Assembly: GCA_903813345.2 (NCBI GenBank)
Contig: CAIIXF020000006.1
Span: 18,857,936 to 18,921,935, forward strand
Length of the DNA stretch: 64,000 nucleotides
Reading direction: 5' to 3'
From: Owenia fusiformis
Lineage: Eukaryota; Annelida; Polychaeta; Sabellida; Oweniidae
Both the position numbers and the translations under genes were made by a program. Positions 1 to 64,000 of the stretch are shown piece after piece (positions within the stretch are counted from its first letter, which is position 1; every line of letters begins with the position of its first letter). Below the pieces are notes generated by a model that was not told the origin of the DNA, made no database searches, and saw only the letters and a list, made by a program, of their open reading frames with translations.

Positions 1-267
1 TCAAAAATCTTTAAAAAATCTGTTTCTTTATGCATTCTCATATCGATTTCAAAGTGCATAAATATTCATTGTTCATTTAATTCAATTTTAATTCCCCTTT
101 TTTCATTTTATTCCATATTAAAATGTGATTAATATGAAATTATCTACACTGGTAATTCAAGATACAAGTGGTTTTGGCCTCTGCCTTAGAAGATAACTAC
201 TCTTTGAATGAGGTTGCTGTTGCCTTTGCTCTTTAAATTAGAGATAATTCTTTGATTTAACCTATCT

Positions 268-460
268 ACTGGCGGATCCAGGGGTGGGGAGCCATGATGC
301 CCTTTGGACATTATTTGGCCTTTAGGGTCTTATCTTTTCATTTAAGGCCAAATTATCAAAAAATGGGTCTTACATTTTCAAAAATATGGGCCCAGTTTTT
401 GGTTTTAGGGCCAATTTTTCTGACTTGGAATAGCCCTTGTTTTCTGGATCCCCCAGTACT
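268..460. mobile_element. Degenerate short element with GGCGGATCCAG end
   Basis: CTGGCGGATCCAGGGGTGGG on the left and TTCTGGATCCCCCAGTA on the right are imperfect inverted repeats of a type common in animal MITEs. Confidence 0.45.
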
Positions 461-2002
461 ATCTCTTATAACAATAGCCACACGATCAAGACTTCATTTT
501 CTATTCCACATCTAAACTCTTTTAAAAGGCCACATACAATACATATGAGACCATTAAGATCATATCAGTATTCAATACATCAAATCATCTGCCATGGTAA
601 GAGTGAAATATGGGTGGCCAATGAAGATCAAGGGTAGAAGATAGTGTTATCAGTCGTTTAGGTCAATCTGGCATTTGTCACGTCCAATAGGGGTGGAGAA
701 CATAGCTTATGTGAGATTACGCCAGGTAATTTTATGCTAATTTGTAAACAACGTAAAAGATCATGGAATTTGAACCAAAATCTTGACTTTACAAAAAACA
801 TGGTACCCTTGCCAAAAGTTTGATTTTGCTTTTTGAAAAAGAGAACCCCATCTACCTAATTATGCTTGGACCCCAAGGGTATGAAAAATGTTACACTGGT
901 ATGGTTACACTATATTAACTGATAATGCTTGTTGCCCATCCCCCCCTTTGAATACACTAGCAACAAATTTAAGCAAACACAACAACTTCTACCTTCATTT
1001 GAGATACATATCCATTTACCGATCAGTCTTATATCAAATCCCTTTATACCCCCCTCCATTCTACTTTATCACCCATGTTCAGGGGTTTCATAAGCAGCAG
1101 GCAACAGGCGATTTTCACTGGTTGTTTTCACAAAATCGCCTGTTGTTTTCAGGGACTTTTCAACTTTTCCATGTTGAATTTATGATTTCCATTCATTTTG
1201 CCTGTTGTTTTCATTTATTTAGCCTGTTGTGAGAAATTATAGTGAAATCCCTGCATGTTACATGAAGTGATTATAGGCAAAACTTTCTGCACTATATTAA
1301 CTGGTACTTCTAAAACATGAATGGCACAAATGATTCCATAGTTACAGCGACATGACTTTGTATACAAAAAAATAATACCATTAATTAATGTCTGATCAAT
1401 CGAAATCAAGTTAATTGTGATAAGGCGCAACCATAAGTAGATGATCAATACAGCTTATATTTGCTTTTTACAGTCTTCTGCATGAGCCAACTGCCCAGTT
1501 GATCATGTGTTTTTGGGACTGGACACCAGACTGTAAATAGATCTCATGTCAGAGTGACTCCAATTATACCATTTTGTTCTTGGATGTTTTTATAATTTGA
1601 GGAAGAACTTGATGACGTAAAGGGCGTTAACAAATTGAAGATGACGTCTACAGACAAGATTATACATGTACATCTTAATCTAGTTTCTTCATCTTACATC
1701 TAGTCTCTGGTATCTATTTTGTTGGACATCGCTAGGGAATGAAGGGGGGGGGGGGTGTTTGAAACAAGCTATGTTTCTCCCACTTAGTGTCCAGGCATTT
1801 TTTTATGCTTCACATTACATCTTTCGGTTTTCAAACTAGCAATATTATAGAGAGGAACTGATAAAAGGTTATGAGTTCTGTTATTGTCCAGAACCTAATT
1901 CACATTATAAATTTAGATAAATCTTTGCCATCCCACCCCTATTGTCAATTCCCCCACATTAATGTGATAAAATAATTTAGGGAGGATAACATAGATAACA
2001 AA

Positions 2003-2152
2003 ACATTAACATGCAAAATGTCACTACCTGCCATTTGTTACAGATGCCGATCGCGAAACACTAATGACCCGATGCCGAACATAAACCATCAAACACATTC
2101 ACAAAAAGTTGGAGACTATAATCATTTATAACCAATAGTGGTAGTGACATAA
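2003..2152. repeat. Dispersed repeat family A, copy at 2.0 kb
   Basis: This 110-150-bp family begins ATGCAAAATGTCACTACCTG, continues CCATTTGTTACAGATGCC and ends GTGGTAGTGACATAA. The start and end form a weak inverted pair (GTCACCACC / GGTGGTGAC). Other copies lie at 17660-17797, 44180-44332, 53900-54280 (broken) and 58120-58232. Confidence 0.75.
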
Positions 2153-5100
2153 CAAAGGGACTCGAGCCAGACCAAAAAGATAAAATGACACATACCTGCT
2201 GAATAACGACTTAATCACATCATAATATGTTTCGTGTTCTAGAATCTGCAAACTGTTTTTATATTCTGAGTGTAGTAATTGCTATATCTGTGTACTTGTA
2301 GCAAAGAGCTGCCATTTTAAAGTTGTTAGTTTGACAGGTACATCACTTCTGAAAGACAAAACAAGGCCATGAGCTAAATCTAAATTGGATAGGGAGAACA
2401 TAGCAAAGGTGCAAAATAAAGTGCAAAATAATTGAATTTAGTATAGCAAGTATCTAGTATATAGCAAGAAAATCAGAAATCCTAGATTTTCTGATTATCT
2501 TGCTTCTATGTTTCTAGTTTCACTCATCTGAACAAAGCCCGAATGATAACAAGTCTTTTGGAAGTTTGGTTTTTGCTCGCTTGATTTCACTTGATTCTTT
2601 GATCTACATGTACTTCAAATTAATTTCAATTTCATGGTGGAGAAAACATATTACATGTACTTTGTTTACATTGGTTTATTGTGTAATAACACTATTCAAA
2701 AGTTTCTCAATTTAACAGGTACGTAAATTCACTTAAAGCAATGTGAAATTAAGACACATATGATCAGTGACATCTAACAAACAATGATCATTATGTTTCA
2801 TCAAATATGTCCTTTTAGACAAATCATCATTATGTTTGAGGAAAAAATGTTCATTGTCACATGTAAGCATGATTAGTAAGTTTTTGGCAAAAACAGCACT
2901 TATACAACCTTAAACAGTATTCCTTATTTCTTTATCTTTAACTTTTTCTCTTACTTTAAACTGGACTTCTTTATTTTCAACTCTTAATTCATAACACACT
3001 ATGTTGGGAGATGTAACCAGATATATAACATCAAAACTCAATCAATATATTGACACATAACATCTTCTGACAACATCCCTCACATAAAACACCAAACTAA
3101 CCATTCTAGATTCTGAATGAAATATCTATATTTCATTTCTATATAATCTAGATTGTTTACTTTAATATTCTACTTACTTCATTCCCTGCTTTCCCACTCT
3201 TATATTCAATATCACATTTTAAAATAAGAATCGCATAATTTCATTTCATGGATGTTTCTCTTAAGGCCAATATTTTTATCTGTAGTTAGTTCCAACTCAG
3301 AAAACATCAATATTTCCAATATTTCTAATAAATTGAATAGAGTGGAGTCATAATGAATTTCTGATTACTGGGTTTTGATTAATGTATGGTTTAGGGGTTT
3401 GTTTGTTTCAGAATGTTGCCATATGTGCTTTAAGATTATGAAAACAATTGTTTTCGAAAACAAAAGAATGCAGATTCATGAAATAATGCAAACAAAACTT
3501 GATTTATAATTGTGATTGAACAACAGACCTGGATTCAAACATCATTATAATTGTGTCAAAGGATAATGAAACATTTGGAATCAGTTGTATCACTCTTACT
3601 CGTTTCCCAGTTCGATTTTCACATCATACCTTGGATATCCAAGATGTGTATCACTGGCAATGAGACAGCCAGTTGAAATGTTCACTTTGAAACCAAGATC
3701 GCACATACTTTGAAAGTGCCAAAAAATCTTGGCACATTTTGATGAATATTCGACAGAAATGTGACAGAACAGATCTATGTGTCACTTGAGTCTATTTTTT
3801 CAAATTTTCCATAAATCTGAATAGAAACTACTGATTTATGACATTTTGAGAAATTGATCCTAGTCTCAGGTACAGTTGCAAGAAATTGTGTTTACAGAGC
3901 ATGATCTATAACACCATACTTGCCATATCTTATTGTTACTTTGCACTAGGCTGTCATAAACATTCAATTCAGTGGAATCGAGAAAGATGGGCTCATATTT
4001 TGCAGAAACAATTACGCCAAAACTGTAAGGAATAACAAAATTATGAAAGGGCTTTGTGTCAGTGTGAAAAATGATATCATTCAATAGTGATTTGGAAGTA
4101 TCTTGCAAAATAGTGACCTAACAAGAATGGCTTAAGTAATTTTTCATTTGAGTAGACTTAAAAGACAGAATTCTAAGAAAAAAGTATTTCATTTTGTATT
4201 TGCTAATTGAGTTTTTTAGTTTTTCGGATATTAACACACTTTCATTCTAAAAACAGGATGTACATAAAATCTAAGTTAAGCAGTGTTGCCATATTCTTGT
4301 TGTTTGCATGATGTGCAAACAACAACAATTTCATTATCAAATTACACAAGTCAGTGCAGAATATGTTCAACATTGCAAACAATGCATAGTATTCATCTTT
4401 GATTATTCATGTTTGTAAAACATTTTAATTGTTTACAAGGCTTTTCTACCATATATTTTAATAATAAATGGAAACATTAGCAGACCCTCACCTTAAGTGG
4501 AACATTAAACATCCATGACCCAGAAATTGCCTCCCCAAAATTCCTGAGATTTTTTAGATTTAACATATATGTGTTTTACACTATTGTTAAAACAATGACT
4601 TATTATCATAAAGCATGTATCTGATTGTACTGATAAAAAACAAATGTCCTTAAACCTCAACTCACATTTAAATTGACCCTGTGTATTATAAATGAAATTC
4701 ACAGTATTTATGATAAAATATGACAATAATGTTAAAAAGAACGAAATCTGGTAAAGACACATGAAGCCCATCGATGTAATTGATCAAAAAGTCAAGAGTA
4801 CCATCACTTCAGAATTCGAATAGAATCAGCATGAGAAATTGTGTGATTTTATTCGAGGTCTTTTGCCATTGTATTGTATGTAGAGCCTGGTTTTGAAAAT
4901 TCAACTAAAACAATAGGTACAAAAACACTCTTGAGAAAAATGTCATATGGGTCATTTATAATTGTAAAAATAGAGCTTTTTAAAGGTTTAATTAGCAAGG
5001 TATTGAGTAAATTGGTATGCTGTCAGCACAACACAGTTAAAATATACATGCATATAATGGTTTATTTTATGGGGAGGGGGAAAAGCAAAAAATATAGATA

Positions 5101-5669
5101 ACAATAGAGGAATTTTATCTACAGCTAGGTAGAGGGAGAGCCTGCAGGTCACTGATATCTGATAATGAATATGTCATTCATGTCATCAGGGTAGCATTAT
5201 TAAATCACCATGTGAGCTAAAAAATCAATTCTCAACTGGATATGATATCAATCAGTGTATTTCACTGGGTATAGTCTTGCATCTAGCCCCTGGATCCCCT
5301 CATCTCAAGGTATCATAAACAGCAATCACTTAGAATATTAGATCAACTGGGCACTGCATAAATAGAGATTATAGGATAATATGTTTATCCCAAACCAATC
5401 TTGGTCATCTGGTTCACATTGTTCAATTGTGGAAATATTTTAGAATATTCATGTCCAGTTTTGTTTTCTTGGCCGTGGGTGGATTTTCCCGTTCTCTCAA
5501 ATATTTCCTAATTCATTTTCTCGAATTTTTGATTGATTAAGTGGATGCTCCTTCCCTTTTTTAAACCATCAAACAGATCCCGATTGTCTGTGTTTTCTCC
5601 ATTGTCGTTTACAGTCATTACGCGAACGTTACAAATTATGAACAAATATGCGAGCAGCGATTATGGCGT

Positions 5670-5730
5670 AGCGGGCAGATATACTATATCTGCCCGCTCG
5701 GAGCGGGATGTAAAGCTATATCTGCCCGCT
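5670..5730. repeat. 29-bp perfect palindrome with a third copy of its arm
   Basis: AGCGGGCAGATATA (5670-5683) pairs exactly with TATATCTGCCCGCT (5685-5698), and the same right arm recurs at 5717-5730 after a GC-rich spacer. Confidence 0.8.
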
Positions 5731-6714
5731 GATGAAAATATAAGTTTTTACAAACCGGCTTTATGTACCTGTAACACGTCCAAGTATGGGATAAACTCAT
5801 TTACACTCTACTATACCTTGCAATTTAGTGTTCATAAGCAACCCATTTGGCTTAATAGTAATGATTATGCTATTTGTTTTTATTTGTCTGTTCCTTATGA
5901 ATGGTTTATCGGAAGACTGTTAGACTGTTAATAAGGTAATTGCAAAAATATACTAAACAATACAATTAGACAAACAGAGTATCTTATGCATTTCTAAGGG
6001 TGATTTCCCAGTTTGACTTTCAATCTTCATACCTTGGTAATCCAAGATGGGTGTTTGAGCTCTTTTTAAAAATTTGAAAAATATATACATGTCAACCTAT
6101 TCAAATCTGTTTGAGCCCTGTCAATGGGAAATGGGGAGATATTTGACCAAAACTGGTAAAATCAGAGAATAAATTATATCAGTTACTTAAACATGCAAAT
6201 AACAATATCAATTTTCATATACAGTACACGTATATTCATATTATGCTAATTCTAAACATGTTAGATGAACATATGTGCTTGACAGCATGTTGGAAGATAC
6301 TAAAAACAAATTGCTGATGCATTTAAAGAATTTAATTAATTGAGAAACCAATAAAAAAGGAGTATAATCACTACAAGTATTATGAGTTTCTTAATGAAGT
6401 AAAATACATTTTTATTCAGGAAATGCAGGAAGTTCAGAATACTCAAAATAATTAGAGTATACTGTTATCCCCCTCTCCCTAATCATTCTCTCTTAAAAAC
6501 AAGATGAGAAAAACATATATTTGATAAAACATGACATCTATCTTAAACAAGTTGCTATCCCTGATGATGATTATCAAAATGAAACAGACCAGCCAGGAAT
6601 TTGATGCAAGGCTAATTGATGTGTGAATATTTGAAGGCTGACAGAGGGCATGGGAGGACCCATTCTGATAAAAGCCTTTGATCTTCCTTACTGTTATCTC
6701 ATGGGAGTAGCCTC

Positions 6715-7140
6715 TCATATTTATTGGTACCTCTCCTCTTAATCAGTACCTCTTTCCTAACCCTTTTTGGTAAGATCCATTTTATTAGTAGCTTCACTCT
6801 TTATCATTACTTTTCTCATTTATTGGTATACCTCTCTCTTTATAAGTAAATACCTGTCTAATTTATTGGTTATTGGTGCCTCTCTCCTTTATCAGTGCTT
6901 TCACTGTTTATTGGTGCTTCTCTCTTCACCTATTTTCTTTTACCATTTTCTGTAATTCCCATTTATTGGTACCTCTCACATTTATCACCACCTTCACGAT
7001 TATAATCGCACCTCTTCTCATATTTCCTTTCTCCTTCATTGGTTTTGTTCTTTTTATTCATATGTTTCCATTTGTTAGTACATGAACTTGTTAGTAACTT
7101 GAACCTTTATCAGTAAATTTCTCCTTTATTGCCCCCTCTC
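6715..7140. repeat. Degenerate tandem repeat, TTTATTGGTACCTCTC-like unit
   Basis: More than ten imperfect 20-30-bp units built on TTTATTGGT(A/G)CCTCTCTC. Two short frames across it are artefacts of the repeat. Confidence 0.75.
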
Positions 7141-7974
7141 CCTCTCTATGTATCTTTATCTGCATCAGATTGTGCATTACATAAAAATAGAAAACAAATC
7201 AGCACAACCAGTTTCATCTAAGCATTCCTAAGTTTACATAATCATTTTGACATTTGATCTGTGTGTTTGTTCCCTGCTCGTTTATTCAGTGCCAAAGTCC
7301 TATTATCTGGCAAATAACAGGTTCTGTATACTCTAATTAATACCCCGTTATCTAATATCGAGAGAATACTGTACAATACTGATACTGTTCAATGAGAGAT
7401 TATCTGCATAACATCACCTCAGTTGATCAATATGGAGAATTCATTACACCTTAGGCTTATAAAGTATTTAGTGTGTTATACCCGTTCCATCTGGCTCTTC
7501 AATAGATGAAACGAATAACAAAAATAGCAAGTTTCTCAACAGCTAGGACAGTCTGACCCTAATAATCTCATTTGCAGATACTCATCTTTGTGTCAAATAC
7601 AGAAATCCCTGCAATGATACATCATGAGAAATCATGGCCTTCTATTTAAGCTATCTCTCTAGGATATTTCTAGTTGAAGGCAGAAAGATGTGATGAGTAT
7701 CAGAATGGCAATGATCTGACTCAAATAGCTCTTTCTGTATCTGTTACATTATGCCTGTTATCATGCCTTTAATAATAAGATCAATTAATCAAAACAAGCA
7801 CCATTAAGTTGTTTTGGTTGAAGCTCTGACTTAACAAGAGGGTTACCAATTCAAAAAATATTAGAAGTTCACAGCATTTAAATTGTAATCTCAATGTACA
7901 ATGTTCTATAAATACATGTTTCATTGTGAGATGTTAGTTTCAGTATGAGGTGTTCAGTAGGTGGTGTACCCACT

Positions 7975-8158
7975 TGCTTTAATGCTGATTAACTTACATA
8001 GAGACTAGGCTTGCACCTACCTGAAAATCCATTTGCTACCACTTGAAAATAAGAAAATATCATGAAAATTGGCATATTATGACCAATTTTGGTTTGAATT
8101 GTGAAATGAGAATTTTGCACCCACTTGAGAAAAAAAATCATGTGGAGGTCACTGATAT
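7975..8158 (+). repeat. Dispersed repeat family B, copy at 8.0 kb
   Basis: GCTTGCACCTACCTGAAAAT, then ATTTTGCACCCACTTGAG and GGAGGTCACTGAT follow the order of the family. Confidence 0.75.
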
Positions 8159-8164
8159 ATGATT

Positions 8165-8360
8165 TCCATTATGAAGGACTTATATATAATGTCATGAAGT
8201 GTTCACCATAAAGTTTCAACGTAAGGTGTTCTTCATATATACAAGTTCCACCATGAAGTATTTACCAAAATATACAAATTCCATTATAATGTATTTTCCA
8301 AATACTTTTGTTAGTTCCAATGTGAGGTGTTCACCATACAAGTTTCAATCTAACATGTGT
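8165..8360. repeat. Degenerate tandem repeat, AGTTCCA-TGTGAGGTGTTCACCA-like unit
   Basis: About five imperfect units of roughly 40 bp. Related words also occur at 7900-7960. Confidence 0.6.
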
Positions 8361-8509
8361 ATAAACACAGATCAATTCACTAGCAATGAACAAAATTTTT
8401 AACCAACCTGGCCTTGAGAGCTTGTATGTTCTGAGATTATTGCATTCCATTAACCATTGCAATCCATCTTCCTACAAATACAAACAGAAAGTACAGGGTC
8501 AGATTATAC

Positions 8510-8650
8510 TAACAAGGCTTCCAGGAATCTGCTTCTGAAACATTCAAAGTAGTGTAGAATTCTTGTATGAATCTTATACTAATAACAAGGCTTCCAAGAA
8601 TCTGCTTCTGAAACATTCAAAGTAGTGTAGAATTCTAACATGAATCTTGT
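8510..8650. repeat. Tandem duplication of about 76 bp
   Basis: AACAAGGCTTCCAGGAATCT at 8510 recurs as AACAAGGCTTCCAAGAATCT at 8586, and both continue through GAATCTTA/GAATCTTG with few changes. Confidence 0.9.
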
Positions 8651-8810
8651 AAGAAATCGTTCCATATAACCCTCTTGTCTCTCATCAATGCTACATAAAC
8701 TGTAAAATATTACATGATTGAGACTAAAATTAACATTCAAAATCTCTCACCCTCTTTACATACCAAACTTTTATATAAAACCACACTATTAACTGTGAAA
8801 TAACATAAGT

Positions 8811-10182
8811 ACCCTTGGTATACGCAGCTAACGAAAATTGACCGGTACGGGTCAAAAGCTGGACCGGTACTGGTTAACGGTTTTATTTGAATTTAAAACA
8901 GCCATAACTAAAACAACAATTAAAACAACCATAACTTGCTCAATATTGACGGACCGGTTCGGGGCAATAGAACCGGTCCGGATGTAAATAGCATGTCATT
9001 TACATCATACCTTGATGGGGAAAAATTAGTCATATAAATCTGACCCTCGTATGATGTTATTTGTTGTTATTTTTTCTGATTTGGATATTTATTTTTTCTT
9101 ATTTTCTTGCATACTAGGGTCATACACACTCCGCGCATCTAAATTGCGGGAAATGCTTTCCTGGCCTGTCTACCAAACCAAATTCACACAAATGATAAAT
9201 AAATTTCTTTGCTTCAACTATAAAGTATTTAATCTTACCTTAGACACGTAAAACGCTTGGTAATTGAAGAAATATAAGCATGCCGCTTGGATTTTAAAAT
9301 TTTTTCATTTTGCCATGCCAAGGTCACTTCCGGGTTAATCTGAGTCTATATGTAAAACTATGTTAAACGAAATCATAAGTACTTGTTACACGAAAAAATC
9401 AGTTGAAAGGGAAGCAGTGTCGTTAAGAAGGGAAGTTATTTGGAAGAGTTATTGTTTCAAAATGAGAAAAGTAATAAGTATGAGAGAACGGCTTTGGAAT
9501 CGATCTCTGTGTAATAAATAATTATGATTCCGTTTTGATACATGTTTTACATTTAGACTACCGGAAACAACATTCAGCAACATGGTGGGCGATAATGAAA
9601 ATATAATTCAATTGATTATATTTCGTCAATTATCAAGCGTTTTACATGTCTAAGGTAAGATTTAACACTTTGATGTTGGAACTAAATAATTACTCGATAA
9701 TTTGTGTGACTTTGGTAAGCATGGTAACTACGGTTACCAAGACAAGCCAGAAAAGCGTTTACCGCAATTTGTCAGCAATAATATCTACGACGGTATATGC
9801 TAAGAAAATGATAAAAAATAAATATCCAAATAGGAACAAGGAATATCGAAGAACAGCATATAACCGTCGGATTTATATGACTAGGAAAAATAGATCTTAT
9901 ATGTTAGAAGTACTAAATAAAAGTTATCGTGAAAATGAGACAGTCGTTCTAGAGAGAAAAGAGCATAAATGCGCATTTAGAGAGTTTTGGTCTGTTTAAA
10001 AATCTGTAAAAAATTGGGGTACTTAAAAGCATCAGGAGGCATCATATATTTCAAATTAGACACGAGGAAGTCAATATTGAGCAAGTTATGGCTGTTTTAA
10101 ATTCAAATAAAACCGTTAACCCGTACCGGTCCAGCTTTTGACCCGTACCGGTCAATTTTCGTTAGCTGCGTATACCAAGGGT
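8811..10182. mobile_element. 1.37-kb element with GACCGGTAC-rich inverted ends
   Basis: About 110-bp inverted repeats start ACCCTTGGTATACGCAGCTA and contain GACCGGTACGGGTCAAAAGC. A second, inner inverted pair (9231-9267 and 9626-9663, AATCTTACCTTAGACACGTA) bounds a 430-bp core. A 117-codon plus-strand frame at 9646-9999 is Lys/Arg rich and matches nothing I know. Target duplication is unclear. Confidence 0.75.
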
Positions 10183-10999
10183 GATAAGGAAATAAAGACA
10201 TTGATATAAATCAAAAAGTTGAAGCAAACCAAGAGGAAAGGGTACCTTTGATGACAAATGACTATGATATCTCTAAATTATAAAGAACTGTAAACTCTTA
10301 ATCTAACACATAATGAGTAAAAGTTCCAACCAATAAGTTATACCCTATCTATGCTTTACCTTGATTGTGATGTCTCATAAAAGTGCTCTACTTTAGCATC
10401 ATCATAGCGTTGATATAGTGTTTTATAAGCTTCATCATTTATCTATTTGATCTAATGCAGCTTATCCCTGCTTCATTAACACATAAATCTCACAGGGATA
10501 CGATTCTATAATATAACCTTCATAAAAAAGCATGTAAAAATGAAAAGAAAAATACCAATTATAAAAGACCAACAGAAAAATATTAATAATGATGTATGTT
10601 TCTTGTTTATTATTTTAACAAGTAATTATGCCTTAAAGGGTTTGTTGTGTTGTTTGTTTTGTTCAGTTATGCATGTTTATTTTGATGTACCTTCTCTAAA
10701 CCTCTCCAATTATATATGCATGGTTATTTATTTCAAATGCTTAAAAAACAGAAACCGCAGTTAGCATTTGTAAGAAACATCTTATGCATCAGTTATGTCA
10801 TTCTAACCAGATACATTAGGTTTTGCACTTGTTAGCAAAGTAATGTGTTTTGTTGTGATAGCACGCCTCGTATGAGTGACGTATTAGCCAGGGTGGGCAA
10901 AGTGGTTATAGATAATCTAATGATGTTCAGAATGACGTCAGACAGATGACTTCATCTGTGGAGAAATGTTTTTAAAAATTTCCCAGTTAAAGGCTATTT

Positions 11000-13058
11000 C
11001 ACGGGGTGCCATCGAATAATTTTGGCAACGTACCGGAGAACGACATTTTACTAAGAAATGGCAATAATTTAGCACAATATATTTTTTAACTAGAGTTCTA
11101 TTTTGATTTTGACAAAAGTAAGTATTCCATGCAATAACTATTTCATTCATGAGTTTGTAGGAATTATGTTGGAACCCAGTTCTGATCAAGTACGAAGTTA
11201 TTGAAATCGGCGCAGACGGACTTTACTCCGAAAGATGGTTTTTCGATTATAACTTTTTACAACATTTAAGTATAGACTTTTGAAAAAAGTACAGAATAGT
11301 TCTTATACTATTGAATAATTCTGTTATTTCTGATTCACACGACTCTGATTTGTTTAATTAAAAAAAAGTTTTAAAAATATTACTTAGGAACGTAACCGGA
11401 GCTGGGAACGTAACCGGAGCAGATCAGTTGAATTATATAATTTAAAAAAATAAAATATATGATTTAAAGCATATATATTATTTACAAACACATATGTCAG
11501 CTTACTTGGTGTGATAGAATTATAGAACACTGTCTATTAACGACTGAAAAGCAATGTTCTGTAGTTTAACTGGAAAAAATCATTCACTTTCTTACTTGCT
11601 TAATGACTCACGCCTAGGTTTATCGAAACAAAGATGGATAACAACTGGTTTTGCATAAAACAATAAACGGGGACTCACTCAAACAGCTTACGTTTATATG
11701 GAGGGGGGGGGGGGGGGTTAGGTGAAGAATTTCAGAAAGCATATGTTGATTCGATTTGGTCGAGCACATGACAAGTACTTAACACACCTACGCTATATAC
11801 AGTTCGTTGTATCCTAACTTTTTTAATAATCTAGCATTTAAATGCTTTTATTTCCCCTGAAAAAGAGAAGTTGTCTTAGAAGTATAATACATATAGGTTA
11901 TTTACTGGGAGGGATTGAATATGGGTTTTATTCCGAGGGACAATATGATATTGACCGAGGGAGCGCAGCGACCGAGTGTCAATATCATATAGCCCAAGGT
12001 CAATATCATATTTTCCGAGGAATAAAACCCATATTCAATCCCGACCAGTAATAACCTATTTATTCCATAATACACCCCTCTAAAATGCTACATTTGGAAA
12101 ATGCAGATAACTGGTAAAAAATAACCGGGAAACCGAAAATAGGTTAATATGCTCCAATACGATTTTTTCCCGGGGACAATACGATTTTTTCATGTAATAC
12201 GCTCCAATACGATTTTTTTCCCAGGGACAATACGATTTTTTCATGTAATACGATTCAATACGATTTTTATTCCTTCATATTTCCCTGGGAAAACAGTTGT
12301 ATTATGGAATAAATGTATGTATAAACAGTATACGAAATTAGTATAACAGAGTGGGTTCTAATAGTTCGCTGAACAAATACAATGGGTGAAATCAAATGGA
12401 ATTATTTGCTTACTACATTTAATCACTTCATTCTCCATACAATGGTTGTTCTATGTTTGATAGCCTTTCTAAGGTAAGTGCACTTATGCATGGTAAATAC
12501 CAAATTTAATTTTTCACAATGGATAATTTTTTTCTTTAAATAAAATGTAATAAATACGCATTCGAACAATCCCGTATGTTTTTAAATTAGTATATGTGCT
12601 TTAAATCATATATTTTAATTTTTTTGATTATTGATTAAATAATTCAACTGATCTGCTCCGGTTACGTTCCTAAGTAATATTTTTAAATATTTTTTTTTAA
12701 TTAAACAAATCAGAGTCTTGTGAATCAGAAATAACAAAATTATTCAAAAATATAAGGACTATTCTGTACTTTTTTCAAAAGTCTATACTTAAATGTTGTG
12801 AAAAGTTATAATCGAAAAACCATCTTTCGGAGTTAAGTCCGTCTGCGCCGATTTCAATAACTTCGTACTTGATCAGAACTGGGTTCCAACATAATTCCTA
12901 CAAACTCATGAATGAAATAGTTATTGCATGGAATACTTACTTTTGTCAAAATCAAAATAGAACTCTAGTTAAAAAATATATTGTGCTAAATTATTGCCAT
13001 TTCTTAGTAAAATGTCGTTCTCCGGTACGTTGCCAAAATTATTCGATGGCACCCCGTG
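11000..13058. mobile_element. 2.06-kb element with about 470-bp terminal inverted repeats
   Basis: The ends CACGGGGTGCCATCGAATAA and their complement extend inward about 470 bp with few differences (11000-11480 against 12590-13058). TATTT flanks both sides (10995-10999, 13059-13063). An identical 60-odd-residue frame appears in each repeat in opposite directions, but it is only the repeat sequence and no transposase is recognisable. The interior is taken up by a second element (11893-12313) and a G-run (11703-11717). Confidence 0.85.
11893..12313. mobile_element. Palindrome-plus-module element nested in the 11.0-13.06 kb element
   Basis: A palindrome (11893-12059) has arms ATAGGTTATTTACTGG... 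and ...CCAGTAATAACCTAT and a loop with GAGGGAGCGCAGCGACCGAG. The module 12059-12313 is bounded by TTTATTCCATAATAC and its exact 15-bp complement. It contains about two copies of a 50-bp tandem unit (12151-12268, AATACGATTTTTTCCCGGGG-like). Confidence 0.75.
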
Positions 13059-15397
13059 TATTTGCACCAGTGGCCTACATCAGTTATGATGCTCTGATGC
13101 AGGTTCATTCACACAAAATTCATTTCTATAATTTTCTCAAGCTATCCCAATCTCTCGGCAAATTATAGAAAGCATTTATGATGTCAGAAAAAGCTATGTG
13201 ATATGACATAATCACAAAAACATCTATAAAAATCAACATTTTTGGAATATTATGATGAAGCCGATAAAAAATATCCATTAGTATATGTATACATACATGT
13301 ATGTATAACTATAACTTCCTCAGACAAAACAATGCATATCATTATTTTTACAACTGCAGCAAAGAAAACTGAAAAGTGTTTATTTCATGATACCAGTCCC
13401 ATTCCCCGAACTGGTATGTAAGCAAATACAGAAGAACGGTGATATATTTAGTGATTTAAAATCAACAGTGATGTGAAAGTTCTGATTTGTCAGGGTGAGT
13501 GGGAAATAAGACCATCATGCCGTGGTCATATTTGCTCTGATTTTCAACATTGGCACTCGGCTGATGAGTATTTTGTTAAAAACTGAATTCAATTTTGAAA
13601 TATGACCATTGCATTAATGAGTGAAAACATGAGAGAGGTCAACTGACATTATCTTTTTGTCAACATTTGGACATCACACACCAAATGTCTCTTATCAATG
13701 TCATCTCATAAAGAACACACTTTTTATGCATCTTTCAGGATGGAACCTTTTAAAATAAACTTACATTCTAAACATTCCAATTGCCCATTTACCGTAGAAA
13801 AACCTGAAGTAACTCTGCCAGAACTAGCAATTTCCATATATTGACTCACCCGTTAATCTGTATCTTTTCAATCAATTAACAATCCTTTCAATACTTAGCA
13901 AATCTAATCCAAATAGAGTCTTTAGCCTCACAACTTAGCCAAGCACTTTACTCCATCAATGTGTATTACTGCTAAGTAGGAGGTTTATATCAAGTCCTGT
14001 TTCTGTCCAACTTCCCAAAATCTATATGCATAAATTCATCAGCTGATCAGGATATTCTCAATCAACAGTTCATCCTCTAAATAACTTAACAAATATATTC
14101 CAAAATGCACCCAAACTGCAGACTGTTGTTTCCTCAGCACATGGTATGCATGTAAGTATGATATCTGTCTGATATTGGTACTTGTGGTTGCCTTGAGTGA
14201 AAAAACATAATGGCAATTTTTTATATTGTTTTCATCGAAATGATGTTTGGATAAGCCTTGTAATAAGTTGATTTTTTGGATTGATGGCAAACAAATTCCA
14301 CAAAATATATGTTTATTCAAGAGTTTGAGAGAAAATGAGTGAAAATGGAATGACTGTTATTTCAAGCACGAGTAAATCACTCTTTAAGTAAAAATCAACA
14401 AAACATGTACATGCCTTTAGAGACCTTGATAACAAGACTAAAATAATTTTTAAAAGAAATTATACATATGTATATCCATTGAAAATGACAGATTTCATAT
14501 CATTTTATGAATATACTCTAAGATGGGATTAGTATTTTATGTTACTGGCTCAAAGGCAAAGCAGGAACAATCCAGAGCTCTAACATTATGTTACAGGGGT
14601 CACATTTTTTTGAAATGCTAAATATGGTACAAAAATAGACTTACCAAGAAATTAACTATACAGGCACATACGTCAATACTCTAAATGTATAGAAATGGCA
14701 GAAATCAAGTGGTTTATTCAGAGAGAAACAGAGAGGAAAAAGGATGAACAGATAGAGATTCTAAGCATGGACACCCAGTCAGGAAGGCCATGGAATCTGA
14801 ATATTGATTAATAACAAGAGGATGAATCATCAAACACAAATGTATTGCATACTTGTTGTTATACTAGCCAGTTATTTTTCACTGCTATGTTTTCCAACCC
14901 ATGAACAAAAAAGTCATGCATTTAAATCCAATTCAAGAAAACTGTAAGCATTACTTCTGGGGTAATCCTAGATATGAGGTTAGACTCCCTATTCCCAATA
15001 TCAAAGAAGTTAGTTGTTAGTTGTACAGATATAAAATATAGAACATTTTTTGTAATATATAAAAATTTGATTCCCAATCCTATCTTCTTCATCTTATGGA
15101 GGTGAGGAAAGGAAAGGAGGGGGTTATAAGCTGGACTTCAAGCGCTGGTAACCTCCCCTCTACTAGATCTACACAAAAAAGGAGATTGGGAGGGGGTCAG
15201 ACTTGATGTTAGACTAAGGTCACAAGGGCTTCTCCCAAGATTAAATTACTTGCACTTTCTGTGCAATGGCTGATTAAAAAAAAACACTTCACAACAACAA
15301 AATAAAATAAAAGCACCAAAAATTCAATAATGAAAAACAAAGGGGATGAACAGCTGTAAAGCAAGCAGAGCTCATGAAACAACCAACCAAAATACTA

Positions 15398-15841
15398 AGG
15401 CCATAAGAAGTAGATTCTTTGTTTTGCGTCCCCTTGCTTGCACGATTTGGAGTAAATCAGAAAAAACAAACACATCCAAATAGCAATCACAAGGGTCTGA
15501 AAGTACCATCGCATCTTGTTCAATCAGTATCAGACGAAATAGCAGATAATTTGGCGTGCGTCAAAATTGACAGCGTTATTGATTACTTTGGCATACATTG
15601 TGTATTTTCTTATTTTGTACCCTTGAATAATACCTACATGTATGTTTAAATATATTGTATAAAATGTATAGATATGTGTTTGTAATCACTGTATGTCATC
15701 CCTTTTTATGCCCATAAAATGTGTACATTTCTCAGCAAACAAGTTTGTGTTTTTTCTTGGGTTTGTGTTTGTTTTCCTTGTACCCTTGCATGATTTGGAA
15801 TTTGCCAGGACGCAAAACATAGAATCTACTTCGTATGGCCT
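15398..15841. mobile_element. 444-bp MITE with AGGCCATA-type ends
   Basis: The left end AGGCCATAAGAAGTAGATTC and right end GAATCTACTTCGTATGGCCT pair. The inverted similarity continues through TTTTGCGTCC and CTTGC.TG.ATTTGGA. The interior is non-coding, and target duplication is not clear. Confidence 0.8.
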
Positions 15842-17659
15842 AACTTGAAAATGGCAAAGATCAGCAAGAAAACATGATATACAGAAGAAATTACACAACA
15901 TATGACTTTCCTCCAAGGCCTAATTTTAGGAACCAGTGTTTGTGTTGAAATCTGATCTTTCAGAAATGCACCAAGTGTTACCTATGCAAAACATGGAACC
16001 CAAATCAAGTATACTTCCTTTGTTCTGTAAGAGTCAAATTCACATTTTATAATCCGAGTGTTCTCTATGACAAGTAAGTATTATCTCCACTTGTATAATC
16101 TAAGACATTTTTGATAATACACGAACAGTATATTTTAATGTATTTTATCAGTGGGTAATAGGCTCAATTCTACATCACTGATACCAACACCCTTGCCTTT
16201 TGATCCACCTGCACAGCATGAAAACAATAAACACTGAGCTAATACACGAATTAAGCTTATCCTTTTGTGATTGATTTCAGGGTGGAAATCTTAATTAGTC
16301 TTACATCAAGTATCTGCCTTGCCTCCCATCTCCCTTGTGTTTTAATTTGCCAGCCAGGTTTAAAAATACCCTGAGTATGAGTGCAGAGTCTAGTTATTAA
16401 CTAGATGAAGTTCTCTTTTAAGAAGTGAAGTTGAACAATTGCAAAGGGTAGATTAAAAGGAAACTATCTATATTATATTAATTATAAGCAATATGTTCAT
16501 GACTATGATAATATTTTTCTTAATAAGAATTCTCTCTATATATGAGAGTTGCTGATGTGGCAAGCAATAGTCATTGCACTTAAGGATGCCCTGGTTTAAC
16601 AGTATGAGGATGCCCATGTTAAAGAAACTCCTACAACTTCTGAGCGCAAGTCATAAACCATCTTCGATTTGTAATAATGATGCTTCCATTAGAATAAATG
16701 TACTTGCCAAATACATAATATGATTTCTCTAAAAAGTAAATTATCTTTTAAATAAAGCGCTATGGTGGGTTGGCCAACACTGCAGAATTAGATCTTGAAA
16801 ACATATCACCAGATGGTGAAAAACTTGCGGTTGACATCTTCCAGATGGATAAGGGTGGAAAGGTTATTTCACAATGTGGCTATGAACATTAACGAGAACT
16901 TCAATAAACAATAGAATTTGATAAACATGAACAGGAATCACTGCCCAAAAGAAGCCAGAGAAAACAATTAATTGTTCTGTATCAAATGACATATCCTGAA
17001 GCCTAAGAGCTTTAGTCATCTTAGATTGATGAGGTACCCTATTCATGTGGAATCATGTGAGAAAGTGTTGAGTGACAGAATGGTTGCTTGCAGTAATTAC
17101 AATATATAAAGCTTACTTCTTAAAAGTACCATTTTCTGTAAGTTGCTTCTTTTGAAGAGAGCTTCATCTAATATACTATGTTCTGGTCCTCAGGGTACTA
17201 TTAGGAAGCGAAATCGAAACGACATGTATGTATTCAAAATTAAACACAGACAGAGCTTAAACATTATACCAGCAGACTTTCTCCATCCTTCGTATTCCAG
17301 AAGAAGAAAGGAACTTCATGTATAATTCTGTAACCCTGCAATACGGAGGATGACTTTTTCAAGATTGTTGAATATCATCCTACCCAACCCCCGCTTCATC
17401 TCTAATCTTATCACTTTTCTTTATCAAAATCTCTAAAATACATGGCCATAGGTCTAGAATGGCGCCAGTGTGGCCAAGAGTTAATCTCATAAGTCTGAAA
17501 CAGATAATGAGAATCCTACTTTATATTGACAATTGCATGACAATTATGAATTTCAAACTAAATTGAATATCCCTTCATGGTTGAATTTTGCAATTAAAAA
17601 TGTACTGGGAAAAAGTGGAACTGGCATGGAAGAACTGGCATGGAATAAAGTAAATCCTA

Positions 17660-17797
17660 GGCATTAACATGGCTAACATGCAAAATGTCATCACCATTTG
17701 TGACAGGTGCCAACTGCCAATTGCCAACCACCAATCTCCATCACAAAAACGGAGACCATAACAATATGTCACCACGGTTTGATGGTGACATAAAAAA
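17660..17797. repeat. Dispersed repeat family A, copy at 17.7 kb
   Basis: The copy runs from ATGCAAAATGTCATCACC to GATGGTGACATAA and includes the CACAAAAA...GGAGACCATAACAATATG middle typical of the family. Confidence 0.75.
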
Positions 17798-19705
17798 ATG
17801 AAGATAACCCCCATTTATTGGATAGAGGAAAAAATGCAAAAAAAATAAATTTCAATTTTAGAGAGAATTTGAGTGGACTAAGCATGATGGGAGCCATTAC
17901 TTGATTAATGGGAGCCATTACTCTGATTGGCTCTTTCTCACATTCCTTTCCTGATTGGTTCGTGGCGTTTGAACTCCAGCAGGAATTTCAAAAGTTAGTA
18001 GGATTTAAATTTTAAAAGCTAGACTCCGCAATCTCCCAGGATAAAATACATTATAGATATAATGTTTATTTATCTAAAGCTTATCTGAAAGGGATAGTAG
18101 AGACTGGAGATCCCACAATGTGATAGAAGCGCTTTAAGTAGCTGAACAAATCATATTATTTTGTTCCCAAATGTCACATCAAAAGCTTCTAATGACAATT
18201 GCATTGACACATTGAGTTGTTTAATGTAATTTGATGATGTCTATTAGAAGAACTGGCAAATCTGTTAACCTGAGTTAATGAAAACACAGAATGAAATCCT
18301 GTGCTAAGGGCACAAATAAATACTTGATTTCAAAGCGAGGCAAAATATGTCAAAAATTTTGTATCACAGTTGAAGTCTTGAATAAAGGTTGATCATCGAC
18401 CTCCCCCTCTTATTTTAATTCATAAACCCAGATTTAGATCTTGGAGATTCATTTTCAGGAGCCAACAGGAAATTTTTCTCATGTTGTTTTTATCAAAACA
18501 GCCTGTTGTTTTGAAGCATCCTGTGATGGTTTACATGTTAAAATTATCATTTCATCTGTTTTTTTATTCACAGATTGAGAATGGGAGAAACATAGGGGCT
18601 TGACGCAAGACTATCAAGAATTGTTCATTCCCACAAGCAATATCCAAAAACTTGATTTGAAACTGATCAAAACAAACTACAAATTAGATTTCATGAAATG
18701 ATGTGTTATCAACTGAGCCAGAAGCTTACAATCAAACATATAATCATCACTGATTAAAACAATAAATATTGAAGAGATCAACTGGCTTTGAAAAAAACAC
18801 TAAAAAGCGAGATCTCTGGCATTCTGATACTCATAGCACCTTTCTATTTTTACCTGAAACATCTCAGGGCTGAAAAGAAATGAGATGTCATGGTTTATCA
18901 TGATGCTCGTTGGTCTAATAATACTCTCCCGTTGGTCTATTAATGACAATCATGTCTTTATGCAATAACATCCCCTTGAGAGGGTATATTTATATTTACT
19001 GATTAGTATTTGTCTTGGGAACCATCATTGTGTTAACATCATGGTATAAGGAAAATTAATGTTTTTCAATTGTGTAATCAAATGATTTCATGCTCAGGGC
19101 TACAGACGAATATGTTGAACTAAAAATCAGAAAAATGTTGACAAATCATGCTAGACATCCTAATACATGTATATCAATTCAAATTGTAAAACGTTCCTTC
19201 CTGTGTTGCCGCATTCTATGCATATCAATGAATCTGCATAACATCATACTAATGAATGTATCAATAGACATAAATTATCAACACATATCATATGATCAAT
19301 GGGGCGAGGGGGTTAGGGGGGGGGGGTAATAGTGCCTCTCATTGCAAGGCCTCCAGAAGTCAATGTATGAAAATGGATTCTCATCACAAATAATAAATCT
19401 TAGCAATTCCCAACAGTATGGAAGTTCACCAAAGACACCTTGGGATATATCAACAACATGATATTAAATAGACAATAATTTCATTTGCCACTCCTCAATT
19501 ACTCTAACAAGATCATGAGGATAAATACAAGATGCTTTCTAGGGAAATTCTGCTGAACTTATTTTGAACTATGAGAAATAACATGTAGTCCACAATATTG
19601 CCTGACTAGATACAATATTATGTCTGTATATACCCTATACTAAGGTCCAAGCAATATCAGGTAATAGAAATTGATAGATCACATATTTGGGATATAGAGA
19701 TGTAT

Positions 19706-19920
19706 TGAGGATGATATTGGGATTAGAGGAATGATATACAATATATTGTAGATATCAATCCGGGTATAAGATTTTCACATTTTTCAAACATTTTCATTTT
19801 TTCAAAGATTTTAATTTTTTCATCCATCAGATAATATCAATATTTCCCTCTGTCATTGCATTCGCTTGGGAAATATTGATATCATCCTTGTGAATATGAT
19901 ATTCCCTATATTAAATCCTC
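19706..19920. repeat. Palindromic element at 19.8 kb
   Basis: The inner stem GATAATATCAATATTTCCC (19830-19848) pairs with GGGAAATATTGATATCATC (19868-19886) around a loop TCTGTCATTGCATTCGCTT. Outer arms around GATGATATTGGG and GATATTCCC pair only roughly. It has the same general build as the palindromes at 11.9, 21.4 and 24.0 kb. Confidence 0.6.
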
Positions 19921-20987
19921 GTGAACTAACATCCCTCCCAACTAACAATACTACCCTCTGAATGATAAGAGTTGATGATTTTATACCATGAGCGCAGAGT
20001 CTAGTCATGAACTACCCTCTGCCTAGTTATAACAGTTCAGTAGCCCCACCCCACGTCCTATGCATGTGATAGACCGGGTCATATAAAATCATTTTAAACC
20101 TCCCACTCTGATCTTTTCTCAACCAATCAGCGAGCTGGAAGGAACACATGCTAAACGTGTGTTCATTAATTAAGCGATGATGCCAGAGGAAATTACCATA
20201 TATAGAAAGTCCTCCATATTTCGACGATGAACTCTGAATGGCTAGGTGAGATCAGAGATTTATTGTAAACTGAACGAGTGAAGACGAAGCTCAGTCTTTT
20301 AGGAAGTGAAGTCGAATGAATGCAAAGGGTAGCAAGATCAAAGAACTGTCTCTTAATCAAAGAGAAGACCAAGTCGATTTCTTATAAAAAGGGTAGAATG
20401 GATCTTGGATGATGAACTCATGCTAACCATTTTGATCTAAGAAAGAACAATTTCCAGCCCGGGGCTTCCAGTTCAACTGCATCTGGTCTAGATGTCAAAC
20501 CTGATAAAATTAACAATATTCATATTTAGATACATGCTTTAATGAAATGTCTGTTTTTATGGCCTTTTTATATGCCCCATCTAATTAATATCTGTTTGTT
20601 TTTACAACATCTTCTTATTCCAGTTCAAGAAACTGCAAACACTGCATTTTAGGTGCACCAAGATGCGAGGTTAGACTCCCATATCTCCAATTTTAAAGAA
20701 AAATTGTAAACTAAACAGATAAATTATAGAACAATTTTAACCTAGATAAATGCTTTTAACATGACCTATAATTTAGATCCATATGAGTTTGCCCAGATTC
20801 TGTGATTATGTATTGTTGCTTGTTTAACATTAATAGACAAACAATGTTCTATTCTGAGACTCGGATCACATTTCTGGCTTTGCAATTAGCATCACTACTG
20901 AGGAGGGAGGGGATGAAATAGTATAGCATGATGAAATATAATATCCATCTCCTAATATTCTGCCAGCATGAACTACATGTATATGCA

Positions 20988-21570
20988 TTTATCCCACGAT
21001 TAATGTGTTATCTGTACAATAACAGCTATTGATATTTCTGATATTTTTGAAATCCGTGTGATATTTTCCAGAAAATCGTTTATCAAACTCATATGCGTGT
21101 GATATCGTTTATCTCACGCATATCCGTGTAATATCACATTTGCATTTCGCGCCTCAATATTGTTAGAAATTATGTCAGATAATTTATTCTCTTTTGAGAA
21201 AATAGGTCCGTTAATTTATTCTCTTTAAGTTTCATTGGTGTATTGAATTACGATTGTGTATATAATTTGATTAGAAGGCTGCTTAATAACGATTGAAAAT
21301 GGAATTTATGACGAACTATATCATGTACAGAAAGTAGTGCATATTACTGCGCAGTGAGTAAAGTACAAATCAAAATGGCCGGTGCAAATTCGTCTGAAGA
21401 ATTGGCGAATTGTAATCATGGGATAAACCCAATATCACATAATTTCTCGTGATATCATTTTATCGCCTCGTAGATATCAAATATCAACTCTCATTCGCTT
21501 CGCTCACTCGTGTTGATATTTGATATCAACTCGGCGATAAAAATGATATCACTCAAAATGATGTGATATT
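20988..21570. mobile_element. Palindrome-plus-module element (copy at 21 kb)
   Basis: A module of 440 bp is bounded by TTTATCCCACGATTA (20988) and TAATCATGGGATAAA (21413-21427; 14 of 15 complementary). A palindrome of about 140 bp (21431-21570) follows, with stem ATATCAAATATCAAC and loop TCTCATTCGCTTCGCTCACT. A small hairpin (CATATGCGTG / CACGCATATC, 21090-21123) lies in the module. The order is reversed relative to the copies at 11.9 and 24 kb. Confidence 0.7.
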
Positions 21571-21587
21571 CTGTATATATTATATTT

Positions 21588-21776
21588 CAGTGATCTCCCA
21601 AGGATTTCTAATTTTCACAATTCAGATCAAAATTGGTCAACACATGCCAATTTTTCATCATTTTTTTTCATTTTCAAGCAGGTGCAAATGGATTTTCAGG
21701 TGGGTACAAGCCTATTTTAAAAATCTCAGGTGGGTGCTGCGTCCACTTGCAAAATGCTGCAGACATCACAATATAT
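21588..21776 (-). repeat. Dispersed repeat family B, copy at 21.6 kb
   Basis: Reverse-orientation copy starting CAGTGATCTCCCAAGG, directly beside the palindrome element ending at 21570. Confidence 0.75.
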
Positions 21777-21909
21777 ACACATATGTACATATATCAATAT
21801 AAGTAATCAATAAAGGATAGAGCAATATATAATCATATTGTCAATAAAGGAACACAAGTATTGATTAAATCAACATATTTCCAGATAATTATTGATACAT
21901 GTAACATCA

Positions 21910-22027
21910 TAGTCTTGCTTCAAGACTGTGGACCCCCCTTATCCACTTCTCCAACACAACATAACACTGGTGTAAAGTAGATAAAGGGGGGGGGGGGTCC
22001 AGGGACCAGGGTCTTGAAGCAAGACTA
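21910..22027. mobile_element. 118-bp hairpin MITE with 9-bp duplication GTAACATCA
   Basis: Ends TAGTCTTGCTTCAAGAC and complement enclose a C-run and a G-run that pair. GTAACATCA occurs on both sides (21901-21909, 22028-22036). A 9-bp duplication suits a Mutator-like family. Confidence 0.8.
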
Positions 22028-23267
22028 GTAACATCATAGATTCATAGTTACATAGAAATCAAAAAGCACAGCAAGCAACAATAGAAAAACACATAAATGC
22101 TGTTTTAACCATACTAACCCAAGAAATGAATTCATATATTCTGGCAGTTTGCCAATGATTCAAAAACAGTTGATATAATTTATAATTCTGTATCTCCTAT
22201 TCTCTGTTATATTCTTGTTATTTTCCTCTACTTCACTTAAGTTTTGCACACACAATATATCCCTTATTACTCCTATTGCCCAGTTATCATTATATTTTCT
22301 GATCAAAATATTTTATCCTTTAAACTTTCTTTTGTATTAGATGCACTTTAGAATTAATCCATCCATAAAATATACATATCCTTCTTTGAGCAGTTCTTTC
22401 ATTAAACTCCACTAAGTCACGTAGATTTCAAATTAAAATGCTCCAGATATTTTACTATCTCCGATCATAATGTAACATGCCTTTATAACATTTCAAATTC
22501 TCACATACATGTATGAACTCCCCTATAGTCATTAGTTTCTAACATGTGGGTCATTCAATACCTGAAGAGTTAATATCAATGTATACTATTAATTAACTCA
22601 GGTGAGCTCACCTTCGCGCATATATAACTCATTTGCATATGGAACCTGTTAATTAATATGCCTCGATATGAAGTTGTAGTATTATATCTAATATTATTGT
22701 TGTATTGATAATGAACTTTACTTTTAGGCAACACAGAAATCAAGTGTTTAACTCATCTTCTGAGTTTCCATAAAATCAGTTCATAGTAAATGGATTCCTT
22801 CACAAATATCTCACTTTAATCAATCATTTGTTTTCCAATTAAAATGTTAAATTTGATGTGATGAATGGCGATAGAGACAAAGTGAACGATTCATCTTCAT
22901 ACACGATGTACCTCAGGGGACAGACAGATCACTGAAACACTTTGGCCTCGTATCCTCCTATTACAGTCTATGTCCTCCAGTCTTAACTGTCATTTCACAT
23001 ATATTCTTTTAACATTTTAGGAGATGTATGAGTTGAATTTTAACCTACATTTACTTCGATGGTTCATGGTCTTCAACAATCATTTTTTGCAACTAGTGAA
23101 ATAGAATTTGAATCTTAATTTGAGGGACCTTTTGTAAATATTTTGATATTTATTAATAGAAATAAAATTTTGATTACCACTTAGTCCTGCTTTTAACTAA
23201 TCCCTCGATATCTCTCTTACTCAAAGTGTATCTAAAGAGTCATCAACAACACTAGGACTTAATCAGT

Positions 23268-23460
23268 GCAGTGATCTCCCCATCATTAACGCAAGTGGAC
23301 GCAGCAGCCATCTGTGGTTTTAAAAATAGGCTTACACCCACCTGAAAAACCATTTGCACCAACTTGAAAATGAGAAAAACCACAAAAATGGCATATTTTG
23401 ACCAATTTTGCAATTGCAATTTTGCACCCGCCTAAGAAAAAATATTGGGAAGATCACTGC
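23268..23460 (+). repeat. Dispersed repeat family B, best copy (193 bp)
   Basis: It starts GCAGTGATCTCC and ends GGAAGATCACTGC, an inverted pair. Inside are CTTGAAAATGAGAAAAACCA, GGCATATTTTGACCAATTTT and TTTTGCACCCGCC. Related copies lie near 7975-8158 (plus), 21588-21776, 25940-26075, 54535-54685 and 56908-57065 (all minus). It is non-coding and is probably a small DNA element. Confidence 0.8.
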
Positions 23461-23987
23461 AGTGGACTTAATTGGCTCAATCAGTGAGCATCTCTATTGA
23501 TTAATGAAAACTACTTTTTGATTAGAAATTAGGACCTAGAGATTTTCCTCAGAGTATAGTGCCCTAACTGATGATCCCAGGGTAAAGTATAACATAGTAA
23601 TAATTTCATAAAGCTGATCATTCCTTAATCCCTTATGTATTTGTGTCTATCATCACAATGATGGATGCACTAATATTATTGCCACAATCATTCTCTGTGT
23701 TTAATTCATTATTAATGGCATGCTCTACAAGTCCATTATTAATTGCTCTCTGAGCACTTTCCAACCTTTCCCAGTACTCCCTAGCTATTAAAGTGAATCT
23801 ATTTTCTGTAAATTGCTAATTGATTTACAGTACTTGTATTCTGATAATATTGTATGTACTACAATCCTGTGTGTATTATTCTTTACATATTTCACTGATT
23901 TTTATTATATTTTGTAATTAAATATTATATGGCACTTCCATTTTCACAAGAGAGTAAGAGGTGTGTTGGTTATTGATTAACAGTATA

Positions 23988-24681
23988 CAAATAGTGACTG
24001 CCATTGAGGGCAATAGTGTAAATTATTTCCCCGAGGGAATATCCTCTACAATGTACTATTCCCGAAGCCGCAGGCTGAGGGAATAGTACATTGTAGAGGA
24101 TATTCCCAAGGGGAAATCATTTACACTATTGCTCGAAATTAGGCAGTCACTATTTGTTTTATTATATACCCTATACTGACTCTTGTCCCGTTTCCTCTGC
24201 GAAGGCCAAAAAGGCTTAGAAAGCCCCCCCCCGGGTCCATTGTTAGCATTATAATCTGTGACGTCATCAGATGCTCAACAGAAATTTTTGCCTCTGAGAC
24301 TCTCACTTGACAAATTCAATCGCGTTTAACACGCGGAATAGATTACCATAACACTTGAAATTACACAGACGTATTGAGCTTAGGGAACTTTATACACGTT
24401 GCTTATATTGTATCGTTCACGCACGTCTGTCATGGTAAACGGAGTTGATTTGTGTTTGTGCTCATCCTCCATTTTTCTGTTTTTCGTCTGCGCAGTGATG
24501 ATGCGCAGACGTTTCCAAGGGTAATAGAAGTTGCAATTGTGACGTCAGCGGGCAATAGTTAAAATGTATATTCCCGCTGACGTCACATTTGACTTTCCGA
24601 GGGAAATAGTAAATCTATTTCGGAACACGTGACTAGGTATTGACCAATCAGGATTAGTGTTACATATTGGGTATATAATAA
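23988..24681. mobile_element. Palindrome-plus-module element (copy at 24 kb)
   Basis: A 169-bp palindrome (23988-24156) has a 55-bp inner stem (24009-24063 with 24079-24132) and a short loop GAAGCCGCAGGCTGA. It is followed by a 523-bp module bounded by TTATTATATACCC (24159) and its complement (24669-24681). The module is GC-richer and carries GTGACGTCA-type motifs. There is no open frame of note. Confidence 0.7.
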
Positions 24682-25939
24682 TATGTCATAGTGGCTGTGC
24701 CCTTTCTTCAAGGAAATGTAAGAAAAATATATTTTTATAATTTATGAGTTATCTTTCACCTATTGAGGTTTCAACAGAGTAAACTCCAATAAAGAGGTTA
24801 CAATGATAATTAATAAGATCCCAGGGTTTTTTGTCCTCTTCTTAAATGTATCTTCCATATATCTTCAATGCCTATTGTGCAAGTTAGGGCCATGAAGTGA
24901 GCCCCCAGGGCCCAGATACTTATATGTTCACATTCTCCAAAAGAGTGCAAACTTAACTTTACTAATGTTATGATCCTTAGCACCATTCGCTCTCAATAGA
25001 GAGAATCAAAAGACATTTCATAAAAGACAATCTAGGACAAGCAAAAGGAAACATGATAAGATATTGTTATCGATTAGACAATCTAGGCAATAATAATGTT
25101 ATATGTTCATTTGACATTTTCAAGATGAAAAGGCCAACGACTTTAGAATATATCTAATATATCTCAGGTCTATATTGACATGAATGATTCACAGGCTCTA
25201 TTATTGGAAATTTGAAATGATAATCTACTAACTGTCTTATCAGTCAAACAAGATGTTATAATATCTAGTGCTAGATGTAAACATTAATTTCCACCAATGT
25301 CAAGGAAGAAAAAAGCTTTTAACTTTCTTTGTGGATTAAAATTATGATGAAGTAATGGAAGTGTGATATAGTGTGAAAACTTGTACATGTGTGTGCATGT
25401 TACTGTTAGAATAAGAAGTTTACGAAGTGTGCCATTAATTGCTGTAGGAATATGTATCAACAGATGTTTTGATATCATCCATCATATTTCACACTGTCAT
25501 TCTTATGACATATTCGAGAAAAGTATATAACTTTAGGTCAAGTTAGGATACTAAAGGTCAAAATATAACTAGGAAGTATATAGTAAAGAAATTACTTTAC
25601 TAATGAGAGAAAATTATGTATTTCTAGCTAGTGGAGGCTTTAAAATTAAATATTTCAGGGATTGGCTTACCTGTAAAGAAGGCTATGAAATAATTTGTAG
25701 ATTGCTTAATATCTTCTGAAAAAATCATACCAAGTCTGAATTGCCCAATTTGATAAATATACATCTCTAGCTTTAATTAAGCCTTAAGGTAATGATAAAA
25801 AATTATATTCCTTGAATTTTTCATATGTTTATGGCATTGCTATTACATGAACTAGATCCTCTTAATACTGAGATTAAGATGATCATTAATACCCTTATTA
25901 GGTCCATAATGTTTAAGGGGCTTTAAGGAGTTTCAGTGT

Positions 25940-26075
25940 TCTCTACAGGATTTTTTTCTCAAGTCACAGATGCAAAATTCTCATTTTCACAATTCAGAAA
26001 AAAATTAACCAAAATATGCCAATTTTTCATGATTTTTCTCATTTTCAAGTGGGTGCAAATAAATTTTCAGATCTT
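25940..26075 (-). repeat. Dispersed repeat family B, truncated copy
   Basis: GATGCAAAATTCTCATTTTC, then CCAATTTTTCATGATTTTTC and GTGGGTGCAAAT match the family. Both ends are lost. Confidence 0.7.
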
Positions 26076-27264
26076 GATATTTATGAGAAACTTCTATAAG
26101 AGAATTTCACTTTGAATCCCTATACTCTGTATTTCAGACCCTAGTAGTCTATACATCACTCTTGCTATCTTTATGTCAGTTTATGGGGGCATATTAGGCA
26201 GCTTGGAATGTTTTCCTCTAACCTTGTACCACAAAATCTTGAACTTGGAACTATTTTCTTACTTATGGCACATTCATATCATTTTCAAAGTACACAGTCT
26301 ATACATGTATAAAATGTTTTTTTTCATTGCCACTCCTTGACAGCAAAACAAGATTTTTAAATCTGTCAGTTCTACAAAAAAACAACATAAGGACCATAAC
26401 TTTACTTACACCAGCATGTTATATATTTTGCTTTACTGATGATCCGAAGTTTTGAATCCTTATTTGATGAACCCTCCCAGGCTTATACTTTTTCTGAACT
26501 ATTGTAATGTCCTAACTATCAGTATAAAAATAACTACCAAAATATATAGGATATTACCATAACTTTCAGAATCTGCATTACTGAGTCAAATCTTCAGAAC
26601 CAAGAAATATATAATTGTAATTTTGAGCCAACTCTTCCGATTCATCATTGGCCATGTTGTTATGTTAGGACTGTACCTATCTCTACCCTGAATATCCTCT
26701 GAAAATAGCCATACAATCAACAAGAGGGGCCCAAATTTCAGGTCTGAGAAAAAAACTGCTGTGATTGCGAGGAAAAATTTATGAAGTGTATCATCTAATC
26801 ATCAAATAAGACAATTGTTAAATGTTAATGTTGTTTGACGTTAGTATCAAAGCAATGGGTTCATTGGCCTATACTGCTTGCTACAAGCGAGATATTTGCA
26901 ATGCAATGAAGTACCAAGCAGCTTCACAGTAAACAAATCCAGGGAAATCTATTCCTGCTTTCCAACTCCACCCAATCTACTAATGTTCGGTGCAATCTGA
27001 AAGTAATACACCCAACTTGTTTCTCTGCTGAAAATGTCAGGGTGATCATATTTTGAAAATAAAAAGAGAATTATACTAACTGGAAACCAGGCTGTTCATT
27101 CAAAGTTTTGAGAGAAAACTTGGCGAAGAGAGGCCAATGGCAATTCCATGCATTTTCTCATTGACTTACTAATTTTAAGCTAAAACTGCATATATATAGA
27201 GGTTTCTCCCTTCCTGATTTTTTAATCAATTATGGTTTTGCTCAAAAGAATTAGAACATAATTA

Positions 27265-27713
27265 CTGTAGATTGGGTTAATTTGGCGCCCGCTTTAATTT
27301 GGCGAATTTGGCGAAATTGAAAAATTCGTCAATATAAATCTTCGCCAAAATTAAGAATGAATCCCCAGGAATTAGGGGAATTATAGGGTATTTCGTCCAG
27401 TGTATTTAGGTCACTTGGCTTTGCACTTGTAATTGGCTCAGAACTGGTCAGTCACTCATTAATACTCAGGGAAAAACTAGAAAGGAAAAGCGCGGTATAG
27501 TAGCAGCATCGAGATGCAAAATGTAAAGGATGATCTCACAAAAATGTACAAACGTGGTGAATATCGTCAGTGGTCCTCTAAAGAAAAAATGAACAAAGCC
27601 AAACGTAAGTTTAACATTTAATTTTTTTAATTTAGATTTTTTTTGCATATCCGCCAAATTAAATAGCAGTCATGCCAAAAATGGCAAAATCGCCAAATTA
27701 ACCCAATCTACAG
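27265..27713. mobile_element. 449-bp TA-flanked DNA element with perfect 23-bp ends
   Basis: It begins CTGTAGATTGGGTTAATTTG and ends with the exact complement over 23 bp, with TA on both sides. On the plus strand at 27514 a start codon opens KMYKRGEYRQWSSKEKMNKA, which resembles the start of a pogo-type helix-turn-helix. It then reaches AAACGTAAGT, a possible splice donor. It is a deletion derivative. Confidence 0.85.
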
Positions 27714-27715
27714 TA

Positions 27716-28132
27716 TATGGAATGCTAATGTTATCCTGATTATAGGTTTTAAGGAAGATGCATCAAACTTCGACGTGTTTTTTTGACAATTGCCGATAAT
27801 TCATATTTCCGGGTCTGCCACCTTGGATTAAGTTCTTGCCCCTTGGAGATTTCACTTTATTTTTAAAAAATTTCAAAAACAAATATGGCGGACTTCGTCG
27901 AAATAACCCCACCTCAACTGTTCCAAATGCTAGACTGGTCTGATTATTCTGCCTTTGCTCCCCAAATATTATCAACATAATCATGACGGCCGATCTCCAT
28001 TTTAATTTTCCGAAGAAAGTTTCCACCTTCACCTATAAAAAAAAGTCTTGATCGGCACAGAGGCACCTGAAACTTTCCATTACAGTGCTGATATAAAATA
28101 ACTAGAAAAACGGCAACTCCGCGGAGTAGCAA
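27716..28132. other. Spacer between the TA element and the foldback element
   Basis: About 420 bp with ATGGCGGAC-type words (27882) but no recognisable feature. Two overlapping minus-strand frames here have no known motif. Confidence 0.4.
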
Positions 28133-30434
28133 ATCCCAACGAACAAAATATCAATTAGCTAATTCCAATCAATTATACTCATTACTTTGGTTAAAATTGA
28201 AAAAATTAGATTTTAGAATTGCGAATTCCTGCAAATACTCTGGGTGGAAAATTTTCTAAGAGGCTCCGTTAAGGAAAAAATGACTTTTTGAGCTGGATGG
28301 AATTTCTGTGTATTTTTTATTCTATTATGGTGTCCTGCATAAAAGATATCGCCTGCGAAGCATACAACTCTTGCGAACATATCTAAATACTGGTCCGAAG
28401 AAGACATAACTTGAATTTTTTAGAAAAAATTGGCTAAAAATGGAAACTACAAGAAGTCAAAATGTTCAACTCAAACAAAGTTGTAGCTATTCTTTATCAA
28501 TATTTTGTGTTATGTAAGGTTTCTCAGATGTTTCAAGACCTTCATTAGTATACTTGTGTCAAGAAATGTGACATTTAAGGACAAAATTTGGCATTTTTAA
28601 TCATTTTCGCTTTCAGCATTAGCATATAGTTCCTTATATCTCGAGTTTAATGCTGACTGGTTGTTGCATTTTTGATTAAATCTGTGATTGTACATGTCTT
28701 CTTCCATTTAAGGTATAGAAAATGTATAGTGGACAACCAATGTTCGTATGAGAGCTTTCAGATCTCCCCTTCCCCATTTATTATGGAAAATTACCGAAAA
28801 ATATGAAAAAGTAAAATAACTTTTAATTATAAACTTTAACAAAGTTGTAGCTATTCTTTGTCAATATTATGTGTTATTTAATGTTTTTAAGATATTTCAG
28901 AACCTATATTGATATACAAGTGGCTAGAAATGAGACATTTAAGGACAAAACTTGGCATTTTTTATCATTTTCGCTTTCAGCAGTAATATATAGTTCCTCA
29001 TATCTTGAGTTTTATACTGTCTAATTGTTGCATTTTCAATCAAATCTGTTCTTGTGCATGTCTTCTTCCATTTAAGGTATAGAAAATGCATAGTAGACAA
29101 ACAATGTTCATATTAGAGCTTTCAGATCTCCCCTACCCCATCAATTATGGAAAATAAGCGAGAAATATAAATAAAGTTGTAGCTATTCTATATCAATATT
29201 ATGTGTTATTTAATGTTTTTAAGATATATCAGAACTTTTATTGATATTCAAGTGGCTAGAAATGAGACATTTAAGGACACAATTTTCATTTTTAATCATT
29301 TTCACTTTCAGCATTAACATATAGATCCTCATATCTTGAGTTTTATGCTGACTGGTTGATGCATTTTTGATTAAATCTGTTCTTATACATGTCTCATTCC
29401 ATTTAAGGTACTGAAAATGTATAGTGGACAAACAATGTTCATATTAGAGCTTTCAGATATCCCCTACCCCATTTATTAGGGAAGATGACTGGAAAATATA
29501 AAAATAACTTCAAACTACCAGTAAAACTTTAACAAAGATGTAGCTATTCTTTATGTGTTATTGATTGCTATAAATAATGTTTCAGGACCTTCATTAGTAT
29601 ACTAGTGTTGAGAAATTAGACATTTAAGAACAAAATTTGGCATTTTTCATAAATTTTTCATAATTTCCACTTTTAGCAATAACGTTTAGTTCCTTATATC
29701 TTGAGTTTTATGCTGATTGGTTGATGGATTCTTGATCAAATCTGTTCTTTTGCCTGCCTACTTTGATTTAAGGTATTTAAAAATGTATATTGGAAAGCCT
29801 GTCATTATATCAGAGCGTACATATCTCCCCTACCCCTTTATTTTGAAAAAATAACCAGAAATATAAAAACCAAACAATTTAAAAGTATATTCTTTAACAA
29901 AGTTGTCGCTATTCTAGATCAATATTATGTATTATTTGATATTTTTCAGATGTGTCAGGAACTTCATGAGTATACAATTGCAAGTCTAAAATTTAGACAT
30001 TTAAAGTTGAGTTGCAAATGGGGCGGGTATTCTCTATCTTTGTCCATTGGGCTTTTCTGATTATCATAATATGTTGCAAACTGCTCATGAATCTATGCAA
30101 TGTATAGTACAACACTTGTATATACGTATTTAAAAGTAATGGGGTATAGTACTGTGATAATTAAAACCAGTGATCAAGCCATATTGGTTGAATTCCCTCA
30201 TATCAATTGCAATGTTGTCAAAGGCTTGGTGATCTCCATATTACACCTAAGGGTGGTGTAATTAGGAAGTTCATGATGGATATTGAGCTTGGGGGTATTT
30301 TGGTGAATGCAAACATTGTGAAATGAAGAACAGCCAACAAGATGATTTTGGAAAGGATTACAAAATGGTAAGCTGTCTTTGGTTTGTGAAGCAATGTTAC
30401 TGTATCTCTAAAATGGGATGAATTTCACTTATGG

Positions 30435-30935
30435 CAGAGCTGCTATTGAACTTTGCAAAACTGATAGTTGCAACTTATAGACAATCTATCAAATACTGAT
30501 CATGAAGAAGTTGACACTCTCCTTATGGCCCATGTCTACTACAGTGCAGCAGACAAGACAAAGGAATTCAATGTTAAGCGAATTTGTATTCAGTCTGATG
30601 ATACAGAATGTTGCTTGCAAAGAAGGATGAGAGTTAAAAAGAGCTCTTAAAGTTTCTTATGTCCTTCAAGGTAGCATTCTAAATTACTATATGAATCTCA
30701 AAGTGCAATACCTATTTGAAGATATATCAAAGATGGGTGTCTTGTACCAGTACTCACAAACAAACCTTCGTAGCAACACAAGAAACATATGTCCTTGGCA
30801 ATTCGCAAATGTAAAATGGCAAAAGGCAGAGAAAATTGCAAATACAAAGTTTCTAGTCAAGGGTGTATTGCTACTTGTCCATGTGGCAATAAACAACATA
30901 GTGCACACCGTAAGACAATATTTTAGGATGAGTTT
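30435..30935 (+). pseudogene. Decayed coding core of the foldback element
   Basis: Frames read in order give LSNTDHEEVDTLLMAHVYYS, then VKRICIQSDDTE, then after breaks CKYKVSSQGCIATCPCGNKQ. The first two blocks resemble an EADT...(S/T)xDTD pattern found in uncharacterised invertebrate transposon proteins, followed by a Cys-rich tail. The spacing of acidic residues recalls PIN/FEN-type nucleases, which is only an inference. At least two frame breaks separate the blocks, so no intact protein is encoded. Confidence 0.5.
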
Positions 30936-33900
30936 CGCAGAACTATAAAAATTATTTAGAGATCTTACACATCTGAATATATAGCTTGTGGTGTCATGAG
31001 CAACTTAGACCTTTAAAATGACTTAAATGCAGCTCTAATATAGAACAAGGGAGATTTGAAAAATCAGGCTGTTGCTGGATTAAGTTCGAGAGTTATGAAC
31101 AATCATGTTTATATATAGACATGTCCTTTGATTCATATGAGAGTAAACTGTGAAATTACAAAATTATTTCGCACTATTCTATTTTTGAGTAATCTTTTAA
31201 AAATATAGTAGTGTAGTAATTTTATCTCTAATAGGTATATTTGTTTTTAAAACACATTTTCCATGCTTTGAAGATAACAAGACACATAATTGAATATATA
31301 TGATCTAAAATATGTCAACTAATCACCATTCAACTAAAAATATAAACAACTATTGCTGAAAGTGAAAAATTGGTCATTTTGCCCATTTATGTGTCATTTT
31401 TGATTTTAGTGTGCTAATAAATTTTAGTGTGCTAATGAAAATTTTAAGAATATTAACATGCAATAATAACATTTGTGTTGGTTTTCTTATTAAATGGTGG
31501 AGGGCAGATCTTAGACCTCTAATAAAAACATTCGTTGTCTTAATTACTTTCTTTAACTTAAATCAAAGAAGACAGATTCAATAAAAAACATATATGAATC
31601 TATCATCAAAGAATTATAATTGTGGAAAATTATATGCTTTAACTGCTAAATGCAGAATGCTAAAAATGTCAAATTTTAGACACATGTAATCAAATGAAGG
31701 TTACATTAAATAATACATAGTATTGATAGAGAATAGCTACAATTTTGTTAAAGTTTATGATTTGAAATTACTTTTTCATTTACATTATATGTAAATGCGA
31801 CAGGGGAGACATGAAAGCTCTTATATCAACATTGGTTGTCCAATATACATTTTTTATATCCTAAATGGAAGAAGACATGTACAAGAACAGATCTGACCAA
31901 GAATGCACCAACCAGTCAGCATAAAACTCAAGATATAGGGACCTATATGTTATTGCTGAAAGCGAAAATGAAAAAAAGCCAAGATTTGTCCTTAGATATC
32001 TCATTTCTAGGCATTGGAATACTAATGAGGGTCCTGAAACATCAGAAAAAGATTAAATAATACATAGTATTGACATAGAATAGGTACAACTTTGTAAAAG
32101 TTCATAATTTGAAGTTATTTAACTTTCTATTAATATTTTCCGGTCATTTTCCTAATAAATGGGGTAGGGGAGATCTGAAAGCTCTAATATGAACATTGGT
32201 CATCCACTATACATTTTTTATATCTTAAATGAAACAAAACATCTACAAGAACAAATATGACTAAGAATGCACCAACCAGTCAGCATTAAACTCAAGAAAT
32301 AAGGAACTATATGTTATTGCTGAAAGCGAAAATGGTAAAAAAAGCCATGTCTTGTCCTTAAATGTCTCATTTCTAGGCACTAGTTTACCAATAAAGGTTC
32401 TGAAATATCTTAAAAACATTAAATAATACATAATATTAATATAGAATTGCTACAACTTTATTTAAGTTTATAGTTTCAAGTTATTTTATATTTTCATATT
32501 TTTCTTAAAATTTTTCATTATAAATGGGGTAGGGGAGATCTGAAAGCTCTAATATGACCATTGGTGGTCCACTATACATCTTCTATACCTTAAATGGAAG
32601 AAGACATGTACAAGAACAGATTTGATTAAAATTGCAACAACCAGTAAGCATAAAACTCAATATATGAGGAACTATATGTTACTGTTCAAAGCTAAAATGA
32701 TTTTAAAAAATGCCAAGTTTTGTCCTTAAATGTCTCATTTTTAGGCACTAGTATACCAACAAAGGTTCTGAAATATCTTAAAAACATTAAATAATACATA
32801 ATATTGATATAGAATAGCTACAACATTGTTAAAGTTTATAAATTCAAGTTACTTTACATTTTCATATGTTTCAGTAATTTTTCATAATAAATGGGGTAGG
32901 GGAGATCTGAAAGCTCTAATATGACCATTGGCGGTCCAATATACATTTTTTGTATCTTAAATGGAAGAAGACATGTACAAAAACAGATTTGATCAAAATT
33001 GCAACAACCAGTCAACATTAAACTCAAGATATAAGGAACTATATGTTAATGCTGAAAGCGAAAATGATCAAAAATGCCAAATTTTGTCCATTATTATCTT
33101 ATTTCTAGACACTAGTACATTAATGAAGGTCCTTAAACATCTGAAAAACATTAAATAATACATAGTGTTTATATTAAATAGCTAGAGTTTTGTTTGAGTT
33201 GAACATTTGGACTTTTTGTAGTTTCCATTTTTAGCCAATTTTTTCTAAAAAATTCAAGGTATGTCTTCTTTGGACCAGTATTTAGATATGTTCGCAAGAG
33301 TTGTATGCTTCGCAGGCAAAATCCCTTATGCAGGAAACCCTAATAGAATGAAAAATACAGACAAACTCCATCCAGCTCACAAAGTCATTTTTTGCACAAT
33401 TCTCACACCTTCCACCCCGAGTAAAAGCAGCCATTTTGAATTTTCTGAGATACAAATCTGATAAATAATACCATAATTGTGATCTACTCCAAAATTCCTT
33501 CAATTTGAGTATAATATAGCCATACTTTGAAGGGATCGAAAAATTATTGCGAAATCGTACATTAGACGGCCATTTTGAATTTTACGAGGCTCGAATCAGA
33601 AAAAGATACAATATTTGCAATCTACTCTTAATTGCCTTTCATTTGAGTATAATAAAGCTATACTTAAGAAAGATCTAAAAATTAGCGAAAATTTCTGTTT
33701 TTCTGTCCCCCCATACACGGCCCCTGGGGGTCAGGATGAAAAACACATATTATATGTGAAATAGATAAATGTTGTGAATATACTACCAAAATTTCAAACA
33801 ATAATATTAATTACTTTGGTTAAGAATGAAAAATTTATGATTTTTGCGAAAAAGTCCCGTCATTTTTAAAGCGGCGGCCATCTTGAAAAAAACTTTTGCG

Positions 33901-33975
33901 CAAAACTATTTACCAATATACATCTTTCCACTAAATATGAAGAAAATCTGTCTACTAGTATTTGAGTTAGCTTCC

Positions 33976-34037
33976 GGACAGACGGACGGACTGACTGACT
34001 GACTGACGGACTGACGGACGGACAGACGGACGGATGG
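33976..34037. repeat. GACGG/GACTG simple repeat at the foldback right end
   Basis: Tetranucleotide-like GACG, GACT and GACA words repeat for about 60 bp just before the element terminus. No counterpart is seen at the left end. Confidence 0.85.
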
Positions 34038-34509
34038 AGGGCTTCACTATATCCCTACTGAACTTCGTTCGTTGGGATAATAAAGGGTGCGTTTTCAAAC
34101 TAAACAGAGTGCTCCTACCAAAATGAATTTGCCTACATACCCCTGAGACTCTTATCTGATAGATGGAATGCACAAATAAAACAAAAGTTTTCCTATAATA
34201 GGTAAAAAGTTCTCTTAAAATTTTGAAGTGATTTTACCTGTTCATTCTGTCATTGGTCCGCCATTTTTGCGGAAGTTACACTGAAACGCAAACTCCATGA
34301 AACGAAACGAAATCACTAGAAAAAAACATGACACACATTATGCGCATGTGCAGCAAAGTTTAAACCAATCAGATTATTTGATTATTTTGCGCACATGAAT
34401 TATTTGCTTCTGAGCACTTACAAGCTAACCACAATAAACAAACCTGGCAGAGACTACCATTAGCCTACTTCATTTTAGCGAAATTTCAGCTCAAACCACT
34501 CCGTATATT

Positions 34510-35325
34510 ATATTACTAGGAACCCCTGGCACTATCTAACTGCAAAATTTGGGGTATGTAGGTTGGAAAATAAAAAAGTTGTAAGATTTTCGACATCTAA
34601 AAAGTCACTCGACATTTTTGCAAAAAACCTTCCAAAAAGTAACAGTCGCATGAATTCACATTGTTGTACTTACAAAATGATCCACCACCTAACTTATGCA
34701 CCATTGAACTCGGTAATATTGTACACGTAACTATTAATTACAGTTAATTCCCATAGAAAACTGGGCTTGCTTTTCAACATTTCAAGCGAAAATTCTCTAC
34801 GGAGCTTTTGTTTTTCTGACGTAATTTCTTCCAAGAAATCGGTGACGTGATAGGTTCAGTTCATCTTATTTAGAAAGGGGTATCATCTATTTAGAATATT
34901 TATTTTCATCTTGTCCAGTCCTATATACAATCTGCCCTTATCTTTTTCGCTTGTAAAACCGCGTAGTAATGTTGAAATTATGGAATAGATTCTCTGAGAG
35001 TGGCGACATGTCTTCATCTCTACCATTTTGCGTTTGACACCCCTCGTTTTGGGCGAGTCCACTACTGCACATCTGGGTGATTAGAAAAGGGACATTTTTT
35101 AAAAAGATCGAGCGGCAACATAGATACTTCTGGTCAAACTGAGTTTATGACGAAACTTATGAAAGAATCAATAAAAGGTAAGTGGTATACATTAGGCCAA
35201 AAATTAAACGTGGAGCAAATTTGAAACTTCAGAATGCTTTCTGTGATTCAAAATCACAAAAAAGGCGAGTGATGTCGAAAATCTTAGTGACTTGAAAAAA
35301 AGTGGCGTTTTTTTTGGCCCACCCT
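34510..35325. mobile_element. Inverted-repeat element with ACAGGGTGGGCC end
   Basis: AGATTTTCGACATC at 34585 and its complement GATGTCGAAAATCT near 35270 form inverted sub-ends, with GTCACTCG/CGAGTGA words beside them. The right end is TTGGCCCACCCTGT. The left part matches the repeat at 63188-63310. I see no coding core in the interior. Confidence 0.55.
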
Positions 35326-36099
35326 GTACATGTATCTGAATCAGTCAAGAGCCTTTGACGTAGGTAAGCCCCATGGCCGAAATAGGCTAGCCCCATGACG
35401 AAGTAACGCCATATGCTGAATTCGAGGCATCTCCTGTAAATGTCGCATCTCCCCTAAATGTCACTGTAAACTGACATAACTGGTCCATTACCAGACACCT
35501 CTTTTTCACTATGATAAGTAAATACCATGAAACCAAAATTAAATTCCAAAGCTAAAATTGAATGAGCAATTTATTCTGCTGATTCACTGAAAAATGAGAA
35601 AAATTCAGATTTTTGGACCATGGAAGTCATTGGGCACAGAATGAATATACAGAAGAACAGTGCCCAAAATCATGGCTTTACTGTTGATTAATTACAATCT
35701 ACAATAACATCTGCCAAATTGTACTTACATACAGCTTGAAATCCGGTAGAAACTGCTGCTAAATCGATGAATTCACACACTTCCTGTCATTCACAGCCTG
35801 TTCTTTGAGTGAATGTTGTTGCTGTTCAATGATACAAACGTCCTCCCTGTTACTTTATGATATAATTCTGTAAATCTCTAATTAGATAAGATATATAAGC
35901 AATATATGAATCAAAATACACTTCAAATAATAATTAATATTCATTATATATGTTTTGTGGTAATGGCATCAGAGTGCATTTATATACTAAAATGCATATT
36001 TGGGTTGATGAACGACGCAATCAGTAAATGAAACAGCCTTAGCTTTCCCATGATGCCTTAGTTTTTGCGGGAAATTCAAAGAGTTAAATAGTAAATAAA

Positions 36100-36440
36100 A
36101 GTTGATTTTTTGAAAAGGGGAGATTCTCTATAGGTCCCCATGTTACAAAACCACAAAAAGAGAAATATATTTTCTTGTGTTGGGCAGATAATATTTTCTT
36201 TTAAAATAGTGGACATATTTTTGTTTGTAACTATCAGCTTTTATGTTAGTCTCAGCTATCAGCTGAGACCTTGTTAGTCTGAGCTATCAGACACAAGGAT
36301 TATATGAGAATTGATCCACTTAAACTAATGATATTCAAGTTTGAGGGAGCTTAATTATATACCTGCTATGTTGATAAACCTGACTCAATCAGCCACCTGG
36401 TGGTGAAACTGGGAACTAACTTCTTGCATCTCATTTGATT
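36100..36440. repeat. Dispersed 260-bp repeat, copy 1 (pair of 62880-63150)
   Basis: It has the same ordered words as the copy in the SETDB1 intron 27 kb away. This copy also carries an inserted inverted motif (CTCAGCTATCAGCTGAGA, about 36242-36259). Confidence 0.8.
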
Positions 36441-37547
36441 ACAGTAGGTGGGGAGGTTAGTTACAAGAGCAAAAAAATTAGATTAGGCCTCATATCATAG
36501 GATACTTGCATAATGTAACTGTTTGAGATTATCTTCAAAATGTAGGAATCATGTAATTTATAATATTTTCAAATGTCTCCCATACAATTCTAATTTTATT
36601 TTCTAAACAAGGACTGACATACGCTATCTAATAAAACATTACGATAAAAGAATGCATAAATGTTCAAATCCATTAGAACTGAAAAGGGGAACAATCCCAG
36701 AACATCCCATTTGATCTTGAAAATCAAAGGGTTATTCTGAAATTAAGTTAGAAGCTGTTGTAATTTTTAGGAAATAGGCATGACATGGAATGATGAGAGC
36801 AAAAAATGTTGAAAAATTAGTTTTTGAAAACAGTTTTTGGAAACTCATCTTTATCCCATATGAAGATATAATTCCTTCAAAAGAAAATCCTTTGTATTTT
36901 AGAATACTGAAACATAATTTTTTGATTTTTTATGTCTATTCTCTTTCACAAGATGCAGATGATTAGGTAAGATGAAATGAAAGGGAACAAGAATAACCAA
37001 AACAAAAAGATATATTTTTAAACTTTATTTAAAAAGTTATTTTCCTTATAAAACATTACATGTATTACAGCATACAACAATAACTCACATACATGTACTT
37101 AATTAAAATCTGTAAAAAGCTAAAGATAATGTATGTTCATCATACTTCTGTTGGTTGTCATCAGTTTACATGAAAATAAATATAAATATTAAATGATATG
37201 ATTGTAGCATTTTTCAGTTTACCTGACCTGACAAACTGGAAATTGTGAGCCTAAAATTGAAGTGACACCTATAGCCGTTAATAATTAGGCTTCACAATTA
37301 TTGAAATCACTCAGTAGTCGCAGTTCACCTTTTATTCTGATTTACTGTTTTGTGCATTTGTCATTGATAGGCTCTTCATTTTGTGTTTCTATCAAGTACT
37401 AATTATATTGCTCTTTATTCTTTGAATACATGCAGCACAAATATACAAAAACACATTTTGTCTTAGAAAGTTTTAATTTGCACTATAAACATGCATTCTA
37501 TATTGAGTATTACAAATAAAGATAAAGATACTAAAAGATGATACATG

Positions 37548-37738
37548 ACATGGGCGTAGCGTTATATTTCTAAGTAGTACGCCACCACGGGAACAATAGT
37601 TGAGTGAAGCAAGAAACGAGCGTTTAGGGGGGTCTAGGGGGTTCTCCCCCAGGAAAATTTTGAAATTTGGCTGTATTTAGAGCGAATTTGCAACCATCTG
37701 GTACGCCTGTGCGTACCAAGCGCTACACCTATGCATGA
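37548..37738. mobile_element. Probable degenerate element with GGGCGTAGCG / CGCTACACC ends
   Basis: CATGGGCGTAGCGTTATA at the left and AAGCGCTACACCTATGCATG at the right are imperfect inverted repeats. They bound about 190 bp that is GC-richer than its surroundings (GGGGGGTCTAGGGGGTTCTC). Confidence 0.5.
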
Positions 37739-37853
37739 TATTTACAGTAATCTACAATAGATGCAACCGAGGAACAGTAAGTAATATAGGCCTATCAGTG
37801 AAATTCAGTTCTCACCAAAATGCAAAATTAAAATAATGCTTCAGATTTATTGT

Positions 37854-38195
37854 CACTGTTCCACAACTAGTTACTTTGACATCAATGTAACAAAAATGGA
37901 TGAACTTCCTGGTTACTAGTTTTTTGTTTTCTCGATTTAAACCTACTTATAAGTCAAGTTGCAGATTACAATTTGGCACAAAGCTAGAAAATAATAATCT
38001 AGTTTCAATAAGTTTCTTCGATTTGGAATTTGTTTTGTCAATGAAGTTTCAATTCATATATTTAGCCTGTCATATTACATGTTAGTATTATCAATGTATG
38101 TTACTTTGATATTATGTCAATGTAACAAAAGCGAAAAAAGTTCATCCATTTTGTTACATTGACGTTTCGTCAAAGTAACTAGTTGTGGAACAGTG
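37854..38195. mobile_element. 342-bp MITE with ATTGT duplication
   Basis: Inverted repeats of about 55 bp begin CACTGTTCCACAACTAGTTA. Both ends are flanked by ATTGT. The interior is AT-rich and non-coding. Confidence 0.9.
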
Positions 38196-38781
38196 ATTGT
38201 GGCTTGAACAATAATACAATATACATGTATTGGTGATTGTGATTGTTCATGGTTTTCACTAGATGAACCATTCATTTTAAAGCACTCCAACCAGAATCAA
38301 AAGACTCACTTTCCTTGTGATCATAATGCTGTGAGCAATTTTAGGATTTAAATCTTATGCATCTCCATAACTGTAGTTATGTACATGATGTAGTATGCAC
38401 TGTAGATTTGCCATAATTCTTTGAGTAGCCTAATTTCAAATTAATATTTGAAAGGATCTACACTTAATTGAGATTTTGAACACTGTCATAATTTTGTGCA
38501 TTACTTTAGTTATTGAACCATGCATGACCAGACACTTTATTTACATAAGTATAATGTTTTGAATTGTAGAGACATAATATTTTACAAGAAAATAGAGCCT
38601 CATTTATCATCAAATGATAATTATATCTTAATCACTCAAGATAAAATCCACATTTAAAAATGATCAGGATTAAATAGATACATCATCATTTGAAACCAGA
38701 GCCCCCAAAACTAGATTCTCAATGTTCCTCCAAATTTAAGGGCACAATGTATGGCACTCAGGAAGACCCAAAGCTATGCAT

Positions 38782-39483
38782 TTAACCTTTACCATGCTGC
38801 CTTATTTCAGCAAATATATCCCACGCATCTGGCTTCTTTTTCAAAGAGTGCAAAAAATGATATGCCTGGACTAAATAATTAATATCTCAATAACTACTGA
38901 ATGAATCTGGATAAAATTTTCACAAAGGGAAGATACAGTGGCCTGGCTCATGAAAAAATGTTCTTATGAATATTTTTCGTACAATAACATGACTGGGCAT
39001 AAATATACCATGAATACTCCTCCGAAATCCGCCTCTCCGCCCCTTCGTCTGGTCAGAATTCAAATCTGAATTTGCAGCGATCGAATGTTCAATTTTTCAA
39101 TTCAGAAAATATTCTAGTTTCTATTTTCAATGACCATTATCGGCTTCCAAGAGCCTAAAGAGCTCGAAATCGTAGTCCATTTCCTCCACATTTTCGTTGT
39201 GATCGTATTTGTCCGCCATTTTGTACAATTTGTTCACTTAAAACGACTAAAACACTGTTTAAATTGTTGAATTGAGAATTATTTTTCGAAATATCGCCAT
39301 TTTTAGGTCAACAGGAAGTCATGTTAGGCACTGAATAAATCGGGCAATCTAATTGGACAATACGAATGGCGCGAAAAAGTAAAGTTTTTAAAAGTTTGAA
39401 ATTGGGCGTACGGGTCCGCCGGCAGTTGTGAGAGACATTTTAGTCTCGGCGGACGAGTCCGCCGGCAGCACGCTAAAGGTTAA
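38782..39483 (-). mobile_element. piggyBac-like element at the SETDB1 3' end
   Basis: TTAA target sites lie at 38782-38785 and 39480-39483. The ends match as inverted repeats (TTAACCTTTACCATGCTGCC and TTAACCTTTAGCGTGCTGCC), the TTAA-CC-TTT pattern of piggyBac. A subterminal inverted motif (GGCGGACGAGTCCGCC) lies at the right end. On the minus strand a start codon at 39217 opens a 30-codon acidic frame (MADKYDHNENVEEMDYDFEL...) that could be a transposase N-terminus; the rest is absent. The element is 51 bp past the SETDB1 stop codon and probably lies in the 3' UTR or just beyond. Confidence 0.8.
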
Positions 39484-39505
39484 TATCCTGATATTGTACA
39501 GATCT

Positions 39506-39511
39506 TTAATG
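39506..39511 (-). terminator. Possible SETDB1 poly(A) signal variant
   Basis: On the minus strand ATTAAA, a common poly(A) signal variant, lies 23 bp after the stop codon and before the piggyBac-like element. I found no AATAAA close by, so the true 3' end may instead lie in or beyond the element. Confidence 0.25.
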
Positions 39512-39533
39512 CTGTTCGTATTGTTTATAGGGG

Positions 39534-40437
39534 TTAGAGGAGTCTTCCTCTACATTCTGCTGAGCCACAATAACAATAGAGGACCTTCCCTGGCACACTG
39601 CCTACTTCATAACTATAGTCCCATGTTAGTTCTGTGCCAGCTCGGATATACCTGCAAGCAAAGAAATGGTTTATATGGTTAACAGTCTTAGGTAGGGAAT
39701 GAGGAATTCTGTTACTGTAACTCAGATTTACTGAAATATCCATACCCGATATACAGATTTGTAATTGAGGAATGTTTGTACATTTTTAATTTCAACCTCT
39801 TTCCTCTAGAATTATAGGAAGTATCAGCTATACATATTGAACACCCTGTGAGAAGAATTCACTTACTGCAATGCAAAGAATGCTACCCATGGAAATCTGA
39901 GATCTTGTGTGTCTACAAAGACATTCTGGACGAATACATTTGGACTGCAACAATGCTGTAATTTGAAGCAAACAATATTAAATTATAACTTGTAGCTCTT
40001 CATCCTGAAAAAATTATTGAAACGAATTTCAACATTGGCATCATAGTATTTCTCCATGTTAGATATTTGCTTTGAATAGATGGCAGCCCTTGACAATGGT
40101 CTCATTGTATTTTATTTCTTATGGATAAAAAATCAAGTTACATTACATTCCTTATTTGTAGTATTTTAGTGCATTTGTGTTTGGCATTTTTGTGAACTTT
40201 TTCTCTGGCCTTTTCCCCAATGTACATCAAAATGTGCATCAACGTTTACTCATGAAAACTGGTGTTGCATCGATGTACAATTATGACACCTCATGACAAC
40301 ACTACTGCTCTCCCCATAAATTCCTTAAATACGTACATTGAGATATCTGCCTATGTTTCCAATGGACTTAGCATCCATGATGTAGCAGAAGTCTTCACCT
40401 GAGATGAGCCTCCTTGTACTGGGATATTTTTCCTTCT
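39534..40437 (-). CDS. SETDB1: SETDB1 exons 24-26: C-terminal half of SET and post-SET
   Basis: Exons 40437-40337, 39955-39867 and 39651-39534 encode the catalytic half. Visible blocks are [46 protein letters not shown] and [17 protein letters not shown]. The post-SET is [13 protein letters not shown], ending at the stop as in the family. The cofactor and pseudoknot motif is usually NHSCSPN. Here the Ser is Cys (NHCCSPN), while the His and the second Cys are kept. The ELTWDY motif with its active-site Tyr is intact, so an active enzyme is expected. Confidence 0.96.
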
Positions 40438-43400
40438 CTGGAAACACATACATATGAATAACACATAATTATGATAATGTAGGCAACTCATGTTTTTGAG
40501 TCTCTCTAAACCTACCTTAATCAACCATGCGGTACAAACTTCGACCGTTAATTTAAATTTTTGACCTACCAGGTGTTTGAAAATCAAGGATTGCGAGTCT
40601 CATACTGCACCGTTTTTCTTCAAACTTGTTCCATTCAAAGCATAACAAAAATGCCTTTCTGTTGGTACATTATTCTGCTATACAGAGTCCCTACTTTCAG
40701 TGGCATTTGGGTCCCCAGCTGTGAGAAGGGCTTCTCACAACTGGGGAAACCAAAACGCTGCTGAAACGAGCGACTCTTTTCAAAAAAGCAGGTCAAAAAT
40801 TTTAATTAACGGTTGAAGTTTGTACCGCGTGTCAACCTTAAATTCATCCTTGCAGCAAGTATATAGTATTTTATAGAATTTAAGCATAAATGAAGTCTTT
40901 TGAAGAAGAGTGCCTTAATTCTACACATTTCCACATTTGCAATCAAACTTTTTTCATGACACTGTCATTAGTTAAAACTGAAACAACAAGTTTATTTGTA
41001 GACTATTTGTTAAGCTATTGGGAATAATAATTTACATGTCCTGTAACTGTACCTGGTTTACTTAGTTTTTCTTTCTTCTTTTCTTCTGATGGCATTTGGA
41101 TTCTATATGTTTTGTTGCTCTTTGGATCTGGCAGGTTCCTAAATCTAGATCTATCTTTCTTTCTTCTATCTGAAACATAAATCATCATATTTTTAAAATT
41201 TGAAAGTCATGCCCTGACTCTTTCTTTGCTAAATTCATGGTGACATCCCAGGTTTTACTAGACTTCAGTTGATATTATAGGAACCCAACTCCCATACTGT
41301 ATATCTTTATTAACACTTATAAATTAGTAAGCAGAATTGAACAGAATTGAACTTTGACAAACTATAGTTGAAAATTAGATATATAAGATATTTCTTAAAA
41401 AATTTAATCAATGATTTTTGATCTGTATAGTAAAGAATATAGTTCCACAAGTTTTTCACTTAACATACCACATATCTCTTTCCAGATTGTTCTATTCTTC
41501 ATAAACTTTTTGCAATTTAGAGAGACACTGCAAAGATGTTTATGTAAAATGAAGATGGGAACTTCAAGTTTCTATCATTCATTGTAAAAATGAAATGTTT
41601 GGTGGAATGAACTTTTTATATCTTTGGGTGAAGTGTGACTTTCACAAAATATTACTTTATTCATTTGAATCCACAGCCAGCTTCCTAAAAAACATTTAAT
41701 TTTCCAAATAGGGATGAAATAGACCTCCCTCCATTTATCTTGCAGCTGTAAATTTCCTATTATCATTATGAATTGTTTTACCACATGAGAAAACATGTGC
41801 TTTATGCGTTATCATTCATACTTTCATAGATAGCTGCCCAGTCACATGCTACCACATGCTTCCATATTGTTACAATACAATGACACATATGTTCAGTGAA
41901 TGGTAAATGGTGTCTCATTCACTGTAGCTAGTTATGGTTTTCAATTTTTCTTGAAATCATGAACTGCCAAGAATTATCCATATGATATCCATTTTTGGAT
42001 ACATGTATATTTCTGTTATTTTTGGTAACTGTCAGTTTAAAATTTACACACATGTAGTCTGATGCTGTTATTTCCATTAGACAAATTGAAATAACATTGT
42101 AACTGAACCCTAATGCCCTTTTGACTAGATCCTTTCAGACACTTCAGAAATGTATCCACTGATATAGACTGATTGGTGTTGTTCATTTAGACAGAGGTGT
42201 TCAATGAACAGACAGGTGTTCACTGAGACAGACAGGTGTTCACTGAGACAGACAGGTGTTCACTGAGACAGACAGGTGTTCACTGAGACAGAGAGGTGTT
42301 CACTGAGACAGACAGGTGTTCACTGAGACAGACAGATGTTCACTAAGACAGAGAGGTGTTCATTAAAACAGGTTTAACTGTATATCTAATCCTCAACAGA
42401 TCTCAATCTCTATTATCTAGATAAGATGTAAACAGCTCCCTTCCTCCATTGTACTTTAGTTACACAACGATTGGTTATGAAACTTCAACACCCAAAGCTA
42501 AAACTACACCCTAGTCATGGCTATTCCTCTCCGAAATAAATAAATAATAGACCATATTCATAGTATTTCTTGGATGATTTGAAGTATCAACTGCCTAAGC
42601 AACACCCTGTTTTTTATTTCTTTTTATTTCCTACAAATAAACTCCTTTTTGTTAATTGAAACAGAACCATCATGAATTTTTATGCCCGAGCATAAAATTG
42701 TATATAAACCTGAATTTTCAACACATCTCCACAATAACCAGCTCCAAGCTCAAACAACATACAGCAACACAGACAACCTCAACCAACGTGAAGATCAACA
42801 AGATGACAAGCAAATTGATGACTGCAACCCTCCTGGTGGTGCTCCCAAGCATCTGCTTAGGCTTCCTCCTTGAGGATATCTTTGGGAAACCCCCTGCAAC
42901 AGTTGAACGTGTCGAGGTCCCAAAATATCTCGGCAGATGGTACCAGGTCTACTCTAACAACAATCTCTGGAACTCTTTCCTGAGGAATGCCGTCTGTATC
43001 ACAGCTGACTACAGAGCTATCAACGCAACTACCATCTCAGTACTGAACTCAAACCGTATCAAGACCCCCGATGGCCCTTTGGATCAGATCACAGGATTCG
43101 GATACAAGACTGAGACTGAGGGACAACTCTCTGTACAACTAGCTGGAGTCCCAGTGGCAGCACCTTGTAAGTAGATACTTTGGGGATTTCTCTATACTAC
43201 AGTAGTATACAATATACATGTACAACCAATTACTGTTCCTCATTTTTTCTTTAATGAGCAGATGTCATACTTCAGAATCAAAACCTGGTCAAATCAGCCT
43301 AATGAATCAAATTCTCCTATTTGGTTGATAAGGTTTTTGAGGTTTTGTTTTCTGTTTACAAATTTGACTCCAATTCGAAAATCAAAGGACTCTCAGTAAC

Positions 43401-46400
43401 GCAAGCTCATATTTTATTTCAGATTGGATCATCAAGCTTGGACCAGTTGTAAATGGCCAATACCAATACTCCATAGTCTCTGACCCAATTCGTTATGCAC
43501 TATTCGTCCTCGCCAGAGACCCACAGGAATTTGCTGAGAAGTACGACAAAGAGGTCTTGAGCTACTTGGAAGGAGAGAAATTCACTGACTTTGAAAACAA
43601 ACCAATGGAGGTGTACAGTGGAAAGGATTGTCTCTTTGCCGATGTCCCTCCACAGTAATACTGAGAACCAACCATATTTATGAACATTTATTTATTTTTT
43701 TGTACGTGACCTGATCTGAATAAATTCCATGTAAAGATAATTCAATATTATAGTTTTGGTGACTTTTTGAACATGATGAAAACTGCTACTGGATTACTCA
43801 ATACCAAAGTTGATTATGCCATTTCAAAACATGATTAAAATCAAATAAAACAGTTAACTTCACATAAATCCATACTAACAAATTAATTAGCTCTAATTTT
43901 TACAATCTCTTGATTTTTAGTTTCATTTCATAATTGAATTTAGACGATGGTGTAAATTAAAACATTCCTAAATAAAAAAAATTAAGAAATTGCGATTTTC
44001 AATATTTTGGAAAAGCAGGCACCAGTTATGTACAAGCATTACTTAAATATTACACACAAACAATTTACTATGATTCATTTTGCCCTAAATATGACAAATT
44101 TGATTTACTGGTATTTGAGTAATTACTCTAAATTGCTCTATTTCATCTCACCAGATCCTGGGCTATAGCGAAATAAGGTTGTCATGACAAAATGCCATCA
44201 CCTTTTATATTATAGTAAATGGTTACAATTTGCTACAGACACTGACTGATAACCACTGCCAAATATTGAACACCAGTCACAAAAAATGGTAGCTGTAACA
44301 ATATGTCACAACTTCTTTGTGGTGACATAAAAATATGAATCAAATCTACTTACTTCTATCATCTGAGTCATTGTCGTCATCATTTGGCTCTGAAATAAAA
44401 ATTTAGGACGTTTGACAATTCATATTTACATCATTTTCTGTTTTTACTTTTTGATAGGCCTACAACTTTTATTCAAAAACTTACTGAACACATTGTGCAT
44501 GATCTTTCTGCCATTTTTTGTTTGCCCTGGAGAGAGGGATTCAGGATCAGAAATGGGGATCAATGACCAGGAGATGGGACCAAGGGTCTGGATATTAGGG
44601 GAAGGGAAAGAGAATGGGGATCTAAGGCCTGGATTTTTAGATTGAGACCCCGAAGATAGGGATCAATGGCAATTTATTTAAGTAACACCAATCAGCTCTA
44701 CATTGTAGTCAATTATCATTAATTTATGATCATATCATACATAATTTGAGAAGTTTGGCTCAGAAATGGAATTTCAGGAACTTATATACAAATATACAAT
44801 AAATCACATGCAATATATCACTGTACCACTTCTCAGATATTTGGGGTTGAAAGAATACACAAACAAATGATTTCTAAATTAGTATATACAAATACAGAAC
44901 GAGCAAATATGCATATCAAATAACAAGCATTTTTGTATTGGATTTAGTACAATAGACATGCATTAAATAAATTATTTTTCAATTTTTAGTCATTTTAGTC
45001 CTTCTGTCAACCCCAGTTATTCTGCCATACTAGTGTAGTACAGTATAATGCAATACAGTAATAGTAGTAGAGTAGAACATCTCTGTATGCAGAACACTTC
45101 AGAGGCTCACAGCACAACTGATGACTTAATGTTTAATGAATCTCTATAAGTGGGCTACTTTTTAGAGGTACCAAAACTTTCTAAAAGTGTTCAACTTACA
45201 CAGCATTTACTGTATTTGCATCATACCGGACATCATGGACATACAGAACATTTCCATGTTTTTTCCAGACATGGCTATTGCATATTTCATATTAAGGCAT
45301 CATAGTCAACATAAAATAACACTAACTAATGACAATCAGTTGAATGCATCATTCAAATTGTGTAAAACATTTCAAGAAAATTGTGTTCTTTAAAATCATG
45401 TATTTTAATTACACCATATAATTCGAGATATCATTTTTAATATGATTACATACCTGAAATTTTCAGGCCCCCAAGACTAGAATTGAGCTTGGTGGGGGTC
45501 CCTCCTAAAAATTATTATAGTCTGATATAAATGAATTGTGTAAACAAAACCAATTTTCTGGCCATTTGTTAAAATTAGATCATGAATTGTCACTAAAAGT
45601 TAGTATAGGTTAATTTGACTAATGCACACAATAATTCAGTGTTATGCACAGCCTCAAGACCCAAAAACTAAACTTTACTAATATACACTGTTGGTCAAAT
45701 ATATGGAATATTATAAGGCATTTCATAAAAATCAGTATGCTGTCTTTATAATAAGAATTATGATTTATTTGAAGACTCAGATGGATTATAAAGTTTTAAT
45801 TCCTGGGAAATGAAAAATGTTGTTCAATGTGTTTATTTTATTTTTTATGACCATTCTATGAAAAAATATTTGAAAAATCTCCATTCATTAAAATCTAAGA
45901 GGGCATTGAAAATGAGGAAATCAATGGTAAATAAATATTCCACATATATGAGCAATGGTGTAAGCCCTCTATTTATTTATATTGGCCTACTACCCAATTG
46001 TCTATATATTCTTGAAGATATGTACAAGACTGTATGTGGAGCAGAACATAACACTAACTAATAACTATAAAACTTAAATAAAATTGAAAATGCATTAACC
46101 AAAACCATGCGTAAAGAATGTAATCAGGTAATTTTTAATGGTTCAGGCCCGTAGCCAGGGGGGGTTCGCAGGGTTCGGGCGAACCCCCCCCCCCTGGCCA
46201 AAAATTCTTTCAAAATCATGCAGTTTTTCACCATTTTGAGCACTTCTCAAGTGATTTTAGCCATATTTGGGCCAAAATTGTCAAATGTGAACCCCCCCTG
46301 GAAATTTTTGAAAAATGAACCCCCCCCTTGGCAAATCCTGGCTACGGGCCTGTGGTTTATATTCTATTGAATTAATCTCAAGTTAACAAAAGTATGGCAC

Positions 46401-49400
46401 ATTGCCACAACAATTTTGAATTTGAATCTGAAATATTTCTTGTAGCTGGAAAAATATACCTGATATATTAAATACAAAGAAATATCAAGATCAGCTTATC
46501 AAATAAAAGACTGGGTTTATATTCCAATGCTGTCCCAAAACATAATCAAAATTTTATTTCAGATTTATCCCCCCTCCCCCAGACTAAAATATAATTGAAC
46601 ATTTAGAGTCATTAAAATCTCCTCGTGTAGCCCCTCCATCCAGATTACATAAGAGTGCATTGATATATCAACCTTGTCTCAAAACCAATGTATTAATTTA
46701 CAACTAGACTACCTATGTTTGGATTATGTGACATGTAACGAAGGTCCTCATCGAGATCGGGTAATTCATCCTGTTCCAGTACAAAGTGACCAGAGTTGGA
46801 TGTCGCTGTGCCATAAAAAGACAAATGGAAGATTTTAACCAATCAGAAACAGAATGAAACTTTGAATTCCCTGACTGATTATCTTTTGAAATGCCCATCT
46901 GCTTATGCTTATTTTGCTCAATTTCTTTCTAAAATTTGAGCGTGACAATTCTGTATATTTTAGAATGTGTTAACTATTCCTTGCTGATTCCACTCATTTC
47001 TACGTAGTCTTCCATTCAAAAACATGACTCCATAACTTCTATGAAATTTCTAAGAGATAATGTTTCTTGGATGAAATGTCAAGTTGGCCATGCTTACTGT
47101 TTAAAAAATCTCTAGCAGTACTGGACTATGCTAATTTCTTAGCATTTAACAATATTACTTAGACCTATTATATATTCATAGGTAGTCAGGATTGGAAGAT
47201 TAATGAGGAAAATGAGACTGCTTTATTTCTATCTAACTTTTGCAACTATTCCTATTTATTAATCCACACTTAGGAATATATTTACAAGTTAATTTAGATA
47301 TACAATACAATGATTAAAGTCTTTCTTACTTACAAAAGTATGAGTCAATGATTCAGAAACTGTTTGAAAGAATTAAAGGCTCCATGTTAAGTTTGAAATT
47401 GTGCTTTTATCATCTGTATACCATCTGCCATGAAGATGGTTTTAGGCATTTAAAAAGGAAGTTGTTCTTATTGTTCTTGTTGTACTTATATTCAAATTCT
47501 TTATATATTCCAGAATATTCACCAGTGATTTTGCGTATTTTTCAACTTGCAATACAAAATAGCTAATAATGATAGGCACCAAAACCATTCCCTGTTTATC
47601 GATATATAATATGCATGGAGTCTCCATTTTAAAAAGAAAGGTTTCACATATCATTTGACTACAATACAATCCAAAGCCAAACTTTACATGGGGACTTTAA
47701 ATTGTAAACAGACATTATTAATGAGTTATTTTTGTCTTAGCACTAGAAAAAATAAATAAAACAATAAAATATGAAACAGTTTAACAGTGTAACCATATAG
47801 AGTTGCTGGAGCATTGCCCCAAGAGAATCAAGACCATTAAATATTGCAACTGGAATTTCCCGCGGCTAGGCAATATACTGTAAACAGTATTCAAATTAAA
47901 TGAACCATGCAAGTTATTCAAAGAATAGAACAGAAAAATCTTAATTCAATTTTGAAATGTCTGTCTGCCGTCTGCTCATGTTTTCTTTGATCAATTTCTC
48001 TCTTAAATTTGAAAGAAGTGTCTAATTTTGTGAAATTTCTATACAGTTTAGAGTGTTGACTTCATGCCTGTTTACTTTATTTCTTGCTAATTCCTCTCTT
48101 TTCAACTCAATACTCAATTGAAAACATGAATGTCAGGGTGACATTCAACTTATTTCTATGTAAAAACCTGGTTGTTTGAAGAGTTTCACTTTCAGGCCTC
48201 CCAATGATTCATATTTAAACTCTGCTACACAAAGTAAAATCATGTCATCACTCAGACAGATATGTATTTTTCTCATTTTGAAATCATTAATTTTTTGGTC
48301 AAGCAATGAAAAAGCAAAGTCAATTTATTTTAATTTTCATCCCTCATTTCTACATTTATGATTACTGTACATGTGCGACAATAAATTATAAATTGGAGGT
48401 AATGTCCTAATATAAGTATCACAGCACTCAGGAAAAGTTGAAAACGAAAAGTTGAAAACTAGGATATGAGTTGAAGAACAAGCATGTGAAGTGTTCAATG
48501 AATCGATTAGATCATGGATAATCTTAAATGAAACTCTCAAATGAATGCTCCCAATACAATCTCAAAGTCAATTCACAAAATTGTATGTTAGAGCTGGCAC
48601 AGTATGGAATGGTGAGATATCTTTTATTCACAATATCTATTCTGACTTTACAAATTAAATAAAACATAAATGCATGTAGCAGTTTCGCCTATAGGATAAT
48701 ACACCGATTGCTTTTTGGAAGTTACTCTTGGAATTTAAAGCTTTAGGGAATCTGCTACAAATAAACTAAATTTAACCAAACTAACCAAAAAATCAGAACC
48801 TGGTTTATATTTCCATTCCATGCTATGCCAAGTTGTGAGAGGTAAAACCGAAGGTCTGACATATTGACATATGTAACCCTGTGCAGGAATAAATCTAGAA
48901 GATTCTTAATACTCGACATACCTTGAGATTTGCTGTTACTATCATCATCACTCAGGACAATACAATCATCAGGTTCTGGAATATTCTTCACCCACTCTGC
49001 CGTCTGCTTGGTAGAAGACTTCTGCTGCTGAATAGACCTGGGTAAAGATTTTGTTTGGTCAATATCATATTTACACATTTTGAGGCAAATTTTGTAATTA
49101 TATGAATCATCTGTTATGAATCAAACAAAGTAAACATGGACTTAGGTGTCCCGAGAGTTCACATTGACATAATAGAAAATAGAAATACACATACATGCAC
49201 AAGGAATCATTCAACATGACATGTAGAAGTCAATGTAAATGGAATATTAAATGTACAGAGTGATCCAATATAAAGAGGCAAAGTAAAGGATATGCATCAT
49301 TTGCAGTTGATATACTGTTGGTGGTATACAAGAATACCCAAAGAGCTAAATTCTTTGCTATGTAAAATCAATACAATGAAACTAAAGACACATTGCGTGA

Positions 49401-52400
49401 TCACACTAAATTCTCCAGATTGTAAAATATAATCTATTGTGAATCTCGAGTTTTGCATTGTTAACATTCATTCAGCATATCCCTGTAAATGCCACGTAAG
49501 ATTGTCACATTGAAATGAGTAATACTCACCTTTCTAATACTCATAAAGTCTAAGTCTAATATACAGCCTCAGATGTTCATTTGACAAGGCAAAATCTTAA
49601 TACTGGGCAAAATCCTAATAATGTAAATGCATGAAGGCTGTGTATTGGACTTTATTATATTATATCACTGTCATGTTCCTCATTCTTTGATTGGCCCATG
49701 TCCTACACGTGACATCCATTGAATATCAAATGATATTCACCAGTCAGGACTTTTAAAGTCCGGTGTAATTTCAATTACATATATATCCCCGGGAGTGCTT
49801 GTTATGATTAATTAGACATCAATAGTTTGTTATTCCATTAATGTGAGTGAGGAATATAACAGCGAATAACAAAACAAATATTTAATTCTATTTTCAGTGA
49901 ATACCTTTGACACTTTCACAAGATGATATTCCACTCGCCCTTTGGGATTCGTGGAATATCACTTGTGAAAGATGCACAGGCATTCACCTCAATAGAATCA
50001 AATAGTTGTAAAATATGCTCATATATAGCTACAGGGATGTATAGACAATCATAAGATGTAGTTTAAGTCTATTTGAGTCTGTTTAGCACAAATATTTCTT
50101 TAAAACTGAGACAATTTGGTGAGTTCACTTGGTGAAAAGCTGATTTCTCCAAAATGTAGCAATAGTAAGTGAAAGGACTCTTATATATATGGATGTACGT
50201 AGTGGTTCAAACAAATGTTTTATTTGTCAAGAACTTGTTGACCAATAGACAGAAGAATGGTCAGACAAAATAGCAAAAATAGCGACAATTCCAAGAGAGA
50301 AAATATTCTTAATTCTTGGAATAAAATATTTTGAAATTCAGGATTTTTGGTTAACCAGATATATATTGTTAAACAGACATTGAATTTATGAATGCCTAGT
50401 ATTAAGGTGCCAGGTGGAATTTATTGGGAAATGCCATTAATCTAATATATGATCCAGCTTACCCATGCAAAAGTATCATGGCAGTCAACTCATTCATAGG
50501 GAAGGAAGGGGGACATGTTACTGATTCTAAGAAACTACCACTTAAAATGAAAGTGATTCATTTCAGTGAAGTACCAAGTTTGGCCTACTAAGCAAATTAT
50601 CAATAATGTTAGATTGTTACCAATAATATCAGAATATTGAAGATTAATTTCAATGGAACTGACTGCCATGATATCTTTAATGTTAAACCTTGCTCAGCAT
50701 ACATGCTACCATATCATCTTTCAAAAATTGGAAGTGAAAGGAGAAAATCCATTTTCAAATGATTTATGTTTATTTGAAAGAATAGATTCCCATAAATTTT
50801 AGAAGAACGTTTTTTTTTGCGAAAATTGAAACCATTGGAGTGAAGTTGGATAATTGTATTTCAAATCTTGCCCTTAGTGCACCCTTTATTTCTTCTTTAA
50901 ATGTTAGACCTCTTGTATAACCTTCAAAATCTATTTCAATAATATTAATGAAACTAACCATGCATCTTTATCTTGAGCTGAACTATTTTCTGGATTCCTT
51001 TTCAGTAGAATCCTGTCCAATTTATTGGAGGATTCTTGGGGCCGTCTGCTTTGCCTGTAAGCACAGACATTTTCCATGAAAAATCTGAAATCTTCGGTCA
51101 CATTTTTTAACTTCATTTCCCTCAGAGATTTGAATAAGAATTTTGATATTTCATTTTCTTAGATTTCATTTATCTAATATTCAATTTAATAATACTAAGT
51201 GTGTCAATCATATGCCATTGTATTACATACCATGGTAATTCCTTGGTTTACACTGTAGTATTATTATTTGCCACTTTTAATACATGACACAAAATGTTTA
51301 TTGCACTCACATTCTCCTTAAAATTGATGCAAGTGTCCGATTGTTTTTTTAAAAAATTTTACAATTTAATGTATTACCTCACTACTTAACCAATTTCTTT
51401 CTTTCAAAAGTTCAAATGTTTCCAATTTATTTTGAAATTGAAGTGTATGTCCATAACATAAATTATTGTTATTCAGCAATATATAGTTATACAGGTACAA
51501 CATCAAATTGTCCACACATTGTGCTACTACAAATCATACTTTAACAAGAAAAAAGAAAAAGAGAAACACAATTTATATTAGAAGCTAGCCTATAATGCTT
51601 TTTTAATAACTGGCAGCTTTATTGAGTATTGTAATTACATGAATTATAAATAAATATAAATAAAAAAAAGCTTAAAATTTATATTAGAAATATAATCACA
51701 TTCATATAGAATTATGTGAGATGTGAGAAACTCAAAATTGTTTTTTCTTTAATAATATATTTGTTTCTTTATGAAATATTTTTGCTTTTTTGATGAAATG
51801 GTTAAGCAAATGAATTAACAGCAAGCATTAGCAAGAGAACATCACTCCAACACCTAAGCTAAGAATTAGAGGTAAGGATATCAATCATGTACAGAAGGAG
51901 ACTAAATATACATAGATATACATTTAGATTTTATCTCATGAAGATAGTTCCTAGGACAAAATATCCTTGTTTTTTATATTATCAGGTGGATTATTTCCAA
52001 CTTGTAACATAACAAGAATTTTCTTTACCACTTGCATGAGCAAACAGAAAATTGGGATGGAGGAAAAGAGAAGGGAGTGAAAAATTTGATCCAAGACAAT
52101 ATGTGAACAGAAAACAATGCAATTATGTATGATGATAATACAACAATACAACACACACCACTACAAGCGATAATATATGTAAAAGCACATCTAGGTAAAA
52201 AAAATGCCCAGTCACATTGTACAATTGGCAAATAACTTTTGAGAAAAATTAAGCTGATAAAGCCTTTAAAATGTTCAGTTATTTCTTTAGATATGTATAG
52301 AATATGCTACGATTTTGAGGAATATCATTTTCATGTTATCTACGAGTTGATATCAGTATCTGCACAAATGAGTGCAAAGAATAAGTACAGATGTTGAAAA

Positions 52401-55400
52401 CAACAAGTGAATAAAATTCCATCACAAAAAACTCATTGGATATGATATTTATCTTATAGTGCATCCATATAATCAATGATGCATATCATGTTTTTTCATT
52501 GCATGAGGCTCACTAGAATCATTATATCATATAATCAATGATGCATATCATGTTTTTTCATTGCATGAGGCTCACTAGAATCATTATATCACATTGCACA
52601 ACAGTGGCCAGACTTTCCCAAATCTGTGGAAAAAATAACCTTCAAATATTTTTATATTTGATATTTTCCATGTTAAACACATATTAGGTTGTTCCATACA
52701 TTTGAAAAATTAAAGAACATTGATATGAATATATGTTACCATACAGACTTGATCTTATCTGTGGGATAAGCTCCTTTATCAGCTTAACTGCTTTAAAGTT
52801 AATATATTTCTGCTTCTACAAAAGGCCCTCACATTTAAATTGTTTGTTTAGCTGGATTTTTTTCAATAAATACCCAAATAAGACACTGCTAAACAGACAA
52901 TCAATATGGAAGGGCCTAATTCCAATGTACAAGAGCCAGATAGAGGGCAGCCAATATATTCAATGAAATCAAACCTTGGGGAATTTCGAATGCGAGTATC
53001 TCCAGACTCAGATGAATTCCTATTCTTATCCTTGAGATATTTCCTGCCATCAAATGTGCTAAAATAAAATACGTGTATATGCATATTAGGATCTCAATGA
53101 ATCTTGTCAAATGAGAGAAAATAAACAAGATTATCAAGAGTAAAATTCCCCATCATTTCTAGGCCAAATATTATTTTCCAGCTCTGATACAAAATTTTAC
53201 ATTTTAGGCTTTTTGCCTAATTTCAAAGCTCCCTCACATTTCCAGCACTAAAAACCCTATCAAAGCATAGCATACATTCTCATACTCATCCCATTGCTCT
53301 GTTTTGCCACCACATGATGTTCTATTACAATGACATGGACTTATCTATTAATAAAGCTTAATTAAAATACCTTAAATATCTTAAATATATTTTTTATTCC
53401 TTTGAGTCTTGTTAAGTTCAATTATATTTCTTACTTTACATATTATGATACAGCTAGTTATAATCTGGACCTTCAACATTCCCGGAGGGTTCAGATTAAA
53501 CAGTGTTTATATTCTATTATAATGTATATAGTGATGTATTAACTTATATTAAGCAATTTTGACCTTCAATTTATTCCTCAAAAATTAAAAAGTTACTATG
53601 AAATTTTTAACAGAATATTTTTGGGATACCAGCTCATCTATATAGAATCTATTTCTTTATAGGAGGTGCTGGAATAATACACATGATGAAATGAGAATTT
53701 AGAGCAGGATTTTTGTGATGGCCCCTGAAGGGACAAAAGAAAACGTGACTCTACAGTGAACAGAATTGTTTCCAGTTACCTGTCAGATTTGTTATCAGAT
53801 GGCATACTTTCATCTTCATCATCATCTGAACTTCCTTCATCGTCAGGATCAACCACATCACTCTCATAACCCTCCTGTAATACCAAAATATATTCAAGGC
53901 ATTAAAATGCAAAATATCATCACCTGCCATTTGTTACAGATGGCATACTTTCATCTTCATCATCATCTGAACTTCCTTCATCATCAGGATCAACCACATC
54001 ACTCTCATAACCCTCCTGTAATACCAAAATATATTCAAGGCATTAAAATGCAAAATATCATCACCTGCCATTTGTTACAGATGGCATACGTTCATATTCA
54101 TCATCATCTGAACTTCCTTCATCGTCAGGATCAACCACATCACTCTCATAACCTTTCTGTAATACCGAAACATATTCAAGGTTTTAAAATGCAAAATATC
54201 ACCACCTGCCATCTGTTACAGATGCCAATCACCAACTGCCAAACACCAGCCACAAAAAAGTTGGGAGACTAACAAAATGCTGAAATCCTGAGAGTGGGTA
54301 CTGGTGGGTATGTAAGGCAGACGGAACAGTCCACTTGGACAAATATCAGTTTTATCATTTTGATACTTAGACCACCTCTACCTTGCAAAAATTGTACCAT
54401 GGGGGACTGACAGTTGATCTGTTGAGTTATTACAATGCAGTTTAAATATCAATTTTAAATAAACAAAGAACTGTTATGATAAGTCATCAACCTTAACAAT
54501 GACATCACTATAACAGCATTATTATTTCTCGAATGGATGCAAAATTCTAATTTTCACAATTTTGAAAGTAAAAGTACAGTAAAATATGTTTATTTTTAAT
54601 ATTTTTCTCATTTTCAACTCAAGGCACATAGGGTTTCAAACTCCCTATTGGTTGCAGCGTACTGCATCACTGCTGAGCAGATCACTGCTATGTTACATTT
54701 CTAAAATGTCTTACCTTTAAGTTCTCTACCACTTCAATATGATCTAACTCAGCTAGATATTCATCTCCATACTGGTGACCATCCTAGAAAGCATGGACAT
54801 GTATAAATTACATTAGAATGAATTGTCCCATTGGTCTCATGGTTTCAGTTCCTGAATAATGAAAGGGGTGGTGTTACTTTGTGTGTTAAGTCATTGTTAG
54901 ACATATATGGAGTTTACTTTCCATGTAATTGGTTATACATTTAGATGTTCCCTTTTCTTGTTGCGTTCTGAAATACTCATTGTTTCTCATTTTGGGATTT
55001 GTGATATTACACATGTAAATCAAAACAAAGCCATGAAGTAAAGTGAATGGAAAGAATGAAGATTACAACATTTTTGTTTTAAAAAAAGAGATTAGTACCA
55101 AAAACATAGATTCTGAAGAAAATTCATTTTCCTACCTCATTAGCACCTTGTTCAGTTAGCAATTGTCCAGCGTATATACAGATAAACCCCCCAGCTTGAA
55201 TGTCATCTAAACACCGGAGACCCCAACCTCTATAAAATAAATAAACTACTTTATTATATGAAATACATAAATACAAAATTAACTTATGAATTAAACTATT
55301 ATCATATTTGGTTTTGTGAACAAGGAAATCTTTTATTCATTTGTTATTACCTTTTTTCAGTCTTAAATACTTGAAGTCTGAGGGAGAGAGGTTGCTGGGC

Positions 55401-58400
55401 AACTCTATTGTTGCATCTGCTGTTGCATTTACATCTAGAGTTGCATTCATATACACTGAAACACAACGCATAAATAAAAATATTTAAAACAAACATAACT
55501 CTCGTCTCAACTCTTATATTCTGAGAGATTGCCAGTCTGTATGCACCATTTGTTGCATACAATGTAAAAGCTCTAAACTAATTTTATACAATAGCTATAG
55601 TGACTTACCCATTAGCAATTGGTATATTGGTAGCCAGTCTGTGAAAAGTTACACTTTTACCATTTGCTGCATACAATGTAAAATCCCCAACGAAATTTCA
55701 TACTCGCTATATTGACTTACCCTGTAACAAGTGGTTCATTCAAGCATCTATATTGGTAGCCAGCATTGGGTTTCACATCTCCACCTGTTGCTTTGGTTGC
55801 ATGCACTGTTAATTGACAGCATGAACATTTCCTTGGGTCCTGGAAACAGTGAAGTTACAAGTTATGATCATTAAGTACATGTAAATTCATGGGGTCCTAG
55901 AAACTGTACACTTTAATACATAACGTTGAAATGAAAATTCATTTTCAATTTTCTAGTTATTGCAATGGGTCAAAGTAATGTAAAATGAAAATCTCTCTGA
56001 AAAAATATAAACCTGTCAAAAGCATTGTACAAAGAGGACCAGGGTACTTAAAGAATGCATTTTTAGACTCACCGAACAATTATCTGTACAATCACAACCA
56101 ACTAGGAAATCAGGGTCCAGATTTAATGCAACACCTTTAGCTGGTATTCTAACGTTTGAGTATTCAACATAGTCTGGATATTGCCTGTCTATTCCATTCA
56201 CACATGATATTGGAACACTTTCTTTGCCATAGGACAGATCTTTGATATCACAGAAGGTCTGAAATTAAGAGTTAATGTTACTTAATGTCTGGAAAGAATG
56301 AACTGTTGTTACAGAATACCAAAAGTGGGCAAATAATTTTACACAATGTACGAAAACAATAAATTGATGTTGCATGATTTTTTATATATATATATATTTC
56401 TTTTTTATTCACATTTTAAATACAAATCAATGTTTTAAAATACAGTTAACCCTACAGTTGATAAGTAACTTTTCAGCAAATATCCATCAACTTAAAAACT
56501 ACAATTGTCAATCAAAAAAATGACAACCTATTCACGACTAGGAAGTGTTCATTACCTTTAGAGGAACAAATTCACTATGGGTGTGTAAATAAGGGTCAAA
56601 ACAGAACATATCTACAGTCAGAAGGCAGTCTGTGACCCTAAGGTAGTAATCCAATTCTTCCATACTGCGGATTCTACGACCACAGGGAGCCCTATAGAAA
56701 ACCTGCCTTCTCCCAACTTTCTGCATTTTTCCTAGTTGTCTGAAAATAGTGGATGTAAAATTGCAAAAAACGGTAAGGTATTTAAAATGCTTTCTCAAAT
56801 ATATAAATTGAGCGAAAATCTTAAGTTCAGTTGTTCGACAACAAAATGTCTTGCATAATCATGGTACATGTACATGTAGAGACTATTATATAATATTCTG
56901 ACTTTTTTTCAAGTAGATTGAAAAGTCTTATTTTCACAATTTTTACTATATTGATCAACATATGCCAGTTTCTCATGATTTTTTGTTCTCAATTTAAGAG
57001 TTCAGTACAAATTGGTATTTGGGTGAATGCAAGTCTATTTGCAAAATTCCATACTGTGGTGATCAATGTGTTCTACTGTAGGAATAATTTATCTTCTGTT
57101 TGGATTCTCATGATTTTTAATTACCTTTCCCAGCTGCACATCATTGGAATAATGAGAGGGTTGTTTCCTCGAAACTTAACAGGATCCTGCTGGTTTTTAG
57201 AACAACCTTTTGAGCAACGATGATGTCCTGAAACACATGACATATGTTAAAACAGGCTTTAAACAACAGTGGTGTCCTGAAATGTTGAACCTAACATAAG
57301 GTTGAGCACTTTACTGGAGTTTTACAACCTATCAGCCTGCATGAAGAGTGCTAGTCTTTTAATAAGCCCTCGTGTTAGTCCCTTAATCTTGCACTGGGCT
57401 CATGTCTTGCTCCCCTTCCCTTCTCTTGCAACAGTTAAGAAAGTTAGGTAATATATATGGTCATTAAGGACTTGAGAATCTGTTAATGAAATGGAGTAGA
57501 ACGGTGACTATTCATAAGTAATAACACAACGATGAATCCAGTATGTTACAAACCAATAAAAGGCAGTTCCAGACTCACTGTATAATTTTCTGTTTGCATT
57601 TAGCTGTGGGTTCCTCTGCAAGATGCTCTTGCGCTCGCCCATAGATTCATCATCTGGAAGATAAAATGCATCAGCCTTAAGATATGAGTCAGAAATTCTG
57701 TTTCAAATTGAAGATAACAGAAGAGTAAAATTATCAAGGAAACATCTAACTTAAGCAAGCAGCTTAACCAGAAAATACAATACAATAAGAAATACAGCAG
57801 AATAGTTTCCCTCTATAATATGCCTTCCTTAGAGCATTTTCCCATGAACTTATTGAATGACCTGGTATGCCCATACACTTACCCACATCTGGATTTTCTC
57901 CAAGTCTGTCTTTTAGAACACTTGCTATATCTTTGGTGGCAACACTCTCCATACTAAGACTAGTAGTAAATCCAGCTGGTTTGCTTGATAATGGACCTGG
58001 TCGAACTTTTTGCCCAGCTGTACTTTTTTTGGCAACATTCATTCCAGATTTCTTTTTCACAGGTGGATCTGTCTTTGCCACAGGAGCTGAAATATACATA
58101 TATGTCATATATTAAACAAGGCATTACCATGCAAAATGTCACCATCTGTCATTTGTTACAAACACCGACTGTTGAACATCATCACAAAAAATTTGGAGCT
58201 TATAACAATGTCACCAGTTGTGGTGGTGACAAAAACAGACCCATAAAAACATACAAACATGTACATAGTTGAAATGTAGAAAATATGGTAGTAAAATGAG
58301 AATGTATACCTTATTTTTGAATAAATTGTCCTATTACTAAAATTTCTACACAATTCAGTGTTGACTGCATGCTTATTTACTGAATTCAAAACTAATTCCA

Positions 58401-61400
58401 GTATTTTCCATTTTTATTTCTATTTTAAAATATAACCCCCATGACATATTTTAGATTTTATCAACCTTCGAAAGAACTGACCTTTAACCTCATCAACTGA
58501 CTCTGCTTCCCCTCTGGTGTATTCAACGAATGGTTTCTTATTGCTTTTAATATGTGGCACATGTCTTCTGGCCTTAGCACCCATGCTCTTAGAATGCTCA
58601 GCATTAGACTGAAATCAAAAACAAGGAATTTAAAAAGAATCATCAAAAATATAATCTTGGTATCATACCCTGATAGATAGCAGGATCATATACGATTCAA
58701 TTTTTAATGGCTCATTTAAAGTAGAATAAAATAAATTAAATAAAAAAAGGAAAACCCTGAAATTTGCAAACGTTGGTTGGATTTTTTATCTTCAATGGCA
58801 AAAATGCTTTTAAGAAAAAAATGATCACATTATAGCACTGGAGGATGTGATAAAAAAGGTTTTAATCAGGGACGCTGCAGTAAAACAAAGCAAACCATAC
58901 ACTCACCAATTCTGTATAGAGTGGTTCTAGTCTTGTTGAGCCTCTGTAGATCCATTCAACACGTCTGTCAGCATCAAAGTACATCTTCACCAGACTAGCA
59001 TCAACCTCATGTACCTTGGCTGTCCACCATGCCCCATTCCATTCAGTTTTGATAATCTGACCTGCTTGAAGTCTTACCATGGGGCGCTATTAATGTGAAG
59101 TTTTTATTTAGATTAGTTTCTAAATGGTGGAGGCGGGGGTATTAGACACCTCCATCGTATCGTTGCATTGTAGGATGGATTTCTAATATGCTTTGGTATG
59201 CTGGAGTATTGTTTCCTAATGACCTGTTGTGCTATTAAATCTTCCTTTTCTATATGTATTCTAAAATATTTTTGGTCTTTAACATTTATTATGGTATATG
59301 TGCTTTGGAGTTTCATCATAGCACAATGTCAAAGATGAAAGTGTAGATATTATAATCTGCCTATGTAGAGCCTCTTTTAGGCAGTCATATGAGCTTGCCT
59401 GAGGATCAACATTGAAATCTTGGTTAAAACAGTTCCTAGAGAGATGAACATTGTATGATGTACATACCTCTGGGTATTGTGCTAAGTAGCCTTTGATGAA
59501 ATCCTGAGAGTCTGGATGGATGTCTTCCCAAACATTCCTGCTTTGTTCATACACCTTGTGTATTTCTTTCATGCTACAGTACTGGGCATAGCCATCATCA
59601 AAGAACACCAAATACCTGAGATATATATAAGAAATACAAGTAATAAATGTATATTCTTGTTTTGTTCATAAAAAATGTGTAAATAATATTCCATGCCAAA
59701 GTATTGAGCGTAGCAATTATCATAGAACACTAAATACCCGAGTTACTTTTGTGAAAATGTCATATCTATGTATACCTGTATCTGTTCGTGACGCTTGGAG
59801 GTTCTGCGATGATACCAGCATAATGGGACTTCCCTCCATCATCATCTTTGTACAGGGCTGGAAACACAATGTTTACATGTCACAAGTGCCATGTTTAAAC
59901 AAGTAAAATGCCAAGTAAATGAATGGAATCAACCAGGAATACTATATACAGGTGTGTATTACACACTTTAAATTCCAAGGAAATTCAAAGTGAACATTTG
60001 TGAGCATGAAGTTACTGTTTAATCATAGGGGTCAGCATTGTAGTCACGTTAAGGTTGCAAACAGTGGAAAGCCTCTTGCTGTACATGTACTAAGAAGCCA
60101 CACCAGTTTGACTACCCTGGGTTATGCAAAACTATATTTGATCAGCCCTATAGACCTATAGCCCTCAACCCTATAAAAATATATCAGTATACATACCACA
60201 TATTCTACTGCCTACAATAATGCCTACACTTGGTTTATCAGCCAGGGCAATATCTTTCCCAGTAAGCAACTTCACACCCTTTGAGTCATACTTTACTTTG
60301 TATTTTCTCTGGAAATATACACATATTAAGATTAATAATATACAAGGGCATTTTTTACAAATCTAGTTTCTAAACAATGTCTATTCTCACAAAATGGCTA
60401 TTTATTTCAATTTTGTTTTTAGTTTTGTCAATGTTAAATATTTTACTTTTTATTATTGCTAAAAAAACTAATTCAATACATACACATAGTGTGGGTCTTG
60501 GGATTTTTCTATCATTTGCCAATTGGTATTGTGTTTTCACACTCACCAATGAAAAATTACACTCGCCATAGTGTTGCCACTGATGATGAATTATATGTAT
60601 ACTCACAGTTTTCTAGTGAATAAAAATCTTTAAAAAGAAAGTAATATGTTTATGAAAGTACATAAAATTAGCTTTGTTCTATAATATTCAACAAAGGCGA
60701 ATTTCATGTTTTTAATATTCGACAATGTGACAAGGCACTTCAATTTCACACTAGACTCTAAATAAATCCGCCCAGGGCTACTGTCGAGTGGATATGACCC
60801 ACACTGACACAGGGTGTGAATGACTCAAGTCTTACCAAATCTAAAGTTTTTCCTAGTCCTATTATTTCAATGAGGGTCCCTTTATACCAGACATCATTGT
60901 TTTTCCTTGCATACAGCTTCATTCCTACAGTCAATTCTCTGCAAAATATTCAGCAACATTTAACTATTCAAAATTTGATTAAAGACTTTATTCTTAAGTT
61001 GATCTGCTGATTACTTCAAAAGATCTTATACTCATTTCATTTCTAATAATTCAACACTTACTTATTATGGATACCAATTTACACTTAAATATCACTCCCA
61101 TAATTACTGATACCAGCTTATATACCCTTGCTTCCTGACCTGACACATTTTCACAAAAAAATGCTCACATGATTCTAAGTGGAGGTTTAGACTGGAGTTC
61201 ATCACAAAAATATATGTTTGAATGATTTTAAGTGGAGGTTTAGACTAGGGTTAATCACAAAAATATACATGTACAGTAAAACCTGTATATCTGAACACCT
61301 GGCTAATCCGAACACCTTCCAATTTGAACACTTTTTTTCGGTCCCATTTTTTCCTCCCATTGACTCCCATGTTAAAAAAACCTTGAAATCTGAACACCTC

Positions 61401-63972
61401 CTAATTTGAACAGTGAACAACCAGATTTGAAAAAGTGACCTGTCTAATCTAACATTTTTATCAGAAATCAAATGTCTGGACATTTCAATTATAGCCAAAT
61501 ATTGAGTCAATGTTATAGTTGTTATTTATCTTTACATATACAATGTAATCAAAGAACCAATATTGTCCTAACTAACTTATTTAGTCTCAGTGACATCCCT
61601 AATTTGTGGAAAACAACAGGATGTTTTGGAAAGGTGTGAATACAGGAGTTTATTGGTTTATCCTTATTGTAAATTAACTGGATGTTTTTGATTTGGATTA
61701 TGAACAGGTCTTGACTGTTTTATATCCCATGGGTCTGTTATGATAGCTAAGATTCAATCACCAAATGTTTTATAATCACAAGGACAACATAGACGACATT
61801 TGCAGACAAGATTTAGAATAGATCTGAACGTTTTTGATTTGGATTAAGAGAAAGGTGAGAATCTGGGAGATAATTGGTTTATCCTTATTGTAAATTAACT
61901 GGATGTTTTTGATTTGGATTATGAACAGGTTTTAACTGTTTTATATCCCATGGGTCTGTTATGATAGCTAAGATTCAATCAGCAAATGTTTTATAATCAC
62001 AAGGACAGCACAGACGACATTTGCAGACAAGATTATATCACAAGAAAGAGAAAAAAATTCAACTTTGTAATATCCTATCACTAAAATGTCTCCTAAAAGG
62101 CATACATCTGACATCCTGAATGCCCTTGATATTTTGAAGGATTATACATCATCTCAAATGAACACTCATGAAAAATTCTTTTTACTTGAAGAGGATATCT
62201 ACTCAAATATTGCTAATGCTAAAAGTGCCAAGAAACAAACAACAATGAAGGACTTTTTCAAGCAAAAGTAAAGCAGTGCTATATTACCATAATATGGGAT
62301 AAGTCATTTGATAAGCATAAGATTTCATACGAGACTATCATATACTTTTACAGTGTATTGCAAAGTTTTTGCCAAAATATAAGAGTTATCTTTACTAAAA
62401 TGATGATATTGTTCAAAATATAAATAAAACATAGCATATAGGCCTATTGTAGAATTAACACATCAGCAACATTTATTGTTTTCTGACTTAGTATTAAGTG
62501 TTCAATATAGGTGGACTGAACAATGAAAATCCCCCCCCCCCCCGACCAACAAAATCCTCGAAATTTGAACACCTGCCAATTTGAACGCTTTTGGCTGGTC
62601 CCGTGGGTGTTCGGATTAGACAGGTTTTACTGTATACTCAAATAATCCTCAATTGAGGTTTAAACTAGGGTTCATCACAAAAATATACAAAAATGTATGT
62701 TTGAATGATTCATAGGGTTCATCATAAAAATATATACTCACATAATCCTCAATAACCCAGATGCTAGTAGAAATAATCTTGATTTACGTTACGATTTACA
62801 TATTTGAAATCTACATGTAAAATTACATCTAGAAATGTGGTTTTAAAAAGTGTTTATCAACTTTGAAAATTTAATTTTCTTTGAAAATGTGACTTCTAGC
62901 TCGGGGAGATTCCCCATAGACACAAATCACAAAAAATGAAATATCTTTTCTTTTAGTGGACAGATAATATTTTGCTTTCCTGGACATATTTTCATTAGTA
63001 TAAGTATCAGACACATAAGGGTTATATGAAAATTGAGCCACTTAAATTGATAATATTCAAGTTTAAGGGAACTTTCTGATATACCTGCCATGTTAATTGA
63101 CCCGAATCAGCCACCTGGTGGTGAAACTGGTAACTACCTACTCGCATTTGGGTAATTGAGGTTTAGACTAGGGTTCATCACAAAAATACAGGGTGGGCCA
63201 AAAATGCGCCACTTTTTTTTTCAAGACAGTACAACTTTTTTATTTTCCAACCTACATACTCCAAATTTTGCAGTTATATAGTGCCAGGGGTTCTGAGTAA
63301 TAATATAATGTAACAAGTCCTTCAACTTGCATCATATTCCATCTAAAAGAGGAGTTCAATTGGTTCACCACCCTATTTGATGATATATTTTGGTTTTAGT
63401 TGCCTTGCTGATATAGCAGTATTAATGAAATGTTAGCTAAGTTTTAATCAACCTGTCTTAATTGCCAGCTTTAGTTGAGCATTTTTTTTAGATTGGATGC
63501 CTTCATACAATCTCTTGAAGACCTCCCCATACCCTCTATTCACTGGGGTTTGCATCAGGGCTATTAGCTTGGCGATAATCAGGCCGTATCAGTTCAGGAA
63601 CATTTTGCAAATTATGCTTATTTCTCATTGCACACCACATGTTTAAGTAAGATGCTGGTGACATATTTTATTCAAGTAAAAGTGTACAATTTATGATCCA
63701 TGCCTAGATAACAACCTCAAGTTTCATTTGGTATGCAAATTATGATTTTGTATCAAAAATTTTAAAAGTTATAGCATTTTGACGATTGCAAATCATCAAT
63801 TGAGGTTTAGACTGGGGTTCAACATGGAAATATATACTCACATAATCCTAAGTGGAGTTTTAGACTGGGGTTTAAGCACTGGGTTCTTCTTAGGAGGAGG
63901 TGGGGCAGATTCTTCTTCTAGTGGGATGATGTCATCATTAACATTTGTATTAAGTTGAACTTGCTGTAATGT
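39534..63972 (-). CDS. SETDB1: SETDB1/eggless-type histone H3 lysine-9 methyltransferase, 26 exons, 5' end outside window
   Basis: The family transfers methyl groups from S-adenosylmethionine to histone H3 lysine 9 in the nucleus and silences genes and transposons. Exons in transcription order: 63972-63842, 60938-60836, 60308-60197, 59857-59776, 59615-59468, 59086-58907, 58608-58482, 58086-57883, 57653-57579, 57227-57125, 56739-56556, 56258-56073, 55839-55721, 55455-55351, 55229-55136, 54783-54715, 53874-53780, 53058-52975, 51054-50959, 49037-48922, 46805-46713, 44389-44354, 41169-41053, 40437-40337, 39955-39867, 39651-39534. Every intron is GT-AG, every junction keeps phase, and the sum is 988 codons plus a TAA stop at 39536-39534. 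Domain order is Tudor repeats, MBD, pre-SET, split SET and post-SET, as in the family. Human SETDB1 is about 1290 aa, so roughly the first 250-300 residues are missing upstream. The single-base borders were read by eye. Confidence 0.95.
40526..40831. mobile_element. 306-bp MITE with 5-bp target duplication TCAAC
   Basis: Inverted ends of about 42 bp begin CATGCGGTACAAACTTC on the left and CACGCGGTACAAACTTC on the right, and both run into a TTTTTGACCT-like end. TCAAC flanks both sides. It lies in the SETDB1 intron between the exons at 40437 and 41053. No coding capacity is evident. Confidence 0.85.
41053..53874 (-). CDS. SETDB1: SETDB1 exons 17-23: acidic and basic insert that splits the SET domain
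   Basis: Seven small exons (53874-53780, 53058-52975, 51054-50959, 49037-48922, 46805-46713, 44389-44354, 41169-41053) encode about 212 residues with no fold I recognise. The first begins EGYESD, a block also found in vertebrate SETDB1 just after the first SET half. It then becomes Asp/Glu/Ser rich ([11 protein letters not shown]). Later exons give [11 protein letters not shown], which resembles a SUMO-interacting motif (hydrophobic core followed by acids; inference), and end basic ([12 protein letters not shown]). One exon is only 36 nt. All phases match. The last intron of this group hosts the lipocalin gene. Confidence 0.88.
42189..42370. repeat. Minisatellite, about nine copies of a 20-bp unit
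   Basis: The unit GACAGGTGTTCACTGAGACA repeats about nine times with a few substitutions (GAGAGG, AGATGTT, CACTAAG). It lies about 430 bp upstream of the lipocalin start codon, inside the SETDB1 intron. Confidence 0.95.
42699..42710 (+). promoter_or_regulatory. TATA box of the lipocalin gene
   Basis: TGTATATAAACC lies about 100 bp before the chosen start codon and would place the transcription start near 42730. It is the only good TATA motif just upstream of the gene, and it supports transcription independent of the host gene SETDB1. Confidence 0.6.
42803..43658 (+). CDS. Apolipoprotein D-type secreted lipocalin, two exons
   Basis: Exons 42803-43166 and 43423-43658 join in phase 1 (T|AT, Tyr) to give 199 aa. 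Lipocalins are secreted beta-barrel carriers of small hydrophobic ligands. Residues 1-20 form a signal peptide ([20 protein letters not shown]). The GxW signature is in [10 protein letters not shown] (residues 41-50), followed by YWIIKLGP (122-129) and the [15 protein letters not shown] block (141-155). Cysteines at 65 and 191 could pair, and N74-A-T is a possible glycosylation site. I chose the Met at 42803 because it directly precedes the signal peptide and follows the TATA box by about 100 bp; the frame is also open upstream to 42656. The gene sits whole inside a SETDB1 intron on the opposite strand, and its codons are more GC rich than the surroundings. The ligand cannot be predicted. Confidence 0.92.
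43719..43724 (+). terminator. Poly(A) signal of the lipocalin gene
   Basis: A canonical AATAAA lies 61 bp after the stop codon, giving a short 3' UTR of about 80 bp. Confidence 0.65.
44180..44332. repeat. Dispersed repeat family A, copy in SETDB1 intron
   Basis: Diverged copy ending AATATGTCACAACTTCTTTG and GTGGTGACATAA, 20 bp from the 36-nt SETDB1 exon. Confidence 0.65.
44390..46712. other. SETDB1 intron 44.4-46.7 kb
   Basis: It holds a purine-rich degenerate stretch at 44520-44670 (repeated GGGATCAATGG-like words) and the MITE at 46144-46352. Elsewhere it is AT-rich with no recognised feature. Confidence 0.5.
46144..46352. mobile_element. 209-bp MITE with CAGGCCCGTAGCC ends and TGGTT duplication
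   Basis: Terminal inverted repeats CAGGCCCGTAGCCAGG and CCTGGCTACGGGCCTG enclose C/G runs. The 5-bp direct duplication TGGTT flanks the element. Ends of this kind are widespread in animal genomes. It lies in the SETDB1 intron 44390-46712. Confidence 0.85.
46806..48921. other. SETDB1 intron 46.8-48.9 kb
   Basis: AT-rich intron. I see no gene, inverted repeat or tandem array in it that I can support. Confidence 0.5.
49873..50008. repeat. Imperfect palindrome in a SETDB1 intron
   Basis: The left arm (AATATTTAATTCTATTTTCA...) and right arm pair over about 55 bp each, with central stem GATATTCCAC / GTGGAATATC and a short GC-richer loop (TCGCCCTTTGGGATTC). The build is like the palindromes at 11.9, 21.4 and 24.0 kb. 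The rest of the intron 49038-50958 shows only a smaller inverted repeat around TTTGTTATTCC at 49827. Confidence 0.7.
52467..52590. repeat. Perfect 62-bp tandem duplication
   Basis: Bases 52467-52528 recur without a mismatch at 52529-52590. It lies in the SETDB1 intron 51055-52974, which otherwise shows nothing I recognise. Perfect identity in neutral DNA means it is recent or an assembly artefact. Confidence 0.9.
53924..54015 (-). CDS. SETDB1: SETDB1 duplicate exon 17 (copy 2), candidate mutually exclusive exon
   Basis: This is a near-identical copy of the first insert exon (53874-53780), including its TTACAG acceptor and the EGYESD start. The last codons differ: instead of PSDNKSD plus AG it reads PSVTNG plus AG and uses donor AG|GTGATG. 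That donor and the TNG residues come from the adjoining dispersed repeat (family A). The exon is 92 nt against 95 nt in copy 1, and both leave two spare bases, so copy 2 can replace copy 1 without changing frame. Splicing both in would shift the frame. Whether it is used cannot be told from sequence. Confidence 0.6.
54065..54156 (-). CDS. SETDB1: SETDB1 duplicate exon 17 (copy 3), candidate mutually exclusive exon
   Basis: This third tandem copy lies nearest the preceding exon (54783-54715). It keeps an acceptor (TTACAG), an open frame and the repeat-derived donor AG|GTGATG, and it is 92 nt like copy 2. It has drifted more: the first residue is Lys rather than Glu (KGYESD), and the acidic run reads [10 protein letters not shown] rather than [10 protein letters not shown]. 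Its pyrimidine tract is no better than that of copy 1. It may be an alternative exon or a silent relic. Confidence 0.5.
54535..54685 (-). repeat. Dispersed repeat family B, copy in SETDB1 intron
   Basis: Diverged copy with GGATGCAAAATTCTAATTTT and ATTTTTCTCATTTTCAAC, ending CAGATCACTG, directly before the exon at 54715. Confidence 0.65.
54715..55229 (-). CDS. SETDB1: SETDB1 exons 15-16: N-terminal half of the SET domain
   Basis: Exons 55229-55136 and 54783-54715 encode [20 protein letters not shown] and then [22 protein letters not shown] is the start of the SET fold that helps bind S-adenosylmethionine, and the Y-A-G turn follows. Both ends of the second exon are in phase 0. In SETDB1 proteins the fold is interrupted after this point by a long insert, and the same happens here: the next recognisable SET residues are about 215 codons downstream. 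Confidence 0.95.
55351..56258 (-). CDS. SETDB1: SETDB1 exons 12-14: pre-SET zinc-cluster domain
   Basis: Exons 56258-56073 (62 codons, phase 0), 55839-55721 and 55455-55351 encode the pre-SET module. It opens with [18 protein letters not shown], then [33 protein letters not shown] and [17 protein letters not shown]. The many Cys residues (CDC...C...CSCC...C...C.C...C) are those that hold the triangular zinc cluster of pre-SET domains. The stretch ends in [11 protein letters not shown], leading into the SET domain. The intron after 55721 contains a broken partial copy of the middle exon. Confidence 0.95.
55510..55730. repeat. Decayed tandem duplication carrying a partial SETDB1 exon end
   Basis: Two diverged units of about 113 bp share CCAGTCTGT, TTTG(T/C)TGCATACAATGTAAAA and GACTTACC. 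The first contains, on the minus strand, CTGGCTACCAATATA followed after a deletion by GGGTAAGTC. These words come from the 3' end and donor of the pre-SET exon 55839-55721. The copy lacks the central codons and probably cannot act as an exon. Confidence 0.65.
56556..57227 (-). CDS. SETDB1: SETDB1 exons 10-11: methyl-CpG-binding-like domain (MBD)
   Basis: Exons 57227-57125 and 56739-56556 encode [11 protein letters not shown], then [18 protein letters not shown], then [20 protein letters not shown] and [18 protein letters not shown]. The YRAPCG block, the long helix ([10 protein letters not shown]) and FDPY match the SETDB1-type MBD. In this family the domain is divergent and is not clearly a methyl-CpG reader. 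The upstream Cys/His cluster (H-H-R-C-S-K-G-C-S) matches the small Cys-rich segment found before the MBD in SETDB1. The Arg codon at the junction is split AG|A. Confidence 0.93.
56908..57065 (-). repeat. Dispersed repeat family B, copy in SETDB1 intron at 57 kb
   Basis: Diverged copy (CTTATTTTCACAATTTTTAC, then CATATGCCAGTTTCTCATGA, then TTTGGGTGAATGCAAG) between the two MBD exons. Confidence 0.6.
57579..58608 (-). CDS. SETDB1: SETDB1 exons 7-9: basic linker between Tudor and MBD
   Basis: Three exons (58608-58482, 58086-57883, 57653-57579) encode about 135 residues rich in Lys, Ser and Pro, for example [14 protein letters not shown] and [15 protein letters not shown]. There is no recognisable fold. 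Phases agree on both sides (0/1, 2/1, 2/1), and the GT-AG sites are clear. The family has a poorly conserved, probably disordered linker at this place, so the assignment rests mainly on position and frame. The intron between the first two exons carries a copy of dispersed repeat family A at 58120-58232. Confidence 0.85.
58120..58232. repeat. Dispersed repeat family A, copy in SETDB1 intron at 58.1 kb
   Basis: CATGCAAAATGTCACCATCT to TGTGGTGGTGACAAAAA, lying between two linker exons. Confidence 0.75.
58907..60938 (-). CDS. SETDB1: SETDB1 exons 2-6: tandem Tudor domains
   Basis: Five exons (60938-60836, 60308-60197, 59857-59776, 59615-59468, 59086-58907) encode about 208 residues that read as the SETDB1 Tudor array. 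Recognisable blocks are [81 protein letters not shown] and [13 protein letters not shown]. In the family these domains bind doubly modified histone H3 tails (methyl-lysine with acetyl-lysine). The aromatic and acidic cage-type residues (W, Y, F, D) are abundant, but I did not map the cage residue by residue. The exon at 59086-58907 is exactly 60 codons in phase 0. Confidence 0.93.
61274..62632 (+). mobile_element. Pogo/Tigger-like DNA transposon relic, 1.36 kb
   Basis: Inverted ends CAGTAAAACCTGT...CTAATCCGAACACC and their complement are flanked by TA on both sides, as in the Tc1/mariner superfamily. Near 62086-62271 an open frame ends in [14 protein letters not shown], which resembles the C-terminal tail (QTTITDFFK-like) of Tigger-type DDE transposases. 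The catalytic core is missing, so it cannot move on its own. A 161-bp segment is duplicated inside (61653-61813 and 61874-62034). Confidence 0.85.
62086..62271 (+). pseudogene. C-terminal fragment of a Tigger/pogo transposase
   Basis: A 61-codon frame with [14 protein letters not shown] and the terminal [11 protein letters not shown]. Only the tail region of such a protein is present, with no DDE catalytic residues. It is a relic inside the 61274-62632 element. Confidence 0.6.
62880..63150. repeat. Dispersed 260-bp repeat, copy 2 (pair of 36100-36440)
   Basis: It shares a long series of words in order with 36100-36440: GGGGAGATTC, GGACATAT, ATCAGACACA, AGGGTTATATGA, GATATACCTGC and CAGCCACCTGGTGGTGAAAC. 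This copy sits in the first visible SETDB1 intron. Confidence 0.8.
63188..63310. repeat. Element end ACAGGGTGGGCC, pair of 34.5-35.3 kb
   Basis: It starts ACAGGGTGGGCCAAAAATGC, followed by a T-run and TATTTTCCAACCTACATA, then GTGCCAGGGGTTCT. The reverse complement of this order is seen at 34510-34585, and the ACAGGGTGGGCC end is seen again at 35325. Confidence 0.7.
63842..63972 (-). CDS. SETDB1: SETDB1 exon: low-complexity linker before the Tudor domains
   Basis: This is the most upstream exon I can see. It starts after a TTTTCTAG acceptor and ends at AT|GTGAGT. It encodes about 43 residues that are acidic and then Pro/Lys rich ([11 protein letters not shown], then KPQSKTPLR). I read it in phase 0 because its two spare bases at the 3' end complete an Ile codon with the next exon, which opens with the conserved Tudor start. 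The encoded segment is not conserved enough to identify alone. Its last 40 bp plus donor recur as degraded copies in the following intron. Confidence 0.75.
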
Positions 63973-64000
63973 CTAGAAAATATATTTAAATGTTAAATAA

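Follow-up and report, generated by a model that had tools for sequence, protein, structure and literature searches.

Exon ends from a dispersed repeat in a tandem exon array of SETDB1 in Owenia fusiformis: a probable repeat-mediated duplication with one presumed working copy

Splice sites derived from repeats can be drawn into genes by exonization, for which Alu in primates is an example. Duplicated exons placed side by side form a second described class of system. Passages of a human survey of mutually exclusive exons give lengths not divisible by three for 60% of clusters and possible steric interference for 9% (PMC5740500), and in Drosophila hydra, as partly described in PMC9013439, the initial exon has been duplicated repeatedly to yield seven copies flanked by DINE-1. 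Here we describe an array with features of both classes in a 64,000-nt stretch of Owenia fusiformis DNA (hereafter the window, whose coordinates are used throughout), where three adjacent homologous exons with splice sites form a tandem exon duplication within one gene, SETDB1. We read the array as the product of repeat-mediated tandem duplication in which the functional exon is the one with the donor at 53780, the extra copies being silent or minor, and on the sequence features set out below we give this reading a probability of roughly 0.7. Among the papers listed for a SETDB1 exon array, none visibly described one, which is weak evidence.

The gene lies on the minus strand and combines Tudor, MBD and Pre-SET domains with a SET domain that an insertion divides in two, the composition that assigns it to SETDB1. 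Two of its Tudor exons, joined, match solved structures: a chain named SETDB1 at E 5.5e-39 and one named eggless at E 1e-30. A Pfam scan of an exon-pair peptide returned no family. In the gene Pfam recognizes MBD, Pre-SET and two SET parts, the first of which scores 22.4 bits, exactly the Pfam cut-off, while the last is read at 39.6-39.9 kb. The array is bracketed upstream by an exon at 54715..54783 (-), which ends at a codon boundary with the donor AAG/GTAAGA, and downstream by an exon at 52975..53043 (-), which enters in phase 2. In the intron after 52975, a 62-bp segment stands twice in tandem without a mismatch (52466-52591). Open frames are also present on the plus strand at 42800-43660 and, from the look of their sequence, presumably resemble an apolipoprotein-D-like lipocalin.

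In gene-sense order the minus-strand copies are c3 (54065..54156, 92 nt), c2 (53924..54015, 92 nt) and c1 (53780..53874, 95 nt), all with open frames. The first two end in MPSVTNG, c3 with the repeat A donor GCAG/GTGATG and c2 with a likewise repeat-derived donor; c1, the presumed working exon, ends in MPSDNKSD with the donor ACAG/GTAACT. The altered residues fall in the acidic stretch between the SET halves. Beneath the exons lies a 141-bp unit repeated three times in register (53796-53936, 53937-54077 and 54078-54218; tandem score 790), each unit comprising the 3' end of a dispersed repeat, an acceptor and an exon body. The would-be introns from c3 to c2 (54016..54064, -) and from c2 to c1 (53875..53923, -) are each 49 nt long and identical in sequence, and the first part of the former is the 3' end of the repeat. 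An earlier, sequence-only reading had proposed three tandem copies with donors at 53780, 53924 and 54065, lengths of 95, 92 and 92 nt, open frames and a tail changed from SDNKSD to SVTNG; coordinates and translation agree with it on all of these points.

The same reading held that a dispersed repeat supplied the new exon ends and donors, and the genome-wide searches, which covered the 498-Mb assembly (525 contigs), confirm it. A 36-base word running from the c2/c3 junction into the repeat, which we call repeat A, is found at 1,581 places (790 + 791) with at most 3 mismatches, against 0 for its reversed control. Twenty-one copies can be aligned from roughly 120 bases ahead of the start of this word to roughly 60 bases past it. 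The 3' end of repeat A, CAGGTGRTGAYATTTTGCATGTTAATGCCTTG, is in essence the sequence that follows c2 and c3, so the repeat accounts for the last codons of both copies, for their donor and for the beginning of the 49-nt intron; the predicted donor is a repeat-derived splice site, sitting as it does in sequence shared with a dispersed element. The repeat origin of the c2 and c3 exon ends is solid. A further copy of repeat A, represented by its 3' portion, lies in the intron at 54177..54275 (-; left limit judged by eye), and some 20 nt separate its 3' end from the acceptor of c3 that follows.

How the repeat came to end an exon may be seen at c1. Its tail, TGCCATCTGATAACAAATCTGACAG (53780..53804, -), resembles the end of repeat A: tail and donor agree with it in 22 of 27 columns, for a score of 26. 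When the tail was resampled 5,000 times, 0.06% of the results scored as high, a value unadjusted for the choice of site. Duplications occur where similarity exists, so the low chance value alone is no proof that the tail came from the repeat. A derivation of the tail from another repeat copy was considered and rejected, as a 107-bp probe of c1 tail and downstream intron matched only itself, and because of this the end of c1 looks like ordinary gene sequence. Its likeness to the repeat would then be fortuitous, and would make the tail a suitable site for unequal exchange. Exchange at a shared CAGATG word had been suggested; the site does fit the CATCTG/CAGATG word and its flanks, but the similarity is a wider patch, the 27 columns just described.

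Exchange of this kind is plausible, and we envisage a starting state in which a repeat A element sat in the intron just upstream of the exon. Either unequal exchange or slippage during replication, acting between the exon-tail patch and the end of the repeat, would then have produced a 141-bp duplication, each extra copy exchanging the last codons and donor of the exon for repeat sequence. A first duplication may have given c3 and c1, and a later, second event c2.

The divergence among the units bears on this order. A single silent change in 141 positions separates c1 from c2, and 11 of 141 positions set c3 apart from c2 (6 of 62 on the intron side and 5 of 79 in the exon). These values, taken without an outgroup, suggest that c3 is the oldest copy, with c3 and c1 arising first and c2 recently. 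They also bear on a possible origin of the array in misassembly, in favour of which the 99% identity of c1 and c2 could be cited. The differences in c3, the shortness of the array (about 430 bp), the specific exon-repeat junction at which the units end and the failure of a protein probe to find a second locus all speak against it, and we consider it extremely improbable. That 58-aa probe found four places in the assembly, all within the SETDB1 gene, and so yielded no retrocopy of SETDB1 that might record exon choice; a 466-base probe of the array gave 42 matches, one of which spans the whole array (40 of 1,154 candidates scored).

Decay, where there has been time for it, is to be sought in c3, as c2 is too young to show any. 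The start of the c3 exon has changed from GAG to AAA (E to K), and D to Y and S to R replacements follow; with 5 of 79 exon positions differing between c3 and c2, there are too few differences for a comparison of selection between the copies. The consensus of the branch point is YTNAY. One such word, TTAAT, occurs in the 49-nt introns, and the final 70 bases of the intron that leads to c3 have none; since TTAAT is also the reading of the repeat consensus, it is on the c3 side that a branch-point-like word has been lost. Elsewhere in the gene, an old decayed duplicate of part of a Tudor exon (59623-59534) is seen at 59653-59745 (-). It has an open frame and 70 of 93 columns identical, and its acceptor CAG is now CGG. 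This offers a precedent for decay within SETDB1 and one possible fate of the extra copies. Given the changes at the start and acceptor side of c3 and a Tudor duplicate that keeps its frame with its acceptor gone, open frames and splice sites do not show use.

The upstream exon was translated through every possible set of copies into three downstream exons, and each single copy gave an open frame. Counted from the start of the upstream exon, a stop follows at 28 residues with no copy, at 80 or 125 with any two and at 80 with all three, in keeping with the earlier claim that one copy keeps the frame and two or three do not. The copies are thus interchangeable in frame and disabling when included jointly, as mutually exclusive exons are. 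The rule is inherited, however, because the length of the parent exon is 2 mod 3, and an interchangeable frame is expected from any duplicate of such an exon; the lengths are therefore no signature of mutual exclusion or of regulation, and here we depart from the sequence-only reading, which took them as one. The sole coincidence is that the donor supplied by the repeat keeps the phase, a one-in-three event.

Intron size is a stronger argument than this arithmetic and was absent from the earlier reading. The introns between neighbouring copies would measure 49 nt, and no other SETDB1 intron placed by eye is shorter than 121 nt (55350-55230). In the 49-nt introns the single YTNAY adenine, the predicted branch point, stands at position 22. 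Passages of PMC7969005 and PMC5740500 quote a steric threshold of ~50 nt from donor to branch point. The distance between neighbours falls well below it, which makes the splicing of adjacent copies to each other unlikely. From c3 to c1 the intron is 190 nt, with branch-like words at 75, 81 and 163, and by the same measure splicing between these two is predicted to be free of steric hindrance. A working set of mutually exclusive exons, with one of the three chosen at a time and SETDB1 isoforms that differ in the linker following the first half of SET, would accord with these short introns, with a frame kept by exactly one copy and with the usable sites predicted in all copies. We nevertheless regard it as unlikely, since the frame rule comes from the parent exon, the pairing of c3 with c1 is sterically allowed, c3 is altered both at its exon start and at its branch-point word, and human events of this kind are, in the relevant passages of PMC9741552, mostly ancient, against a c2 that is all but identical to c1.

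Predicted donor strength does not separate c1 from the extra copies, and the three are about equal. Duplex energies with U1 are -8.0 kcal/mol for the c1 donor and -8.2 for those of c2 and c3, within the -4.9 to -10.0 spanned by 12 other SETDB1 donors, whose boundaries were chosen by eye. A native matrix built from these 12 donors, a small set, scores c1 at -1.7 and c2/c3 at -1.5, all three below all 12, and a human donor matrix gives 4.5 for c1 vs 3.2 for c2/c3. This parity, together with the intact frames of c2 and c3, counts against the silence of the extra copies. It favours inclusion at a low, unregulated level, with the resulting mRNA mostly aberrant or near-neutral, as does the placement of the altered residues in the acidic stretch; we take such inclusion to be a real, if tentative, possibility.

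Against low-level inclusion stands the predicted folding around the donors. Those of c2 and c3 are preceded by a short repeat-derived palindrome and are dearer to open than that of c1 at all four flanks: at 25, 40, 70 and 100 nt the costs are 4.0, 6.0, 3.8 and 4.0 kcal/mol for c1, 6.5, 7.3, 7.2 and 7.0 for c2, and 6.4, 7.1, 5.6 and 5.5 for c3. The costs for c2 and c3 are within the range of the 12 other SETDB1 donors (1.6-10.4 at flank 70).

The same palindrome invites the proposal of a docking-selector, in which competing RNA stems, formed from four left and three right arms, pick one exon. Complementary arms are duplicated with each unit, duplications of this type are proposed in part of PMC6071210 to create competing structures, and around c3 some competition among the repeat arms is predicted (mean pair probabilities 0.50, 0.32, 0.31 and 0.22). 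For the arms of c2 and c1, pairing with other arms is predicted to be all but absent (probabilities of at most 0.006), and the fold of the whole array is not significant (z -1.34, with 7 of 100 shuffles as good). With so weak an array fold and competition only around c3, the mechanism finds no real support in these predictions, and we judge it very improbable.

Whether repeat A could act elsewhere as it may have acted here depends partly on where its copies lie. We examined 100 copies that were close matches to the query word among the matches listed, a set that favours contig C1 and is not random. The longest open runs downstream in sense match 9 Pfam families (E up to 0.01), one member each; the antisense strand of the 100 copies gave one family with two members (best E 0.0045). 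Longest runs of at least 50 codons number 44 in sense and 32 in antisense (shuffle mean 28.3, maximum 41; paired test p 0.014). In a cruder count, an acceptor with an open frame downstream follows 28 of 100 copies in sense vs 22 of 100 in antisense (shuffle mean 21.7, maximum 31), which is not significant. Together these counts give a hint that repeat A may precede coding exons closely, in sense orientation, at more than the chance rate; if true, that position would make duplications of this kind likelier. By eye, the copies L015, L031, L043, L044, L054, L056, L057 and L099 seem to stop shortly before a coding exon on the sense strand.

Repeat A also occurs in arrays of its own. Two exact 13-base words 100-130 apart are found at 20 places (control 0), one of which lies in the SETDB1 array. 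At L115 (G000:C6:29422500-29423500) the repeat forms seven units with a period of about 131 bp, and other arrays, at G000:C1:23211966 and C10:18891243, have units near 60-62. Copies at L021 and L071, on different contigs, have downstream sequence in common, so that there repeat A sits inside a larger duplicated or repeated unit. The bolder proposition is that repeat A, tending to precede coding exons closely and in sense, is a portable handle for exon duplication, one that built mutually exclusive exons in a transposon-silencing gene, with donors and last codons made of repeat and exclusivity imposed from day one by 49-nt introns and frame; we hold this to be decidedly doubtful.

Under the repeat-mediated duplication that we favour, c1 would have stayed the working exon, and c2 and c3, each spliceable alone, would most likely be unused or minor. 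Were they used, only one copy could enter each good mRNA, because of the 49-nt introns between neighbours and because the frame is lost with none, two or three of them. Most studies of tandem exon duplicates concern old ones; this array includes a very young copy with readable breakpoints and a readable donor. It opens to testing how an accidental duplication might begin to turn into exclusive exons: whether steric and frame constraints are enough to impose use of a single copy at a time, and at what rate exons are copied by a repeat that lies near acceptors.

Among known systems, the human clusters of mutually exclusive exons, as characterized in passages of PMC5740500, are like the SETDB1 array in having homologous neighbours, compatible phase, a frame broken by joint inclusion and very short introns; the array differs in being known from sequence alone, in its repeat-derived tail and donor and in the very recent origin of one copy. 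Recurrent tandem exon duplication in company with a dispersed repeat is shared with Drosophila hydra, where, in the part of PMC9013439 that treats it, initial exons are concerned and some provide alternative start sites, whereas in SETDB1 an internal coding exon has been copied and its end and donor are themselves repeat. Both the SETDB1 array and the exonization of elements such as Alu take a splice site and coding letters from a repeat. Here, in contrast to exonization, the repeat gives only the last codons and the predicted donor of an exon that was duplicated.
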